From contig NZ_CP083387.1 of NCBI RefSeq assembly GCF_020042345.1, positions 4,774,001 to 4,838,000 on the forward strand: a DNA stretch of 64,000 bases, read 5' to 3'. Within the stretch, counting starts at the first letter, position 1; each line of letters starts with the position of its first letter. Below the pieces are notes generated by a model that ran no database searches, was not told the DNA's origin, and saw nothing but the letters and a program-made list of their open reading frames with translations. The stretch is from Arachidicoccus terrestris. GTDB lineage: Bacteria > Bacteroidota > Bacteroidia > Chitinophagales > Chitinophagaceae. This document shows, piece after piece, positions 1 to 64,000 of this stretch. The translations under genes were made by a program, and so were the position numbers.

Positions 1-2
1 TC

Positions 3-608
3 GCAGAAAGAAAAAAGTCTCCTGAACAATTTCCTCCGGATATAACACACGGGATTGCTAACGGGATGTGGCTGGCGATTGTCACGATGTCCACAACCGG
101 TTATGGAGACAGAGCGCCAATCACGTTATGGGGAAGGATTATTGCAGGTTGCTGGATGGTCATCTCCATCATCTTCGCCACTTCCATGGTAGCCGGAATT
201 GCCAGTACGCTAACACTGACAGGGATGGGCAGCAATACCATCACCGAAGCCCGGCAACTTACGGGAAAAACAGTAGCCACTCCTTCTTTTCAGGTATCCA
301 AATCTTTTTTAGATGAATTTAAGGCAAAGGCGGTTAAGACCCAATCATTAACAGAAGCTTACCAGCTCCTGCAACAGAAAAAAGTGGCCGCCATTGTTTT
401 TGACCGCCCCCAACTGCTATATTTTCAAAAAGAACATCCGAGCGATAATATTATCGTCAGCCGTTCGGTTTACGACCCTACCGGTTACGGGTTTGCATTT
501 CCCTTGAAAAGCCCTTTGATAAAGAAGGTCAATATCCGTATGTTACAATTAAATGAGCTAGGTAGTGTGAAGCATATAATAAAAGCCTGGATTGATGCAG
601 AGAACTAA
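3..608 (+). CDS. Ligand-gated potassium-type ion channel with periplasmic-binding-like domain (5' end outside window)
   Basis: The reading frame is open to the left edge, so the N-terminus is missing; the first ATG at 66 is internal. The visible part begins in the pore region. The sequence FPPDI...GIANGMWLAIVTM leads into the selectivity filter TTGYGD, followed by a hydrophobic helix (about residues 45-68). After it comes half of a bacterial solute-binding domain (SBP_bac_3 type), ending in a typical C-terminal helix. This order (binding-lobe half, pore, second lobe half) is that of prokaryotic glutamate-receptor-like channels of the GluR0 type. Those are inner-membrane K+-selective channels opened by a periplasmic ligand. 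The ligand cannot be read from what is present. Confidence is high for the pore and moderate for the receptor class. Confidence 0.8.
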   Translation, partial: AERKKSPEQFPPDITHGIANGMWLAIVTMSTTGYGDRAPITLWGRIIAGCWMVISIIFATSMVAGIASTLTLTGMGSNTITEARQLTGKTVATPSFQVSKSFLDEFKAKAVKTQSLTEAYQLLQQKKVAAIVFDRPQLLYFQKEHPSDNIIVSRSVYDPTGYGFAFPLKSPLIKKVNIRMLQLNELGSVKHIIKAWIDAEN

Positions 609-719
609 TAAGGTATGATCTACCCACCGAATTGTAGTAATGTCGGCGGGAGCTTAAACCCACCATTGCTGCAAAATCGTCATTAGGCAGGATGAAATAG
701 CCTGACTACATCCGGAGGC

Positions 720-1904
720 TCATTTTCTGTCGCTCTGAACAAAGAAAATAAACGCAAAGAAGCCCATACATGCGAACAATGCACCATATAAAAATACCGC
801 TTCATGGCTAACCCTGTCCCACAGTTGCCCGGCAACGTTACTGGCAATCAAACCACTTAACCCTATTGTAGCCGCATACCAGCCTATACCGCTTGCCTTT
901 AAATGCTGTGGCACAAAATCAGCAGCCAGGGCTTTTCCTACGGAACGAAAAATACCCTGATACAGGCCATATAAGCAAAACAGAGAGCCAATAGCCCACA
1001 AATTTTTGGTTAAAGCGAATCCTACATAGGTCATAATGTAAGTAAGCAATGACAATAACAACATATTTTTTCTTCCTATCTTATCTGAAATATGCCCCGC
1101 CGGATAGGATATCAGGGCGGCAATCAGGTTAAAGACGGCGTAGATAATAATCGTGTCCCTAAAGGATATTCCTAAGTCTCTGCTTTGCAGGATAAGAAAG
1201 GCATTACTTGAATTGCCAAGACTAAACAATGCTGTTACGACCAGGTACTTTTTGTAGTTGAGTGTAAATTGTCTGAACTTAAAATCTAGCTTCGTTTTGG
1301 AAGATATCGGAACTTTTTTTTCTTTAACGAACAGGATCATCAATACGGCGATGGTGCCCGGAATAACTGAAAGGAAGAAAACACTTCGCAAAGAAAACCC
1401 CAATATAAAAATGACAAATACAGCCACCAATGGGCCGATAAAGGCGCCAAGATTGTCGCCTGCTCCTTCTAAACCAAAGGCTTTCCCTCTATTTTTTTCA
1501 TCTGTGGATGATGCAATAAGCGCGTCACGGGGAGCAGACCGGATACCTGAGCCAAGCCTGTCCATAAATCTGGCACCCCCTACCGTTGGCCAGCCGGTCG
1601 CCAGTCCGGTAAGAGGTTTGGAAATAGCTGCCAGCAAATAGCCACAAATAGCAATCTTCTTATGCTTTTGCCATTTGTCGGACAGCCAGCCGGAAAACCC
1701 CTGCACCAGGTTCTGTGTCGTGATGGCCATCCCTTCAATAATTCCGACGATCCCACCTCCGGTTTTCAGCGTTTGTGTCAGAAAAATTGGAAGCACGGGG
1801 TACAGCATTTCTGTAGAAATATCTGAAAACAAACTGGTGAGTGCCAATAGGAGGGAATTTTTCGTCAATCCGGAAAATAGTTTATTTTTCTTACCTGTTT
1901 GCAT
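720..1904 (-). CDS. MFS transporter
   Basis: 394 residues with about 12 predicted membrane segments, the usual size for the major facilitator superfamily. The motif-A loop between TM2 and TM3 reads GWLSDKWQKHKK, and a second related loop in the C-terminal half reads GHISDKIGRKN. An N-terminal stretch with FSDISTEMLYPVLPIFL resembles efflux-type MFS members. Substrate is unknown. It is transcribed in the same direction as the copper ATPase gene to its right, about 300 bases away, so co-regulation is possible but not shown. Confidence 0.85.
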   Translation of the reverse strand: MQTGKKNKLFSGLTKNSLLLALTSLFSDISTEMLYPVLPIFLTQTLKTGGGIVGIIEGMAITTQNLVQGFSGWLSDKWQKHKKIAICGYLLAAISKPLTGLATGWPTVGGARFMDRLGSGIRSAPRDALIASSTDEKNRGKAFGLEGAGDNLGAFIGPLVAVFVIFILGFSLRSVFFLSVIPGTIAVLMILFVKEKKVPISSKTKLDFKFRQFTLNYKKYLVVTALFSLGNSSNAFLILQSRDLGISFRDTIIIYAVFNLIAALISYPAGHISDKIGRKNMLLLSLLTYIMTYVGFALTKNLWAIGSLFCLYGLYQGIFRSVGKALAADFVPQHLKASGIGWYAATIGLSGLIASNVAGQLWDRVSHEAVFLYGALFACMGFFAFIFFVQSDRK

Positions 1905-2200
1905 CGTCTGTTTAATCTATAGCTGATTGAAATTAGACCCGTAAATCACTGTTTGTCCTTTATATCACCTTTTATTAAGGTGTCTAAAACCTCTCTCTTC
2001 GATGATGGAGCCAGTCCTGGTCCAGTCACTTTTCAAAGGTAGGTTTTGTGCCTATATATTTTAATCACTTTTGCAACAGGCAGCAATAGAAAGCTGTGAT
2101 ACAATGCTCTAAAAAGTAAATAATTCTGGCATTAATCTATTGGTATACAAGGCAAAATCAGACTTTAAGGGATCTTGCGTGCCGATTTTTTTCAGCCCGA
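1905..2200. other. Intergenic region between MFS gene and copper ATPase gene
   Basis: About 296 bases without a convincing gene. Both flanking genes run leftward, so this region should hold the end of the copA transcript and the promoter of the MFS gene. I see no clear terminator with a T-tract and no recognisable RNA. Confidence 0.4.
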
Positions 2201-4696
2201 TTATATCGCCAGCTTTCTCAGTCTGAGTGAATTTAAAATAACAGATACCGAGCTAAAACTCATGGCCAGCGCGGCAATCATCGGTGAAAGCAACCAACCG
2301 AATACCGGATATAAGATACCCGCCGCAATTGGAATGCCCACCACGTTATATCCCAAGGCGAACCATAAGTTTTGCCGTATGTTTTTCACGGTTTGGGCAC
2401 TTAGCTTTCTGGCTCTGGCCATGCCGCTTAAATCGCCTTTTATCAGTGTAATTGCCGCGCTTTCCATAGCCACATCTGTACCCGTACCCATAGCAATACC
2501 GATATCGGCCTGGGAGAGCGCAGGCGCATCATTGATGCCGTCACCGGCCATTGACACCTTTTTTCCGGCGAGTTGAAACTTCTGAATCCTGGCCAATTTA
2601 TCCTGAGGCAGCAGACCAGCTTTATAGCCGTTCAACCCCAAAATTTCGCTCACAGCCTTTGCGGTATGCTCGTTATCCCCTGTCAGCATCCAGACTTCCA
2701 AGCCCTCCTCCTGTAGTTTTCCGACAGCTTCCTTGGCACCAGGTTTTATCTTATCCGAAATCACCACGTAACCCAAGAGTTCCGATCCGGATGAAAGATA
2801 GGACACGGTTTTACCCAATAGCTGTTCTTTCTTTACTTGTTCTGCTATTGTTGCAGAAATATTTACGGTTTGCTGTTCCATCAGTTTTATATTTCCTAAA
2901 GCGACTTTTTTCTGGTCCAGAACAGCGATAACCCCTTTCCCTCCGATGGCTTCAAAACCCGAAACAGTTTTTGGGGTGATCTTTTTTTCCTTGCCAAACC
3001 GAAGCGCTGCTTGTGCCAAAGGATGCTCACTGCCGCTGTTCACCGAAACGATCTTTTGTAAAACATCATTATCACTTAGTGTGGTGCTGACATTCACCAC
3101 TTTTTCTACAGAAGGCTTGCCTTCCGTTAATGTTCCGGTTTTATCAATCACCACCATGTCCATTTCTCTTAGCTTTTCCAGGGCCTCTGCATTTTTTATC
3201 AGTATGCCTGCCCCTGCGCCTTTACCTACCCCGACCATTACAGACATCGGTGTGGCCAGTCCCAGGGCGCAGGGACAAGCCACGATCTGCACCGAAACTG
3301 CATTGACCAGCGCAAATACATGGGCGGGCGCCGGCCCCCATATTGACCAAATAACAAAAGTGATAAAGGCAATCACCACCACAATCGGCACAAAATAACC
3401 GGAAATCTTATCGGCCAGTTTTTGCACCGGGGCTTTGGAACGGCTGGCTCTATTGACCATATCTATAATCTGTGAAAGCAGTGTCTCTGCACCCACTTTT
3501 TCGGCAGTCATCACAAAGGTCTTATTGCCATTGATCGTCCCGGCCTTTACACCGTCTCCTATTTTTTTATCGACCGGCATCGGCTCACCGGTAATCATTG
3601 ATTCATCGATCGGCGAATCGCCTTCTTTAATCCTTCCGTCTACCGGTACTTTCTCTCCGGGCTTTACCCGTAGCAGATCACCTTCATGAATATCATCAAT
3701 AGCGACCTGCACTTCTTTACCCTCCATAATTTTAGTAGCGGTATTGGGCGCTAATTTTAACAGCGCCCGAATAGCTGAATTTGTTTTTCCATGGGCGCGA
3801 GCCTCCATTAACTGGCCCAGTAGCACCAGTGTAAGTATAACAGTACTCGCCTCAAAATATACGTAGACAGTACCTTGCCGGGTTTTGAATTCATCAGGAA
3901 AGATGCCTGGAAAAAATACAGAAACAACACTAAAGACCCAGGCTATACCTGCGCCGATGCCGATCAGCGTAAACATGTTTAAATGCCAGCTGACAATAGA
4001 TCGCCAGGCCCTTTCAAAGAAAATCCAGGCAGCATAGAAAACAACGGGAAGAGATAAAGCAAGCTCGATCCAGTTCCAATATTTAAGATCCATTATTTTA
4101 AACAGCGGGTTGGCAGGGAGCATTTCCGACATGGCAATGATAAAAACAGGCACTGTAAAAAAAACGGCAATTTTAAATTTTCGCAACAGCATTTTATAGG
4201 TCTGATCTTCATTACCATCGCTGGCTCTGTTCATTGGCACCAGATCCATGCCGCAAATGGGGTAGCTTCCCGGCTCATCCCGGATAATTTCCGGATGCAT
4301 CGAGCAAATATATCGGACTGCTTGTAGAGTAGGTTGCTTTATCAAATCCATACCACAAACAGGGCAGCTTCCAGATTGAGGATAGGTCTTATCTCCTTCA
4401 CAATGCATGGGACAATAATACACGCTGCTATCTTTATTTTCTGAATTTCCTTTATCTTCATTTAAGCCGGCCGGATGGTGATGCGCCATGTCAGCGGGCA
4501 GTATTTTATATTGAGAATCCTTCAAAGCGTCCTGCAACTTTTCCAGCGGAACATGCTTTTCCATTTCGATGGCTGCCTGCTTTTTTTTGAGGTCAACAGC
4601 TACTTCCTTTACTCCTGGCACCCCTTTTAAAGCCCTTTTAACGGCAGTGCGACACCCCTCGCAACTCATGCCTTCTATGGAATAGGTATGGATCAT
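2201..4696 (-). CDS. copA: Copper-translocating P1B-type ATPase with HMA and two heavy-metal-binding domains
   Basis: 831 residues. An N-terminal HMA domain carries GMSCEGC (residues 9-15). Two short heavy-metal-binding domains follow at about 92-120 (YYCPMH...CPVCGMDL) and 127-155 (YICSMHPE...YPICGMDL); the second lacks one Cys, with Tyr in its place. The catalytic core has the ion-site CPC motif (VACPCALG, near 473), phosphorylation motif DKTGTLT (near 519), an SEHPLA HP motif and GDGINDAP (near 717). CPC with HP marks a Cu+ (or Ag+) exporter of the inner membrane. The Cus-type efflux genes at 6.5-14.4 kb would move the same metal on across the outer membrane. Expression is probably copper-induced; no operator was identified. 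Confidence 0.95.
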
Positions 4697-5099
4697 CTCA
4701 ACCTCCTTCTATTTATCAGGCCAAACAGCTCTTTAACTTCAATAACCGCCGGCCATCGCCACTTGCTGTTTTGCCACCTAACCTTTTTGGTTCAAAAATG
4801 TTGCCAGACCCCGGCACTCTTGCAGGTTAAACGGTGTTAAATAGCTCAACGAAAGAAATTCAAGGGACAATTCTCCTTATACCATGCGAAGCCTTATATG
4901 AACCTGTCTTTGCCATTCCAATGAATTAATTATTATATATATTTGTTAAATTTAAATATAATAATTATTGACCAAACTTACAAGTTTTATAAATTATAAA
5001 TAATAATTTTACTCACAGTTACTCATACTAAGTTAAAAATATTCAACTATTGTATATAATATATCATATATTATATTAAATAATTTAAAGTTAAATTAT
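4697..5099. other. AT-rich divergent intergenic region (copA / narK-like)
   Basis: About 400 bases separating the leftward copper ATPase gene from the rightward NarK-type gene, so it should contain both promoters. From about 4920 on it is extremely AT-rich and contains several imperfect inverted repeats of A and T, plus one perfect palindrome listed separately. No ORF is credible here. Confidence 0.5.
5054..5076. promoter_or_regulatory. Perfect 11-bp AT palindrome upstream of the NarK-type gene
   Basis: Arms of 11 bases (ATATAATATAT and its exact complement) are separated by a single C at 5065. The site sits 24 bases before the first possible start (5100) and 87 before the alternative start (5163). 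Position and symmetry fit an operator or promoter element. In a region this AT-rich, chance palindromes are common. Confidence 0.3.
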
Positions 5100-6416
5100 A
5101 TGTATAAACCTTCGAATGAGCCTTTAGAAAAATTAAATATATTTAGCTTAAAGGGGATCCAGATGAAGACCTTTCATATTACCTGGTGTATGTTCTTTAT
5201 CTGTTTTTTTGGATGGTTCGGTTTAGCACCCTTAATGCCCTTCATCCGGGACGATTTACATTTAACGAAACCCCAGATCGGAAACCTGGTGATTATTTCT
5301 GTTTCTACAACCATTATCGCGAGATTGATTATCGGGAAGCTTTGTGATAACTGGGGGCCTAGAAAAACAGCGATACGACTGCTTTTGGCAGGCTCTTTAC
5401 CTGTCATGTCAGTAGGTCTGGCCCATAACTATACAACCTTGCTTTTATTCAGGGGGGCAATTGGCATTATCGGCGCCTCTTTTGTGATCACACAATACCA
5501 TACTACAATGATGTTTGCACCTAAAATCAAGGGAACTGCCAATGCTTTTACCGGGGGCTGGGGCAATCTCGGAGGAGGGGTCACAAATATGGTGATGCCT
5601 TTAATCTTTGCTGCCATCGTTAGCTTTGGGTATACCAAACCGGAAGCCTGGCGCTATGCCATGATTTTTCCCGGCGTACTCATGTGGCTGACGGCCTGGT
5701 TGTATGCTAAGTTTACCAAAGATACGCCAGCGGGCAATTTCGGGGAGATTGACTACCAAAAGAAGACAAGGAAGAAGACAGACTGGCGTCTATTAAGGGA
5801 TTGGCGTATCTGGGCACTGACCCTGGGATATGCGACCTGCTTTGGTGTGGAAATCACTTTTGATAATGTAGCTGCCCTTCACTTTGTAGACAATTTTCAC
5901 CTATCGCTTAAAACGGCAGGAATATGTGCAGGTATTTTTGGGGGCATGAATTTGTTTGCACGCGCATTGGGAGGATATATATCAGATAAAACAGGAGAAA
6001 AATATGGGATGCGCGGCAAAGGCCTGTTCTTAGCCTTCATGCTATTATTGGAAGGCATCGGCTTACTTTTATTTGCAGCTTCCGGCACCTTGTTAATGGC
6101 TATGATTTGTATGCTGGTTTTTGCCTTATTTTTAAAAATGGCCAACGGCGCGACCTATGGAATCGTTCCTTTTATTAATAAAGATAATGTAGGTCTTGTC
6201 AGTGGAATTGTCGGAGCAGGTGGTAATTTTGGAGGGATGTTATTCGGCTTTCTTTTTAAAAGCGAAAACATTACCTACATACAAGCCTTCAATTGTATAG
6301 GCGTGTCCATTATTTGTGTCTCTGTGGTTATTTTGATTTCAAAATTCACCAAACCCCGCCATAAACGGGCTCAGGCAAATAAGATCACTCCAGTATTAGC
6401 TTTGGAAAAAGATTAG
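5100..6416 (+). CDS. narK: NarK-type nitrate/nitrite transporter (MFS)
   Basis: 438 residues if started at 5100. An ATG at 5163, giving MKTFHITWCMFF and going straight into TM1, is at least as likely; a purine-rich AAAGGGG lies ahead of it. Both nitrate-signature motifs of the nitrate/nitrite porter family are present: GGWGNLGGGVTN in TM5 and VGAGGNFGGMLFG in TM11. A conserved Arg in TM2 (ARLIIGK) and another in TM8 (FARALGG) are where this family binds substrate. The protein acts in the inner membrane. No nitrate or nitrite reductase is in the window, so the porter is separated from any assimilation or respiration genes. The gene is divergent from copA. Confidence 0.85.
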   Translation: MYKPSNEPLEKLNIFSLKGIQMKTFHITWCMFFICFFGWFGLAPLMPFIRDDLHLTKPQIGNLVIISVSTTIIARLIIGKLCDNWGPRKTAIRLLLAGSLPVMSVGLAHNYTTLLLFRGAIGIIGASFVITQYHTTMMFAPKIKGTANAFTGGWGNLGGGVTNMVMPLIFAAIVSFGYTKPEAWRYAMIFPGVLMWLTAWLYAKFTKDTPAGNFGEIDYQKKTRKKTDWRLLRDWRIWALTLGYATCFGVEITFDNVAALHFVDNFHLSLKTAGICAGIFGGMNLFARALGGYISDKTGEKYGMRGKGLFLAFMLLLEGIGLLLFAASGTLLMAMICMLVFALFLKMANGATYGIVPFINKDNVGLVSGIVGAGGNFGGMLFGFLFKSENITYIQAFNCIGVSIICVSVVILISKFTKPRHKRAQANKITPVLALEKD

Positions 6417-6505
6417 TGCAGGATGGCAATTAAAGGGACAGCGCGACTGTCAATCCATTTGACGGTGCAGTATTATAAGACCAGTGTCAGGCGAGTCTTG
6501 TTCAT

Positions 6506-7939
6506 TTATTTACTTTTGCCTTTCATTTTCATGTCGGACATCTGCATGCCCATCATGTTGGCGCCGGCGCCATATCGTAAAATATATTCGCTGTTGAGTA
6601 AATAGGTGCCCCCGGTGACCACTTTTTCGCCTGGCTGCACACCATGCAGCACCGCCACTTCAGTAGCATTGTCACTGCCCAACGCTACCTTTCTGCGCTC
6701 AAACTTATTGCCCGGCTGAGCAACCCATATATATCTATTCTTTTCTCCGTATATAACGGAAGACCTCGGCACAAGCACGCCGGGCTGTCCTGGGGATGTC
6801 TGTAGATATACATAGGCCAGCATTCCTGGCTGTACCTGCCCCCCAGGGTTATCGATAGCAATATTTAACAGATGTATCCGGGTATTTTTTTGATTGACCG
6901 GATTATTAAAGACGATGGAACCGGATAGTAGTTGACCGGGGAAGCCCTCCAATGCTACCTTGATCTCCGGCTGCGAGGCCAGTAGGGGCAATTCGTTGTC
7001 ATACAACTCTGCTTGTACCCAAAGGGTCTTATTTCCGGTGAGCTCAAGGACAGCGTCACCTTCTTTCAGGTGATCGCCCTGCTGTTTTACTTTTTGCGTC
7101 AGATAGCCAGAGACCTTACTGTAAACAGTTATTTTGCCGCTGGGTTCCATTTGCCTTAAACGATCGATTTGCCGAGCGGTTAATCCCCAGCGCCGGAGTT
7201 TTTGCCTCATCGCCACCAGCGTGGAGGTAAAATCAACGGAGGCCTCCTTAAAAAGATCCTTTTGCTCAAGCGCTAACCGGTAATCCTTTTCCGCTGACAG
7301 CAGATCCGGACTATATAGCTCATAGAGTTTTTGTCCTACTGCCACTTTTTCGCCGGGGTTTCGCACGTACATCTGTTCAATCCAACCACCCACCCAGGCA
7401 CTCACCACCCGGTGCTGCTCAGGATCAAAAATAGTGGTCCCGGTAAGGACCCGCTGTCCTTTCAGAGATGCCTGTTTTGCAGTATCGATCCGGATACCGG
7501 CCAACTGCTGCTCTCTGGGCGGAAGCATCAATTGTGTGGTCATGGAGTCCATGACTTTTCCCTGGCTCTCCTTTTTTTCCATAGGTACCAGTTTCATCTC
7601 GCAGATGGGACATTTACCAGGTTTCTCCGACCGGACATCGTGATGCATGGGACAGGTATAAAAGGTTGTTTCCTTTTGTCCGGTTATTGTGTCATCTGCC
7701 CTTTGCGGTGCTTCTGCTTTTTCGACAGGCACTAACTTCATATCACAGATAGGACATTTACCAGGCTTCTCCGACCGGACATCCTGGTGCATCGGACAGG
7801 TGTAAAATGCAACTTCTTTTTTTTGTATGGCAGTATCTTTACCTCCAGTCGTTTTACTGTTCTTATCAACACCGCGATTATTTTGACATGCCACCATACC
7901 TATGGCAAGTATTGCAATAATAATTTTTGTGTACAACAT
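6506..7939 (-). CDS. cusB: CusB-like RND efflux adaptor with two heavy-metal-binding domains
   Basis: 477 residues. It starts with a lipoprotein signal (hydrophobic stretch ending in MVACQNN), so the adaptor is probably anchored in the inner membrane facing the periplasm. Two nearly identical metal-binding domains follow (about 47-73 and 93-119), each of the form YTCPMH...KPGKCPIC-D/E-MKLVP. They replace the CGM of other copies by CDM or CEM. The rest is a membrane-fusion protein: barrel-sandwich halves around the alpha-hairpin (about 200-260), then beta-barrel and membrane-proximal domains ending near VVTGGTYLL. The C-terminal tail is Met-rich (MMGMQMSDMKMK). It is last in the efflux operon, 28 bases after the other adaptor gene. 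Confidence 0.9.
   Translation of the reverse strand: MLYTKIIIAILAIGMVACQNNRGVDKNSKTTGGKDTAIQKKEVAFYTCPMHQDVRSEKPGKCPICDMKLVPVEKAEAPQRADDTITGQKETTFYTCPMHHDVRSEKPGKCPICEMKLVPMEKKESQGKVMDSMTTQLMLPPREQQLAGIRIDTAKQASLKGQRVLTGTTIFDPEQHRVVSAWVGGWIEQMYVRNPGEKVAVGQKLYELYSPDLLSAEKDYRLALEQKDLFKEASVDFTSTLVAMRQKLRRWGLTARQIDRLRQMEPSGKITVYSKVSGYLTQKVKQQGDHLKEGDAVLELTGNKTLWVQAELYDNELPLLASQPEIKVALEGFPGQLLSGSIVFNNPVNQKNTRIHLLNIAIDNPGGQVQPGMLAYVYLQTSPGQPGVLVPRSSVIYGEKNRYIWVAQPGNKFERRKVALGSDNATEVAVLHGVQPGEKVVTGGTYLLNSEYILRYGAGANMMGMQMSDMKMKGKSK
7585..7807. repeat. Tandem duplication of a heavy-metal-binding module inside the adaptor gene
   Basis: Bases 7585-7663 and 7729-7807 are direct copies of 79 bases. I count 12 differences, about 85% identity by eye. 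They encode the two successive metal-binding modules of the adaptor. The identity at DNA level argues for a fairly recent internal duplication. Confidence 0.85.
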
Positions 7940-7967
7940 TTTTTACTATTTTATTTTAAGAAATTAT

Positions 7968-9272
7968 TTATTCGATAAAACTATCACTGTCTACCATATA
8001 GGCCGCATTCGCTGCAATTTTATCGCCAGCTGCAATGCCCTTAAGAATCTGAATACCTTGACTTGTTTGTATACCGGTCTTTACATTTCTGACATGAAAG
8101 ACATCCTGGTGCTGTTTATCCTGCACCCAGACCACCGTCCTTTGCCCCAGGCGGTTGATGGCCGAAAGGGGCACAAACACTTGATCTGGTGCACCAGCGC
8201 CGGCGACAGCAATCTTTCCCTGAATCAGGGTACCTATTTTCCAGGCGGGAGGCAGATGATCCAAATAGACGCGGATGCTGGCCGTTTTCTCCTGCTGGAG
8301 TCGGGCTGGCGGTACAAAATCCACTTGTCCGGTTAACGCATGACCGGGACTAGCCTCCGCATACAGGCGGACGGCATCTCCTCTATGCAGGCGCCAGACA
8401 TCCGGCGTAAAGACGTCCAGCAGCGCCCACGCCCGGTGGATATTCTGAATAGAAAATATGGTTTGACCTCTATCAACATACATGCCTTCCCCAACACCGA
8501 GCGGCTCAGGCTGGGCATCACTTTGTGCAGTCGTTACACGATCGCCCCTACCGACCGCCATATCCATATCGGCTTGTCCCTCAGACATAGCCATCTGCCC
8601 ACTAGCCGCATTTGTTTTTGTTAAAATACCACTGAACGGACTATAAATAGTCACTTCTGTTAAGGGCTGGCCGCTCTGTATAACCTTTTGTACTTCAGCG
8701 ACACGCATCCCCAGATTAAGCAGTTGATCCTTAATGCCACTGATAAGCGCCGAATCCCTATCTTTCAGAACCTGTAAAAGATTTCTTTGTATACTGAGTA
8801 GTTCGGGACTATAGATATCCATCAGCGGTTGCCCCTTTTTGATAGACTGATTCGAATATTTTACATAGAGCTTTTCAATGCGGCCGGTAACTCTAGAACT
8901 TATTGTATTCAGATCACGCTTGTCAAAGTCGATATATCCTTGTGCAGTGATCGTGTCGGCGGCACTTGCCTTTACCGCCTCAACAACTTTGAACGCACCA
9001 ATTACTGTCTGGGTAACAGGCTCGGTCAGATAACGCAATGAAGAATCTAAAGAGGCAGCGTTCTGACCGGAAGACGTGACCTTGATGAGCTTCATACCGC
9101 AAATGGGGCACTTGCCGGGTTTTTCTTTGTGTACCTGCGGATGCATAGAGCAGGTATAATAAGCGTCTGACTTGGCCTTTAACCGGGAATGGTCTGTCCC
9201 ACAACCGGATAATATCCAAACAAGCCCCCATAAAGGAATCAAATAATACCAGGATAATTTTGTCAATTTCAT
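7968..9272 (-). CDS. cusB: Second CusB-like RND efflux adaptor with one heavy-metal-binding domain
   Basis: 434 residues. A lipoprotein signal (WILSGCGTDHS) is followed by a single metal-binding domain (about 40-66, YTCSMHPQ...KPGKCPICGMKLI). The membrane-fusion core follows: IEKLYVKYSNQSIKKGQPL, hairpin region, YSPFSGILTK, then the beta-barrel domain. A central Met-rich insert (about 225-245) may add metal ligands. It is the homologue of the gene just downstream but clearly divergent from it, so the operon encodes two different adaptors for one pump. The 28-base gap to the next gene suggests one transcript. Confidence 0.9.
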   Translation of the reverse strand: MKLTKLSWYYLIPLWGLVWILSGCGTDHSRLKAKSDAYYTCSMHPQVHKEKPGKCPICGMKLIKVTSSGQNAASLDSSLRYLTEPVTQTVIGAFKVVEAVKASAADTITAQGYIDFDKRDLNTISSRVTGRIEKLYVKYSNQSIKKGQPLMDIYSPELLSIQRNLLQVLKDRDSALISGIKDQLLNLGMRVAEVQKVIQSGQPLTEVTIYSPFSGILTKTNAASGQMAMSEGQADMDMAVGRGDRVTTAQSDAQPEPLGVGEGMYVDRGQTIFSIQNIHRAWALLDVFTPDVWRLHRGDAVRLYAEASPGHALTGQVDFVPPARLQQEKTASIRVYLDHLPPAWKIGTLIQGKIAVAGAGAPDQVFVPLSAINRLGQRTVVWVQDKQHQDVFHVRNVKTGIQTSQGIQILKGIAAGDKIAANAAYMVDSDSFIE

Positions 9273-9308
9273 TTTTATTCATTTAACTGCCAAAGAGGCA
9301 ATGGTTCA

Positions 9309-10625
9309 TCAATATGCCTGCATCTCTGTTTCCAGCATGACCTGAATGTTCAACAGCGTCTCCAGTTTATCATAATACGTCAGCTTTTTCATGGTCAGCT
9401 CATCCCAGGCGGACAGGGTTTCATAAATATCACCCGTATTTTCACTAAACGCATTCAAATTGGACTGAAACACTTTGCCATAGGCCGGTATCACCTGCGA
9501 CTGAAAGATATTAAGATCCTTTCTTGCGGACTGCAGGCGGAGCCAGTCTTTACGGATATTACCAATCACTTCATGAACTTGACCGTCCTGCATCTTCTGC
9601 ATGGCATGTATCTGATCATCAATAGAACGGGCCTCAGCTTTATACCCCTTAGAAAACCAGGGCGCAATGGGAATAGATACCATCGCCATCACATTATACA
9701 TATACATGCTGCTGTTTTTTCCTTCCATCCGAACCGGCATGCGCATATTGTCGAAACTGAGACCAAACGTCGGTTTTCTTTCAGCAGAGACGACCTCTTG
9801 TTTTAACCGCATGCTATGGATCTCATCCCCTATATGTTGTATATCACTGCGGTGTTTTTGAATATAGGATGAGTCCACCTGTAGTATGTCAGCGTGCTGC
9901 TCCATGACAGCGGTTGCGGTGTCCAGTTGCAAAGAAGCGTCTATAGGTAAATTCATGAGGCTGTTCAGGACAGCAACAGCCTGATCATGCATGCTTTGCA
10001 ATTTGATCTTCATGGACGTAAGGTCGCTAAGCTTGGCCCTTGCTTTATAAATATTGGCAAGCCTTGCTTTACCGTAGGCCAGACGCCCCTCAGCGATTTG
10101 AATCAAGAGCTTTAGCTGCTTTTGCTGTTCCCCGATCACCTTGATTTTCTTCGCGGCTGTATATGTATCATAATAGGCCAACTTTGCCTTCGCAAAAAGC
10201 CTGTTTTTCATGGTTTCCCTATCATCTTGATACTGCTGCGCATAGGACCGGTGGACGGCCTGTTCTTTACGTTGCCGACTAAAATTGGGAAACATCTGTT
10301 GCAGCCGCAGCATCAGCATTTTGCGGCTCGTACTGCCATTACCATCCATTGTACTGGCAGCAGAATAGGGAAATTCACTCAGGCCTATCCCCGCTGAAGG
10401 AGGCGCCCAAGACCTGGCCGCTTCGCCCCTGGCATAACTGGCCTGGGCTTTATAATCAAATTGCTGTAGTCCCGGATTGCGCGCGTCGATACTGTCGAGT
10501 ATGTCAGATAAACTGAAGATTGCCGGCTGCACTTTTGGGAAAAGTGAATCCGGTTGCGCCTCACTGCATTTCGCGATGATCAACAGCGCTATAAAAAGTA
10601 GCGATTTATTGAGTCTATATTTCAT
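9309..10625 (-). CDS. TolC/CusC-family outer-membrane efflux protein
   Basis: 438 residues with a signal peptide (LLFIALLIIAKCSEAQ). The remainder is long amphipathic helix with the duplicated outer-membrane-efflux pattern. Examples are LDSIDARNPGLQQFDYKAQASYARG near the N-terminus and the helix around RSIDDQIHAMQKMQDGQVHEV in the second half. This is the trimeric outer-membrane duct that takes substrate from the RND pump and adaptor. It sits between the pump genes and the two adaptor genes, 36 bases before the next gene. It is not diagnosably copper-specific by itself; the assignment comes from context. Confidence 0.88.
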   Translation of the reverse strand: MKYRLNKSLLFIALLIIAKCSEAQPDSLFPKVQPAIFSLSDILDSIDARNPGLQQFDYKAQASYARGEAARSWAPPSAGIGLSEFPYSAASTMDGNGSTSRKMLMLRLQQMFPNFSRQRKEQAVHRSYAQQYQDDRETMKNRLFAKAKLAYYDTYTAAKKIKVIGEQQKQLKLLIQIAEGRLAYGKARLANIYKARAKLSDLTSMKIKLQSMHDQAVAVLNSLMNLPIDASLQLDTATAVMEQHADILQVDSSYIQKHRSDIQHIGDEIHSMRLKQEVVSAERKPTFGLSFDNMRMPVRMEGKNSSMYMYNVMAMVSIPIAPWFSKGYKAEARSIDDQIHAMQKMQDGQVHEVIGNIRKDWLRLQSARKDLNIFQSQVIPAYGKVFQSNLNAFSENTGDIYETLSAWDELTMKKLTYYDKLETLLNIQVMLETEMQAY

Positions 10626-10694
10626 GATTTTCCAATTGGTTCATTCTAAAAATAAAAGGGACACCCACCCCACTGCCTTTGGGGATGGCGGGCT

Positions 10695-12590
10695 CTAATG
10701 TCTGACCTCTGTCAATTTAATTTTTCCATATTTTTTTAGTTCCCGCTCTTTGAATATTTCGAAGATGACCGGCATCACCAGTAAAATACTGAGGGCAGAA
10801 GTGATCACGCCTCCAATCATAGGAAGTGCAATGGGGCGCATGAGTTCTATGCCCGTGCCCTGGGACCAGAGGACAGGCACCAGCCCAAATAAAGCCACAC
10901 AGACTGTCATCAGTTTAGGGCGAAGACGCTTTACCGCACCTTCCATAACATAGTGACGTAAAGTCTTTACATCAACGGCTGCCCCGTTTTCTTTAACCAT
11001 CCGCCGCATAGCTTCCTCCAGATACACCATCATCACGACGCCTGTTTCTACCGCAATGCCAAATAAGGCAATGAATCCAACTGCTACGGCCACAGAAAGA
11101 TTTTCTCCCCACAAATAGACCATTATGAGTCCGCCCACCAGGGCAAAAGGCACGCTGAGCAGTGTATTCAACGCATTGCGTAAGTCTTTGAAAGTAAAAT
11201 ACAGGATAAAAAAAATGGCCAAAATGGCAATAGGAATGATGAGCTGCAGTGTTTTTTGGGCATGAAGCTGATTTTCCCACTGCCCACTCCACTCGATAAA
11301 ATAGCCTTTAGGTAAGGTGAGTGTCTTACTTAACCGGTCCATCGCTGCCTTAACTGTACTGCCCAGATCGCGTCCGCGGACATCAAAAAGGACCGTACTG
11401 CGCAGCAGGGCATTTTCACTGCTGATCATCGGCGGACCGTCCTTAATAAAGATATCTGCCACATCTGATAAAGGAACGGGGCCGTTTTTTGTCTGGACCA
11501 GTGCCCGCCGGATATCATCCAGACTATTGCGCCAGTCCTCAGCCAGCCTGACATTGATGGCAAAACGTTCCCTTCCTTCATACATAGTGCTTACATTCAT
11601 CCCCCCGAGCGCCGTTTCCACGATTCTGTTAACATCATCGGTGGTAAGTCCGTAGCGGCCGATGGCGTCCTTTTTGACGTGGATGTTCAGGTATTTACCG
11701 CCAGTGATCTGTTCAGGATAAAGATCCGTTACTCCCTGAATATCTTTTAGACTACCGGCAATTGTCCGGGCCAGTTGCTGCAGCGTGTCCAGGTTATCTC
11801 CAAAGATCTTCACGCCGACATCGGTGCGGATACCAGTAGACAACATGTTAATCCGGTTGATAATGGGCTGCGTCCAGCCGTTGGTGACGCCGGGTATCTT
11901 TAGCTTCTCATTCAGTTCACTGATGATATTTTCTTTCGTCATACCCGGGCGCCACTCATTTTTTGGCTTCAGCAATACAATAGTTTCTATCATGGGCACC
12001 GGCGCGTTATCGGTGGCAGACCTGATCCGCCCCGCCTTACCCAAAACGTTTTTTACTTCCGGCACCGCCGCGATGATCTTGTCCTGTATCTGCAGCAGCC
12101 GTTTCATCTCGGCATTAGACGCGTCAGGAAGGGCTACCGGCATGAAAAGAATGGTTCCCTCATCCAGGGGTGGCATAAATTCACTGCCTAAACGGGTGAA
12201 CAGCAAAAAAGAAGAAACCAGTAGTAAGAGATTCACTGCCAGTACGGTTTTCTTCCACGCCAGGCACCAGCGCAATACAGGTGCGTAAAGCCGGGTAAAA
12301 AAGCCGGAGACGGGGTTTTGGCTTTCGGGACGCATTTTCCCTTTCATCAGTAAAACCATCAGTACAGGCACCAGTGTAATGGCCAGTAATACGGAAGACA
12401 CCATAACCAGTGTCTTGGTCCAGGCCAGGGGATGAAACAGTTTCCCTTCCTGACCGGTCAGTAAAAAGACCGGTAAAAAGGACACGACAATAATCAGGAT
12501 CGCACTGACCACAGGTTTACCTACCTGATGAGCTGATTTTTCGATAATGGCGATCCGTTCCGCTTTCGTATATATTTTTGAATTGCTCAT
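10695..12590 (-). CDS. cusA: CusA-type RND heavy-metal pump, C-terminal part of a split gene
   Basis: 631 residues covering the CusA family from TM5 to TM12. It begins near KAERIAIIEKSAHQVGKP and runs through FLTGQEGKLFHPLAWTKT, the second periplasmic docking and pore domains with NRINMLSTGI and GPPMISSENA, to the final helices. Both Met-containing stretches match the copper/silver branch rather than zinc/cobalt pumps. It is in the same reading frame as the N-terminal part (12648-13910), separated by two in-frame stop codons, TAG at 12648-12650 and TGA at 12633-12635, with 14 sense codons before this ATG. Either the pump is made from two polypeptides joined at the TM4-TM5 cytoplasmic loop, or the gene is disrupted. 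Confidence 0.85.
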   Translation of the reverse strand: MSNSKIYTKAERIAIIEKSAHQVGKPVVSAILIIVVSFLPVFLLTGQEGKLFHPLAWTKTLVMVSSVLLAITLVPVLMVLLMKGKMRPESQNPVSGFFTRLYAPVLRWCLAWKKTVLAVNLLLLVSSFLLFTRLGSEFMPPLDEGTILFMPVALPDASNAEMKRLLQIQDKIIAAVPEVKNVLGKAGRIRSATDNAPVPMIETIVLLKPKNEWRPGMTKENIISELNEKLKIPGVTNGWTQPIINRINMLSTGIRTDVGVKIFGDNLDTLQQLARTIAGSLKDIQGVTDLYPEQITGGKYLNIHVKKDAIGRYGLTTDDVNRIVETALGGMNVSTMYEGRERFAINVRLAEDWRNSLDDIRRALVQTKNGPVPLSDVADIFIKDGPPMISSENALLRSTVLFDVRGRDLGSTVKAAMDRLSKTLTLPKGYFIEWSGQWENQLHAQKTLQLIIPIAILAIFFILYFTFKDLRNALNTLLSVPFALVGGLIMVYLWGENLSVAVAVGFIALFGIAVETGVVMMVYLEEAMRRMVKENGAAVDVKTLRHYVMEGAVKRLRPKLMTVCVALFGLVPVLWSQGTGIELMRPIALPMIGGVITSALSILLVMPVIFEIFKERELKKYGKIKLTEVRH

Positions 12591-12647
12591 TTTTAATGCT
12601 TTAAGTGTATAAGGCTTCTTAGTTGCTTTGCTTCACCCAATTTCTTT

Positions 12648-13910
12648 CTATTCAGTCAGATGCCGGTAGGCATTTTCCACCATAACGATACCGTTGTCTA
12701 CAATGACGCCGATGGCAATAGCAATGCCACTGAGTGACATAATATTGGAAGAAAAGCCCAGCCAGTGAAAAATGATGAAACTGATCAGAATAGCCACAGG
12801 AATACTCAGCATGACCACCAGCGCACTCCTGAAATGAAAAAGAAACACCACAAGGATCACACAGACCAGCACGATCTCTTCGATGATCGTATGTTGGATG
12901 CTTTTAACGGCCGATTCAATCAATGTACTGCGATCATAGGCAGTTTGGAAGCTGACGCCGGGAGGAAGGCCTTTTGCTACCTGCTTCATTTTTTTCTTTA
13001 CGTCTTGTATAACCCTGTCGGCATTTGCACCATACCGCGCCAGTATGACGCCCCCTACAACCTCCCCCATTCCGTTTTGATCGGTAATTCCCAACCGCTG
13101 GTCACCGCCTATTTGTACATTCCCGACATCCCTTATCCGGATCGCAGTAGCCCCCTGAGTGGAAACTGCAATATCAGCTATTTCCCTGCCGCTGTTCAGA
13201 TAGCCCGTCGCCCGGACAATATAATTCGCGTTATTGATATCCAGGACTCTGCCTCCTACGTCATTATTGTTTTTGCGAACGGCGTTAATCACGTCCTTTA
13301 GCGTAATATGATAGTAGTCCAGTTTATTGGGATCCAGGGTAATCTGATATTGCTTCTGGAAGCCGCCAAAAGACGCCACTTCGCTTACGCCGGGGACATT
13401 TTGCAGCGCAAACTTGATATACCAGTCCTGCAGGGCTCGCAACGCTCCCAGATCATATCCGGGAGCGTGTAGCGTATACCAATACACTTGTCCCACGCCG
13501 GACGCATCGGGGCCTAAAGCCGGTGTAACCCCCTGAGGAAGGAACTTCTGGGCATAGTTCAGTCGTTCGAGTACCCGGGTCCGTGCCCAATAGATATCCG
13601 TATTATCCTGGAAAACGACAAAGACAAAACTCATCCCGAACATAGAGGTGGCCCGAATATCTTTTACATGGGGTATACCTTGTAAATTGCTTACCAACGG
13701 GAAGGTGACCTGATCTTCTATCAGCTGTGGATCCCTGCCCATCCACTGGGTAAAGACAATCACTTCATTGGCAGACAAATCGGGAATGGCGTCAACAGGT
13801 GTTTGATTCAGACTATATATCCCGAGTCCTATGAGCCCCAGTGTAATAACGATCACAATGAAGCGGTTGTGGATAGACCACGAAATAATTTTATTGATCA
13901 TGATGATCAT
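12648..13910 (-). CDS. cusA: CusA-type RND heavy-metal pump, N-terminal part of a split gene
   Basis: 420 residues: TM1 (FIVIVITLGLIGLGIYSL), the first periplasmic porter and docking domains (TPVDAIPDLS, GRDPQLIEDQVTFP, GVGQVYWYTL), then TM2-TM4. It retains the TM4 proton-relay Asp in GVIVDNGIVMVENAYRHL and stops four residues later with TAG. Family members continue for about 600 more residues, and that remainder is encoded in frame just downstream. The break falls exactly in the cytoplasmic loop after TM4, a place where a two-chain protein could in principle assemble. Confidence 0.85.
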   Translation of the reverse strand: MIIMINKIISWSIHNRFIVIVITLGLIGLGIYSLNQTPVDAIPDLSANEVIVFTQWMGRDPQLIEDQVTFPLVSNLQGIPHVKDIRATSMFGMSFVFVVFQDNTDIYWARTRVLERLNYAQKFLPQGVTPALGPDASGVGQVYWYTLHAPGYDLGALRALQDWYIKFALQNVPGVSEVASFGGFQKQYQITLDPNKLDYYHITLKDVINAVRKNNNDVGGRVLDINNANYIVRATGYLNSGREIADIAVSTQGATAIRIRDVGNVQIGGDQRLGITDQNGMGEVVGGVILARYGANADRVIQDVKKKMKQVAKGLPPGVSFQTAYDRSTLIESAVKSIQHTIIEEIVLVCVILVVFLFHFRSALVVMLSIPVAILISFIIFHWLGFSSNIMSLSGIAIAIGVIVDNGIVMVENAYRHLTE

Positions 13911-14032
13911 GCTTTTTCATTACTGCCATAACAGCAATAATCCTGATGTAAAAATGAAAAGAAGAAAGTGGCAAATACAAATGCCAAAGCCAGACAAACA
14001 AAAGTCTGCCTGGTATCAGGAAAGCTTGAAAA

Positions 14033-14437
14033 TCAAATTAGAAAACTACAGTTCTTTAAGTAAACGGGAATATTGTTTGGTAAGGGTGGTCCGTGAGCCA
14101 AAAAGCTACTCTTGGCCTCCCCTACATCAAAGCTCAATGGAGTGGGTTCTGGAAAATCCGGCAATATAGCGATGAAGGAATAGGCGGCCGGAACGGCTAT
14201 ATTTGACGCGTTTTGTTGCGCCCGCTCTATTTTTAACTGTTTATGAACATTCTTGCAACAGTTTTTTCCCATGAAGGACGACTCCATGCCGCAGCTATTA
14301 TTTCCTGCAGTCGATGTACCTGCATAGCTGAATTCCGCATGGTCCAATACACCGCAGCAATAATGTAAGTTCATCCCCACGCCGCCTATGGCCACGAAAT
14401 AAACAAAAGATAATATAACTGCGAATACCTTTTTCAT
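14033..14437 (-). CDS. Small Cys-rich membrane-anchored protein at head of copper efflux operon
   Basis: About 134 residues if started at 14437 (MKKVFAVILSFVYFVAIGG). I prefer this over an upstream TTG-type extension because it places a clean signal/anchor helix at the N-terminus. HYCCG follows right after the helix, with further Cys in NNSCGME and NCCKNVHK. The His/Cys pattern suggests a periplasmic metal-binding protein. Similar short HYC-containing ORFs are known to me next to Bacteroidota copper genes, but the family has no agreed function. It is the first gene of the minus-strand efflux operon, 122 bases ahead of the pump gene. Confidence 0.65.
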   Translation of the reverse strand: MKKVFAVILSFVYFVAIGGVGMNLHYCCGVLDHAEFSYAGTSTAGNNSCGMESSFMGKNCCKNVHKQLKIERAQQNASNIAVPAAYSFIAILPDFPEPTPLSFDVGEAKSSFLAHGPPLPNNIPVYLKNCSFLI

Positions 14438-14524
14438 GTAAAGTAGAGGATAAAGGTATTCATTTATTTTGATAATGGTCGTATTATTTGTCACCAGAAA
14501 TCCTTATAGGTATCATAAATCACA

Positions 14525-16402
14525 TTAAAGCCGGATCTGCGATCCGATTTCAAAGACCCGGTCGTTAGGCAGATTAAAGTACCTGGTGGCTCTGACCGAA
14601 TTTCTTATTAAAAACTCATACAACATTTCCCTTAATGGGTGCATTCCTGTAGTCTTTGTTATGACAACGGATTCTTTTCCAAGAAAATAAGTCGCATGTT
14701 CATCTAAAACAAATCCCGGATAATTGATTCGTTTAAGCACCCTGGGTACATCCGGTGCATCCATATAACCAAAACGGATTTTGACCTGTATCATAGCGTC
14801 ATCTATTCGTTGCACCTCGTAATTATTGATTGCACCTGCATAAGGAATAGTAAGATGCTCAACAGTCAAAAGAACGATATGCGCATGCAGTATTTTATTA
14901 TGTTGCAGATTAAAAACCAGTGTCGGGGGAATGTTTTTCGGATTACTCGACATATAAATAGCCGTACCGCTTACGATATGCTCGGCTTTGCGCTTATAAT
15001 ACTGAATAAACTTTGGAATAGCGTCTGTCACCTTCTTGAGCTGAATATTCATCATCCTGCGACCTTTATACCAGGTAAGCATAATATAGAATATGGCGCC
15101 TGCTACAATCAAAGGAAGCCAGCCACCGAAAGGGATCTTAATAATGTTAGAAAAGAAAAACAGTGAATCAATCGACAAGAAAAAAACAGTAATAACGATT
15201 GCTAGAGGTCGTTTCCACTTCCACAGTTTAGTCATGGCTACATATGCCATTATAGTCGTGATCACCATGGTCGTAGAAACGGCAACACCGTATGCGGCAG
15301 CCAGATTGCCCGAGGTTCTGAAAAAGACTACGAGGGCAACAATAGCTATAAACAGCATCCAGTTCAGCTGTGGTATATATATCTGGCCTTTTTCAGAGGC
15401 GGAGGTATGCACCACCTGAAATCTGGGTAAGAAGCCCAGTTGTATGGCCTGATAGGTTAGGCTGAACGCACCTGAGATCACTGCCTGAGAAGCGATCACT
15501 GTTGCCATTGTGGCTAAAACAACGAGCGGGTATAGCATCCACTTGGGGGCAAGATGATAAAAAGGATTTACTGCGAATTGATGATGTTCAACCAATAAAG
15601 CTCCTTGACCAAAATAATTGAGCACTAAACACGGAAGTACGACAAAAAACCAGCTGATCCGGATGGGCTTTTTCCCAAAATGACCCATGTCGGCATATAG
15701 CGCCTCTCCACCCGTCACTACCAGAAAGACGGCACTTAACACCTTTAGTCCTGCAAGGCCATTTATTCTAAATAAATCAATGGCATATACTGGATTTAGG
15801 GCATGAAGAATGGTTGGATGCTTAAAAATTGAATTCAGGCCTAAAATAGCCAGTGTTAAGAACCAGAGTAAAATTATCGGGCCAAAGATCATACCGACAC
15901 CCGCTGTGCCTCTTTTTTGAAAACAAAAGAGAATGAACAATATAAGTATAGTGGCAGGAATAATATACGGTTTAAAAAGAGGTGTAGCCACTTCCAGGCC
16001 TTCCATGGCACTTAAAACAGAAATGGCCGGGGTGATCATGCCGTCGCCATACAGAAGTGCCGCTCCGAAAAGACCGATCACCAGTAAAAAAAGGTAGGTA
16101 CGCTTTTTTTTGGCGGGCAATACCAACTCCATTAAAGCCACAATCCCTCCCTCTCCTTCATTGTCGGCTCTTAATATCAGAATCAAATACTTAATACTGA
16201 TTATAACGATAAGCGACCAGAATATCAAAGATAAAACACCATAAATATTCTCATTGCTAACATACATCCCGTGCTCACCGTAAAAACATTCGCGTAAAGC
16301 ATATAAAGGACTGGTGCCAATATCTCCAAATACGATTCCAAGAGATGCTAAACTTATTTTAAGCAGTCTTTTTCTTATTGTATTACTATCATTATTTATC
16401 AT
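14525..16402 (-). CDS. kup: Kup-type potassium uptake protein
   Basis: 625 residues, the usual Kup/HAK/KT length. It opens with the family signature GIVFGDIGTSPLYALRE in TM1 and has about 12 membrane segments. LLYGDGMITPAISVLSAMEGL follows, and GGEALYADMGHFGK is well conserved. The hydrophilic C-terminal domain starts near residue 450. It is an inner-membrane K+/H+ symporter. It is separated from the copper operon by only 88 bases and runs in the same direction, but its own 576-base upstream region suggests independent control. Confidence 0.95.
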   Translation of the reverse strand: MINNDSNTIRKRLLKISLASLGIVFGDIGTSPLYALRECFYGEHGMYVSNENIYGVLSLIFWSLIVIISIKYLILILRADNEGEGGIVALMELVLPAKKKRTYLFLLVIGLFGAALLYGDGMITPAISVLSAMEGLEVATPLFKPYIIPATILILFILFCFQKRGTAGVGMIFGPIILLWFLTLAILGLNSIFKHPTILHALNPVYAIDLFRINGLAGLKVLSAVFLVVTGGEALYADMGHFGKKPIRISWFFVVLPCLVLNYFGQGALLVEHHQFAVNPFYHLAPKWMLYPLVVLATMATVIASQAVISGAFSLTYQAIQLGFLPRFQVVHTSASEKGQIYIPQLNWMLFIAIVALVVFFRTSGNLAAAYGVAVSTTMVITTIMAYVAMTKLWKWKRPLAIVITVFFLSIDSLFFFSNIIKIPFGGWLPLIVAGAIFYIMLTWYKGRRMMNIQLKKVTDAIPKFIQYYKRKAEHIVSGTAIYMSSNPKNIPPTLVFNLQHNKILHAHIVLLTVEHLTIPYAGAINNYEVQRIDDAMIQVKIRFGYMDAPDVPRVLKRINYPGFVLDEHATYFLGKESVVITKTTGMHPLREMLYEFLIRNSVRATRYFNLPNDRVFEIGSQIRL

Positions 16403-16978
16403 ACGACAATAAAGCTTGGGTGGAGTTTTTCTTAATAATTTTCGGTAGGGTATATTATATCTTCTTTGTTGGACAGCCTATAATGTCGCCGCTTTATCGG
16501 TAGCTGGATATAATATTGAAGCGTTTTTAAGAGGTCCATCGATCTACTGTTGTGCTTTAGCATTAAAAACCTAAAACATTTACCAAAACAAGATTCACCT
16601 AATTTTGAACAGCGAAGATACAAAATTCGCTAAAACGTTCATACAGTAATGCTATAGTTTGAACAAGGAAATGATTTCTATGAATCGTTCATATATACGA
16701 CTATCTGCTTAAACGCACGATATTTCTTATCGTTTAGTTTTCCAGTGTATTTTAATCACACGAAAGCAGATGCTATACATAACGATATTTAAATAGCACT
16801 TTTTACTAACATTACTTTTCTGTTATTAAACAGCCGCCCAATTCGACAATGCAAGTAAACTTATGCGTTATCAATAAAAACATTTTAAATGCATTATCAG
16901 CGTAACAAGATTGTATCTGTCACGATATTAAACATATATTGACACTTTCCTTTAACGTATTGGCGTCTAGACATACTT
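16403..16978. other. Divergent intergenic region (kup / mscS)
   Basis: 576 bases, AT-rich. It should hold the kup promoter on the minus strand and the mscS promoter on the plus strand. A 63-codon minus-strand frame at 16432-16623 has no recognisable features and is not annotated. I saw no riboswitch fold that I could defend, although potassium transporters elsewhere are often riboswitch-controlled. Confidence 0.4.
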
Positions 16979-17941
16979 ATGGAAAACTTACCAATTCCCG
17001 ATGTCCCAGTTTTGCCGTCTTCTCCTCAGGCCTTATCTTTGAAAACGTCAATGATCTTCTCATCCTTCTCAAAATATATACCTATGCATTATTTAGCGAT
17101 TACACCTAACGTTCATAACATCGATAGCTATTGGACAAAATTCTTAGACGCTGCCGCCGTATGGGGGCCCAGGATCGCCATGGCATTAATCTCAACTCTA
17201 CTCATCTATTTAGTCGGATCCTGGCTGATCAGGGTTGTAATGAAGTATGCGAACAAAGTTTTTGAAAGGCGGAAAATGAATATCTCCCTTAAGAAGTTCC
17301 TATCGAATATGATTAGATGGACCTTAAATATTTTACTGTTTATTCTGATCATTACCCAGCTCGGCGTCCATACATCCGTCTTTGTTGCTATGATAGGCGC
17401 AGCAGGTCTTGCTGTAGGCCTTGCCTTACAAGGCTCTCTGGCTAACTTTGCGGGCAGCGTCATCATCCTGACCCTAAAGCCGTTCAAAGTCGGGGATTAT
17501 ATTGAATCTGCCAATGGTCAGTCTGGGACCGTGAAGGATATCGATATCTTTGCCACTAAACTACTCACCCCTCAGAATCAGCTGGTTATAGTACCCAATG
17601 GCGCCCTTTCCAATGCCAGCATTATTAACTATACACAGATGGGAAGCAGACGTACCTGGTTTGACATTGGGGTGTCATATACTGCCAATCTTAAAAAGGC
17701 CAAACAAATTTTAATGGATGTTGTTGCAGAAAACCGACATGCTTCCAAAGAACCTGCACCACAAATAGTCGTAACTGCGCTCGGAGACAGCGCCGTCAAT
17801 CTTTCGGTACGTGTATCGGCAGACAACGCGATTTTTTGGGACATGCGCGAACAATTGATTATTGACTGTAAAGCAGCTCTGGACAATGCAGGAATTGAAA
17901 TCCCCTTTCCACAGCGTGATATTCATATTATCAATCAGTAA
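16979..17941 (+). CDS. mscS: Small-conductance mechanosensitive ion channel (MscS family)
   Basis: 320 residues as drawn; an internal start at 17084 (MHYLAITPN) is possible because the first 35 residues are low in structure. Two membrane helices precede the pore helix. The pore region reads GAAGLAVGLALQGSLANFAGS, the Gly/Ala-packed TM3 of MscS. It is followed by the beta domain (GDYIESANGQSGTVKDI) and the mixed alpha/beta C-terminal cage (ALGDSAVNLSVRV, IPFPQRDIHI). It releases solutes on hypo-osmotic shock. Its 3' end has a decayed relative at about 23345-23475, on the other side of the pilus-like cluster. Confidence 0.92.
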   Translation: MENLPIPDVPVLPSSPQALSLKTSMIFSSFSKYIPMHYLAITPNVHNIDSYWTKFLDAAAVWGPRIAMALISTLLIYLVGSWLIRVVMKYANKVFERRKMNISLKKFLSNMIRWTLNILLFILIITQLGVHTSVFVAMIGAAGLAVGLALQGSLANFAGSVIILTLKPFKVGDYIESANGQSGTVKDIDIFATKLLTPQNQLVIVPNGALSNASIINYTQMGSRRTWFDIGVSYTANLKKAKQILMDVVAENRHASKEPAPQIVVTALGDSAVNLSVRVSADNAIFWDMREQLIIDCKAALDNAGIEIPFPQRDIHIINQ

Positions 17942-18010
17942 AGTCCAATAGGCAGCGGTAACGGTATTTCACATATCCTCAGGCATCCCTAAAAGACATA
18001 GAAATTTTAT

Positions 18011-18967
18011 TCAAGGTGCCGTCAGTGTATAAGTCAACGTGGTGCTATAGGTACCTACCGGCTTATTAATGAAGCTAGCATTACGTGGTTGGGTAAAATA
18101 TCTGAGGTCGAAGTTTTGAGACAGAGTCGGAATGGAAGATGTAATAATATTTTGCGCGGTCAAAGAAAGCGTTTGAGTCAGAGCATCCACTCCTGTACTA
18201 AGTGGATTGGAAGTAGGGGTAAGTCCAATGCTACTGATATCGATAAAATTTAAACCGGACTTGAGGTTAGTGGCCGACTGAACAGCCACATTATAAGAAC
18301 GATTTGAGAAGATATTTAAGGCAGATCCTTGTATAAGCTGCACGCCATTTTTGTAATTGGCAGCAGTTGTAAAATTAAGCGATGCAGTATTGGCACCATT
18401 TTGAAGTGTGATAGTCGATATATCAACAAGATTAACCGACAAAGGAGCAATGGTAAAAGGAAAACTCGATGATCCAATATATAGCGCACAATTCAGCCCG
18501 GTTGTATAGGAACCGCCCGGTTTTAATAGATTTACGCCCCCTTGGACGGAATATTTTAGACTAATTGTTAACTTAGCTCCTAATGACAGCAAGGCAGTGG
18601 TATTTGTCATGAGTTCCTGGTTCCCGTTTGTCAGATGAATAACAGGAAAAGTGCCAGAGACTGGTGAATTTCCTATTTTAACAGAAGCAACCTGTACTGT
18701 CACATTATTAAGAGGGATAGTGTTTGATCCATTGGTCAATGCATTTGAATTAGCGCTGATCACTAAGCGGATATTGGCCAGTAATGCGAGCGCCAAGGTT
18801 CGAGTAATCTGGTTTGAATAGGTAGCGGAAGTTCCGTTAGTATATAGTGCTTTGGAATTAATATTAAAGCTCACTGAAGTAGGGTTAACGGTAACCTGTC
18901 CAAGACCTGGCCCAGCGACTATTGTAAGCAAAAAAGTCATATAGAGAAATAATACATCGCATTTCAT
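18011..18967 (-). CDS. Two-domain secreted subunit, putative tip adhesin of a chaperone-usher-like pilus
   Basis: About 318 residues from 18967 (MKCDVLFLYMTFLL, a signal peptide ending near GLGQ); a longer start at 18991 is less likely. The second half (from about residue 185) is a paralogue of the 180-residue subunit at 19829. Both share an NGAN-xASL/ATL stretch, an NY/DY-NGVxL motif, a TLSxTA-type strand, DFNL/DLRY and the C-terminus INKPxGTYxTTLTYTLTxP. The first half is a separate Ser/Thr/Asn-rich beta domain. Pilin-like domain plus extra N-terminal domain is the layout of chaperone-usher tip adhesins. It is last in the minus-strand operon, after the chaperone gene. No domain name can be given with certainty. 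Confidence 0.6.
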   Translation of the reverse strand: MKCDVLFLYMTFLLTIVAGPGLGQVTVNPTSVSFNINSKALYTNGTSATYSNQITRTLALALLANIRLVISANSNALTNGSNTIPLNNVTVQVASVKIGNSPVSGTFPVIHLTNGNQELMTNTTALLSLGAKLTISLKYSVQGGVNLLKPGGSYTTGLNCALYIGSSSFPFTIAPLSVNLVDISTITLQNGANTASLNFTTAANYKNGVQLIQGSALNIFSNRSYNVAVQSATNLKSGLNFIDISSIGLTPTSNPLSTGVDALTQTLSLTAQNIITSSIPTLSQNFDLRYFTQPRNASFINKPVGTYSTTLTYTLTAP

Positions 18968-19005
18968 TTTCAAATCTTTACCAGGAATCAATAGTCAGAT
19001 AAATG

Positions 19006-19818
19006 TTAATCTTGTTTAAATTCTAATTCAGCTATTTTTAATTCATAGTCTTCGCCATAATCTATTAACGCAGTTGCGCTGTAATTACCTTTCTTTAGCC
19101 CTGCGGGAAGTACCTGAACCACTTTAAAAACAGCTCCGGGCAATGTATAGAATTTATCTTCAGGCAAAGTTATTTTTTCACCGGTTTGTAAGTTGTTCAA
19201 TTCAAAGTTAACCTTTCCGTCTGTTTCGACGACGCCGTTATTAACCAGCGTTAACAGTAATGCACTTTCTTTTGTTGAATCCTTATGAACCAGGAGCGTA
19301 TCATTGAAACCCGCTATTTCTACTTCTTTCTTGCTGACGCCTGGTGGTGTATAAAATATCTGTACACCTAATTTGACATTCAACAAAATATTCAGCCCAT
19401 TTTTTTGCCGCGCAGCTTTCATTGGATTGAGTTGAGTAAAAAAAAGCATTGCGTTCAGACTTTTAGTAACAGCACTGTCTGCAGCTTTTAACATTACGGA
19501 GACTTTTTTCTTTTCCAAAGGTTGGAGTACAAAATTGGCATTTGGTAATATTTTCAGCCATTGCGAACAGGAACTTTTTAATGATCCGACTGGATAATAA
19601 TGAATCACTCCCATACTGTCACGTTTCCAATCTGAAAGACTGACACCTACCTGTACCTGCTCCTCTCCTGAATTTGAAACAATAACATCCAGGCTTTGCA
19701 TTCCGCCTCTGGAAGCGCTAAACTCTAATTTCATCGGGGAAGCTGACAACCCGATTTGGCTTACCGCTTTAAAACCAACAGCTAACAGCAAGACGATTAA
19801 AATGTATTGTTTTATCAT
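19006..19818 (-). CDS. Periplasmic pilus-assembly chaperone (PapD/CsuC-like)
   Basis: 270 residues with signal peptide (YILIVLLLAVGFKAVSQ). The mature N-terminus IGLSASPMKLEFSASRGG leads into an immunoglobulin-like domain with SNSGEEQVQVGVSLSDW. A strand reads QWLKILPNANFVLQPLEKKKV, resembling the P-x-x-F-x-L-x-P-x-x-x-x-x-V signature of archaic pilus chaperones. A second Ig-like domain runs from about 165 to the end. Chaperones of this class hold pilus subunits in the periplasm by donor-strand complementation. The gene lies 10 bases after one subunit gene and 38 bases before the other, consistent with a single operon. The assignment rests on fold pattern and context, not a database hit. Confidence 0.65.
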   Translation of the reverse strand: MIKQYILIVLLLAVGFKAVSQIGLSASPMKLEFSASRGGMQSLDVIVSNSGEEQVQVGVSLSDWKRDSMGVIHYYPVGSLKSSCSQWLKILPNANFVLQPLEKKKVSVMLKAADSAVTKSLNAMLFFTQLNPMKAARQKNGLNILLNVKLGVQIFYTPPGVSKKEVEIAGFNDTLLVHKDSTKESALLLTLVNNGVVETDGKVNFELNNLQTGEKITLPEDKFYTLPGAVFKVVQVLPAGLKKGNYSATALIDYGEDYELKIAELEFKQD

Positions 19819-19828
19819 ATAAACGACC

Positions 19829-20368
19829 CTATGGATTGGTAAGGGTATAGGTCAGGGTTGTTGTATAAGTCCCTGTTGGCTTATTAATAAAATCCGCCGT
19901 CGGAGCCGCTTCGGTCGAATAGTTGAGATTAAAATCCTGAGATGCAGTCCCAGCAGTCGAAACTATAATGTTTGCTGCAGAAGCGGTTCCGACCGGAATT
20001 GCAACGCCCGTCAGAGTAATATCCGTATTGGCACTCGCCAGACTAGGGGTAACGGTCACATCGCCGACCGGTATAGTATTGGTTCCATTCGTCAATTCAC
20101 CGGAAGCATACACTGTTACACTGTAAGGTTGATTACTGATCGTTGTCAGGGCTGCAGCTTGATCTAAGGAGACCCCATTCGTGTAATCGGCCGGCGCGGC
20201 ATAGGTTAACGTTGCTACATTATTGGCCCCGTTAATTACTATGGACGCCGCATTTTGCAGTACAACATTCAATGTAACATTTGCTGTAGACTGCGCCTGC
20301 GTGCTAAAAAACGAAAAACAGGTAAAAATCAAAGCTGGTAGGATAGCTCTTTGCATTGCGTTTTTCAT
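19829..20368 (-). CDS. Secreted pilin-like subunit, putative major pilus subunit
   Basis: 180 residues from 20368 (MKNAMQRAILPALIFTCFSFF), preferred over 20428 because it gives a proper signal peptide, cleaved near STQAQ. The mature protein is almost all beta-type sequence, rich in Thr, Ala, Asn and Val. It starts with alternating hydrophobic residues (ANVTLNVVLQ), as in the donor strand of pilins, and ends TGTYTTTLTYTLTNP. It is the paralogue of the C-terminal half of the 18011 gene. As first gene of the operon, it is likely the most highly expressed subunit. It is divergent from the barrel gene at 20501. Confidence 0.6.
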   Translation of the reverse strand: MKNAMQRAILPALIFTCFSFFSTQAQSTANVTLNVVLQNAASIVINGANNVATLTYAAPADYTNGVSLDQAAALTTISNQPYSVTVYASGELTNGTNTIPVGDVTVTPSLASANTDITLTGVAIPVGTASAANIIVSTAGTASQDFNLNYSTEAAPTADFINKPTGTYTTTLTYTLTNP

Positions 20369-20500
20369 GGGAATATGTTTATAGGTTAACACTATGGCTA
20401 AGTTACACAAAATCCGGCAATAAGCCAATTTTTTTTATATTTGTAGTATACTGTACAAAAGGATTTCGCCAGATGTCTCATTCCTTAAACAGTCTCGACC

Positions 20501-23293
20501 ATGAAGCACCTGCCCGTCAAAATATATTCCACATGTTGGCGCAGTATATTTATTATAACTGGGTTGTTGTCGACACTATTTGTCAGGGCGCAGGACAACA
20601 TCGACTTTCTAACTGATACTGCCGTAATAAAACCAGGCAGTACCATACAGTTAAGAGCCAGATTGACCAATTTATCACACAAAAGCAAGAATTATAATAT
20701 CCAAATCAATACAGGCGATCTGAAATTAATCAATTCTATTCCCGAGCAATACATCCTTGCCGCTCACGACAGTCTGTTTATCCCATTAATCTTGTTCGCT
20801 GGACGAAAGACAAGCGCGACTAAACCACACCTAGTCACACTGAAATCTATATCAGACAGTGGAGAAGTTTTAACAAGTAATTGTTGGGTGAAACTTCCAG
20901 CCGAGAAAAAGGTCTATTTAACCGTTTCACAGCCTGACATCTATTTAAAACCTGGCGAAGACTCCGTAAACATCCAGATTCAGGTGCGTAATTCGGGTAA
21001 TTCAGACCAGAAATTTTCCATCGAAATGCATGGCCAACCAAACAACCTGCACTTAATAAAAAAAGATCTGGAGCTTTCTGCATTTACCGATACAGTCCTA
21101 TCGGTAAGGACTGGTTTGCCGACGTTTTATATGCAACACGCCGTCGGGCATTTTTTGGTTACTGGAAACTATATAGATGGCAATGTGTTTTCTACGATTC
21201 AGGTAAATATATTTAACTCAGGTAGTAGCAGGAATTATCGACAAGATCTTCCGGATAAATCTGGTTATAATAACACAGTAGGCTTTTTTACCAGATATCT
21301 GGGAACTGATATGCAATATTATGAATTAATTGGCAATGGTAAATTTAAAACTGGCAACGATGACGTCCAGTATGAGCTGAATGCGCTATATTATCCTTCT
21401 AACTACCGTTCATCTTTTATGCTTATGAATTCACATATAAATTATACTACTGACAAATGGAATATACGGGCGGGAAATATTTACAGGGATGATGAAATGC
21501 TTTTAAATGGGCGGGGAGGATCCGTTCAGCTCAAACCCTCCCCTTCTTCATCCATTAGGGTTGGTTATCTTAATAACAATTATAACCTATTAGGCTCTTT
21601 TAATGACAATTATTTTAACAGCGGTCATACAGTCTATGGAGATTATTCCAGGAAATTACAAAATAATACCCAAATTAAAGGTCTTTTTATTCAACAATGG
21701 GACCCTGCTTACAAAGGAAACAATACTTTAAGCGGTGGCACTATCAAATTTGGCATTTCCGACCGTCATTATTTGAAACTAGGAGCCTATGTCAGTTATC
21801 ATGTAAAAGGATTAAAACCTGTCGCCGAGCCTTCCAGTAATTGGGGACAGGCCGCATTGGTATCTTATTCCGGTGCGATTGGAAAATGGCAGCTACAGTC
21901 TTCCAATTATTTCAGTAGCCCATCTTATGCAGGTTATAGGAAGGGTGCTGTAAACCTTCTGGAGAGAATTGCGTTAACAACGGACAATAGATTGAATTTT
22001 TGGGCTCAATTTAGTGAAATTAATAATCACACCGACCGTATCTATAATTACTTTGGCTATTTCAACCCGTCTTACGAAAACAAAGTTGCCGAGATGGGTA
22101 TGAACGTTAATCTTAAAGACAACCTTTCTTTGATTCTTCGCCCCTATTACAGTTATGAAAGGTCGGAAAACGGATACATCAAAGAACAATACAGTTATTC
22201 CATTCGTGGCGCGCATTTAGATGTTGGAATGAATTACAATATTTCCAATCATGAAAATCTGTACCTTAAAATAGATGGCGGTCGATCAGCAGCTAATCTT
22301 AATGTATATGATCATTATTTTTCCTTTAAGTTGGATGCGAGATATAGTCTAGGCCCCTTTTCTATTAATACGATCTATCAAAACAGTCCATATTATTCAA
22401 GCGAGCTATTCTACTATAATTATACTCAGAAGAAATATGGTCTGTTTGCAATCTCTCCTGCCTTTAACGGCAATTTATTCCAAGATAAAGTATCGATAAA
22501 CGCATATAATTCAATTGAATATCAGCGAAGTTATGGGCATTGGTCTGATAATTTTAATGTAAATATGACTTGGCATATGAGGCACAATTTTAATCTTGTT
22601 CTGAATTTTAACAGACTCCAGTATTTTACGTTCGATAGACATCTCAATGCGTTCGACATAGGAATTACCAAAAACTTTACGACAAAAGGCAAGGGAAAGT
22701 ACTATAAATTGACCATGAATTTTTTTGAAGACAAAGATGGTAATTATATACGCGGTGAAGAAGAAAAGCCGGTTGTTAATCAGCTGATCAAAGTCGGTAA
22801 TGAAGTTTTTCGAACCGACAAAAATGGAACTATTAAATACAAAGGTATCCCCCCTGGAAAATATGAAGTATCCGTACTGCAGTTTAATGGGATGACAGCT
22901 GGGGATACATCTATAAGGGTACACAGTAATAAGGATGTAGACATCCCGATGCACCAAATTGGCATAATAAGTGGCAATATTAAACTTAACCTGGGGAAAT
23001 ACAGCTTTAACACGGATAAATCGGTTGCCGGCATTCATATTATTGCCATTGACAAAGCGGGAAAACGGTTTGAGACGGTAACCGATTTGGATGGGTCGTT
23101 TATACTGTACCTTCCGTTAAACGATTATGACATACAGGTTGATGTGACTACTTTACCCGAAAAATACATTTGTAAAGAACCTGTAAGATCTGTTCATCTT
23201 TCCAACGGACAGAACAAAAGGTTAACTTTTAATATTTGGGTGGAAGAACGACAAATCAAAATCAAAAAATTCATATCTTCTTCAATACAATAG
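20501..23293 (+). CDS. Predicted outer-membrane usher-like beta-barrel protein
   Basis: 930 residues with signal peptide (about 1-30, ending LFVRAQ). Residues 35-230 look like Ig-like beta domains (PGSTIQLRARLTN, KPGEDSVNIQIQVRNSGNS). About 245-725 is a long run of alternating aromatic and polar residues typical of outer-membrane strands. Two small beta-sandwich domains close the protein, one near 735-806 (FEDKDGNYIRG, IPPGKYEVSV) and one from about 815. A 24-strand-size barrel with N- and C-terminal domains matches the size and plan of FimD-type ushers, though no usher signature is exact. A TATATTTG element at 20436-20443 could be its -7 box. The gene is divergent from the chaperone/pilin operon and more AT-rich than flanking genes. 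Confidence 0.55.
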   Translation: MKHLPVKIYSTCWRSIFIITGLLSTLFVRAQDNIDFLTDTAVIKPGSTIQLRARLTNLSHKSKNYNIQINTGDLKLINSIPEQYILAAHDSLFIPLILFAGRKTSATKPHLVTLKSISDSGEVLTSNCWVKLPAEKKVYLTVSQPDIYLKPGEDSVNIQIQVRNSGNSDQKFSIEMHGQPNNLHLIKKDLELSAFTDTVLSVRTGLPTFYMQHAVGHFLVTGNYIDGNVFSTIQVNIFNSGSSRNYRQDLPDKSGYNNTVGFFTRYLGTDMQYYELIGNGKFKTGNDDVQYELNALYYPSNYRSSFMLMNSHINYTTDKWNIRAGNIYRDDEMLLNGRGGSVQLKPSPSSSIRVGYLNNNYNLLGSFNDNYFNSGHTVYGDYSRKLQNNTQIKGLFIQQWDPAYKGNNTLSGGTIKFGISDRHYLKLGAYVSYHVKGLKPVAEPSSNWGQAALVSYSGAIGKWQLQSSNYFSSPSYAGYRKGAVNLLERIALTTDNRLNFWAQFSEINNHTDRIYNYFGYFNPSYENKVAEMGMNVNLKDNLSLILRPYYSYERSENGYIKEQYSYSIRGAHLDVGMNYNISNHENLYLKIDGGRSAANLNVYDHYFSFKLDARYSLGPFSINTIYQNSPYYSSELFYYNYTQKKYGLFAISPAFNGNLFQDKVSINAYNSIEYQRSYGHWSDNFNVNMTWHMRHNFNLVLNFNRLQYFTFDRHLNAFDIGITKNFTTKGKGKYYKLTMNFFEDKDGNYIRGEEEKPVVNQLIKVGNEVFRTDKNGTIKYKGIPPGKYEVSVLQFNGMTAGDTSIRVHSNKDVDIPMHQIGIISGNIKLNLGKYSFNTDKSVAGIHIIAIDKAGKRFETVTDLDGSFILYLPLNDYDIQVDVTTLPEKYICKEPVRSVHLSNGQNKRLTFNIWVEERQIKIKKFISSSIQ

Positions 23294-23344
23294 GCTATAA
23301 TAGCTTAATAAAACGGTCAGATGGCAACTCGCCCCATAATGCCC

Positions 23345-23475
23345 ACTAGTTTTGGCTGAGTTTGGAGACGCGGTCAATCTTTTATTGCGCTTCGGCAGAG
23401 AGTGAGACTTTGTTGGAAATGTGTGGCAATTGATAATTGACTGTAATGCAGCTATTGAAAAATCATCACTCATTT
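23345..23475 (+). pseudogene. Decayed 3' fragment of an mscS-like gene
   Basis: One plus-strand frame reads FGDAVNLLLRFGRE, a stop, then DFVGNVWQLIIDCNAAIEK. This aligns with GDSAVNLSVRVSADN...REQLIIDCKAALDN at the C-terminus of the intact MscS gene (16979-17941). At DNA level the match includes a block around ATTGATxATTGACTGTAAxGCAGCT. The stop codon and missing upstream sequence show it is not functional. It has the same orientation as the intact gene, and the pilus-like cluster lies between the two. Confidence 0.75.
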
Positions 23476-23499
23476 CACGTATAATTACCGTTTACAACA

Positions 23500-24489
23500 T
23501 TATTCCAACTTGCTTTTCAAAATAGCATCGAGCCCGACTTTCTGATAGGCGTCAAGAGAAGCCACAATCTTCCCCTCCTTATCAACAATGATTAAATAAG
23601 GGATATTGAAAATGTGCAACATATGCTTTATGCCTTTTCCATCCTCAAACCCGTCTTTGGCAATTACCTGTGTCCATGGCATCCTCTCATTGTTAACAGC
23701 CGATTTCCAGCGATTTAAATCATCATCAACAGAGACACTCACGAAACTGACACCTTTACCGTTATATTTCTCATATATAGATTGAAGCTTAGGAATAAAC
23801 TTCCTGCATGGCGCACACCAGCTGGCCCAGAAATCAATAACGGCCAATTTCGCCGGCAAATCAGAAAGGGAGAAGGGCGATCCATCCAGGTTATAAGTGA
23901 TAAGCTCCGGAAACACCGTTCCTACTCCGGTTGCCCGATAAGCCCCGATCCGGCGTTTAAGCTGTTGGCCGTACCAGCTATTTTTCGCATATGTTCCTAA
24001 AATCTTAAAATCTTCAATGGCCTTGGTCCGGGTATCTGTAGATCTGATCCAGGTCAGATAAGCGGCAACAATCGTATTGGCATTTTCTCTGATATAATTA
24101 TCCATTGGCCTGCCCCCGGTTAAATAAGATTGCCATGCATGGTTGGCGACCCCTCCTTTAAGTGAAGCTCCTGACAATTTTTGAAAATTACCGGTAATTG
24201 TGTAGCAAGTGTTTTCTAAAAATACACGAATTTTTCGGGTACTGATCTTCAGGTCTACCAGCACGGGGAAGGCCAGCTGGCCGGTAAATTCAAAGGCGCC
24301 GTCTTTGATGGATGCCTTTGGCAATCCTATAATGGATGCCGCCTGCTCTGGCGTGACGCCATACACCTGGGTTATCGCCACTGTACCGTTTAATACACCA
24401 GTGATACTTCCCTTTATCCTAAAGCCCGGTTCAGCCAGTGCGAGCACAGGCATCATCAGCCATAACAAAAGTATTTTTTTTATCAACAT
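23500..24489 (-). CDS. TlpA-like thioredoxin-fold protein
   Basis: About 329 residues from 24489 (MLIKKILLLWLMMPVLALA, a signal peptide). The first 190 residues include a DUF4369-like region (FRIKGSITGVLNGTVAITQV). The C-terminal TlpA/AhpC-TSA domain has the redox site WASWCAPCRKF near residue 230. It is an envelope thiol-disulfide reductase-like protein. It is the last gene of a leftward group behind the SusC/SusD genes, and its substrate is unknown. In Bacteroidota, such proteins often accompany SusCD operons, but what they reduce is not established. Confidence 0.85.
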   Translation of the reverse strand: MLIKKILLLWLMMPVLALAEPGFRIKGSITGVLNGTVAITQVYGVTPEQAASIIGLPKASIKDGAFEFTGQLAFPVLVDLKISTRKIRVFLENTCYTITGNFQKLSGASLKGGVANHAWQSYLTGGRPMDNYIRENANTIVAAYLTWIRSTDTRTKAIEDFKILGTYAKNSWYGQQLKRRIGAYRATGVGTVFPELITYNLDGSPFSLSDLPAKLAVIDFWASWCAPCRKFIPKLQSIYEKYNGKGVSFVSVSVDDDLNRWKSAVNNERMPWTQVIAKDGFEDGKGIKHMLHIFNIPYLIIVDKEGKIVASLDAYQKVGLDAILKSKLE

Positions 24490-24598
24490 AATAAAGAAAT
24501 GTGTCAAACAGTCATTTTAAGGATAAGGGCCATGTCAGCCGTTGCTACATAGCCCTTGCATTCCATACTCAGGCTTCATTTTAGAATATGTCCATATT

Positions 24599-25801
24599 TC
24601 AATTCAGTATTTCAGCGAGTTTTTTATCCAGCGCCTCACCAAAAAGATTCATGGCAATAATATTACCCTCGGTGTCAATTAAAACATTGGCCGGAATCGC
24701 AGAAATGCCGTAAACTGTTGATGCAGGGTCGCCCCATCCTTTGAGATTCGACACGTTTATCCATGGCAGTCCTTCTTTTTTAATGGCTTTGACCCAGCCT
24801 TCTTTTTTAGTATCCAGAGAAACACCCAGAATTTCAAAGTTCTTCCCTTTCACTTTATTATAAGAGCTGATCAGAGACGGGATCATGTCTCTGCAAGGTG
24901 CGCACCAGCTAGCCCAAAAATCAATCAATACATATTTTCCTTTGAAATCAGCCAGTGAGATCTTTCTATCATTCACATCCAATGCTTCAATTACAGGGGC
25001 TTTTGTTCCGATTTTAGGACGCCCCGCAATATTACCGCCAGACGTAGAGTCAAAACCGATCGTCATGGGTGAGGGATCGATCACACCGGGTTGTTTCCAG
25101 CGCCTTACAATACGCGACTGACGTGCATGCTCGCTGAGCTGGTCATATAATGAATCCATCATTTTCTGCGTAGCGTTGAGATAACAGGTGATCAGGTATC
25201 CACATACCCTTGAGTCAGGATGGTGTTCCACCCATTTTCTATATCCGGTTTTCATCCGGGCATCGATCACGTCACCTTGTTTACCATATTTATCCATCGC
25301 CTCCTCATCGCCCACAGCAACCGCCTCATTATACTTCACCCTCAAAGCTTCGTATTCGACGACATCTCCTTTAAAGGGAGAAATCATGGCAAACACTTCC
25401 TGCCAGTCTTTCGCCCAGGAGGAACCTGTAAAACGGGCGTCCCGGAAATCCTTTCCTTCGATGTGCAGTTTACCACTGTCCAGGTAGGCAATGGTTGTCA
25501 ATCCTTGCTTTACGTTATAATCCTGATCCTTATTCGTGCCGATCTGTAGCGCATAGATACTGCCGCCCTTGGCCATGGGTATGGCGAAAGTAAACTGGTG
25601 ATTCTTAACGTGAGTGGTATCCCACTCGCCAGTATAAGGCTCCAGCAAAGTCACCACCGAATCATTGGGTGCTTGTCTCAATGTACACGTGATAAAAGTC
25701 TGGTTGGCTGCGCCAGATCCGCTTAGACGGCCATCTCCCTGTTGCCCGATTGCCTGCAAACCGGCCAGGCATCCCATGAAAAGCAAAAGTTTTCTTGTCA
25801 T
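24599..25801 (-). CDS. TlpA-like thioredoxin-fold protein (second copy)
   Basis: 400 residues with signal peptide (LLFMGCLAGLQAIGQQ). An N-terminal DUF4369-like beta domain and a helical linker precede the C-terminal thioredoxin domain, which has WASWCAPCRDMIPS near residue 300 and the cis-Pro region YGISAIPANVLI. It is a distant paralogue of the next gene in the same operon, with a different linker. Two oxidoreductases next to one another suggest different partners or a relay; neither can be proved from sequence. Confidence 0.87.
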   Translation of the reverse strand: MTRKLLLFMGCLAGLQAIGQQGDGRLSGSGAANQTFITCTLRQAPNDSVVTLLEPYTGEWDTTHVKNHQFTFAIPMAKGGSIYALQIGTNKDQDYNVKQGLTTIAYLDSGKLHIEGKDFRDARFTGSSWAKDWQEVFAMISPFKGDVVEYEALRVKYNEAVAVGDEEAMDKYGKQGDVIDARMKTGYRKWVEHHPDSRVCGYLITCYLNATQKMMDSLYDQLSEHARQSRIVRRWKQPGVIDPSPMTIGFDSTSGGNIAGRPKIGTKAPVIEALDVNDRKISLADFKGKYVLIDFWASWCAPCRDMIPSLISSYNKVKGKNFEILGVSLDTKKEGWVKAIKKEGLPWINVSNLKGWGDPASTVYGISAIPANVLIDTEGNIIAMNLFGEALDKKLAEILN

Positions 25802-25828
25802 AATTTAAATATTGGGTACGTTAAAAAT

Positions 25829-27946
25829 TTATTTTATTTTATAATGGATCATATCTGTCAATACATTTACAGTTTCGTTCAAGTAGACATCTTTACTTAA
25901 TTTCTCCAGCCAGTCTTCATATTCCTTTTTTTCATGAGGGTCCTCATTCAGCAGTGAGGGCCGCACGCTTCTCAACCTGGCAGCAATAACATCGAGACGG
26001 TCTTTTGCCGGAAGCATTCTTTGTTCCTGCAGCTTCTTTGATAACTGTTCCCTTCGGGTATAATCTTTGTAAAAGGGAGCAATCTGCAGGGGAACAGCGA
26101 CCCCACCCAGAGATTGAACTTGCTTCATTTCGCGGCCCATTATGGCGAACACGCGGTCTTCCGCCAACCGCTTTTGTGCATCAGACACGACCCTTGCATA
26201 GTCGAATGTCCATTTCAACCGTTTAAAAGGTGCCACATGGATGGTATCCGGCCGCAGGGCTGAAACATAATTTTTTTCCCTCAGGGAATTTTCATACATC
26301 TTTTCCTGCAGCACGATATCAGGCCTTACACCAGCCAGCTGCGTGGAGATGCCCGTCACGCGGTAGAATTTTTGTTCTGTGAGCCTCAGAGAGCCATAGG
26401 AAGTATCAGCAATTCCTTTTGAGGCATCGCCTAATTTCCCCATATTACGTGTGGACTGCGCGGACCCTTTACCAAAAGTAGAGGACGAGCCGATGATGAT
26501 GGCCCGGTGATAATCCTGCATGGCCGCTGCAAATATCTCTGAGGCAGAAGCCGTATTTTCATTCACCAACACCGTCAGTGGACCACCATAAAAAAGATTT
26601 CCGCTGGGAGGAAACCCGTATTCCTTGACGCCTTCATGAGACCTGAGCCAGGTCACAGTACCTCCTGGAAGGAAAATTGAACACATTTTAACGACTTCAT
26701 CAAGCGAACCGCCGCCATCATCTCGAAGATCCATGATGATACCATCGACTTCATTTTCTTTAAGTTTTACCACTTCTCTGGCAATATCGTTGGATGCCCC
26801 CAGTAAATTCTGGCCTCTCGGATCTGTATAGAACATAGGCAGATAGATGTAGCCCAGTTTTTTATCCCCTTTTAGGATGATAGCGCTTTTAGCCCTGTTT
26901 TCTTTATCCAGCACCTCTTTTCTGGCAATAGTCACCATTCTGGACCGCTGACCTGGCTGTTCCAGTTCCAATGTCACTGAACTGCCCGCTTCTCCCCTGA
27001 TCAGGTTGGCCACCTGGGTAATCATCATACCCGTCACCTGTTGCATTTTACCTTCGGCATTTAAAATGGCCAGGATCTGGTCATTTTCTTTTACTTTCCC
27101 GCTTTGGAAAGCAGCGCCTCCCCGCATCATGCGTTTCACAAAAAACGAAGCGTCCTTCAGGCCAAGTTCAATCCCTATACCATAATACTGTTTGGTGATC
27201 GCCTCTTTCATGAGCCTGTCCGTTGGCGCAATATATGTGGTGTGTGGGTCAATCTCTCCCACGGCCGCGGACATAAAATCCGCAAAACGATGCTCCCTGG
27301 CAGGCCCGGCCAGCGAATTTCTGAAATAATCCCTATACCGCTCCCGAATATATTTATAGGACTGTTGCTCCATGGCCGTATCTTTCAGAACCACCGGCAG
27401 CGACGTATTACCAATAAGGGTATCCAAGTCAAAATAACGCTTTAGTATGGCGTATTTCAGTTTTTTTCTCCACAGTAATTCCCTTGCTGCCCTATTTTTG
27501 GGATAAGACAGCTGGTTGCCGGAGAGCCGGATGGAATCATTTATACTGAAGTCAAATTTGTTCTTTAACAGCCGCCTGGACAGGGCGGAAACCTCTGTCA
27601 GACGTTTGTTATAGCAGTTATAGATCGTATCAAACATCCAGGATTTTCCTTGGTTTAAGGCGGTGCCAATCTGATCAGTAAATACAGCAAACCGGTCTAT
27701 ATCGCCGGCGAGAAAAATATTTTTGTCCGGATCCACTAGCTTAAGAAAGGTCTCCAGTACCAGCTGGCTATACACACTGTCCATCAGCCTCGGATGATAA
27801 TGGTATTTTCTGATCTTCTGGAAGGTGGCACTGACAACCGCATCATGATAGCGGGTGCCCGGTGTCAGGTCCGTTTTTTGGGCAGCCAGGATACCTATAC
27901 TGCCGGTAAAAAGAATAATAAAGAAGAAGCTTAGATACTTTTTCAT
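25829..27946 (-). CDS. Carboxy-terminal processing protease (S41 family, Prc/Tsp type)
   Basis: 705 residues with signal peptide. An N-terminal helical domain precedes a PDZ domain (YGIGIELGLKDASFFVKRM, GEAGSSVTLELE). The catalytic S41 domain has IIMDLRDDGGGSLDEV, the Ser region TASASEIFAAAMQDY and the Lys region STFGKGSAQS, which form the Ser/Lys dyad. A C-terminal DUF3340-type helical tail ends the protein. It cuts periplasmic proteins at their C-termini. It lies 28 bases upstream of the TlpA-like gene, so co-transcription is likely. Most Bacteroidota have such a protease elsewhere in the chromosome, so this may be an additional, locus-specific copy. Confidence 0.9.
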   Translation of the reverse strand: MKKYLSFFFIILFTGSIGILAAQKTDLTPGTRYHDAVVSATFQKIRKYHYHPRLMDSVYSQLVLETFLKLVDPDKNIFLAGDIDRFAVFTDQIGTALNQGKSWMFDTIYNCYNKRLTEVSALSRRLLKNKFDFSINDSIRLSGNQLSYPKNRAARELLWRKKLKYAILKRYFDLDTLIGNTSLPVVLKDTAMEQQSYKYIRERYRDYFRNSLAGPAREHRFADFMSAAVGEIDPHTTYIAPTDRLMKEAITKQYYGIGIELGLKDASFFVKRMMRGGAAFQSGKVKENDQILAILNAEGKMQQVTGMMITQVANLIRGEAGSSVTLELEQPGQRSRMVTIARKEVLDKENRAKSAIILKGDKKLGYIYLPMFYTDPRGQNLLGASNDIAREVVKLKENEVDGIIMDLRDDGGGSLDEVVKMCSIFLPGGTVTWLRSHEGVKEYGFPPSGNLFYGGPLTVLVNENTASASEIFAAAMQDYHRAIIIGSSSTFGKGSAQSTRNMGKLGDASKGIADTSYGSLRLTEQKFYRVTGISTQLAGVRPDIVLQEKMYENSLREKNYVSALRPDTIHVAPFKRLKWTFDYARVVSDAQKRLAEDRVFAIMGREMKQVQSLGGVAVPLQIAPFYKDYTRREQLSKKLQEQRMLPAKDRLDVIAARLRSVRPSLLNEDPHEKKEYEDWLEKLSKDVYLNETVNVLTDMIHYKIK

Positions 27947-28242
27947 GTAACTTTATTTCATGGATATTTCAGACGGGCAACTATTGTTCAATCAGTAATG
28001 ATCAATAAGTGAAAACCTCAGCATTCACCTTGTCTGGACTGCGATAATCATTCCGTCTCACATAAGGCAAACAAATAATCAGAAAGGGTGAAAGCAGCGC
28101 TTTTTTTTTCTTTCTTTCAGCATTTATCCATTCTGCCAGAAACGGCACGGCTCCGGAAAATCAAATTCCCAGAGCCATATGTAACTGATGCACTATATGC
28201 CACATCCAAAAAATGACAATCGGTGGCGTATTATATTTCCTT
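27947..28242. other. Intergenic region upstream of the S41 protease gene
   Basis: 296 bases between two leftward genes. It probably contains a promoter for the protease/TlpA group, which would then be separable from the SusCD transcript. A C/T-rich stretch (about 28108-28125) is the only notable feature. Confidence 0.35.
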
Positions 28243-29136
28243 TTATTTGTTTTTCAGGTCACCGATAGCTTGCAGGTCAATGCCATATGTCTTTTTATAA
28301 AAATCAGTAACCAGATTATATTTTTCGTTGTATAATCCGTTTACATCATAGCTGGCAGACAGCCAGCTATGATGCATGGTGGCCGAGTCGGTGGAAGTGA
28401 TCACGCAGATATATGCCAGCAGGTCTGTTACCCAGTCATATCTGCCATGGCTTTCTGTCGTAAAAAAAACGCCGTATTGATTTTTGTTTGGGTTATCGTT
28501 TCCGAAAGCGCCCATTTTGTTATAATCGGTCAGCTGGCTGAACCCTGGCGGTATGCTTACTATGCCGCTGCCGATGGCTTGCTGCCAGTAAGCCATATTG
28601 AGCCATCCCCGGGCGGAGTCCAGCTGCACACCTGTCAGGTGCTTAAGAGAATCATTTACGAGGCCAAAAGCCAGATAGTTTTTACCGGCAAACGAACTGT
28701 AATGATAAGTGCCCGGCTGCATATTGTTATCTGGGCCGCTGACAGCTTGAATGGTAATACTTGAGGCCAGCAAGATTTTAAAGGGCATGGTCATTTGCAA
28801 GAAAGCTGCCGGGTATGGCTCTAGCAGATTGGTATGCATAAAGCCCAGCGCCAGACTGATGGCAGTCGTGTCTGCAAGCCTTAGCGTCAGGCCATTTTCC
28901 ACTTTGCCGATAATATCATAATTATAGTCTACACTATCATATTTATAAAGGATAAAACTTTTATACTCATTGTAAAAATCAACAATGGCCGCATCAAACG
29001 GGTGGTTCCCCTGTGGAAGGTTATAGAAGTAATCTGTCCCCTCAGCTGAAGGTCTGAGTGGAGATTCCTTTCTGCAGCCATGGATAATTATTACCAGTGC
29101 CAGCATCAAAGCTGTATTTCTTATAAAGGATGCCAT
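28243..29136 (-). CDS. SusD-associated lipoprotein resembling a degenerate zinc metallopeptidase (Mx1-like)
   Basis: About 297 residues from 29136 (MASFIRNTALMLALVIIIHGC). The lipobox Cys places it on an envelope face. It stands directly behind susD, where a putative zinc metallopeptidase (Peptidase_Mx1) is common. Two parts recall that family: FDAAIVDFYNEYKSFILYKYD near the N-terminus and EKYNLVTDFYKKTYGIDLQ at the C-terminus. The HExxH zinc site of the family is absent; the region that should carry it contains no HE-xx-H at all. It may therefore bind rather than cut peptide. The family link is from memory of sequence patterns and is moderate at best. Confidence 0.5.
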   Translation of the reverse strand: MASFIRNTALMLALVIIIHGCRKESPLRPSAEGTDYFYNLPQGNHPFDAAIVDFYNEYKSFILYKYDSVDYNYDIIGKVENGLTLRLADTTAISLALGFMHTNLLEPYPAAFLQMTMPFKILLASSITIQAVSGPDNNMQPGTYHYSSFAGKNYLAFGLVNDSLKHLTGVQLDSARGWLNMAYWQQAIGSGIVSIPPGFSQLTDYNKMGAFGNDNPNKNQYGVFFTTESHGRYDWVTDLLAYICVITSTDSATMHHSWLSASYDVNGLYNEKYNLVTDFYKKTYGIDLQAIGDLKNK

Positions 29137-29200
29137 AATTGCGCTTTTATAATACATTAAAATGATCAGTGCGTTTAACAAATTGCCTTAAATATTGACC

Positions 29201-30763
29201 CTAATGACTTTCCCTGACGGGTGCCGCCGGATTCTGTATCAGGTTTTGATTCATCAAAATAGCCGTCGGCGGTATCTGTAGGGTATATTGAGGATCATGC
29301 GCCTGGAGCGTAAAGGTTCTCTGACTTGTTTTAGTCATACCATAGGTATGCGTAATAGAAGGCATTCCGTAACGCCTCAGATCAAACCATCTGTGTCCCT
29401 CAAAGAAAAATTCACGCCTACGCTCCTGCCGGCAAAATTGTAATAAACTGTCTGCCGGTATCGCCTGCAAAGGCTGAAAATCAGCAGCTGAAAATCTGTT
29501 TTTGCGCAAGGTATTCAGATCTTCCATTGCCTTTTGACCAAAAGAAGCGTCACCTGTCAACAGATACTTTTGAGCGTAAGCCTCGGCTCTGTTGAGATAG
29601 GCCTCAGAGCTACGGAAGGCGCAACCGGTGGTCGTGATAATGGTACCAATGATTTCCCATTTCGCCGGTTGCGACAATATGGAAATCCACTGTTCAAAAA
29701 TAGGCGGTGCTGTTGTAAAATAAATCTGGGCCCTCAGATCAGTGGGCTCAAACTGGCTGACAAGATCTTTCGACATCCCGTATGCGTAGGCAATCTTCAA
29801 CGGATAGGTTTCATTACTGCTGCTATAGGTCCAGATCGTCTCGCGGTTGCCCACGCCGATGATGGGTAGAAAGGCCGGATTACCTGATGGGTCCGTTTTT
29901 CTCGGAAACCAATCGTTTAAATTCATCAGCTGCGGATGATACTGGATCACATAGTCCGCATGACGGATCACAGAATCCCAATCACACATATAGAGGGCTA
30001 CCCGGGAGGCGAGCAGGTGTGCTGCGATATGGTCCACCCGGAAAATATCACCGGTCCTTTTCTCTGCATCCAGCATTTGAAAGGCCTGCTGAAGGTCACT
30101 ATGTACCTGACGATATACCTGCTGAACCGAGTGCCTGCGCGGCATGCTGTCGGAGACATTAGCCGTCAGGATCAATGGGACGCCCGGACTTTTTTCGGGT
30201 GTTGTCGTTGAATCATTATAGGGACGACCATAAAGATTGACAAGCTGAAAATAGTAAAAAGCCCGTAGCGTATATGCCTGTCCCAACAGGTAATCCTTGT
30301 CAGCCCGTGTCCCTTCAGATTCCGGTCCGTATTGCAGGGCGATATTTGTTCCTGTAATCAGTTTATAGTAATTCTTATAGCCGTCAATTGTTATGCCTGA
30401 AGGATCAAAGCCACTGGCTTCCATCCTCTCAAAGAAATCCGGCTGCCAGGCGTATGCAGGCAGGCCCTGTTCATACCCGTCTCCTACATCTCCTTGCGTC
30501 ACAGGAGGATACTCCTGCACATCATCATCCATCAGGCAGATGGCCTGGTGCAGCCTTCCTGTACTCAAAGGGTAGGCCGTACCCATCAGCAGTTCGCTAA
30601 ATGACGTGGTGCTTTTGGGGGTAAAATCACTCTGGCTCCGCTCCTGAAGGAACTTCTTACAGGAGCTCAGCGAGGCAAGCAATAAGACGGTCATCAACAT
30701 CCGCATGCGGCAGTTGCCGGCGGCGGCTGCCCATTTATATTGTTTTATTGTACGATTTGCCAT
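29201..30763 (-). CDS. RagB/SusD-family nutrient-binding lipoprotein
   Basis: About 520 residues from the ATG at 30763; a hydrophobic stretch ends in the lipobox LLASLSSCKKF. The family features are the helical TPR-like N-terminal half (AQAYTLRAFYYFQLVNLYGRPY) and the C-terminal LNRAEAYAQK and RRREFFFEGHRWFDLRRYG blocks. It is the surface lid that captures substrate for the SusC-type channel encoded just upstream, 32 bases away. The substrate cannot be read from sequence; the companion protease and Mx1-like protein hint at peptides rather than glycans. Confidence 0.93.
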   Translation of the reverse strand: MANRTIKQYKWAAAAGNCRMRMLMTVLLLASLSSCKKFLQERSQSDFTPKSTTSFSELLMGTAYPLSTGRLHQAICLMDDDVQEYPPVTQGDVGDGYEQGLPAYAWQPDFFERMEASGFDPSGITIDGYKNYYKLITGTNIALQYGPESEGTRADKDYLLGQAYTLRAFYYFQLVNLYGRPYNDSTTTPEKSPGVPLILTANVSDSMPRRHSVQQVYRQVHSDLQQAFQMLDAEKRTGDIFRVDHIAAHLLASRVALYMCDWDSVIRHADYVIQYHPQLMNLNDWFPRKTDPSGNPAFLPIIGVGNRETIWTYSSSNETYPLKIAYAYGMSKDLVSQFEPTDLRAQIYFTTAPPIFEQWISILSQPAKWEIIGTIITTTGCAFRSSEAYLNRAEAYAQKYLLTGDASFGQKAMEDLNTLRKNRFSAADFQPLQAIPADSLLQFCRQERRREFFFEGHRWFDLRRYGMPSITHTYGMTKTSQRTFTLQAHDPQYTLQIPPTAILMNQNLIQNPAAPVRESH

Positions 30764-30801
30764 AATCAAACGATTACAATTTCTAGGTATAAGTTAACTT
30801 G

Positions 30802-33800
30802 TCAAAAAGTAATACCCATTGTTAAATAATAGGAAGCCGTGGAGGGCATAGATCCAGTGCCGGTTCCGCTGTTTTCGGGGTCCTGCCATAACATGTCCTT
30901 GCTTTTGATGACAAAGGGGTTGTTGACGGTCAAAGCAATATTACCGCTTCTGATCCCCAGGTTTTGTAGACAGACCGTTGGCAGATTGTAACTCAGCATG
31001 ATGGACTGGCAGCGCAGATAACTAGCGTTTGCGACACGGATCGTAGACTGGTCATAGGCATAGTAGCGTGAAATCTGGTTTAACACAGCGTCCCCGCCCG
31101 TAAAGGAAGAATTGGCCTGAGAGCTCGGCGCATAGAATTTAAGATAGCCTACCAGTTCCACCCAATTGGTAAAGGCCGGAATATTCGTGAATTTTTCATC
31201 ACCGGGCTTACGCCACCTGTCCACCAGCTCTCTGGGCAGATTCTGGTCAGGGGCCGGTATACCGGAGCCCACACGCACCTTTGGCAATCCTGCATAAATC
31301 GGATTCAGTCTGTGATAATTACCCAGTGAGAGATAAAAATTAGCGGTCAGGGACAAATTGCCATAGCGGAGCTGCGTCGCGCTGCCCAAAGTAAAGGACG
31401 GATCCAGCCGGCCGCTGTAGGCGAGAAAATCCCGTGGACTGGACAGAGGTGCCTTATCTGCGCCTTTCAAATCATACAGGGGCACCCCATGGTTTCCGTC
31501 CAGTCCCTGAAATCTCCATGAATAAAAAGAACCGATAGGTGTTCCTGGCAGAATGACGGTTCCATTGAGGTAGTCATTATAGGTATATTTCAGGTCAGAT
31601 TCTACCACCTTATTATACACCTGACTATAGACCCATTGCTGTGTCCATTGAAATTGACCTGCCTTTACGGGGATCACTGTCAAAGTCCCATCCCAGCCGC
31701 TGTTGTTCATTTTTCCGTAATTCTGATACATGGAGCTGATTCCGTATTCTAATGGAATATCTTTGGACGCGATCAGGTCTGTGCCTTTCTTGCTGTAAGC
31801 ATCTACAGACAGTGATACCCTGCCCTTTAACAAAGAAATATCGATCCCGACATCCCAGCCGCTTGTCTTTTCCCAGCGCAAGTCCGGATAGGGCAGGCTT
31901 TTGAGGTCAAGTATATACTCGTTAGAAACAGGCGCCAGCGGCTCCCTGGGATAGGAAGCAATCAGATCAGGGCCTACCTCTGTTACAACATTGCCCTGTG
32001 TGCCATAATCTGCCCGAAGGTCCAGCCTGTTGACGGCACTTGTTGAATTAAACCACGGCTCATCGCCTACATGCCACATCAATCCTACAGACCAGTTCGG
32101 TAAAAAACGCTGATTGGAATACTGCCCGAATCGGTTGCTGCCATCGGTACGTATATTGGCATTCAATACATATTTCCGGTTCAACACATAAGAGCCTGTC
32201 GCGATATAACTCAGGGTATTGACCATTGTATTGGTTTGCTGAACCGTATGCATCACATTATTATCTTTTGCGGGATGGGTCGCATAATAAGAGGAGAAAT
32301 AAGTATTTCCCCTGCCTGGATAATAACCCAGTTCCATGGAAGACAATGCATCAGACTTCGTGGACGTAATTTCCTGGATGACCGCCACAGACAACTCATC
32401 ACGATTTCCGAACAGATTTTTATTAAATGTCAGTGTATTGCGCGCGGTATAAGAAGTTGTATGCGTATTTGCAGGATAGGAAATGCCGCCAAAAGGCAAT
32501 GGTGATGAAGATTGTATGACATCTGTAGTTGGATAATCGAGATCATAACCCCTTAATTTGGCAATGTAATAACTGCCGTCTTCCGCGTACTGGAAAGATC
32601 TGTTGCTGCTCAGTGCGCCACTGAATAAGCCTTCATAAGAGAGCCCTGGCATAATCTTATAATTTAAACTGGCCGTTGCCTGAATATTTTGTGTTGAATT
32701 GGTATTACCGGTTTCATTGAGTTCGTTGAATATGGAGAAGTGTAAGGGGGTTGTGATCGGTACGACATAATGATAATCCGGTCCCTGCAGGCCACTGGAA
32801 TAGCTTGCGATATAGGGCGCGTCCTTAGAAATGGCCCTGCTGGTTTTCAGTGCATAGTCATTGGGGTTTACCCCCTGAAAAAAACCATTGGCGTTTCTTA
32901 AAGAGGCATTGATGCTCATCTGGTAATTCAATTTCCTGCTGATTTCTCCTTGTATATTGGCCATAACGGTATAATTCTTAAGATCGTCGCCTTTGAAAGT
33001 GCCATGCATGGCCTGGTAACCCACGGATACATAATAAGTGCTTTTGCCGGCGCCGCCGGAAACGCTGAGGGTATGTCCCTGATTAAACTGGTTTCTGGCC
33101 AAAAGCGACAACCAATCCGTATTCATGGTTTCCAGCTTTGCGACCCCCTGGCTAAACGCAGCCTGCGTTATTTTGCGGTCATATAATTGCCTGAGCAGCC
33201 CTTCGTAAGAATTAGGGAGCGGGTTGAAGCCATAAAACACCCCGTTTTGGATCGCCTCACGCGACACATCTATGCGTTCTTTTGAATTCATCGCATCCAC
33301 TCTGTTATAAGATGGCCGGCCGGTCATGCCCTCCTTCGTATAAAAACTTACAACAGCAGGGCCTGCTTTTCCTTTCTTGGTTTTAACGACGATAACGCCG
33401 TTGGCGGCCTTTACACCGTAAATAGCCGTGGCAGAAGCATCTTTAAGAAAAGTAAGGCTTTCGATGTCGTTTGGGTTAATCCCGGAAATCGCATTGCCGA
33501 CAATATTAAAATTGGCGGTCTGGGCTCCATCGAGTGCCTGGTTGATCTGTAGTGGGGTCAGGTTCACAGGATCTTGTCGCACGACGCCATCCACCACCCA
33601 AATGGGAGAAGCATTTCCGACAATCGTCGAGGTGCCCCTGATTCGAAGCTTTGGTGAACTGGTCGGGCTCCCGGAACTATTGATGGCCATCAGCCCTGGC
33701 ACCTTTCCCTGTATCATCTGATCCAAAGAAGCCGCACCTGCATTCAGGAACTCGTCCGCATCCAGTGTATAAACAGCTCCAACCACCTTACGTTTATCCA

Positions 33801-34506
33801 CCGCTTGATAACCATTAATGACCACATCCTCGATTTCATGTACACTGCTATCCATTTTTAGGACAACGAATTTATTCTGATCGGACTGGCTGACTTTATA
33901 CTGCCGGTCTCTCATGCCTACCATTGACAACTGAATATTACTTTCAGGAACGGCCATTATCTGAAACAACCCGTCAGAGGACGTGGCTGTCATCTGATGG
34001 GAAGAAAGTGCCTGAACCGTAACGCCGCCCAGCGGTTCGCCGCCATGTGTGGTGACCTGTCCTCTCAGTATGAGGGCGACCACCGGAGGTTTATCGCCTT
34101 TTTTTTCTTTATGTGCTTTTGCCGGTTGTTCCTTTTTTTTCTCGTAGATAACAACCCCGCCAAAAGACACCGTGTAGCTGAGTGCTGTTTTGGCCAGGAC
34201 CTGGTCCAGCAGTACACCGAAAGGTACATTGTTTGCATGAACTGTGACAGGTGGTTGTACACGTATCAAACCACTGTTATATGTAAAGCGTATATTTGTT
34301 CTTTCTCTCAGTTCTTTCAGCACCTGGGAGAGCGGTTCATTGGTGGCAGAATAACTGACTGTCTGAGCTAAAAGGAGGCTGTCCTCTTTTTGTTGCGCTT
34401 TTATATGCCCGCAGGCTATCAGAAGGCAACAAAGAACGACTGCTTTAAAAACATACCCCCATCTGTCTCCCCTATTACTAAGGGAAGATAAAATCTGTTT
34501 TTGCAT
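30802..34506 (-). CDS. SusC/RagA-family TonB-dependent outer-membrane transporter with STN domain
   Basis: 1,234 residues. After the signal peptide comes an STN domain (about 45-120, EPLSQVLKELRERTNIRFTY). This is the signalling domain that contacts a FecR protein. A carboxypeptidase-like regulatory domain follows (about 150-225), then the plug (from about 235, with LDQMIQGKVPGLMA and NDIESLTFLKDASATAIYG) and the 22-strand barrel. The STN domain together with FecI/FecR immediately upstream means the receptor probably induces its own operon when loaded. The C-terminus ends in an aromatic residue (MGITF), as expected for an outer-membrane barrel. Confidence 0.95.
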   Translation of the reverse strand: MQKQILSSLSNRGDRWGYVFKAVVLCCLLIACGHIKAQQKEDSLLLAQTVSYSATNEPLSQVLKELRERTNIRFTYNSGLIRVQPPVTVHANNVPFGVLLDQVLAKTALSYTVSFGGVVIYEKKKEQPAKAHKEKKGDKPPVVALILRGQVTTHGGEPLGGVTVQALSSHQMTATSSDGLFQIMAVPESNIQLSMVGMRDRQYKVSQSDQNKFVVLKMDSSVHEIEDVVINGYQAVDKRKVVGAVYTLDADEFLNAGAASLDQMIQGKVPGLMAINSSGSPTSSPKLRIRGTSTIVGNASPIWVVDGVVRQDPVNLTPLQINQALDGAQTANFNIVGNAISGINPNDIESLTFLKDASATAIYGVKAANGVIVVKTKKGKAGPAVVSFYTKEGMTGRPSYNRVDAMNSKERIDVSREAIQNGVFYGFNPLPNSYEGLLRQLYDRKITQAAFSQGVAKLETMNTDWLSLLARNQFNQGHTLSVSGGAGKSTYYVSVGYQAMHGTFKGDDLKNYTVMANIQGEISRKLNYQMSINASLRNANGFFQGVNPNDYALKTSRAISKDAPYIASYSSGLQGPDYHYVVPITTPLHFSIFNELNETGNTNSTQNIQATASLNYKIMPGLSYEGLFSGALSSNRSFQYAEDGSYYIAKLRGYDLDYPTTDVIQSSSPLPFGGISYPANTHTTSYTARNTLTFNKNLFGNRDELSVAVIQEITSTKSDALSSMELGYYPGRGNTYFSSYYATHPAKDNNVMHTVQQTNTMVNTLSYIATGSYVLNRKYVLNANIRTDGSNRFGQYSNQRFLPNWSVGLMWHVGDEPWFNSTSAVNRLDLRADYGTQGNVVTEVGPDLIASYPREPLAPVSNEYILDLKSLPYPDLRWEKTSGWDVGIDISLLKGRVSLSVDAYSKKGTDLIASKDIPLEYGISSMYQNYGKMNNSGWDGTLTVIPVKAGQFQWTQQWVYSQVYNKVVESDLKYTYNDYLNGTVILPGTPIGSFYSWRFQGLDGNHGVPLYDLKGADKAPLSSPRDFLAYSGRLDPSFTLGSATQLRYGNLSLTANFYLSLGNYHRLNPIYAGLPKVRVGSGIPAPDQNLPRELVDRWRKPGDEKFTNIPAFTNWVELVGYLKFYAPSSQANSSFTGGDAVLNQISRYYAYDQSTIRVANASYLRCQSIMLSYNLPTVCLQNLGIRSGNIALTVNNPFVIKSKDMLWQDPENSGTGTGSMPSTASYYLTMGITF

Positions 34507-34574
34507 ATTAATTTAAAAATTATATTAGAAATGCACGGGTGTTAGACAAAAAACATATCATAAGCGTTCACGCT

Positions 34575-35684
34575 TTATTGTGGCTTGTTTATAATCACTT
34601 CTTTATCATTTATTTTAAAATCAATATCCGTCCCTGTCTTTCTTATCAGTTGCAGCACTTCACGAATGGATGCTGGTTTACGCATATCCAGCGTTAATCT
34701 GATGTCTTTTAAAGAAGGGTCTGAGAATTTAAAATCATAGTCATAAACGCGTCCCAGTATACGGACGATATCAGTCAGGGAGGCATCATCAAAAAACAAA
34801 TCCCCTTGATACCATGCTGTGTATAGTCGGACATCAACCTCGTGTCGGCTAAGGTCGCCGCCTTTACTGTAAACGGATTGTTCACCTGGCGACAGCACTA
34901 CCGATTGATCGCCTTCCGTTACCTGTACCTTGCCCCGGACCAGGGTGGTTGTTTGCGTATCGCCGAATGTATTCACGTTAAATGCAGTCCCCAGCACCTT
35001 CATGGTGACAGGCCCGCTATGGACAATAAAAGGATGCTTCGGATCGTGCCTGATGTCAAAAAAGGCTTCCCCTTGCACATAGACCTCCCTGAACTTACCT
35101 GTAAAAGTTTCAGGAAACACAATGGTTGAGGCTGCATTGAGTGCTACCTTTGTACCGTCCTGTAATTGAATGGTATACGTTTTTCCTCTTGGCACCACCA
35201 GCGTATCTGAAACCACGGTAGCCTGGGAGGTTGTTGCACCGGACTGGTAAACCGCAGTCGTGGCACCCGACAAAATCTTTGCTCCCGTGCCCTGTATCGT
35301 TTGGTCTTTATCCCCTAACGAAAACACAGTCCCGTTAGACCTTCTGAGCATGATGTCTTTACGCTGGACGACCCTGGACTGATCGGTTTCTTTATGCTGA
35401 CTCATGAGCCACCAAACGCCTAACCCGGCCATCACCAGTACTGAGGCGGCGGCTAACCAGCGGCCCATATACTTCGTTTTGCTACGACGATGCGCCAATG
35501 CCTGGGTAAAACGCTGCCAGCCTATATCTGACGGAAATTTGGCTTTGATCAGCTCCGCACGCATCTCTTTGGCCATGCTTAGCATGTCCTGTTCCTCCTT
35601 ACTTAGGCTTTCGGGATCGCTTTCGTTATGCTCTAAAATGTCTAACAATTTTTCCCAATCTATATGATGATCATTAACGTTCAT
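34575..35684 (-). CDS. FecR-family anti-sigma factor
   Basis: 369 residues. A cytoplasmic N-terminal helical part (about 1-85) binds the sigma factor. One membrane helix near 90-108 (LAAASVLVMAGLGVWWLM) is followed by the periplasmic FecR domain with VPRGKTYTIQLQDGTKVALNA and GEAFFDI. The DUF4974 C-terminal domain (DASLTDIVRILGRVYDYDFKF) closes the protein. It receives the signal from the STN domain of the SusC protein. It lies 30 bases after the sigma gene and 68 before the receptor gene. Confidence 0.95.
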   Translation of the reverse strand: MNVNDHHIDWEKLLDILEHNESDPESLSKEEQDMLSMAKEMRAELIKAKFPSDIGWQRFTQALAHRRSKTKYMGRWLAAASVLVMAGLGVWWLMSQHKETDQSRVVQRKDIMLRRSNGTVFSLGDKDQTIQGTGAKILSGATTAVYQSGATTSQATVVSDTLVVPRGKTYTIQLQDGTKVALNAASTIVFPETFTGKFREVYVQGEAFFDIRHDPKHPFIVHSGPVTMKVLGTAFNVNTFGDTQTTTLVRGKVQVTEGDQSVVLSPGEQSVYSKGGDLSRHEVDVRLYTAWYQGDLFFDDASLTDIVRILGRVYDYDFKFSDPSLKDIRLTLDMRKPASIREVLQLIRKTGTDIDFKINDKEVIINKPQ

Positions 35685-35714
35685 GATAACTGTTATTATT
35701 AAGGCAACAGCCTG

Positions 35715-36284
35715 TCAAAAATGAGTGAAGAACAAACAAAGATTCACAGAAATAAATAATAGGGCAACATTGACAATGCCTTTACATTCAGTTCTTAAAT
35801 ACTGAAAAGCCAATCTGATCTGCGTCTTAACGGTATTGATGGATATCCCCAGCCTGGCCGCGATTTCCTGGTATTTCAGACCGTCGATATTGCTGAGTAA
35901 AAAAATCTTTTTTCGTTGTGCGGGCAGCTTTGAAATGGCCTCCCACAATGCGTTATTTTGAGGCTCATTACCCGTCAACTCTTCACTGAACAAGAAGTTA
36001 CAGCGTTTTTCCAGCTCTTGCAGCACTTCCAGCTGAACGCGGTTGACCTTTTTCAAATAATTAAGCGATGCATTGCGAATAGACCTGACGGCATAGCTTT
36101 TAAAGTTATGGGTGATCTGCAGGGTATCTTTCTTAGCCCAGCAATACAGGAAAAAGTCCTGAACGATGTCCATCGCAGCATTTTCATCTCCAGTCATATA
36201 ATACCCCACCGCACACAAATGACTATAGTGCACCTTAAATAATTGCTCAAAAGCATCATTGGTAGATAACTCCAGTTTCGACAT
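35715..36284 (-). CDS. FecI-type ECF RNA polymerase sigma factor
   Basis: 189 residues. Region 2 lies at about 15-80 (FEQLFKVHYSHLCAVGYYMTG, AMDIVQDFF) and region 4 at about 120-170 (ISKLPAQRKKIFLLSNIDG, YQEIAARLGISINTVKTQI helix-turn-helix). It ends in a hydrophobic tail (VALLFISVNLCLFF) that is unusual for a soluble sigma factor and could touch the membrane. It is the first gene of the FecI-FecR-SusC-SusD locus and should drive transcription of the receptor genes. Confidence 0.94.
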   Translation of the reverse strand: MSKLELSTNDAFEQLFKVHYSHLCAVGYYMTGDENAAMDIVQDFFLYCWAKKDTLQITHNFKSYAVRSIRNASLNYLKKVNRVQLEVLQELEKRCNFLFSEELTGNEPQNNALWEAISKLPAQRKKIFLLSNIDGLKYQEIAARLGISINTVKTQIRLAFQYLRTECKGIVNVALLFISVNLCLFFTHF

Positions 36285-36690
36285 ATTAACACACTTGAAC
36301 TTTTCAAAATTGAATAACCCGTCCTAAATAAAAAAGATCCAAACGACTGCCGCCTTCCCCGATCTAAGGGTAAAACACTGACCATTGTAATTTACCCTTA
36401 TTTAAAAACCGACCTGCCCGTCCAAGTCACAAAGAGCAACAACACATGCCTCCTGTATGATGCGGCCCCGGAAACAAGAGAAGTTGCCGACACCATAAGC
36501 TCCAATCCACTTTTGCATAATATAATTCTACAATATATAACTTATTTAATAATTATTAAATATCTTCTCTTTGGAAATTTATAGGCCATAATATCATTCA
36601 TTTAAAATGAAGCTATGATGACTTATCTTTTAATAATTATTTCACGAGAATATTGTCTCTTTTGTACTAGACATTCTTAAAGGTAAAAAG
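36285..36690. other. Intergenic region upstream of the sigma gene
   Basis: About 400 bases, AT-rich from 36530 on. It should contain the promoter of the sigma gene on the minus strand. No conserved RNA or ORF is recognisable, and the right side runs into a receptor pseudogene. Confidence 0.35.
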
Positions 36691-36699
36691 GGTGAAGCC

Positions 36700-37031
36700 A
36701 GGCGCATCTTTTTTTCAAAGTCTTTACCGGGCTTTACAGGTAAGCTTCTGAAAGGGGACACATTCCAAGCCACTCCTCTATCTTTATAAGTGGTTTCCAA
36801 TCCGGCCTGACCTTGTCTTTGACCGGAATTGAATAATAACTGATGGTAGACGATAGCTTGCCGTCCGCCAATTCCAGTTATACCGGGCTGAGCGGAACGG
36901 TATTTTATGCCCTGCCTAAAGTCCGTTTTGCTATCGGGTTAGACAACCTGACCAACAAACGGTATTGGGATGTATACGGCACCCCGCAGCTACCACGGCG
37001 GCTGAAAGCCTCCATGATCTTCCGGTTCTAG
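36700..37031 (+). pseudogene. Remnant of a TonB-dependent receptor, 3' end
   Basis: The last 62 codons (from 36843) read as the end of a receptor barrel: SSYTGLSGTVFYALPKVRFA, GLDNLTNKRYWDVYG, PRRLKASMIFRF and stop. Just upstream the same type of sequence continues only with stop codons (TAA TAA at about 36834) and frame changes. One frame gives FTGKLLKGDTFQATP, a typical late-barrel stretch. The plug and most of the barrel are gone. It resembles siderophore receptors rather than SusC proteins. The left boundary is approximate. Confidence 0.75.
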
Positions 37032-37275
37032 ATAAAGCAGCAACCCTTCGGTGCGACGGTTGTTTATGCTCCGCAGTTAAGGGATTAAAAGACAGGGCGT
37101 CATTTCCATGATGTGCGCTGTTTTTTTTGCAAAGATGGCAATGACGGTCACCCGTTTTACAAAAAAATTCCCGATTGCGTAATAGAAATTCCCGATTTAT
37201 TAATCGGCAGTTGCCCCAGAGCAAGATATTTGCGGGGCAAACTGGACGACTAAATATTTTTATCTAAAAGTTCCC

Positions 37276-39708
37276 ATGAGATATCTCAAAAGCATAGTAT
37301 CCTATATGCTTGCCCATCTATTACTATTAATCATCTGTTGCGGGCCGGCTAACGCCCAAACCGGAGGCGCATCTATTTCTGTAAACAACAATATTCAGCT
37401 AATCGGAACAGTTATGAATGCGTCTGATCTGCCTGTTCAGCAGGCTGTCATCCAGCTAAATCCCGGAAATCTCCGTGTCGTTGCTGACCGGGCAGGGCAG
37501 TTTCGGGTATCCCTTAAGGAAGGTATTGCCTACCAGATCAGCATACAAGCCCTCGGATACCGGTTTGTTGACGATCGTATTTATATACAGGACCAGGCAA
37601 GCTCTGTTATACACAAAAGCTGGCTGTTACAGGATTCAGTGGGAAACTTAACAGATGTTGAAGTTAGGGCCTTAAATCAGAAGCAACAATTGGCCAGCAC
37701 ACCAATCAAGGCGCAGATTCTGGATCTGAGCACTTTACAAGGGCAATCAGCCTCTCTGATTGAATTACTGAACAGAACTGCCGGTGTCCGGATCCGGACT
37801 ACCGGCGGACTGGGAGCCAGTAATCAGATCCTGCTTAACGGCTTTCAGAATAAAGCCGTGCGTTTTTTTAAGGATGGCATCCCGACGGATTATTTGGGTG
37901 CAGCCTTCGACCTGGGTTCGGTACCTGTAAATCTACTGGATCATGTGGAAATATACAAAGGCGTCGTACCCGTCTATTTGGGAGCAGATGCATTAGGAGG
38001 TGCTGTGAACCTGGTCAGCAAAGCGCCGCGGAGATCATTTTTGAACGCGAGTTATCAGTTTGGCTCCTTTAATACCCACCGGGCTACATTAAATGGGATC
38101 TATTATAACCCGGACGGACATTTTTTTGCCGGGCTAAATGCCTATATGAACTATTCAGACAACAATTACGGCGTAGATGTCCCCGTAACGGATTCCCTAA
38201 CCGGCGCCACCAGCCAGATACATACCAAACTCTTTCACAGCAAATTCAGCAGCTATTACGGTGAAGCCTTTGCCGGCTGGAAAGATCTTTCGTGGGCAGA
38301 TCTTGTAAAACTCAGTCTGACTGCTTTTGATATCCGTAAAGAATTTCCCTTTGGCTCTTCCATGGATAAACCCTTCGGTAAAGCGAAAGGAAGGCAGCAT
38401 TCCTTGGTCGGGAATTTGTTATACCGTAAAGCCCTTCTGGACCACCGGCTGAACTGGGAACAATTCTTTGTCGCCAGCAGGCTGCATAGTACAACGATTG
38501 ACACGATAAGCGGGCATTACGACTGGTATGGCCATTTCACACCTAACGGATCCGAACAGGGCGAACTTTCTACGACCGGTTCGCTGGCCAAAATTCATTA
38601 TGATTACCTGTTGTCAAGGACTGGCCTGGATTTTAAACTTGGTCATGCACACAGACTTTATGCCAATGTTATATGGAACCGTTTCAGACGCAAGGGGACA
38701 GACCCGAGAGGGTATACTTTTTCAGATGGCGGCGACGTCTTAAAAGTACCTGCTACCTACCGGAAGATCATTGCTGCTGTAGCCCTGGAATCGACCTTAA
38801 TCCCCGGCAAACTGGATAATAACCTGATTGGCAAATTCTATCAATATACGACGGACGCCACGGATGCGGATTATCAGGGGCACGCGGTCCATACCAATAA
38901 CAGTCAAAGTGCCTGGGGTGTTGCTGACGGCGTAAAATTCACGCTCTCCGACCACAGCTTTCTAAACTTGTCAGCTGAAACAGCGCTCCGGCTGCCGGAA
39001 CAGGATGAGCTATTTGGCGACGGGCATCTGAAACTTTCAAACTTTGGATTACAGCCAGAGAGAAGCTTTAATGTCAATCTGGGATATAAACTGGCCATAC
39101 CCCGGAAATGGTCACTCGAGCTCAATGGTTTTTACCGTCATACCAAGAATCTGATCCTGCTTATGCCCATTAATTTTATTTATGCGCAAAGCCAGAACGT
39201 AGATGAGGTACAAGGCGAGGGCCTTGATGCAGACCTGGGTGTATTTTTAACCCCCTGGCTGCAGGCAACGGGTAATTTCACCTATCAGAATTTGCGCTTA
39301 AAAAACACAGGATATAATACAACGGAAGGCGCCCGGCTAAAAAATACACCTTATTTTTTCGCCAACGCGGGGCTGCACGGCCATTGGCGAAATGTCCTTA
39401 AAAAGAAAGATCATTTACGTGCTTACTGGCTCTTTAACTATGTCAGAGAATACTATCTCTCTTATATTCCCAAATCTGTTGAACCGGGTGGTTTCCTGGG
39501 TTTGTTTGGCAGGGCCGGTATCGATGCCCGCAATATTATTCCGGATCAGCAGATCCATACCATTGGCGTTAACTATGAGCCAGCTCAGGCGCCTTTTAGT
39601 CTGGGACTGGAGGTAAAAGATATTTTCGATACCCGGATATTTGATCAGTTCAGGATCCAGAACCCGGGGCGAAGTTTTTCTGTCAAAATCAATTATTCAA
39701 TTCACTAA
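37276..39708 (+). CDS. TonB-dependent receptor, probable iron-siderophore type
   Basis: 810 residues with signal peptide (about 1-27, ending in NAQ). A carboxypeptidase-like regulatory domain (about 40-115, GTVMNASDLPVQQAVIQLN) precedes the plug (about 140-260, LNRTAGVRIRTTGGLGASNQI, ADALGGAVNLVSK) and the barrel. The C-terminus is SFSVKINYSIH, unusual in ending with His rather than Phe. The downstream DUF4374 and PepSY genes are the standard partners of iron-complex receptors in this phylum. No Fur box was identified with confidence. Confidence 0.92.
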   Translation: MRYLKSIVSYMLAHLLLLIICCGPANAQTGGASISVNNNIQLIGTVMNASDLPVQQAVIQLNPGNLRVVADRAGQFRVSLKEGIAYQISIQALGYRFVDDRIYIQDQASSVIHKSWLLQDSVGNLTDVEVRALNQKQQLASTPIKAQILDLSTLQGQSASLIELLNRTAGVRIRTTGGLGASNQILLNGFQNKAVRFFKDGIPTDYLGAAFDLGSVPVNLLDHVEIYKGVVPVYLGADALGGAVNLVSKAPRRSFLNASYQFGSFNTHRATLNGIYYNPDGHFFAGLNAYMNYSDNNYGVDVPVTDSLTGATSQIHTKLFHSKFSSYYGEAFAGWKDLSWADLVKLSLTAFDIRKEFPFGSSMDKPFGKAKGRQHSLVGNLLYRKALLDHRLNWEQFFVASRLHSTTIDTISGHYDWYGHFTPNGSEQGELSTTGSLAKIHYDYLLSRTGLDFKLGHAHRLYANVIWNRFRRKGTDPRGYTFSDGGDVLKVPATYRKIIAAVALESTLIPGKLDNNLIGKFYQYTTDATDADYQGHAVHTNNSQSAWGVADGVKFTLSDHSFLNLSAETALRLPEQDELFGDGHLKLSNFGLQPERSFNVNLGYKLAIPRKWSLELNGFYRHTKNLILLMPINFIYAQSQNVDEVQGEGLDADLGVFLTPWLQATGNFTYQNLRLKNTGYNTTEGARLKNTPYFFANAGLHGHWRNVLKKKDHLRAYWLFNYVREYYLSYIPKSVEPGGFLGLFGRAGIDARNIIPDQQIHTIGVNYEPAQAPFSLGLEVKDIFDTRIFDQFRIQNPGRSFSVKINYSIH

Positions 39709-39712
39709 CCCT

Positions 39713-39730
39713 TTTTTAATCCATTAAAAA
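39713..39730. other. Perfect 8-bp AT inverted repeat between receptor and DUF4374 genes
   Basis: TTTTTAAT, CC, ATTAAAAA lies in the 31-base gap between two genes of the iron operon. Being made almost only of A and T it is a weak hairpin. It could be an attenuator or only chance. Confidence 0.25.
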
Positions 39731-39739
39731 GTATATAGT

Positions 39740-40960
39740 ATGTTCTCTACTTTAAAAAAAATATGTTTATCCGCCAGCCTTTTAATGGCTATGGCCATAC
39801 TGCTGCCCGCCTGCAGTAAAGACAGCCCTTCAGACAATCATTCTGAGGAAGGTAATTATTCCTATATCGTTTTCACAAACGAGGGAGACTTAGGCACGCC
39901 GGGCTATATGACCGCCTATACTAAAATGCCCACAGGCGATTTTTCCAATATACAGTCAAAAACCTTACAGATGGGTTCAGCCTTTGGCTTTACCAAATAT
40001 GGCAATTGGATCTTTAACCGTACCAGTATCGCAGGACAGGCTGGCATCCAGAAGCTGACCGTAGGCCCGAATGGCGCTATCCAGGACGCGGGATTCCTGG
40101 CAGGTGGCAACATGTTTCTTGTTGTAAGCCCGGAGTTGGGGTATTATTCCGATGAAACCAGGGGAACGATGCTCTTACAGACGTTCAACCCCACCACGAT
40201 GACCCGCACCGGACAGATTGATCTGTCATCCTTATCCATGGATGGTGTTCCTTATCAGGTCGTGGGCAAGCATATTCTGGCCGCCAAAGAAGGTAAGCTA
40301 TACGCCAGTGTCACCTATAGTTCCAACGCAAATGGAGGATATGGGGATGATATAGTGAATTATGCGGAGCTGGCCGTTATAGATATCGCTACCAATAAAC
40401 TGGAAAAGACCATTCAATATCCGGGTATCAAGAGTTTCGGATGGGGCTCCAGCGCCAATAAGTTCTGGACCCTGGGTGACGACGGGGCTTTGTATTTTTA
40501 TTATACGGGATTTAACGAGGGAATTACGAATTCCGCTATCGTGCGGATCAAAAAGGGCGAAACCGATTTTGATACAGACTGGATCTTAAAAGCAGACGAT
40601 TTTCAGCAACATTCTACCATTGCAGGTGCGTTGATCAAAAGCGGCAAAATTTATATCCAGTTACCGGAAGAGCCGCTGACGGCTGACTTCAAGAACCTGG
40701 CTGATAATATCTGGGATTACTATGCCGTGGATATTAACACACTGGAAAAGACAAAAATTACGGGGATGCCTAAAACCCGTTATATCCACTCCAACGAACA
40801 GGGCATTACGGAGATTGACGGCAAAATTTACCTCTGGCTGGCTAACGGCGACCAGAACGGATACTATCTGTTGAATACGCAGACCAATGAAGCGACGAAA
40901 GCCTTCAACGTAACGGACGGCGGTCTGGTTTCCGGATTTATCCATCTGGACAGTAATTAA
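39740..40960 (+). CDS. DUF4374-type beta-propeller lipoprotein of iron operon
   Basis: 406 residues with a lipoprotein signal (LMAMAILLPACSKD). The body shows repeated beta-blade patterns (GYMTAYTKMPTGDFSN, GSAFGFTKYGNWIFNR, FGWGSSANKFWTLGDDG), as in DUF4374 proteins. These are regularly found between a TonB receptor and a PepSY protein. The role is thought to be at the cell surface or in the periplasm, helping handling of the iron complex. The evidence for function is neighbourhood only. Confidence 0.85.
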   Translation: MFSTLKKICLSASLLMAMAILLPACSKDSPSDNHSEEGNYSYIVFTNEGDLGTPGYMTAYTKMPTGDFSNIQSKTLQMGSAFGFTKYGNWIFNRTSIAGQAGIQKLTVGPNGAIQDAGFLAGGNMFLVVSPELGYYSDETRGTMLLQTFNPTTMTRTGQIDLSSLSMDGVPYQVVGKHILAAKEGKLYASVTYSSNANGGYGDDIVNYAELAVIDIATNKLEKTIQYPGIKSFGWGSSANKFWTLGDDGALYFYYTGFNEGITNSAIVRIKKGETDFDTDWILKADDFQQHSTIAGALIKSGKIYIQLPEEPLTADFKNLADNIWDYYAVDINTLEKTKITGMPKTRYIHSNEQGITEIDGKIYLWLANGDQNGYYLLNTQTNEATKAFNVTDGGLVSGFIHLDSN

Positions 40961-40981
40961 TTTGTTTGATAAAATTAGGTT

Positions 40982-42112
40982 ATGCAAGTCAAAACAGCAC
41001 GCCGGTGGTACCATTGGCACAAATGGACTTCACTGATCTGCACAGTTTTTCTCTTAATGCTGTGCATGACAGGATTGCCCCTGATCTTTCATGAAGAGAT
41101 CGATCATTTAACCAATTCTGTCAAAGAAGTACAGTTTGCCAAAGATGCGCCTGATCTTCGTTTGGACAGCCTGGCCGTCAGGGCCCAACAGGAGCATCCG
41201 GGTGAGCATATCCGGTATGTGTTCTGGGATGAAGATCATCCCGGTCTCGTCACTTTTGACCTGGCGGATAAACCTGCCGCGCCACCCGACCACAGCCATT
41301 ATGTGACACTCCATCAAAAGACGGGCGAAGTGATGGGTAAGCCCAGGACAGACACGCTGATATACAAGATACTGGAACTGCATACAGACATGTTTCTGGG
41401 TATCGGCGGAAAGCTGTTTTTGGGACTTATGGGGATACTTTTTATAATCGCCCTCGTGTCTGGGGTCATGTTATATGGCCCTATCATGAAAAAGTTTAAT
41501 TTCGGGATGGTCCGTAAATACAGGTCCAGACGCTTAAAATGGCTGGACACGCATAATCTGCTGGGCATCGTGATCCTCGCCTGGACGGTAGTGGTGGGGA
41601 TCACCGGTATCATCAACACGCTATCCGACGTCGTACTCGGCCTCTGGCAGCAAGGGCAACTAAAGGAGATGGTGGCCCCCTATGCTAGTCAACCGGCGAT
41701 TACAAGACCCTATAGCAGTCTGGATGATGCCATGAAGACCGCTCAGGCGGCAGCGCCGGATATGGCACCCTCCATTATCACCTATCCTGGAACGATCTTT
41801 AGCAGTAAGCACCATTATGCGATCTTTATGAGAGGAAAAACAGCCTTAACCTCCAGACTACTGATGCCGGCATTAATAGATGCTAAAACAGGAAAGTTAA
41901 CGGATATCAGAAAAATGCCATGGTACGTCAATACTTTATTCCTATCTGAGCCACTCCATTTCGGGGATTATGGAGGCATGGCCCTGAAAGTGATCTGGGC
42001 TTTATTCGACCTGGCCACCATTATAGTATTAATCACCGGTCTTTACCTTTGGTGGGTAAGACGTAAATCCGATAAGTCAAAATGGGAAAATCTGACACCG
42101 AAGACATCTTAG
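40982..42112 (+). CDS. PepSY-associated membrane protein (siderophore reductase-like)
   Basis: 376 residues. The four membrane segments lie at about 15-36 (WTSLICTVFLLMLCMTGLPL), about 145-165, about 195-217 (LGIVILAWTVVVGITGIINT) and about 340-362. Between them are periplasmic PepSY-type domains (DSLAVRAQQEHPGEHIRYVF, HQKTGEVMGK). His residues near the helix ends (WYHWHKW, EIDHLTN, LDTHNLL) could bind heme, as in ferric-siderophore reductases of this family. It lies 21 bases after the DUF4374 gene and overlaps the next gene by 31 bases, which suggests translational coupling. Confidence 0.88.
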   Translation: MQVKTARRWYHWHKWTSLICTVFLLMLCMTGLPLIFHEEIDHLTNSVKEVQFAKDAPDLRLDSLAVRAQQEHPGEHIRYVFWDEDHPGLVTFDLADKPAAPPDHSHYVTLHQKTGEVMGKPRTDTLIYKILELHTDMFLGIGGKLFLGLMGILFIIALVSGVMLYGPIMKKFNFGMVRKYRSRRLKWLDTHNLLGIVILAWTVVVGITGIINTLSDVVLGLWQQGQLKEMVAPYASQPAITRPYSSLDDAMKTAQAAAPDMAPSIITYPGTIFSSKHHYAIFMRGKTALTSRLLMPALIDAKTGKLTDIRKMPWYVNTLFLSEPLHFGDYGGMALKVIWALFDLATIIVLITGLYLWWVRRKSDKSKWENLTPKTS

Positions 42113-42309
42113 GCGGTTTGCCGGATACAGAAACAGGCGTAAAAACCAGAGGATGGGGCAATTTATGGCTGCAACCGCTCATACTGTTCATTCTAATATT
42201 AACGGGGCTGATAGGCGCGCTGGTAGAAGACGGATGGTGGGATCTGCTGTTTTGTGTAATGCTGGCCTATCCGATTTACAAAATTTGCTACCATTATTAC
42301 AGGCAGTAA
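42082..42309 (+). CDS. Small two-helix membrane protein of iron operon
   Basis: 75 residues, starting inside the end of the PepSY gene. Two hydrophobic stretches (LILFILILTGLIGALV and WWDLLFCVMLAYPIYKI) follow a short hydrophilic head. A small ORF in this position is common after PepSY genes in Bacteroidota and has no known function. The overlap and the immediate hairpin downstream mark it as the last gene of the operon. Confidence 0.75.
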   Translation: MGKSDTEDILGGLPDTETGVKTRGWGNLWLQPLILFILILTGLIGALVEDGWWDLLFCVMLAYPIYKICYHYYRQ

Positions 42310-42331
42310 GCTACTTAACCCGCCGCCTGTC

Positions 42332-42374
42332 ATGCAGGACGGATCCCGGTAGAAAACAGGGATCCGTCCTGCAT
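42332..42374. terminator. Perfect 16-bp hairpin at end of iron operon
   Basis: ATGCAGGACGGATCCC and its exact reverse complement are separated by 11 bases. It starts 22 bases after the last stop codon of the operon. There is no strong T-tract after it, so it may act as a mRNA 3' stabiliser or as a weak terminator. Confidence 0.7.
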
Positions 42375-42579
42375 TTGGTGCTTTATGGAAGAAAGCCTTA
42401 TGAAGGCAGCGTCGTTTCTGGCTGAAAACACATCATCAGAATGAAAATTTTATCCTATAACACTTTCCATTTAATCTTCAGGCCAGAAAAAAAACACACG
42501 CTATAAGCCAAACCTTATTGCGGGTATGTATGGCTGTTTTCATTTACCACGTTTTTTTTAAGTCAGCGGCTACAGGGGA

Positions 42580-42604
42580 TTGTCAGGCTTATTAATTAAT
42601 TTTG
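42580..42604 (+). promoter_or_regulatory. Bacteroidota-type promoter for the 490-residue gene
   Basis: TAATTTTG at 42597-42604 matches the TAnnTTTG -7 element of this phylum exactly. A TTG at 42580-42582 stands 14 bases before it, somewhat close for a -33 element. The start codon is 20 bases downstream. Confidence 0.45.
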
Positions 42605-42623
42605 TCCCTAAATACAACCTATA

Positions 42624-44096
42624 ATGAATATAGATCACCATAATACACTGGCGACTAAACAAAAAGCACTCACGATTAACCTGAATAAAAGTATTTACGG
42701 CTCTTTTGCAGAAATAGGTGCCGGACAAGACGTAGCGGCCAACTTTTTTAAGGCCGGTGGCGCATCCGGCACCATCGCTAAAACCATGTCTGCCTATGAT
42801 ATGATCTATTCTGATTCCATTTATGGCGTCCAGACCGACAAAAGGTACGTATCGGAGGCCAGATTACTTTCCATGCTTGATCACGAATTTAAATTATTAC
42901 TGGAAAGACTGGATAAGCAAAAAGGTGAAATGACGACTTTCTTTGCGTTTGCCGACACGATCGCTGCTCTGAACTACCAAAAATCAAATGACGCACATGG
43001 GTGGATGGGGCTTCGTTTTCAACTGGAGCCCAAAGGGCCGCAAAATGACGTGATCCTCCATGTGAAGCTGCTGGACAATGACAATAATATGCAACAGCAA
43101 GCCGTGGGTATTTTGGGCGTTAATTTAATGTATGCCTGTTATAACTTTACCAATCCCGTTGTTTTTATGCGGTCCCTGATGGATGACCTTTCAAGGGATC
43201 GTATCCAGATAGACATGATCCGGTTCGAAGGCCCTGCCTTCCACAATGTGGACAATCGGCTGATGAGCCTGCATCTGGTGAAATTTGGTTTCTCTGACGT
43301 AGCCGTATTCGGTGCCGATGGCAATAATCTTCCTCCTTCAGATGCGCTGTATAAAAAACATATCGTGATGGTCAGAGGTAGGTTTCGGCCGGTTGTCAAT
43401 GTCCATATGGATATGTTGAAAAATGGCGTAAAGCAATTTCTGGAAGATCCGGATATTGATGAGAAAAAACTGCTGGTGATAACCGAGCTCACGCTGCAAG
43501 GCTTAAAGGAACGGGGCGCCGATGATGCGGCGGAAATAGATGAAAAAGATTTTCTGGACCGTGTCGATATACTCTGCGCACTCGGCCAGACCGTTATGAT
43601 TTCTAATTTTCACGAATACTATAAACTTGTGGCCTATTTGTCCAAAATCACAAAGCTGAAAATGGGCATCGTTTTGGGCTATCCCAATCTTGAATATATA
43701 TTTGGCGAAGAGCATTATAGAGATTTGCCCGGCGGCATCCTGCAATCCTTTGCGACCTTATTCAGCCGGAAAGTAAAGCTATTTATCTACCCTACTTTAC
43801 GGGGCGGAAATATACAGAACTGCCTGCACTTTAACCCTCCGCCGCACCTGATCGACCTGTATCGCTATCTGATTGCTAATAATAAAATTGAAGATATAGT
43901 TCATTACAACGAGCCCAATCTGCAATTACGGACAGATAACGTACTACGCCTGATTCAACACAATGAACCCGGCTGGGAGGCCCTGGTGCCCGATGAGGTC
44001 AGTGCGATGATCAAAGACAGGCGCTTATTCGGGTTTGCCGGCAGCGAGATGCCCGAACAGAGTAAGGATGTGCAGCCGGGCGAAACGGATATTTAA
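42624..44096 (+). CDS. Conserved protein of unknown function, 490 residues
   Basis: I recognise this as a protein with close relatives in Bacteroidota and, as I recall, cyanobacteria; automated names for it (for example TonB-dependent receptor) are not credible. It has no signal peptide and no membrane segments. Conserved-looking stretches are IYGSFAEIGAGQDVAANFFKAG, AKTMSAYDM, RYVSEARLLSMLDHEF, GWMGLRFQ, ILGVNLMYACYN and LGYPNLEYIFGEEHYRDLPGG, so it is a soluble cytoplasmic protein, possibly an enzyme. It stands alone with its own promoter, and the insertion sequence follows 94 bases after its stop. Confidence 0.75.
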   Translation: MNIDHHNTLATKQKALTINLNKSIYGSFAEIGAGQDVAANFFKAGGASGTIAKTMSAYDMIYSDSIYGVQTDKRYVSEARLLSMLDHEFKLLLERLDKQKGEMTTFFAFADTIAALNYQKSNDAHGWMGLRFQLEPKGPQNDVILHVKLLDNDNNMQQQAVGILGVNLMYACYNFTNPVVFMRSLMDDLSRDRIQIDMIRFEGPAFHNVDNRLMSLHLVKFGFSDVAVFGADGNNLPPSDALYKKHIVMVRGRFRPVVNVHMDMLKNGVKQFLEDPDIDEKKLLVITELTLQGLKERGADDAAEIDEKDFLDRVDILCALGQTVMISNFHEYYKLVAYLSKITKLKMGIVLGYPNLEYIFGEEHYRDLPGGILQSFATLFSRKVKLFIYPTLRGGNIQNCLHFNPPPHLIDLYRYLIANNKIEDIVHYNEPNLQLRTDNVLRLIQHNEPGWEALVPDEVSAMIKDRRLFGFAGSEMPEQSKDVQPGETDI

Positions 44097-44183
44097 GACA
44101 GGGTAACACCATAAAATTTTACCATGTGGTGGAAATTACTACGGGCTGGAAATTACCATCGCCGAAGCCACTGGTGGTTTGAT

Positions 44184-44190
44184 TACCGGT
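44184..44190. repeat. Left target-site duplication of the insertion sequence (TACCGGT)
   Basis: TACCGGT directly abuts the left inverted repeat. An identical 7-mer abuts the right end at 45826-45832. This is the expected scar of a transposition event. Confidence 0.9.
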
Positions 44191-44248
44191 GGGTGTTCCT
44201 GTAAACACCCAAAGGAGTTGTTACATATTAAATATTAAACTAATAAAT

Positions 44249-44291
44249 CCTCTCTTTTTTCTGTAAAAAGGAATTAAAGAGAGGCTTTTTT
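44249..44291 (+). terminator. Rho-independent-type terminator inside the insertion sequence
   Basis: CCTCTCTTT and AAAGAGAGG form a 9-bp stem (44249-44257 with 44276-44284), followed by CTTTTTT. It points rightward, so it would stop transcription entering the element from the 42624 gene before it runs antisense through the transposase gene. Confidence 0.7.
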
Positions 44292-44360
44292 GTGGATGGG
44301 ACATAGCAAGGCCATTAGACCTGTTATTTAGTCCGGTTGGATAAGGTAAGCGTGCCAATT

Positions 44361-45704
44361 CTAGGCCGCTGTGCTTTTAATCTGTGCGGCCGCCTGTTGC
44401 ATTCTTTTGCTGATAATGGATGCGTTTGCTGTAAGGATGCCAAAGAAGATCCAGCAGGTCTCGGTAGACTGGTTCCTGGCTTTGATTTTATTTAAATGAT
44501 AGTGGTTTTTCTCATTGCCAAAACTTCCTTCCAGGACCGTGCCCCTTTGACGGTTCAGCGCTGCCCGCATCGTTTTAGATTGTTCAACCAAAGCAGGCTT
44601 CTGCCTTCCTTTAGGAATAAAATTAGTGGTGATATTGTTTTGACGGCAATACTTTCTGTTGGTATTAGTGGCATAAATAGCATCGGCACTATGATGCGTG
44701 CACTTCCCAAAAAGTTTACGGTGCAGATAAATCGTATCCACCAGCTGTGTGCCTTCATTGAAGGCATCATAACTCAGCCGTTGGATAAAACTGATGCCGT
44801 CTACCTGTAACTTGTTGACCTTGGCTCCGAACTCTACAGCTTTTATTTCTTTGCCCCGGATAATGGGACGGATGTAGGGCTTGCTGATCGATACGATCCG
44901 GTCTTTGATCTGTGGGTTCCTATCCCCAAAAGCTTTGTTATGCTGTTGCTCGTATAGGGTACGTATCGTCTTCAGGCGGGTGGCTTTCCGCTTGCTGATA
45001 TGAGTTCCGGGGCGGGCCTGCAATTCATCGTTAAGCTGCAGCAGGCGGTACAAAAAACCTAAGAGCTGCTTACGCAGTTTACGTTCCTTACGCCTGCTCT
45101 TTTTCCTGCAGCGCTGGTAGTTCAGGAACAGGGTTTTATGTTTCTCGTAGTTACTGCGGCTCTTACGTAATTTCAACTGTTTTCTAAAGAGTTGATTCAA
45201 CGCATATACTTCCTTACAGGCACCCCACAGCAATTTGCAGTCAGTGGGATGGGCTATATAAGATTCATAACATGTGGCGTCCTCAAAGCTAAAGGCTGTA
45301 TCTTTTATCCAGGGCTTCCAGTAACCCGCCAGGCACTGCTGCATGGCATCCATATCCAGGTATTGCCCGATATAACTGCGCCACCAGCTGGGAAGATTGG
45401 AATCCTTAATTCTCTCACCGGGCCTGAGCCGGATGCCACAAAACAGCTGCATGCACCAGTCAGTATTAATACGATCGATCAGCATCCGGTCACTGACGCC
45501 CATAACGTGCTTAAGGATCATCAGTCCAATACCTCCGCTGACATCAAACCAGCTCTTGCGTCCCTGGCCGGTAATAAGACCCCGGGGACTGGGAATAGTA
45601 GCGGATAACTGCTCAAAAGGGATGGCTTTATAAAGAATTCCTAAATCTGTTTGGCTAAAAGACTCATCCAGAAGATTCTCGTGAAAAAAAAGTAGATTTG
45701 TCAT
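44361..45704 (-). CDS. DDE transposase of the insertion sequence
   Basis: 447 residues. The N-terminal part carries WWRSYIGQYLD and the first catalytic-region Asp in SFEDATCYESYIAHPTD. A basic coiled region (about 180-235) follows. The C-terminal DDE part has KVNKLQVDGISF, HHSADAIYATNTNRKYCR and RGTVLEGSFGNEKNHYHLNKIKAR, the latter with the Glu. The pattern is that of IS5/IS1182-like or ISNCY DDE transposases. The start codon stands directly beside a long hairpin (45705-45775). Confidence 0.9.
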   Translation of the reverse strand: MTNLLFFHENLLDESFSQTDLGILYKAIPFEQLSATIPSPRGLITGQGRKSWFDVSGGIGLMILKHVMGVSDRMLIDRINTDWCMQLFCGIRLRPGERIKDSNLPSWWRSYIGQYLDMDAMQQCLAGYWKPWIKDTAFSFEDATCYESYIAHPTDCKLLWGACKEVYALNQLFRKQLKLRKSRSNYEKHKTLFLNYQRCRKKSRRKERKLRKQLLGFLYRLLQLNDELQARPGTHISKRKATRLKTIRTLYEQQHNKAFGDRNPQIKDRIVSISKPYIRPIIRGKEIKAVEFGAKVNKLQVDGISFIQRLSYDAFNEGTQLVDTIYLHRKLFGKCTHHSADAIYATNTNRKYCRQNNITTNFIPKGRQKPALVEQSKTMRAALNRQRGTVLEGSFGNEKNHYHLNKIKARNQSTETCWIFFGILTANASIISKRMQQAAAQIKSTAA

Positions 45705-45775
45705 GGATTATAAAAAAAGTTATGCCCTACTTTGAACACTTTTTGTGCCAAAGCAGGGCAATTTTGTTATAATCC
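45705..45775 (-). promoter_or_regulatory. Long imperfect hairpin immediately upstream of the transposase start
   Basis: GGATTATAAAAAAAGTTATG-CCCTACTTTG (45705-45734) pairs with CAAAGCAGGGCAATTTTGTTATAATCC (45749-45775), with one mismatch in the GC-containing part and a few unpaired bases in the AT part. In a transposase mRNA it would fold right in front of the ATG and hide the ribosome-binding region. Comparable structures limit transposase translation from read-through transcripts in elements such as IS10 and IS200. The role here is inference. Confidence 0.6.
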
Positions 45776-45825
45776 ACACCCTGAAACTCAATGGGGATAA
45801 CTATTACAGCTTTTCAGGAACACCC

Positions 45826-45832
45826 TACCGGT
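45826..45832. repeat. Right target-site duplication of the insertion sequence (TACCGGT)
   Basis: Identical to the 7-mer at 44184-44190 and directly adjacent to the right inverted repeat. Confidence 0.9.
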
Positions 45833-45886
45833 ATGAATCGTTTATAAAAATCTTGGGAGCTTACATTATCATTATCGGTAACAGAA

Positions 45887-46543
45887 TTAAACTTTTCCAT
45901 TCCTTGTGATATAGAAAACCGTATCAATGAAAAAGAGCTTTCCGCCAGCCGTGATTACGTTTTCATCGTGCATATCTTCCAACAGCAAGTCAAAGTCTTG
46001 ATTAAAATAATCATTACGCTTAATATTCTTGAAGCCATTAAAATTCAGGACTTCTTTTATATCTTCAAGATCGGCTTCTCCATCTGCTTTCACATAGTCC
46101 TGCTTGAGAACCACGTATAAAGCTCCTTCTATCTCTATAAACCCTTGACAAGCATATGCAGTAACTTCGAATAATAAATTGTGAATAACAAGACTATTAA
46201 AAAACTCAAGCCAAGTTGCATAATAAACGCAGTCGTTTAATTTCAGCACGCTTTTCCGATCACCGTTTAAATAAACTTTTGACACTCCTCCTTGTGTCAG
46301 ATAATTAGCATCTTTTGGGAGTGCTGTTAACCAAAGACCATTTTGCTGACAGTATTCCCTTAAGCATTCGGCCTGCTTTTCTTTGACGACTGCCCTACCT
46401 TCGAATTCTCTTTTAATCGTTGGACCTGTCTCAAAGCTTCGGCATAGGTGGTTTCTGATTGCTGCGCAAGAATCTCCCGTCCCCTCAAGGACAGTTCCGC
46501 AAATGATATTTTTAAGTTTTTCTTTTGTATCATCACTATACAT
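45887..46543 (-). CDS. Polyvalent-type protein kinase-like protein
   Basis: 219 residues from the ATG at 46543 (MYSDDTKEKLK); an extension to 46648 would add an AT-rich, unlikely N-terminus. Family-like stretches are GTVLEGTGD near the N-terminus, GGVSKVYLNGDRKSVLKLND (glycine loop and Lys), YATWLEFFNSLVIHN, LYVVLKQDYV, and the catalytic-like end FDLLLEDMHDENVITAGGKLFFIDTVFYI (HDEN, then D of the Mg site). This matches the Ser/Thr/Tyr kinase fold found in polyvalent proteins of phages and conjugative elements. It lies next to the insertion sequence. Targets are unknown. Confidence 0.75.
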   Translation of the reverse strand: MYSDDTKEKLKNIICGTVLEGTGDSCAAIRNHLCRSFETGPTIKREFEGRAVVKEKQAECLREYCQQNGLWLTALPKDANYLTQGGVSKVYLNGDRKSVLKLNDCVYYATWLEFFNSLVIHNLLFEVTAYACQGFIEIEGALYVVLKQDYVKADGEADLEDIKEVLNFNGFKNIKRNDYFNQDFDLLLEDMHDENVITAGGKLFFIDTVFYITRNGKV

Positions 46544-46974
46544 TTGTACAAATGTTACAAAAATATAGTAAATAATCAGTCTAACAAGTAAGCCATTGAT
46601 TCTCTGACTATTAAATAAGGGTATTTTAGGAAAATCCTCCCCTAGCACATTTCTATTAAAAGGAGTTTTTATAATATTAACTGTTGGTTTTCAGTCGTAT
46701 ACTTTTGGAATTTGTTATTTAGAAAACTGGGCTTTTGCGTCAGCTGCTCCCATAAAGCAATTGGAGCAAATTTACCCACTTGATACACTTGATAGCTAAA
46801 TCTGAAAAAGATATAGCTATATCTAAAAAGCACGTTGTTCAGGATAACTTTTTCCGTGACTAACACAGCGTATATAAATTCCCATCGGGACAGCTCCTAT
46901 GGATCGATCTTTTAGAACAGGGACAGCGCTCCCTGATCCTTAAAAAAACGCAAGGCCATTTAGCGGCATTCCGG
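46544..46974. other. AT-rich intergenic region between kinase and VOC genes
   Basis: About 430 bases, strongly AT-rich near 46650-46860. It should hold the kinase promoter. Short frames inside have no recognisable features. Confidence 0.4.
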
Positions 46975-47370
46975 TCAGATTTTCTTTTGTATCTGCCAGT
47001 AATGTCCGAAAGGATCCCTGAACATCCCCTGTCTGTAGCCATAATCATGGTCCGTGACAGGACTGATCTGTCTGGCGCCCGCTGCGAGGGCCCTGTTAAA
47101 TACCTCCTGCACGTCATCCACAAATAAACCGATCACCGTGGTCACCCCTTTCGCAGCCACCGGTTCAAGCGCATCAAACCAGCCCATGGTCTCATGTACA
47201 TGAAAAACGGCTCCATCTATTTCCAACTCCGCAACATGAATACTCCCGTCATCATTGTTTAAACAAAAATGCTCCTTCGCGCCAAATTTAAGGTAAAAAT
47301 CAATATTGAAGGTACCCTTCGGGATATGCAGTTCCGGCGCAAAATGTGTTTTTCCCATTGTGTTGGTCAT
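46975..47370 (-). CDS. VOC-superfamily (glyoxalase/bleomycin-resistance-like) protein
   Basis: 131 residues, the size of a PhnB-like VOC protein. The N-terminal half has FNIDFYLKFGAKEHFCLNN and the C-terminal half IGLFVDDVQEVFNRALAAGA and GYRQGMFRDPFGHYWQI. Metal ligands common to the fold (His, Glu and Gln/His) can be placed at HVAELEI/HVHE and HYWQI. No substrate can be given. It is third in a leftward group after the DUF1801 and membrane genes. Confidence 0.87.
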   Translation of the reverse strand: MTNTMGKTHFAPELHIPKGTFNIDFYLKFGAKEHFCLNNDDGSIHVAELEIDGAVFHVHETMGWFDALEPVAAKGVTTVIGLFVDDVQEVFNRALAAGARQISPVTDHDYGYRQGMFRDPFGHYWQIQKKI

Positions 47371-47454
47371 ATTGTTTTTTCCGTTTTTTTATTGACAACC
47401 ATTCAAGGTTCATCAGTCAATAAGTTAAAAAGGCATATACATCTTCTGTGTTAT

Positions 47455-47850
47455 TCATTGAAAGCTTTTATCCAGTTCAACAGCCTCTCTGATCAGTCCG
47501 GTTAAAGCAGCAACGTCAATATCCCCGACTTTTTGATAGATCTTATAGAACACCTGTTTGTTGGTGCCGCGGTCCAGATATCTGTTCTTATCGATCAGCC
47601 ATTTACCATACCAGAAACCGAACAATACACCGGTTTTTATACCACTTCTGGGGACAGCTGCAGGAAAGATCAGGCATATAGATCTATTTGCGTAAAAAAA
47701 CGGAACATTATAAGACAATTTCTCTTTACCATAACCGTCCAACGCCGCTATGGTGATCTCGCGCAACATATCCGTCAATGTGGCTTCCTCCCTTGGAAGA
47801 AAATCAAAGAGCTCAACCAGTGACCGAAATTTCATCTGTTCTTTTGCCAT
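47455..47850 (-). CDS. DUF1801-type small protein
   Basis: 131 residues of the YdhG/DUF1801 type: LREITIAALDGYGKEKLSYNVPFFY, FGFWYGKWLIDKNRYL and a C-terminal helix with LIREAVELDKSF. The fold resembles iron-binding frataxin-like or stress proteins, but the function is not established. It follows the membrane-protein gene by one base, so translation is probably coupled. Confidence 0.75.
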   Translation of the reverse strand: MAKEQMKFRSLVELFDFLPREEATLTDMLREITIAALDGYGKEKLSYNVPFFYANRSICLIFPAAVPRSGIKTGVLFGFWYGKWLIDKNRYLDRGTNKQVFYKIYQKVGDIDVAALTGLIREAVELDKSFQ

Positions 47851-47851
47851 T

Positions 47852-48340
47852 TTATCTAAGCTGTTTTTTATAGATGTCAGTTTCCTTTTTCAGATAATAG
47901 CTTCGGGCAAAATAAGCCAATGGGCATCCGATAGCAATAATTAATATGATGGTACCCTTAATCGCTGTAAACCATCGGAACTCGGATCCCGGCGCATGCG
48001 TAAGTGGCAAAACCAGCAAATTCATGACCAGCCAGATAAAAAGCCCGTAAACAATGCCTTGCATAAACGGAGCGCCTACGACTTTTTTAAACTGCCCATA
48101 CAGCACAAAAAACAAGACCGTCCAGAAAAAAGCAATGAAAAAATGTATGGCTAAGCCAAGCAGCGCCGGGCCGACCGGCTGCTCAAAAGCCTTTTCACCC
48201 AATAGACCGCTGGCAATAAACTGCAGAACACGCACCGGTAAAATATCATAACTCCACCATGCGTCGACAAATGCGATCAGTATATCGGCACAACCGGCCA
48301 GGAAGCCTATTTTTAGTACCGCGCTTGAAATCCTGTTCAT
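47852..48340 (-). CDS. Membrane protein, about four helices
   Basis: 162 residues from 48340 (MNRISSAVLKIGFLAGCADILIAF). Four hydrophobic segments are visible (about 8-28, 57-80, 90-112 and 122-145). The pattern GxxAGxxD in the first helix and PVGPALLGLAIHFFIAFFW recall DUF1440/YagU-like inner-membrane proteins. Function unknown. It is first of a three-gene leftward set with the DUF1801 and VOC genes. Confidence 0.7.
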   Translation of the reverse strand: MNRISSAVLKIGFLAGCADILIAFVDAWWSYDILPVRVLQFIASGLLGEKAFEQPVGPALLGLAIHFFIAFFWTVLFFVLYGQFKKVVGAPFMQGIVYGLFIWLVMNLLVLPLTHAPGSEFRWFTAIKGTIILIIAIGCPLAYFARSYYLKKETDIYKKQLR

Positions 48341-48585
48341 TTCACGCCTGTTAAGTTTGTCAGAAGATCTATTCAGCAATGGTCATTTTTGATATTCTAT
48401 CAGAAAATGCGATACGCTAAAACGCTATAGAGAAAACCGTATCATCAGATAGCGGTGACCACTCCGTTTATGCACACAAGTTAAGTATTTTCTTTTAATA
48501 GGATTATCAGATGGCAGGAGTCCTCTACGATACATCGCTAATGAACCCTGCCCTCAACCTTTAACGGTCGATTTGTGTGAATATT

Positions 48586-49437
48586 TTATACTAATGCTTC
48601 AAAATATTCTTTCAGCGTATGGCTTCCACATTCCGGGGCAATCATATCCATCGTCAAGACAGCCATTAAAAATTCGATCGGGCCATAGGTTTTGCTGCCG
48701 GTAAACGTCCTAATCAAAAATAAGGCGAGTTTGCTGATTCCATTTGGAATATGCGTGATTTTGGGCTTTTTAAGAGCCGCAGAAAACGCTATTTTGGCGA
48801 TCTGATTGTGCGTCATAATTTGCGGGCCGCCCGTTAAAAGTTCTTTTTCACCTGACCTAATGGCATTTACGCAAATGGCCGCGAGATCGGCGCCATGAAT
48901 AGGGTTCATTCTATGCTGCCCGTCCCCAAACAAAAATACGCGCCCCTTTTTCGCCATCTCGTAAAATTCCTTCATATCCGAGAAATAGCCCGTAGGGCGA
49001 ATGATACAATAATCCAACCCTGATTTCTTTAAGACCGCCACAAATTTTTCTTTCGCTGCACAGATTTTAAGATGCATTAATTTATCGGCGTTTAGCACAG
49101 AAATATAGATAATTTTCTTCACCCCGCTTCTTTTAGCCTCTTCCAGCAAATTAAGATTCGCCTGATAGTCCACATCCATATATGTCAGCCCATCCTTTTG
49201 CCGGGTAATGCCAACCGTGGATATGACAATGTCTACATCCCAACAACAGCCTTTCAGTGTCTCCGGCCGCGTTACTTCTGCCTTTATAATGTCCAGCTTC
49301 GGATACGTAAGGCATCCTTGCGGCAGCTTTTTCTCATTTCTGACAAGTGCCTTCGTTTCAAAGCCCCTGCGCAAAAGTTCTTTTAGAATGTATCCGCCCA
49401 AATACCCGGTTGCGCCTGCCAGCAGTATCTTGTTCAT
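48586..49437 (-). CDS. NAD(P)-binding atypical short-chain dehydrogenase (NmrA/epimerase-like)
   Basis: 283 residues. The dinucleotide motif GATGYLGGYI (residues 7-16) opens a Rossmann fold; VDIVISTVGITRQKDGLTY, VKKIIYISVLNA and YCIIRPTGYFSD follow. The YxxxK active site is replaced by other residues, as in NmrA-like proteins, so it may be a redox sensor or an atypical reductase. It stands 19 bases after the other NAD(P)-binding gene, in an apparent three-gene operon headed by marR. Confidence 0.88.
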   Translation of the reverse strand: MNKILLAGATGYLGGYILKELLRRGFETKALVRNEKKLPQGCLTYPKLDIIKAEVTRPETLKGCCWDVDIVISTVGITRQKDGLTYMDVDYQANLNLLEEAKRSGVKKIIYISVLNADKLMHLKICAAKEKFVAVLKKSGLDYCIIRPTGYFSDMKEFYEMAKKGRVFLFGDGQHRMNPIHGADLAAICVNAIRSGEKELLTGGPQIMTHNQIAKIAFSAALKKPKITHIPNGISKLALFLIRTFTGSKTYGPIEFLMAVLTMDMIAPECGSHTLKEYFEALV

Positions 49438-49456
49438 ATACTCAAGTGTTTAAATG

Positions 49457-50059
49457 TTATCTTTTTAAAACATTAATGGCAATATTTCTGCCCATTGACT
49501 GCATCAGCGCAAGATTGATCCAGCACAGCCCAAGCTGTTCCAGCAGCCCTGCTTTGTCACTGCCACCGAAATCATAACAATTGGCAAAGCCCAGATCCTT
49601 TGCCAGTTGTCTGACCACTTCCTTTGCCCTTTCACTGTCACCGGCAACAAAGGTATCCAGCCCGCCGGGGTTCGCCATATTTTCAAAGCCAGTGTTATTA
49701 AATGCTTTTACAATGTGCTTGCACTCAGTAAGATTGCGTAAAGCATCAAAGGCAGTTTCAAACCCCTCCAGGCCGGAACGAAAAGCATTCGTTGGATCAA
49801 TGATAATTTTTTCCGCCGCGCCTTTTAGATACTTCACCAAAGAGGGCACAGCTCCAGGCGGTACGGACAGTACGATAACGGCTCCCCTTTCAATCGCTCC
49901 GGGTATGTTTTCAACCGAAATATTTTTGTCCCGCAAGAGATCTTTATCTTTAAAAGTATCTACATCTCTCACCCCTATACTAATCTCATGGCCTGCTTTG
50001 GCCCACCCTCTTGCTAATGCCGTGCCGACATTCCCGGCACCAATGATGGTTATTTTCAT
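49457..50059 (-). CDS. F420/NADP-oxidoreductase-like NAD(P)-binding protein
   Basis: 200 residues beginning directly with a Rossmann motif (ITIIGAGNVGTALARGW) and GHEISIGVRD. Also visible are AVIVLSVPPGAVPSL, IIDPTNAF and FNNTGFENM, as in the F420-dependent NADP oxidoreductase family. Many bacterial members work without F420 or have unknown partners. Probably cytoplasmic and cotranscribed with the SDR gene and the marR gene upstream. Confidence 0.88.
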   Translation of the reverse strand: MKITIIGAGNVGTALARGWAKAGHEISIGVRDVDTFKDKDLLRDKNISVENIPGAIERGAVIVLSVPPGAVPSLVKYLKGAAEKIIIDPTNAFRSGLEGFETAFDALRNLTECKHIVKAFNNTGFENMANPGGLDTFVAGDSERAKEVVRQLAKDLGFANCYDFGGSDKAGLLEQLGLCWINLALMQSMGRNIAINVLKR

Positions 50060-50118
50060 TTTAATGTATTTACAGTTTACAAATATATAGTTAATGCAAC
50101 AACTATTAAATTAAAAGC

Positions 50119-50577
50119 TTACTCAGGATTGCCCATAATTTTATCTAAGACCAGCCTGCATGCCTCAAGTTCACTTTCTGAAATACCCATGGTGCACTGC
50201 GATTCCGTTTCGGCCGCAATAGCTAATAATGGCCGCTCCATTTTTTTTACATGCTTGGTGAGAAACACTCTTTTGCTTCTGCCATCTTCGGGATTGTCCA
50301 TCATAATTACCAGTTTATTTCGCTCCATATTTCTCAATATTCTCGTTATCCCCGGCTTATCTTTAAGCGTGGCTTCGCATATTTCGGTAGGTGTTTGCCC
50401 GTCCCGGTCAAACAGACAGGCCAGTACCACCCATTGCTCTGAGGTTAACCGATAGCCCGCATTTTGAAGCTTCTGCTGCAAAATCCGGTTCATATACTTC
50501 CCGGCATTATTGATATGATGCGCCAATAAATGCGCTACTTTTCTGTTTTGATGGAAGTCGCTCCCAATTTGTTTCAT
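50119..50577 (-). CDS. MarR-family transcription regulator
   Basis: 152 residues. Winged helix-turn-helix with LTSEQWVVLACLFDRDGQTPTEICE, followed by GITRILRNMERNKLVI and the wing DNPEDGRSKRVFLT. It is 59 bases ahead of two NAD(P)-binding genes on the same strand, so it likely controls them and itself in response to a small molecule. An AT-rich palindrome TTAATTAA (about 50601-50608) upstream could be part of an operator. Confidence 0.92.
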   Translation of the reverse strand: MKQIGSDFHQNRKVAHLLAHHINNAGKYMNRILQQKLQNAGYRLTSEQWVVLACLFDRDGQTPTEICEATLKDKPGITRILRNMERNKLVIMMDNPEDGRSKRVFLTKHVKKMERPLLAIAAETESQCTMGISESELEACRLVLDKIMGNPE

Positions 50578-50904
50578 AGAATAAAGGTATAGGATATAAT
50601 TTAATTAACCAAACAACTAAATTTACCATCAGATAATCCGACCGCCTTCTGACATAAAAGATCCTACCGGTCAACAGTTGTTCATCCGTTTTCACAGAAT
50701 TGAATCCCCTGGCATTAGACAACCGGCCAAAACCATAGCTTCATTCACCCAAAGCTTTTAATTCAGTCTTTGTCAGCAGGATGTCTCCACTACTCCACTC
50801 CCAACCTCGCCTGAACGAACCCAAAAATGCCGGAAGGATGTCATGATAGGCCCCTCAACCCAAAAAAATAGCTATATTCGTATACGTTTTTAATCCACGA
50901 TAAG
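50578..50904. other. Divergent intergenic region (marR / metalloprotease)
   Basis: 327 bases. A TATATTCG element at 50873-50880, one base off the TAnnTTTG -7 consensus and 24 bases before the start of the next plus-strand gene, is a possible promoter. The left side should hold the marR promoter. Confidence 0.35.
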
Positions 50905-51663
50905 ATGCATTATAAAAATCATGCGATACTGGTCTTTTTGGCGGTGCTGCTTGTTTGCTGCAGTAAAAGTGATCAGCCCAAGGACGGTTCATTTAACGGA
51001 AAAACATACAGCAAACAGTCGGTGGGTAAATCCGCCCGTGATTTGCTTTCCGCTGCACCCTTTACTTCCTTGAAAATAGAGCTCCAATATACACCCGACT
51101 ATAAACCGGATGACGGTGTGATCAGCGCAGTCAAAAATTTTCTGAAAACCCGGCTGAATAAACCAGGCGGCGTTTCCATAACGGAAACGCAGATACCCTC
51201 CCTGGAGAAAAACCAGGTTTCCACAGATGAGGTCATTTCGGTAGAAGATCGGTACAGAACACAGTATGCCGGTGACCAAGAAATAACTCTATATGTAGTC
51301 ATTGCGGATGCAGATTATACCGACAATTCGGTTTTGGGCTTTACCTACCGCAATACCTCCATATGCCTTTTCGGCAAAACAATCTACGACAATTCCGGTG
51401 GCATCGGACAGGCGAACCGGGCACAACTTTTCACTACGGTTCTGGAACACGAGATCGGTCACCTGCTCGGCCTTGTTGATATCGGCTCATCGATGCAGGT
51501 CAATCATGTGGACGAAGCCCACCCCGATCACTGCAACAATAAAAACTGCCTGATGTACTATGCGGCAGAGACCACCGATATTCTCGGGTTTCTCATTGCA
51601 GGCAATACGCCTGTTTTGGATCAGAACTGCCTAAATGACCTGAAAGCCAACGGAGGAAAGTGA
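50905..51663 (+). CDS. Metzincin-like zinc metalloprotease lipoprotein
   Basis: 252 residues with lipoprotein signal (AILVFLAVLLVCCSKSD). The zinc site HEIGHLLGL stands near residue 187. Farther on, the segment HCNNKNCLMYY gives a C-x4-C-L-M, with the Met of the Met-turn. Archaemetzincins have HExxHxxG...C-x4-C-x-M, but here about 20 residues separate the third ligand region from the Cys pair, and a His/Asp-rich loop (HVDEAHPDH) intervenes. So it is a secreted, membrane-anchored metzincin-type protease of no fixed subfamily. Its target is unknown. A small hairpin downstream may end the transcript. Confidence 0.8.
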   Translation: MHYKNHAILVFLAVLLVCCSKSDQPKDGSFNGKTYSKQSVGKSARDLLSAAPFTSLKIELQYTPDYKPDDGVISAVKNFLKTRLNKPGGVSITETQIPSLEKNQVSTDEVISVEDRYRTQYAGDQEITLYVVIADADYTDNSVLGFTYRNTSICLFGKTIYDNSGGIGQANRAQLFTTVLEHEIGHLLGLVDIGSSMQVNHVDEAHPDHCNNKNCLMYYAAETTDILGFLIAGNTPVLDQNCLNDLKANGGK

Positions 51664-51735
51664 CCCGGCAAACTATAAACTATCCAGCAGTGCGGGCCGC
51701 TTTTGTATGCCACGGCCATTTATGAACCGCGTAGC

Positions 51736-51754
51736 CCCGCAAACGGCGGGTTTT
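51736..51754 (+). terminator. Possible terminator after the metalloprotease gene
   Basis: CCCGC and GCGGG (5 bp, 5-base loop) followed by TTTT. It points rightward and lies 73 bases after the stop codon. The stem is short. Confidence 0.45.
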
Positions 51755-51779
51755 ACTTAGGATTGGCAGACAAAATTTT

Positions 51780-52358
51780 TCAAAGTACATAGGGAATGAT
51801 GGCCTTCGTATTAGCCTTGTAGCCGGCATATTCCGCCCCGAATATCCCGGTCAGTAAATGCTCCTCCTTCTTGAGTTTTAGCCATAACGACACAAAAACG
51901 ATAACAACGGCCAGTATACCCCTATAATCTCCTACTATTAGTGCATTACCGGTAAATAGCAGTAGCAATCCTGTATAAATGGGATGTCGGATCAGGCTGT
52001 AAATACCTGACTTTATTAACTCATGTTGCTTCTTTTGTGCTACCGATACACTCCAGTTCCTGCCCAGCAAATAGCGTGCATAACAAACAACTGCTCCGCC
52101 AACAATACAAAAAGAAAGGCCAATAAAGCCAACTGTGTTCGTGTGTGCCACAAAATTTTCCCTTAACCAGCTATGCCCGTACCAATTACCCGGGCCCAAT
52201 AACAATATCGCAATGATGATGGGTAGCCAATACAGGGCAAAACGCTTTACCAAAGACTCCTGACGCGTGGTCTTTTTAGCCCTGAACGCCGAAAGGACCC
52301 AATAAATGATAACAGTCAGCCATATAACTCTTAGCACGATTTTTATATACTCACTCAT
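51780..52358 (-). CDS. Isoprenylcysteine carboxyl methyltransferase (ICMT)-like membrane methyltransferase
   Basis: 192 residues, five to six hydrophobic helices. The diagnostic C-terminal part is LIKSGIYSLIRHPIYTGLLLLFTG, with RHPxYxG, followed by a helix and KEEHLLTGIFGAEYAGYK. This is the SAM-binding signature of the ICMT/PEMT family. In bacteria these enzymes methylate unknown small molecules or lipids. Confidence 0.88.
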   Translation of the reverse strand: MSEYIKIVLRVIWLTVIIYWVLSAFRAKKTTRQESLVKRFALYWLPIIIAILLLGPGNWYGHSWLRENFVAHTNTVGFIGLSFCIVGGAVVCYARYLLGRNWSVSVAQKKQHELIKSGIYSLIRHPIYTGLLLLFTGNALIVGDYRGILAVVIVFVSLWLKLKKEEHLLTGIFGAEYAGYKANTKAIIPYVL

Positions 52359-52493
52359 TGGGCTATATTCTTTGGTTGTTGGTTAATTTTATCACAGCGC
52401 GTCCCCCATCTGTTTAAAAACTAAAGCGTAAATGTAGAGAAAAATGGGGATATTCCGTCCTGTAGCTATACTCCCGGCAATATGGGGACAGGT

Positions 52494-53438
52494 TTATCTC
52501 CAATAAGCAAAACCGTCTCCTTTCTGGCGTATATTCCCATCATAGAGAAAGATAACCCGTCCGTCAGCGTCTTCATCGCCTACATTATACTGCCTCCCGT
52601 CAGCAGGGATAACGGCAAGATACCAGCTATTATTGACGTATTCCGTTCCGATCAACAGATAGTTGCCGTCTGGTGAAAACGTGCATGCCTTTTCGTGCAG
52701 ATCACTTCCGGTAATCTGTGCCAGATTACGGCCGTCACTATTCATCATCCAGACATGGCCGCCCCGGGTAAAGGCCACCTTCTTCCCATCAGGACTGACC
52801 ACTAAAGCATCCCAGGCCCTGTAACCGATATTATCCACCGTTTTGATCAGGGTCGCTGCTGTAAAAGCCGTGTTACTTAAATAAATATGATCGCCAATCG
52901 TAAATAGCAGGGAGTTATCAGGCATCCAGGCATGACGTGTCACATTTATCCGGAGCTTTGTCTCACCAAGTTCATCGAGATTAGCTAATACATCTCCTTG
53001 TTGGTTGAGGATTATAATTCCATCATCAAAGGTCGGTTCTACAGCGATCATTGTTTCATCCGGAGAAAGTAAACCGTAAGAATCCTCCCTCTCTGTAGGG
53101 TAATACTTGAATTGGTAAACGACGTCTAAATCACTGACCCGTATATTCGTATACTGATTGGCATCGTAGTCGTGATCAGGGGATGCAGTAGCATACAGAA
53201 GTTGCTTTGCATCACGACTGATATCCCATCCGTTACGGCGAACATCTGATGCTAAAATACTGACGCTTTCGCCCGTTCTTAAATCCATTTTCAGGATACC
53301 GTCTGTCGCCCAGTCAAAATAAAGGCTGCCTGACAAATTATACCCCTGTCCTTCCCCTGGATGCGCCGGCGTGTTTTTTTTACTGCAGGAAGCACAGCAC
53401 AGTGCAATACAGGTTATAAAAAGAAGAATATTTTTCAT
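52494..53438 (-). CDS. TolB-like beta-propeller lipoprotein
   Basis: 314 residues with lipoprotein signal (CIALCCASCSKKN). Repeating SPDG/SPDE blades (LLSPDETMIAVEP, VSPDGKKVAFTRGG, FSPDGNYLLIGTE) make up a WD40/TolB-like propeller of about six blades. It is secreted and membrane-anchored; it is not clearly part of a Tol-Pal system. No operon partner is evident. Confidence 0.82.
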   Translation of the reverse strand: MKNILLFITCIALCCASCSKKNTPAHPGEGQGYNLSGSLYFDWATDGILKMDLRTGESVSILASDVRRNGWDISRDAKQLLYATASPDHDYDANQYTNIRVSDLDVVYQFKYYPTEREDSYGLLSPDETMIAVEPTFDDGIIILNQQGDVLANLDELGETKLRINVTRHAWMPDNSLLFTIGDHIYLSNTAFTAATLIKTVDNIGYRAWDALVVSPDGKKVAFTRGGHVWMMNSDGRNLAQITGSDLHEKACTFSPDGNYLLIGTEYVNNSWYLAVIPADGRQYNVGDEDADGRVIFLYDGNIRQKGDGFAYWR

Positions 53439-54068
53439 TATTGGATAAAATAGATATGTAAAACCTAATGATGCACGTTGTAGAAAACATATCTGTCAAA
53501 CCAATGCGCGGGGGTGATTTCCCTTCGCATAGAAACAACAAGGGCGATAAATATATCACTACAAATATCACAGTTAATACCAGGCCGGGCAATACCTAGA
53601 AATAGGTATTTTCTGATTTACAGGTATTTCCTAACGGCCGAAACAGATTGCGTCTGTTTAACGTAAATATCGTAAGGTTCCATATTTGAGGCAGCATATT
53701 TCAGAATCCAGAAAAACGATTAAAAATGGAGATATTTCAGAAAAAATAATTAAAAAAAATCTACATACCTGAAACGCCCCTACCGGATGATCTAATGGCA
53801 TTTCAAGTAATCAACTGCTATTCCAAACCGAAATCTACTCTTTTAAATTTATCGGCGAATCAAGCGCCTATCCTTGTTTCCCGCTATCTTTTGTCTCCAC
53901 TCCGGTTCCTTCAGGCGCCTATACCATCAGTACAATGCCGTCAAAAAATCAAACAATAATGCGTAGCTTTAACTGGAATTCCTGCTGCACCGAATGTGAA
54001 ACGTAAATAATGAATGAATAGGGTTGTTCACAACCAAGGTTGCAAAACCCGGAAAATGAGCCTAAGCG
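53439..54068. other. Intergenic region, 630 bases
   Basis: It contains a perfect 8-bp inverted repeat with a 4-base loop (AATACCTA, GAAA, TAGGTATT, 53591-53610), which may belong to the propeller gene's upstream region. A plus-strand frame near 53820-54000 reads as plausible protein (for example SFVSTPVPSGAYTIS) but lacks a start and has no recognised relatives; it might be a gene remnant. Confidence 0.35.
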
Positions 54069-54713
54069 ATGAAAAGACGAATGCTACACCGTTCAATGTG
54101 CTGCTTTGCCCTGCTTACCGTTATGGCAGCATGCAAACAGAGCGCCAGGCAGTCACCCACTGCCGGCGCAGTGAACAGCAGCCAGGCGATAAACGCCCAT
54201 ACACCTGTCATGCATGCGCATCAGCGCAAAGTAACCCAGGATAGCCTGTCAGAAACAAGACCAGAAAGCGATTCCGTTTTCATCCAGGCCTGGAAATTAT
54301 TTGCTCATGCCGTAAAACAGGGTAATATCCAGCAGCTGAAAAAGTGCATAGCTTTTCCGCTGCTGGGAGCAGGTGCCAGCTGTTTACCTCATGACCGGCT
54401 GCAGGATCCTAAGCAGGATACAACAGGCATCAATGAAAAACAGTTTGAAGCCCTCTACGCTGAGATATTTGACCGGCAGGCTATCCGGTGTATCACCGCT
54501 CCCCTGTCAAAAAATGACCCTATCCGGATATGGCAGGACACCGGTATGGTCAGCCGGCTGATTGCGAGCAAGCGTGATCCGGCAACGCAGGTCTATGTCT
54601 ATCACATTGAATATATGAAAGGCAACCGGGAGGGCGGCAAATACTTCATATTTGCCAGGTTCCATGGCCACTATAAACTCGCAGCGCTTTTATATGATGG
54701 AATGCTTTTGTAA
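54069..54713 (+). CDS. Lipoprotein of unknown function
   Basis: 214 residues. The signal ends in LLTVMAACKQS, a lipobox. The following 40 residues are low-complexity and hydrophilic. The remainder (about 70-214) reads as a small alpha/beta domain (WKLFAHAVKQGNIQQLKKCI, FEALYAEIFDRQ, YKLAALLYDGMLL). I do not recognise the family. It stands alone on the plus strand. Confidence 0.65.
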   Translation: MKRRMLHRSMCCFALLTVMAACKQSARQSPTAGAVNSSQAINAHTPVMHAHQRKVTQDSLSETRPESDSVFIQAWKLFAHAVKQGNIQQLKKCIAFPLLGAGASCLPHDRLQDPKQDTTGINEKQFEALYAEIFDRQAIRCITAPLSKNDPIRIWQDTGMVSRLIASKRDPATQVYVYHIEYMKGNREGGKYFIFARFHGHYKLAALLYDGMLL

Positions 54714-54769
54714 GGCTGCCGGCCATCGCCGGACTGAGCCCGCTTTTGCACGTATCAAACCCGGCTTTT

Positions 54770-55243
54770 TCACAAAGGTGAAATGGTCCCGAAAAGACTT
54801 TTAAACTCCCTTATAAACGGATCAATCTGTGTGGATTTCGGGAAAGTTCTTACTTTGACGTTTCCCTGCGATGTTTTTACCAGCACATCCGACTCTACCC
54901 TTTTCCCCCTTTGATAATGTGTCGCAACAAAAACGTCCAGCGGATCCGACAAGCTATATCTCTTGCTATAAAGACCAAACAGGTACTGTTTGGTCATCTC
55001 ATGGCTCGCGGGAACAATCTTGATACGGACCACCCCGATGGCCAGCCAATACAGCGACAAGATCACCCATGCGGGTGCCAAGGACCGGATAGCCACATTA
55101 AAAGACTGAAAATCAAAAATATACCCTCGCGCAAACACTGAAATACTCCAAACCAATAATACAGCACCCATGATCAATATGAACGAATTGATGGCATGCG
55201 TAACAAATCCATCCTGTCGCTGTTTAAAAAATTTCCGTTCCAT
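54770..55243 (-). CDS. Small membrane protein, PH-like C-terminal domain (second of pair)
   Basis: 157 residues from 55243 (MERKFFKQRQDGF); the ATG follows the previous stop by one base, which argues for translational coupling. Two hydrophobic helices (about 18-40 and 62-85) are followed by a beta-rich cytoplasmic part (RYSLSDPLDVFVAT, ESDVLVKTSQGNVKVRTF) similar in plan to bacterial PH domains. Function unknown. It is a paralogue in layout of the upstream gene. Confidence 0.65.
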   Translation of the reverse strand: MERKFFKQRQDGFVTHAINSFILIMGAVLLVWSISVFARGYIFDFQSFNVAIRSLAPAWVILSLYWLAIGVVRIKIVPASHEMTKQYLFGLYSKRYSLSDPLDVFVATHYQRGKRVESDVLVKTSQGNVKVRTFPKSTQIDPFIREFKSLFGTISPL

Positions 55244-55244
55244 G

Positions 55245-55718
55245 CTAGTAAAGGATTTGGTTAATAACCGGTAAGATTCTGGCTTCAAATTCTTCCGCGT
55301 TTTTATTTTGGTTGGCAAACAGACCACCATACCGGGGCATCAGCCTATATCCCTGCCCGTGCCGGTCTTCTTTTAGCAGCATTACATAATAATCACTCTT
55401 CCCTGGTGCCGTTACCTTTTCAAAGCGATCAATCTGGCTTCCCTCAAAGGTACGGGTGGACAGGAATTTGGGCACCGTCACCCTTTTATTCGTTAAATCG
55501 AACACCGCGTTTTGCCGGGACTGAAAATAGGCATACAAGGCAGCACATAGAGAAAGCAAGGCAAACAAATACAGTAGCAGAGCGGCCTGCGGCATGGTCA
55601 GCGCCATAGCCAGGCTGATACCCAAAATAACAAGCCAGGCCACTATCCGGAGGTTCATTTTAGATCTTGCAAACAAATCAATTTCAACTCTGTCATGGGT
55701 AATAACGTATTTCATCAT
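55245..55718 (-). CDS. Small membrane protein, PH-like C-terminal domain (first of pair)
   Basis: 157 residues from 55718 (MMKYVITHDRVEID), preferred over 55787 because it gives a compact N-terminus. Helices lie at about 25-44 and 47-66. The C-terminal part (FDLTNKRVTVPKF, GSQIDRFEKV, YYVMLLKED) alternates like a PH or DUF304 domain. Unknown role; the two genes probably make a complex. Confidence 0.65.
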   Translation of the reverse strand: MMKYVITHDRVEIDLFARSKMNLRIVAWLVILGISLAMALTMPQAALLLYLFALLSLCAALYAYFQSRQNAVFDLTNKRVTVPKFLSTRTFEGSQIDRFEKVTAPGKSDYYVMLLKEDRHGQGYRLMPRYGGLFANQNKNAEEFEARILPVINQILY

Positions 55719-55969
55719 CGAAAGTTTTATATGTAGCCTTAAACGAACTGCACTGTATGTCCCGAAGCCTGTCCTGACTAGCAGCAAATCTAAGAAATAA
55801 TCATGCGGGTCATAGAGACTACAAGTTTATTCATTTGTTCTGATATCAACAAAAAATAGTTCTTACAAAGGTGTATGTCTCTATGAAAACCCGTGCGCTT
55901 TTCACCCACTTAAACCCAAATAAACGCTTACCCTATTCCACTGTAATCTCTTCAATAGCAAGATTTTTT

Positions 55970-56453
55970 CTAATCTTCTTCTGTCATTACTTGTGCTATA
56001 CGTTGAATGAGTTCTTGATTATTTGATTCGTAACTGATGTCACTGGTAGTGTAACTGCTTAAAGAAATGGCTTTGCAGACGTCAGTTAATTCCCCTTTTT
56101 CGTATGTTTCAGAAGATTTAATTAATTGACTTGAAACCTCTGCCCTCGATTTCTTTAAAGGAATTTCAATCAAATCTATCCCTAGATGACCTCCAATCCA
56201 CAATAGAATTTCTAAACTGAAATTATTTTCTTTACCCTGGACCCATTTATTAACCAGTTGCGGACTTACATCCATTTTTTCCGCCAATTCTCTTTGACTC
56301 TCGTCCTAATTCTTTCAGGCGCTTCAAAATTAAAATTTAAATTTTTTGCGCGGCTCTTCTTAATTTCCCTTTGGCATTTTGTTCCTTGGCCCACTGCATG
56401 GTGTTCGATTCGTCCTCAGACACCAGTGCCAAAAACTTCTCCCGGTTTGTCAT
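55970..56453 (-). pseudogene. Broken XRE-family antitoxin-like regulator
   Basis: Read leftward from the ATG at 56453 it begins MTNREKFLALVSEDESNTM and reaches AAQKI. A TAA (56337-56339) then interrupts it, and the frame goes on as ILILKRLKELGRE. At about 56297 the frame shifts, and the track continues as QRELAEKMDVSPQLVNKWVQG to a stop at 55970. Joined, this is the usual antitoxin-like protein (MTNKEKFLALVS start, then helix-turn-helix). One nonsense change and one frameshift have inactivated it. No toxin gene is next to it. Confidence 0.8.
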
Positions 56454-56669
56454 AACTATAGTTTTTTATGAAAACTTAATTGCCCTGCTTAAGGGCTATC
56501 TTTTCTTCTTATCGGCAATTTTCTCAATATCTCCGCGTAGCATTAATGGTTCATCCGTCTACGTTCTTCCAGCCAGCAACCCGAATAGCTCAAAGGTAAA
56601 TATAAATCAATAGAGATCAATTTTCCTGCAAATTCGCGGCCACTGAATTCTTATATGTAACAATACACA

Positions 56670-59603
56670 TCATATACTCCTGGGATCCGGCTTTAACGGC
56701 ATACGGGCACATTTTTCAACCTCAATGGCCGCGCATCCAAAATCCTTCACCACTTTACCCTGTATCAGGTACACGCCGTTACCCTGCAAGGGAAACTGTT
56801 TTAACTGCGCCGGAAAATGGATCGTATCTATAAAATCACCGTTCACATCCAGAAAAGTCCCAAACTTCATGACCGCTCCGGTTTTGGTACGCACCTGCTT
56901 ATCGCAGACAAAATCACCGACAACCCGGACGGTCAGCCCTTCCAGGCCTGTTAAATCCTTTCCGCTCGCCGTTCCCCTGTAATCGCTTTTTAAAAGGTCG
57001 AACATACTGCCGGACACGGGAAATCCCAGCAGTTCAATTTCATCATAGAGATCTTCCAGCAGGCTGGTTTCCAGTTTGGGCAACACCGGCTTTTTTGCGG
57101 TGTTTTCAAAAAGACTGGCCTGCCGCTGCGGCTTATAGCTGCTCAGGAGTAAATGCGCCTCCCAAAGCAACTCTTTTTTTCCGGTACCCATATGGCGAAA
57201 AGCCCCCGAGCGGATGAGAATGATGAGCTGCTCCAGCCCGGCGCCCGTTCGGAGCGCGAAGTTCTCCAGACTGGTATAGTCTCCACCACGGAGCCACTGT
57301 TCAGCGATACGTGCCGACAAGTCACCCTCCAGGTTCAGTATCGAGTCAAAACCCAGATAAATATCCTTACCCGAAATAGAGGCGCCCAGCACACTTCTGT
57401 TAACACAGGGAAGGCCAATCACGCCGCCTGCCTTTCTAGCCTCATTGACATACACTTTTCTCTGATAAAAGCCTCCATAGTTATTTAAAACCGCCACCAT
57501 AAACTCTCTGGGGTAATAGGTTTTCAGAAAGAGACTCTGGTAGCTTTCCACGGCAAAAGAAGCACTATGGGCCTTATTAAAGGAATACCCGGCAAAGCTC
57601 TCCATCTGCCGCCAGATCTCTTTAGAGGTTGTATCCGGATAGCCAGCCCTCAGGCAGTGATCAAAAAACTTATCCCTAATGGCATCCAGTTGTTCCGTAT
57701 TGCGGGTCTTGCCGCTCATCATCCGTCTAAGCACATCCGCGTCGGCCAGATCCAGCCCGCCGTAATGATGACCAATCTTCATAACATCTTCCTGGTACAC
57801 CATCACCCCGTAGGTATCTTGCAGCTGCTCTTTAAATACCCGATGCGGATAAACCGCTTTATCCGGATCGAGATGCCGTTCAATATAAGCTTTCATCATG
57901 CCGGAGGCAGCCACCCCGGGGCGGATTATCGAACTGGCTGCCACCAGCGTCGGATAATTATCACATCGTAGCTTGGTCAGCAGTTGCAGCATCGCAGGGC
58001 TTTCAATATAAAAACAGCCAATCGTGTTAGCCGACCTTAGCTGGGCAGCCATCTTTTCATCGGAGAAAAAACGACGCGGATTGTCCGTGCTGACAATTTC
58101 CCCCAGGTTTTGCCGAATCAGCTCCTTACAGTCCTTAATATGCCCGATCCCCCTTTGCGAAAGGATATCAAACTTCTCAAAACCGATCTGCTCCGCCACA
58201 TACATATCAAACTGTGCCGTCGGCAGTCCTTTGGGCGGGTAATCCAGAGCGCAATAACTGGTCATAGGGCGTTCAGAAATTAATACGCCTGAAGCGTGAA
58301 TGGTCCTTTGGTTCGGAAAATCAGCCATCTGCTGATAGACTGAAAGTATCATATCCGTGACCTCGTTTTTATTCGCTGTATGCTCCGGCTCATGAATGAG
58401 CCGGTCAATCTCAGCCTTCGGCAGGCCATAGACCTTGCCGAGCTCCCGGATACTGCTTCTGGAGCGAAAAGTACTTGTCGCCCCCATGAGCGCCACATGG
58501 CCCGCCTGATAGCGATGCATGATATAGTCATATATATCATCCCGGTTATTCCAGCTAAAATCCACATCAAAATCCGGTGGTATTTTTCGTTTCGGATTCA
58601 AAAAACGCTCAAAATATAAATTCAGCGCGATGGGGTCCACATCGGTTATGCCCAGACAATAGGCAATAATACTGTTGGCGCCGCTTCCTCTGCCGACATA
58701 GTGATAATTTCTTGTTCTGGCATAACGGCAGATATCATCCGTAATCAGAAAATAGGCGGAAAAGTTTAGATTGTCGATAATGTCCAGCTCTTTTTGAACG
58801 CGGTCAAAAGCCGTTTTATCGTCCTTCCCGTACCGCCTGTAAAAACCGTCCATGGCGTATTTATGCAATAGCCTTTTGTCATCAGACCGGTTACCGGTAA
58901 AAGTCTTCTTATTCTTTACTTCATCAAAATCAAAATTAAAACTACAGGACCGGATCAGCTGACGGGTGTTATCAGTCAGCCTCGGAAAATCGCTGTAGGC
59001 CTGCAAAAGCTGCTCCTTTGGTATCATGGCCTCATCCCTACACCCAGCCTGTTCTTTTTGCAGCTGTGAGATCAGGATATTATGATCAATGGCGCGCAGT
59101 TGCAAATGAAGTCTATAATCCTCTTTGTGAAACGAGACAGCCGACAAGCAAACATATTTACTATAGTTCGAAACGGGTTCCATACGGATTTTACTCAGCT
59201 CACCCGGACGGATACCGATAAATTCATTTTCCTTCAGCAAAGGCACCGCCCGTTTGCCGTAAGGATAGATGACAAATGCATCCGGAAGTTCCGGTGCAAC
59301 GGCGGGCAGCGCCTTTTTCTCTCTATTGGCCCCAGTCATCAGCTCATTTAACTGTTTAAAGCCTGCCAGGTTCCTGGCAATACCGATATAGAGCAGTTCA
59401 TTGCCATTGCGGTATTCCATACCTGCTATTCCATTGAGGCCTTTATCCCGGGTAAGCCTTATAAAATCCAGTACTGCGGAGCTGTTATTGATATCCGTCA
59501 GCACCGCGTTCTCATAGCCCAGGGCCATCATATCCTCAACGATCTGCTCCAGGCTCAGCGTCCCGTAGCGTAAACTGTAATAACTATGAACATTTAATAG
59601 CAT
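56670..59603 (-). CDS. dnaE: DnaE-type DNA polymerase III alpha subunit (mutagenesis-cassette type)
   Basis: 977 residues, shorter than the replicative alpha subunit (about 1,160-1,200). The PHP domain (LNVHSYYSLRYGTLS, LTDINN) is followed by the C-family polymerase core. Its metal-binding Asp motif reads PPDFDVDFSWNNRDDIYDYI, and further blocks read GRGSGANSIIAYCLG, MVYQEDVMKIGHHYGG and SFNKAHSASFAVESYQS. HhH and OB-fold parts are at the end. The paired DinB gene starts 18 bases upstream on the same strand. This layout is typical of damage-inducible error-prone polymerases in Bacteroidota. Any SOS operator is undetected. Confidence 0.9.
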   Translation of the reverse strand: MLLNVHSYYSLRYGTLSLEQIVEDMMALGYENAVLTDINNSSAVLDFIRLTRDKGLNGIAGMEYRNGNELLYIGIARNLAGFKQLNELMTGANREKKALPAVAPELPDAFVIYPYGKRAVPLLKENEFIGIRPGELSKIRMEPVSNYSKYVCLSAVSFHKEDYRLHLQLRAIDHNILISQLQKEQAGCRDEAMIPKEQLLQAYSDFPRLTDNTRQLIRSCSFNFDFDEVKNKKTFTGNRSDDKRLLHKYAMDGFYRRYGKDDKTAFDRVQKELDIIDNLNFSAYFLITDDICRYARTRNYHYVGRGSGANSIIAYCLGITDVDPIALNLYFERFLNPKRKIPPDFDVDFSWNNRDDIYDYIMHRYQAGHVALMGATSTFRSRSSIRELGKVYGLPKAEIDRLIHEPEHTANKNEVTDMILSVYQQMADFPNQRTIHASGVLISERPMTSYCALDYPPKGLPTAQFDMYVAEQIGFEKFDILSQRGIGHIKDCKELIRQNLGEIVSTDNPRRFFSDEKMAAQLRSANTIGCFYIESPAMLQLLTKLRCDNYPTLVAASSIIRPGVAASGMMKAYIERHLDPDKAVYPHRVFKEQLQDTYGVMVYQEDVMKIGHHYGGLDLADADVLRRMMSGKTRNTEQLDAIRDKFFDHCLRAGYPDTTSKEIWRQMESFAGYSFNKAHSASFAVESYQSLFLKTYYPREFMVAVLNNYGGFYQRKVYVNEARKAGGVIGLPCVNRSVLGASISGKDIYLGFDSILNLEGDLSARIAEQWLRGGDYTSLENFALRTGAGLEQLIILIRSGAFRHMGTGKKELLWEAHLLLSSYKPQRQASLFENTAKKPVLPKLETSLLEDLYDEIELLGFPVSGSMFDLLKSDYRGTASGKDLTGLEGLTVRVVGDFVCDKQVRTKTGAVMKFGTFLDVNGDFIDTIHFPAQLKQFPLQGNGVYLIQGKVVKDFGCAAIEVEKCARMPLKPDPRSI

Positions 59604-59621
59604 ATTATTCCCCTGATTTTA

Positions 59622-60761
59622 TTAAAAAACGGAAGCCCGCATGACTTTATCCCTGCCGAAACGGCTCCGGATGCCATCCATGGCCTGCATCAGATTAAGC
59701 TCTTCTTCTACATCGCTGAACAGATCTATCTGATAGGCTCCGCCGACCAGATCACTTAATTTAATCCCGATCAGCCGGATCAGCATTCTTCTGGAATACA
59801 GCTTTTCAAAGAGTTGCATGGCTTTTTCCAGCAGGATCTTTTCTGACGAGGTATAGCCGATTTTCAGTTGCCTGGTAAAAGTTTCAAAATTGGAATAGCG
59901 GATCTTGAGGGTGATACAACCGGTTACCCTTTTTCCACTTCTCAGATCGAAAGCCAGTTCATCAACCATCCCGGCGATCACACGCCTGAGTCGGGTCATA
60001 TCAATCGTATCACGTTCAAAAGTGTTTTCCTTGCTCATGCTTTTTTGTTCACTGTAAGGAAGTACGGGTGCTTCATCTACCCCGTTAGCCTTCCGCCAGA
60101 TGGAAACGCCGTTCGCCCCAAGTACCCTGTGCATGGTTTCCGGTGGCATTTCCTGTAAGGTCTGAATCCTGGAAATACCCATATTACGCAGCTGCAGATA
60201 GGTCTTCTCTCCTACCATCGGTATTTTACGGATCGAAAGCGGCGCCAAAAAAGGCTTTTCCCCTCCGCTGTCCACCTTCCTCTCATTACAGGGCTTGGCT
60301 TCACCGGTAGCGATCTTAGACACCGTTTTATTCACCGAGAGCCCAAAAGAGATCGGTAGACCCGTTTCCTTGATGATCCTTTGCCTCAGCTCCCTGGCCC
60401 ATTTCCAGGAACCAAAGAATTTATCCATACCGGTTATATCCAGGTAATGCTCATCAATACTGGCCTTCTCTACCACCGGTGTCCTTTCTTCTATGATTTG
60501 GGTGACGATCCTGGAAAACCGGCTATATTGATCGTGATCACCCCGCACGATAATACCCTCCGGACAAAGCTGCCTGGCCAGCCGCATCGGCATGGCCGAA
60601 TGCACGCCAAACCTTCTGGCCTCATATGAGCAGGAAGCGACAACGGCCCTATCGGAAAAACCGCCCACAAGAACAGGTTTTCCAATCAGCTCACTGTTTA
60701 AGAGCCGCTCCACCGACACAAAGAATGTATCCAGATCACAATGCACGATTTGCCGTTCCAT
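59622..60761 (-). CDS. dinB: DNA polymerase IV (Y-family, DinB)
   Basis: 379 residues from 60761 (MERQIVHCDLDTFFVSVERL). The Y-family signatures are HCDLDTFFVSVE with the first catalytic Asp, SCSYEARRFGVHSAMP, and the second Asp-Glu site in KASIDEHYLDITGMD. The little-finger domain starts near residue 240. It copies past lesions with low fidelity. The gene lies immediately upstream of the DnaE-type polymerase, giving a two-gene cassette. Confidence 0.93.
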   Translation of the reverse strand: MERQIVHCDLDTFFVSVERLLNSELIGKPVLVGGFSDRAVVASCSYEARRFGVHSAMPMRLARQLCPEGIIVRGDHDQYSRFSRIVTQIIEERTPVVEKASIDEHYLDITGMDKFFGSWKWARELRQRIIKETGLPISFGLSVNKTVSKIATGEAKPCNERKVDSGGEKPFLAPLSIRKIPMVGEKTYLQLRNMGISRIQTLQEMPPETMHRVLGANGVSIWRKANGVDEAPVLPYSEQKSMSKENTFERDTIDMTRLRRVIAGMVDELAFDLRSGKRVTGCITLKIRYSNFETFTRQLKIGYTSSEKILLEKAMQLFEKLYSRRMLIRLIGIKLSDLVGGAYQIDLFSDVEEELNLMQAMDGIRSRFGRDKVMRASVF

Positions 60762-61174
60762 GCTACATTTATTTTGGCATTCATAATACCGCAACACCGG
60801 TTCTCAAAGAACCATTCCTGCTGCGAAGCTCAGAAAATAATTTTAGTAAACAAAATTAATTTTATTAGCACTTAAATGAATATGGCCCAATAAAATATAA
60901 TAAATTGATCGTCAAACACAGATATTTTTTATTAATAAACCTCTACAATATTGTTGATGACCAATCAATTGAATATCTTGTTTTGATATTAACCCTAAGA
61001 CAATTCCTGAGAGCTGGTTCCCATAGGAAAAAGGCATGCCCCTTATCCCTGTTTACTAAATTAAAGCTCCGCCGGATATGGTATACCGCCGCACTTTATC
61101 GCTTGCAGACTAGGCAAAATCCCATAAAATAGTTATATTCGTTATATATATTACTTTCATAAACACCAGTGGAC
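60762..61174. other. Intergenic region (dinB / membrane protein)
   Basis: About 410 bases, divergent. TAATTTTG on the minus strand (60851-60858) matches the -7 consensus for the dinB direction, with no clear -33 partner. TATATTCG at 61134-61141 may serve the gene to the right. No regulator gene of LexA/UmuD type is here, although such a gene often heads dinB-dnaE cassettes. Confidence 0.4.
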
Positions 61175-61741
61175 ATGGAAGAGACTTTTACACACGTCAG
61201 GACGATGATCAGTATCATACTCGGTTTCAGTGTGGCACAGCTGCTAAAAAACAGCGTCAAGCTGATCGATCATAACAAAATCTTCAAACCATACCCCCTG
61301 CACCTGCTTTGGGTGTTTTATGCATTCCTGCTCATCATTCACTTCTGGTGGTGGGAAGCCCGCCTGCGGGATGTCGCGACCTGGAACTTTCTGGAATACC
61401 TGTTTCTTATCCTGTATACCGCGATGTATTTTGCCCTCTGCGTCCTGATATTTCCAGATTCCATCAGTGAATACAAAGGCTTCAAAGACTATTTCTTTTC
61501 AAGAAAGCATTGGTTCTTCTCCTTTCTGATCACTGTTTTTGTCATGGATTTTGCAGATACCCTCTTAAAGGGAAAAGATTATTTTTATACCCTGCACCGG
61601 GAATACCCTATCCGTAACGGCATACACATTCTGCTATGCCTGGCGGGCATCCGTTATAACAATATCCGGTTTCAATACCTGCTACCCATCCTGTTCATCC
61701 TCTATGAATTTGTCTATATTTTCCGGCACTACTTTGTTTAA
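61175..61741 (+). CDS. Integral membrane protein of unknown function
   Basis: 188 residues from the ATG at 61175 (a GTG at 61169 would add two residues). Six hydrophobic segments are visible, separated by short polar loops rich in aromatic and basic residues (FWWWEARLRD, YFFSRKHWFF). It shows no family motif that I know. It stands alone. Confidence 0.65.
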   Translation: MEETFTHVRTMISIILGFSVAQLLKNSVKLIDHNKIFKPYPLHLLWVFYAFLLIIHFWWWEARLRDVATWNFLEYLFLILYTAMYFALCVLIFPDSISEYKGFKDYFFSRKHWFFSFLITVFVMDFADTLLKGKDYFYTLHREYPIRNGIHILLCLAGIRYNNIRFQYLLPILFILYEFVYIFRHYFV

Positions 61742-62076
61742 GATCAAAAAAAACCGCTCCGGCCGATTAAGAAGCGTTTCATCACCCGTATAGGTCCGGT
61801 TTGATGATTGCACTCGTTGCGGCAAATTTTCTGTCATTGGCGTGCGCCTAACTTTTTTATCTTTTTTGGGAAGTTTTCTGTCATTTTTTAGGTATTTCAA
61901 TGAAAACTGTATTATCTTTGTTCCAGCAGCAAACATTGAATGGTCGCCATCCATCAAAATGCGCTGCTGATTGTTTTAGCCTACAATTATTGCCGGATTT
62001 ACCATTTTTTATAACAGCAGGCACTTTGACAGTGTCTGGTATAAAATTATTGCACTACGAATGATATGCCTTATGT
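61742..62076. other. Intergenic region upstream of the Rpn-like gene
   Basis: 335 bases. There is nothing firm in it except an AT-rich stretch just before the start of the next gene. Confidence 0.35.
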
Positions 62077-63086
62077 ATGCCCAAAAAACACCCCGGTTCC
62101 TATGGAATGTATGTTAACAGGTGGGGAAAACTGACCAGTCATGAGGTTCAGGAAAGACCAGATTCCTTAAAAGGTTATAAGAAAGAAGCTGGATCCATAC
62201 AGACTGCCGCTCGACCGCTCAGTAATCGACAACGTGCAGACCTCAAGAAGGATCTTGTTTTCAAACTACTGCTGGGCAGCGAGCAGTATAAAAAGGAAGT
62301 CATACTACCCTTTCACAAAGCCTTCTGGGGGCACCTAACCACTATCCGTGATCTGACACCGGCCATTCCCCCTTTAACAGCCAGCACTGTTGACACCAGA
62401 ACAGTCAATCCGGATGTTGTCTGGCAAGACCCGAAGACAGGGGCTGTTTTCCTAACGGAAATGCAAAGGCGGAGACAGGAATTCTATAGCCAAAGAATCT
62501 CCTTGTATGAGGGGAGGTTCGGGCAACGTTTGCCATTCCCGGTAGTAAATGGGACTATAACCAGGTTCCGGTCTTTGTATTGGGCATAGCGAATTTTAAT
62601 TTGTACAAGCAAGGCCCGACCGATTATCTGCATGAATACGCGAGCATCAACATTGCAGATCACGGTGATATGTTGACCGGTAAGGACTTCAAAATGCTGG
62701 CTGATCTGAAAAAAGCAAAAAAGGTGACACCAGAGCGCTCATCAGAACGATATAAATGGATTTACCTATTGAACAATTTTCATAAGTTGAAAAAGACACC
62801 CGATTTTTTAAGGGGTAGTTATTTTGAAAGGGTTATTGAAATTGCTAACAAATTAAACAGAACTAAAATGGAAGAACTAATGGATTTTATCTCGGATCTT
62901 CACGCGCAAGACCGTCAAAAACGTGCATGTGTAGAAGCCAAAGCAGAAGGAAAAGTTGAAGGGAAAGCAGAATTGATCCAGAATTTCATCGAAAACCGTC
63001 CCAAAGGGTTTAAAATTACGGCAGCGTCCATTGCAGCGCTGTTTGGTGTTGATGAACAAATGGCACAATCAGTTTTATCAGTTTAG
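62077..63086 (+). pseudogene. Frameshifted Rpn-family PD-(D/E)XK nuclease
   Basis: The first frame (62077-62589) carries the nuclease core: DLVFKLLLGSEQYKKEVIL, VNPDVVWQDPKTGAVFLTEMQRRRQEFY (the D...E-x-Q motif). It then runs out of homology at about 62525-62550. There the adjoining frame picks up with PGSKWDYNQVPVFVLGIANFNL and continues to 63086 (RYKWIYLLNNFHKLKKTPDFL, MEELMDFISDLHAQ). The pieces match the single PD-(D/E)XK nuclease-type transposase family (about 300 residues) of Bacteroidota. A one-base change near 62530-62545 explains the break, for instance loss of an A. The C-terminus ends in a small helix-turn-helix-like module. Confidence 0.85.
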
Positions 63087-63138
63087 ATGAGATAACTGAA
63101 ACATCAGTGTCTATAGTTGATTTAGCCGACGGGACCAG

Positions 63139-63182
63139 CAGATCAGGGAGAAGCCATCAGTAAGAGCTTCTCCTCTGATTTG
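63139..63182. other. Hairpin after the Rpn-like gene (first copy)
   Basis: CAGATCAGGGAGAAGC pairs with GCTTCTCCTCTGATTTG (one G-T pair, one bulge). It has no T-tract. Compared with the second copy the stem has changed on both sides, which keeps pairing. Confidence 0.6.
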
Positions 63183-63300
63183 ACCGCCAACATCCAATAA
63201 AAACCTAAACGCTAGATCATAATCGATGTGACGGCATCTGAGCATTACAGTCGACTTAACGGACAAGCATATAAAACACTTAAGAACAAACAAAAAAATA

Positions 63301-63554
63301 TGTCTACAGCACCCAAATATCCTATGGAAGAACTAATGGATTTTATCTCGGAACTTCATGCGCAAGACCGTCAAAAACAAGAATATGCAAAAGCATACAA
63401 AAAAGCATACAAAAAAGCATTCGCAAAATCCAGAGATGAAGCCATCCGGAAATTCATCCAAAACCGTCCCAAATGGTTCAAAGTTACGCCGTCGTCAATA
63501 GCAGCGCTATTTGGGATCAGTGAAAAACAGGCACAATCAATTTTATCAGTTTAG
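63301..63554 (+). CDS. Duplicated C-terminal module of Rpn-like nuclease (stand-alone ORF)
   Basis: 84 residues from 63301 (MSTAPKYPMEELMDFISELHAQ); a start at 63228 is possible. It corresponds to the last 73 residues of the nuclease-type gene to its left, ending IAALFGISEKQAQSILSV. It contains no nuclease core. The middle has an in-frame short repeat, KAYKKAYKKAF. In related proteins this region is a variable DNA-contact or oligomerisation tail, and free-standing copies exist. If translated it could compete with the full protein. Confidence 0.6.
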
Positions 63555-63929
63555 ATGCGATAACTGAAACATCGGTGTCTAAAGCTGATTTAGCCGCGTG
63601 GGCCAGCAGATCAGGGAGGAGCCACCGGTAAACCCTCCTCCCCTGATTTGACTGCTGAATTGCATTGGTAGTGGTGTCGCAAAACAGAAGGGATCATTCA
63701 GCTTATGCCCAGTTTTCCAGGGCCATTATAGCTGTTGCGAACTTAAAAGGCAAACTTCAGCAACCCGATATGGATGTGTTAGTGTTATGATGTGACTCAA
63801 AAATCTCGGCAGTGCCCAACACCCTTAAAAGACAATTAATCACTCTTGGTAGCCCCCAGGTTACAATTTTAACCTGTAAATTGAATGACGATCGATGTCA
63901 AAAGGCCAGTATGGCCTCTAACTCTTCGT
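63555..63929. other. Intergenic region at right end
   Basis: 375 bases, containing the second hairpin. The remainder has no gene that I can support. Confidence 0.4.
63607..63650. other. Hairpin after the duplicated module (second copy)
   Basis: CAGATCAGGGAGGAG pairs with CTCCTCCCCTGATTTG (same layout and bulge as copy one). Base differences from copy one occur on both arms, consistent with a conserved fold. Confidence 0.6.
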
Positions 63930-64000
63930 TTACTGTTCCGCCGGGAATTTCGAGATGTCCATATAAAAAACTTCCCAGGTGTGTCCGTCAAAATCTTCAA
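63930..64000 (-). CDS. C-terminus of a VOC-superfamily protein (5' end outside window)
   Basis: The minus-strand frame entering from the right edge reads EDFDGHTWEVFYMDISKFPAE and ends in TAA at 63930-63932. DPDGHTWEVFYMD-type ends are characteristic of VOC-family proteins of the glyoxalase type. Most of the gene is beyond the window. It was too short to show up as a standard ORF. Confidence 0.75.
   Translation of the reverse strand, partial: EDFDGHTWEVFYMDISKFPAEQ

Follow-up and report, generated by a model that had tools for sequence, protein, structure and literature searches.

The window analysed here, a stretch of 64,000 nucleotides from Arachidicoccus terrestris, contains three closely spaced open reading frames on the minus strand, at 18011–18991 (326 aa), 19006–19818 (270 aa) and 19829–20428 (199 aa), with gaps of 14 and 10 bases between them, and a fourth, at 20501–23293 (930 aa), on the plus strand. 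The minus-strand trio encodes a two-domain subunit, a chaperone with two Ig-like domains and a small subunit, and is divergent from the gene for the 930-residue barrel protein; the layout proposed in a first-pass annotation of this DNA is thus borne out by the ORF calls. Both subunit ORFs extend upstream to TTG starts (at 18991 and 20428); their true starts are likely the ATG codons at 18967 (large subunit) and 20368 (small subunit), each located directly before a signal peptide. Standard family models recognise none of the four window proteins as parts of the kind of system discussed below.

The gene set recurs in other Bacteroidota, which the first-pass annotation had proposed as a check. 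What we call class I comprises 33 loci in 26 genomes, that is, the window and 32 stretches around matches to its pore protein, two loci in one genome being scored separately. A chaperone is encoded close to the barrel gene in 29 of these 33 loci (in all four others it is found elsewhere in the genome), at least one subunit ORF is present in 31, and 18 encode a protein of 300–520 aa with a C-terminal subunit domain; small-subunit ORFs number as many as five per locus. The window's own genome contains one further copy, likewise divergent in arrangement. Kept outside the 33 were L106, L108, L110 and L115, where chaperones were seen but had been removed by the overlap filter on ORFs, and L114, L132 and L133, where the match of the pore to class I is partial or weak. 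In L111 and L112 a chaperone is present and the pore is not recognisable; in L113 the pore is doubtful. Class II denotes loci with DUF4402-type subunits in other Bacteroidota. Searches of plasmids with a class I pore and with a DUF4402 subunit gave no match.

The small and probably major subunit (19829–20368, minus strand), delimited by its ORF, profiles and a fold model, ends in GTYTTTLTYTLTNP. Its mature form begins with an extension (20246–20293, minus strand; core VTLNVVL) which, from the alignment, is proposed to act as a donor strand. Among 38 aligned small subunits, residues 34, 36 and 38 are hydrophobic in 84, 97 and 97%, and residues 33, 35, 37 and 39 in 3–11%; none of 2000 within-sequence shuffles reaches this alternation, the sequences being related and not independent. 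The alternating, donor-strand-like start noticed at first pass is therefore a conserved trait; in the monomer model the extension is coil. When the model was compared with the PDB by Foldseek, chaperone-usher subunits, as judged by titles, made up 42 of the 50 best rows, and the fold is matched by CfaB, CsuA/B and FimA; the best chaperone-usher pilin, CfaB (2.9e-4), ranks below TLP-1a (6.9e-5), only 6 of 1063 matches reach E 0.001, and VIA gave Z < 8 against pilins. The subunit profile matches DUF4402-type subunits (E 2e-13) and the solved TLP-1/TLP-2 multimers, which are 16-chain entries (E 7e-7), and its sequence similarity to E. coli pilins is limited to 19–35 C-terminal columns. Single-sequence searches of the PDB returned nothing informative. 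The fold match and the conserved alternation are both consistent with a pilin of incomplete Ig type that would contribute a strand from its N-terminus.

The large subunit (18011–18967, minus strand) consists of a signal peptide and two tandem subunit-like domains, since a profile built only from ORFs of up to 260 aa matches it twice, at ORF residues 32–166 (iE 9e-14) and 184–326 (iE 4e-22). The C-terminal half had been described as paralogous to the small subunit, which is confirmed, and the same now holds for the N-terminal half. The first domain (18494–18898, minus strand) begins directly at the predicted mature N-terminus, where the alternating extension is missing; the interdomain linker (residues 183–191; 18419–18445, minus strand) resembles a donor strand in the alignment and may serve as one. 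The second domain (18014–18442, minus strand) ends in GTYSTTLTYTLTAP. The pattern used for subunit C-termini was composed after inspection of the ends of the window's own subunits, and Trp is absent from the ends displayed. This protein is probably the tip subunit.

The 270-aa protein (19006–19818, minus strand) was assigned by profile comparisons to the PapD superfamily as a WxLIP-like protein with two Ig-like domains. Its family profile aligns with that of seven E. coli K-12 PapD-type chaperones over 201 columns and both domains (hhalign probability 95.6, E 1.2e-8), compared with E 0.12 for the reversed control and 0.0033 for the best of 150 unrelated ORFs. Judged by these profiles it is a periplasmic chaperone homologous to the PapD type, and its chaperone-like identity, suggested earlier, has held up. 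PapD_N is matched by 6 of the 48 aligned chaperones (best E 5e-7), the window chaperone itself having no PapD_N match in the Pfam search, and NCBIfam gave two weak fimbrial chaperone matches, each in one member. In PapD, an Arg8/Lys112 pair anchors the C-terminus of the subunit. With the numbering and role of Arg8 as we assume them to be, the column aligned to it is basic in 23 of the 29 class I chaperones (R in 20, K in 3; K in the window), and that aligned to Lys112 holds H in 16, K in 9, Q in 3 and Y in one (Q in the window). Among solved structures, the family profile comes closest to EfmWxLIP1, a WxL-interacting protein of Gram-positive bacteria (E 1.5e-13, both domains; 9.5e-6 with the class I chaperones alone), a kinship which had not been suspected at first pass. 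WxLIP_PGBD is matched by 16 of the 48 chaperones, with the window chaperone at E 0.0048, below the cut-off; WxLIP_HBD is above cut-off in one relative, the L133 chaperone. On plasmids, one sister chaperone matched only five records, all from Streptomyces and three of them annotated DUF916, and a Deinococcus homologue of a sister chaperone carries the annotation FimB/Mfa2. A supposedly empty cross-check, chaperones against class II subunits, reached E 1e-4 over 25 columns, so that short stretches of Ig-like similarity are a source of noise in these comparisons.

The 930-aa protein (20501–23293, plus strand), usher-like according to its ORF, AlphaFold2 model and Foldseek matches, is built on the same strand from two chaperone-similar Ig-like domains at the N-terminus (residues 33–245; 20597–21235; model and profiles), a beta-barrel (residues 257–727; 21269–22681; model) and two C-terminal sandwich domains (22703–23242; family match and model), one SdrD_B-like (735–830) and one CarboxypepD_reg-like (846–914). 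In the model (mean pLDDT 85.6, pTM 0.52) the barrel has about 26 strands, counted as DSSP elements, and all gaps between them are of 18 residues or fewer, hence it lacks a plug-sized insertion. In Foldseek, ranks 1–11 of 1227 are FimD or PapC (7.7e-15 to 2.6e-12), at TM-scores by query of only 0.22–0.29 and rmsd of 16–23 Å; Ig-rich ciliary proteins follow directly (2.8e-11), so that the Ig domains contribute to this ranking. VIA places residues 253–913 on FimD 137–833 at 13 Å rmsd, other barrels being level or higher, and the absence of a family from a VIA list was not counted as evidence against that family. For the barrel, the top VIA-align match is 6r2q_B of the Mtr complex, which we take to be MtrB (Z 20.2, 5.7 Å, 420 aligned), compared with PapC at Z 15.4, 6.1 Å and 372 aligned. 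Reading the barrel as a TonB-like receptor was rejected, as Foldseek gave receptors about 1e-7 against 1e-14 for ushers and there was no TonB-receptor family match.

By score, this protein lies outside the PF00577 usher family: the window pore gives no match at E 1, none of 34 aligned pores does at E 0.01, its own genome has no match, and of 395 genomes of the phylum none scores above the cut-off and four do so below it. A direct sequence link to E. coli ushers was likewise discarded, the values for the whole protein (E 0.06) and the barrel (0.19) being surpassed by the reversed controls (0.0016 and 0.0037). Class IIa pores, a sister class from loci of a similar kind, do match five E. coli ushers, with E 7e-13 across 598 columns against 0.009 for the reversed control, and the window pore matches class IIb (E 7e-47); the chain from the window over IIb and IIa to FimD nevertheless fails for the barrel, because IIa and IIb barrels have no sequence link outside the C-terminal domains. 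Between class I and class IIa pores, the C-terminal domain pair (E 5e-19) is the sole connection, the barrels having no sequence similarity (E 0.057). The N-terminal Ig pair is similar to the chaperone family of these loci, with no link to E. coli chaperones (E 0.05). The usher identity proposed at first pass is thus favoured by the Foldseek ranking, whereas the missing plug, the missing PF00577 match and the lack of sequence similarity in the barrel speak against it in its classical form. The same annotation had named a TonB-like or porin barrel without a plug, combined with the lack of a predicted chaperone-subunit interface, as an outcome adverse to a pilus; the first half of this applies, the modelled barrel being plugless and geometrically closest to MtrB.

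The gene set, its conservation, the homologies of chaperone and subunits and the predicted folds of subunit and pore were computed directly. Since co-occurrence, chaperone homology, subunit fold, donor-strand pattern and the Foldseek ranking of the pore agree, we put at roughly 0.8 the probability that these genes specify a divergent pilus of a chaperone-usher-like kind. The original proposal of a related fibre built by the four genes survives on these points; the plugless barrel outside PF00577 departs from it. In the mechanism we propose, the small subunit would be the incomplete Ig-like pilin that donates its N-terminal strand to a neighbour. The large subunit would form the tip, its extension-free first domain being completed in cis by the linker and its second, an ordinary subunit domain, by the extension of the next subunit. 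The 270-aa chaperone would cap each subunit in the periplasm, presumably by strand donation, and the 930-aa protein may serve as outer-membrane assembly and secretion pore through which the fibre is translocated; its chaperone-like Ig pair could receive subunits and gate the pore, taking the role of plug and N-domain in FimD. The product would be a fibre on the cell.

An alternative that has to be weighed follows from the gene set of WxL clusters, which in the available parts of PMC10599100 and PMC9772566 comprises a small WxL protein, a large one with a C-terminal WxL and a DUF916 protein; the authors of the former, in the same parts, predict that WxLIP inserts a strand into WxL. The three-gene logic matches the window's operon, and a Gram-negative WxL cluster would be a static surface complex, with the two-Ig protein permanently donating a strand and the barrel exporting monomers without fibre assembly. 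The proximity to EfmWxLIP1, the WxLIP_PGBD and WxLIP_HBD matches and the Streptomyces DUF916 records would suit such a complex. However, the window chaperone ends in KIAELEFKQD, with no hydrophobic stretch and by eye no C-terminal membrane helix, unlike WxLIP, and no match to the WxL family, whose domain carries two Trp-x-Leu motifs, was obtained among class I subunits (24 searched at E 0.1) or class II subunits (26 at E 0.01). Loci with as many as five ORFs for small subunits and TLP homologues with 16 chains are in keeping with a polymer, and a chain growing from its tip would agree with a conserved extension which the large subunit of the window does not carry at its N-terminal end; we regard a static complex as unlikely.

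Less likely still, and in our judgement distinctly improbable, is the reading of the barrel as a porin or MtrB-like scaffold of unrelated origin to which common Ig and CarboxypepD_reg domains happen to be joined, the operon then encoding adhesins exported by another route. The plugless barrel with MtrB as its closest geometry, its lack of sequence linkage to ushers and the widespread types of its C-terminal domains would be accounted for, but not so readily the association of barrel and chaperone in 29 of 33 loci, the match of the C-terminal pair to class IIa pores which themselves match E. coli ushers, or the Foldseek order of ushers (7.7e-15) over porins and receptors (about 1e-7). A variant of the type V (FimA/Mfa1) pilus comes to mind in a Bacteroidota genome, type V pili being those known there, and the Deinococcus homologue annotated FimB/Mfa2 might be quoted for it. 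This reading is disfavoured to the point of being hardly credible: no fimbrillin or FimB/Mfa2 match was found in the four window proteins (Pfam and NCBIfam, E 1) or among the 48 chaperones (E 0.01), and the window's subunits lack a lipoprotein-type cysteine after the signal peptide. To our knowledge, a dedicated chaperone and barrel, as present at this locus, are foreign to type V systems.

If the chaperone-usher-like reading is correct, Bacteroidota possess a second pilus pathway beside type V, one hidden from usher models (0 of 395 genomes above the PF00577 cut-off), and their usher-like pore, plugless by nature, would allow the function of the plug to be tested. Bacteroidota are not among the phyla named for archaic systems in the available portion of PMC4654587. 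The homology also joins WxL clusters and chaperone-usher pili, which stand unconnected in the accessible parts of PMC10599100 and PMC9772566. Tentatively, and with the odds somewhat against it, both may be outcomes of one ancestral strand-donation system, with the window lineage as the link; this lineage would have retained the pair of small and large subunits together with a WxLIP-like chaperone, and acquired a plugless outer-membrane pore. The two Ig domains at the N-terminus of that pore would be a built-in copy of the chaperone, catching and capping the base of the fibre where classical ushers use their plug and N-domain.

Compared with known systems, the locus shares with WxL clusters (WxLIP being DUF916-DUF3324) the three-gene set and a chaperone whose two domains are both homologous to EfmWxLIP1; it differs in the added outer-membrane pore, in a chaperone without visible membrane anchor and in a Tyr at the position of the Trp which characterises the C-terminal WxL motif. 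TLP-1 and TLP-2 (PDB 9ikj, 9ikk; 16 chains per entry) agree in subunit profile and fold, the alignment covering the N-terminal extension; it spans only residues 5–103 of about 236, the two entries being identified here by their PDB titles. Class II loci have homologous chaperones and subunits in a similar operon, but the similarity of their class IIa pores to E. coli ushers runs through the barrel, including the plug region (positioned as in FimD), whereas the window's pore has no such similarity. The classical usher is a 24-strand barrel with an internal plug. The pore described here differs from it in being plugless, with about 26 strands, two N-terminal Ig-like domains and no usher family match, and the large subunit differs in being a tandem of subunit domains. 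With chaperone-usher pili, be they classical (FimA-H, Pap), archaic (Csu) or alternative (CFA/I, ECP), the locus nevertheless has in common a small and a large tip-like subunit, a two-Ig chaperone homologous to the PapD type, donor-strand-like extensions, an outer-membrane pore with C-terminal sandwich domains and the subunit fold of CfaB, CsuA/B and FimA.

The four genes are arranged as the first-pass annotation had described, with a three-gene operon on the minus strand divergent from the gene of a 930-residue barrel protein. In the operon, the 270-aa ORF of the chaperone sits between those of the large (326 aa) and the small subunit (199 aa), from which it is separated by 14 and 10 bases. 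The 930-aa ORF begins 72 bases from the first ORF of the operon. Upstream of the pore gene lies TATATTTG (window 20436-20443, plus strand), which by eye fits TAnnTTTG, the consensus of the Bacteroidota -7 element. As placed by the signal peptides, the start sites are likely 18967 (large subunit) and 20368 (small subunit); the Gln column closing the signal peptide is invariant among 38 aligned small subunits, which agrees with the signal-peptide rule described for Bacteroidetes in PMC5837995.

Family models are nearly blind to this system. None of the four proteins matches a fimbrial or usher family (Pfam, NCBIfam, E 1); the chaperone gives a match to WxLIP_PGBD under the cut-off (E 0.0048), and the barrel protein matches SdrD_B and CarboxypepD_reg at its C-terminal end. 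PF00577, the family of ushers, is without a match in the A. terrestris genome, and its cut-off is reached in 0 of 395 phylum genomes; two of the four sub-threshold matches (genomes G285 and G427) adjoin a chaperone match, that of G285 falling within a class II pore (locus L096; see below).

The first-pass annotation had proposed a search for the same gene set in other Bacteroidota, and the set does recur there. The window's barrel protein finds counterparts in 15 of 117 family genomes, A. terrestris included; the window, the stretches around these matches and those around full-length matches in the 395 phylum genomes together make up class I, 33 loci in 26 genomes. A chaperone is present in 29 and a subunit ORF in 31 of the loci, while 18 encode a protein of 300-520 aa with a C-terminal subunit domain; all four loci lacking a nearby chaperone have one elsewhere in the genome, both genes being at contig ends in one case. 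A second copy, equally divergent in layout, lies at about 544-551 kb of the A. terrestris genome. At one locus the pore has an additional paralogue of only 826 aa (L023:788-3268), and at another the pore is 1447 aa long, with extra sequence (L032:6375-10718).

The chaperone proposed at first pass is homologous to PapD-type chaperones: a class I chaperone profile matches seven PapD-type chaperones of E. coli K-12 over 201 columns and both Ig domains with an E of 1.2e-8 (0.12 for the reversed control, 0.0033 for the best of 150 unrelated ORFs), and for scale, a search of the PDB with the profile of the E. coli chaperones reaches the archaic CsuC at 2e-8. Judged by protein family, the chaperone qualifies as that of a chaperone-usher system. 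Where PapD has Arg8, 23 of 29 chaperones have R or K; at the position of Lys112 most have His, and nine of the 29 have Lys. Across the PDB, the best match of the chaperone family profile is EfmWxLIP1, a WxL-interacting protein (WxLIP) of Gram-positive bacteria (E 1.5e-13, both domains; 9.5e-6 with class I chaperones alone), followed by designed Ig proteins (2.7e-4), the first PapD-type chaperone being FaeE at 0.03. Among 48 chaperones, WxLIP_PGBD is matched by 16, WxLIP_HBD by four, PapD_N by six and the general fn3_5 family by 17.

The AlphaFold2 model of the small subunit (38 aligned sequences; pLDDT 86, pTM 0.75) has TLP-1a as its top Foldseek match (6.9e-5), then subunits of CFA/I, CS20, type 1, P and Csu pili; 42 of the best 50 rows are chaperone-usher subunits by title, the remainder including TasA and two archaeal filaments, and E 0.001 is reached by only 6 of 1063 matches. 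VIA gives Z 9.5 for TLP-1a, 7.9 for CsuA/B and 7.5 for CfaE, values below 8 being weak if taken alone. The small-subunit profile matches TLP-1 and TLP-2 (E 7e-7), 16-chain entries of 2024 in which a multimer of a relative has been solved, and the aligned part starts in the N-terminal extension. The alternating hydrophobic start that had been noted in the window is kept before strand A across the 38 sequences. In the window's large subunit, domain 1 starts at strand A without such a segment, which recurs in the linker preceding domain 2; a large subunit that forms the tip would be expected to look like this, and the check covers the window only. Large subunits at other loci have two or three subunit domains, with matches that are often weak towards the N-terminus. 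A C-terminal strand containing Tyr is common to 66 of the 91 subunit ORFs of class I, as judged by a pattern composed after the ends in the window had been seen.

In the pore model (pLDDT 85.6, pTM 0.52), a pair of Ig-like domains at the N-terminus precedes a barrel with some 26 strands (residues 257-727) and without a plug-sized insertion, which two C-terminal sandwich domains follow. Eleven FimD/PapC chains rank first in Foldseek (E 7.7e-15 to 2.6e-12), with Ig-rich ciliary proteins next; by VIA, whose rows cover mainly the barrel, 6r2q_B of the Mtr complex is best (Z 20.2), ahead of OccK porins (about 16), PapC (15.4) and FimD (15.0). In favour of the usher proposed at first pass is the Foldseek ranking, though at low TM by query of 0.22-0.29; against it is the plugless barrel, for which profile comparison found no similarity to E. 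coli ushers. Judged by protein family, the pore does not qualify as an usher. Its Ig pair matches the class I chaperone profile at 2.3e-8 (best of 150 unrelated ORFs, 0.019) and single chaperones at 5e-5 at best (median 0.013); profile comparison with E. coli chaperones found no similarity (E 0.05). The two Ig domains are themselves alike (E 2e-8), and the likeness to chaperones may be a general Ig resemblance.

Sister loci (class II) combine a chaperone homologue and DUF4402-type subunits with a different pore; DUF4402 is matched by 11 of 26 scanned subunits (best 9e-29). Of these pores, class IIb aligns with the window's pore class over 826 columns (E 7e-47) and class IIa with E. coli ushers over 598 (E 7e-13); the similarity between IIa and IIb is confined to the C-terminal domains. 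Among 15 aligned class II pores (alignment A13; L096-L104, L107-L110, L134, L135), peptidoglycan-binding type domains are added in some (SPOR four, OmpA one, LysM one); one matches CooC_C and one Usher under the cut-off. At three class II loci of other Bacteroidota (L096:1-4588, L098:1578-2375, L104:8802-12014) motor-like genes are joined to the pilus-like locus: all three continue into the gene of a MotA/ExbB protein, L096 and L104 into that of a FliG-domain protein, and L096 also into that of a MotB-plug/OmpA/SPOR protein. Of the 395 phylum genomes, 84 have a chaperone match at E 0.001; the weakest of these matches are short and fall in long proteins. At L111 and L112 a chaperone gene is present, and in the stretch retrieved around it neither a pore nor a subunit is recognisable. 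Deinococcus deserti plasmid 2 (L157:8324-12780) carries the same gene set, with the chaperone annotated as FimB/Mfa2 family fimbrial subunit and the pore as carboxypeptidase regulatory-like. Plasmid matches of a sister chaperone are only five Streptomyces records, three annotated DUF916. In an uncultured phage record of 484 kb (LR756508.1; L158:7174-11185), subunit (E 8e-6), chaperone (4e-35) and class IIb-type pore (6e-51) are adjacent; its assignment to a phage is possibly a binning error.

The system most likely works like a chaperone-usher pilus. What we observe are its parts; by analogy, subunits and chaperone would be exported by Sec, each subunit would be held by a chaperone strand placed in its groove, and the pore would receive the pairs. 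The large subunit, which as the tip would need no donor for a predecessor, would lead, and the extension of each small subunit would then fill the groove of the preceding one; gating of the plugless pore by its N-terminal Ig pair is speculation. Archaic chaperone-usher systems are described from alpha- to delta-Proteobacteria, Cyanobacteria and Deinococcus-Thermus (PMC4654587), or from a wide range of phyla (PMC9452303). Among the titles and abstract starts listed, from a library with few subscription journals and preprints, none concerns a chaperone-usher system in Bacteroidota, and the word DUF4402 occurs in no paper of that library.

The window's pore takes the place of an usher in the operon, and its barrel and C-terminal domains follow one another in an usher-like order; it differs from E. 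coli ushers in lacking a plug and a sequence match in the barrel. The other comparison is with WxL clusters, in which one WxLIP is accompanied by two WxL proteins, one small and one large (PMC10599100, PMC9772566, PMC1534035). The main text of PMC10599100 is without the words usher, chaperone and Bacteroid; it describes WxLIP as two Ig-like domains, a strand of which AlphaFold2 places inside WxL, and it is to such a protein, ahead of PapD-type FaeE, that the chaperone has its best match in the PDB.
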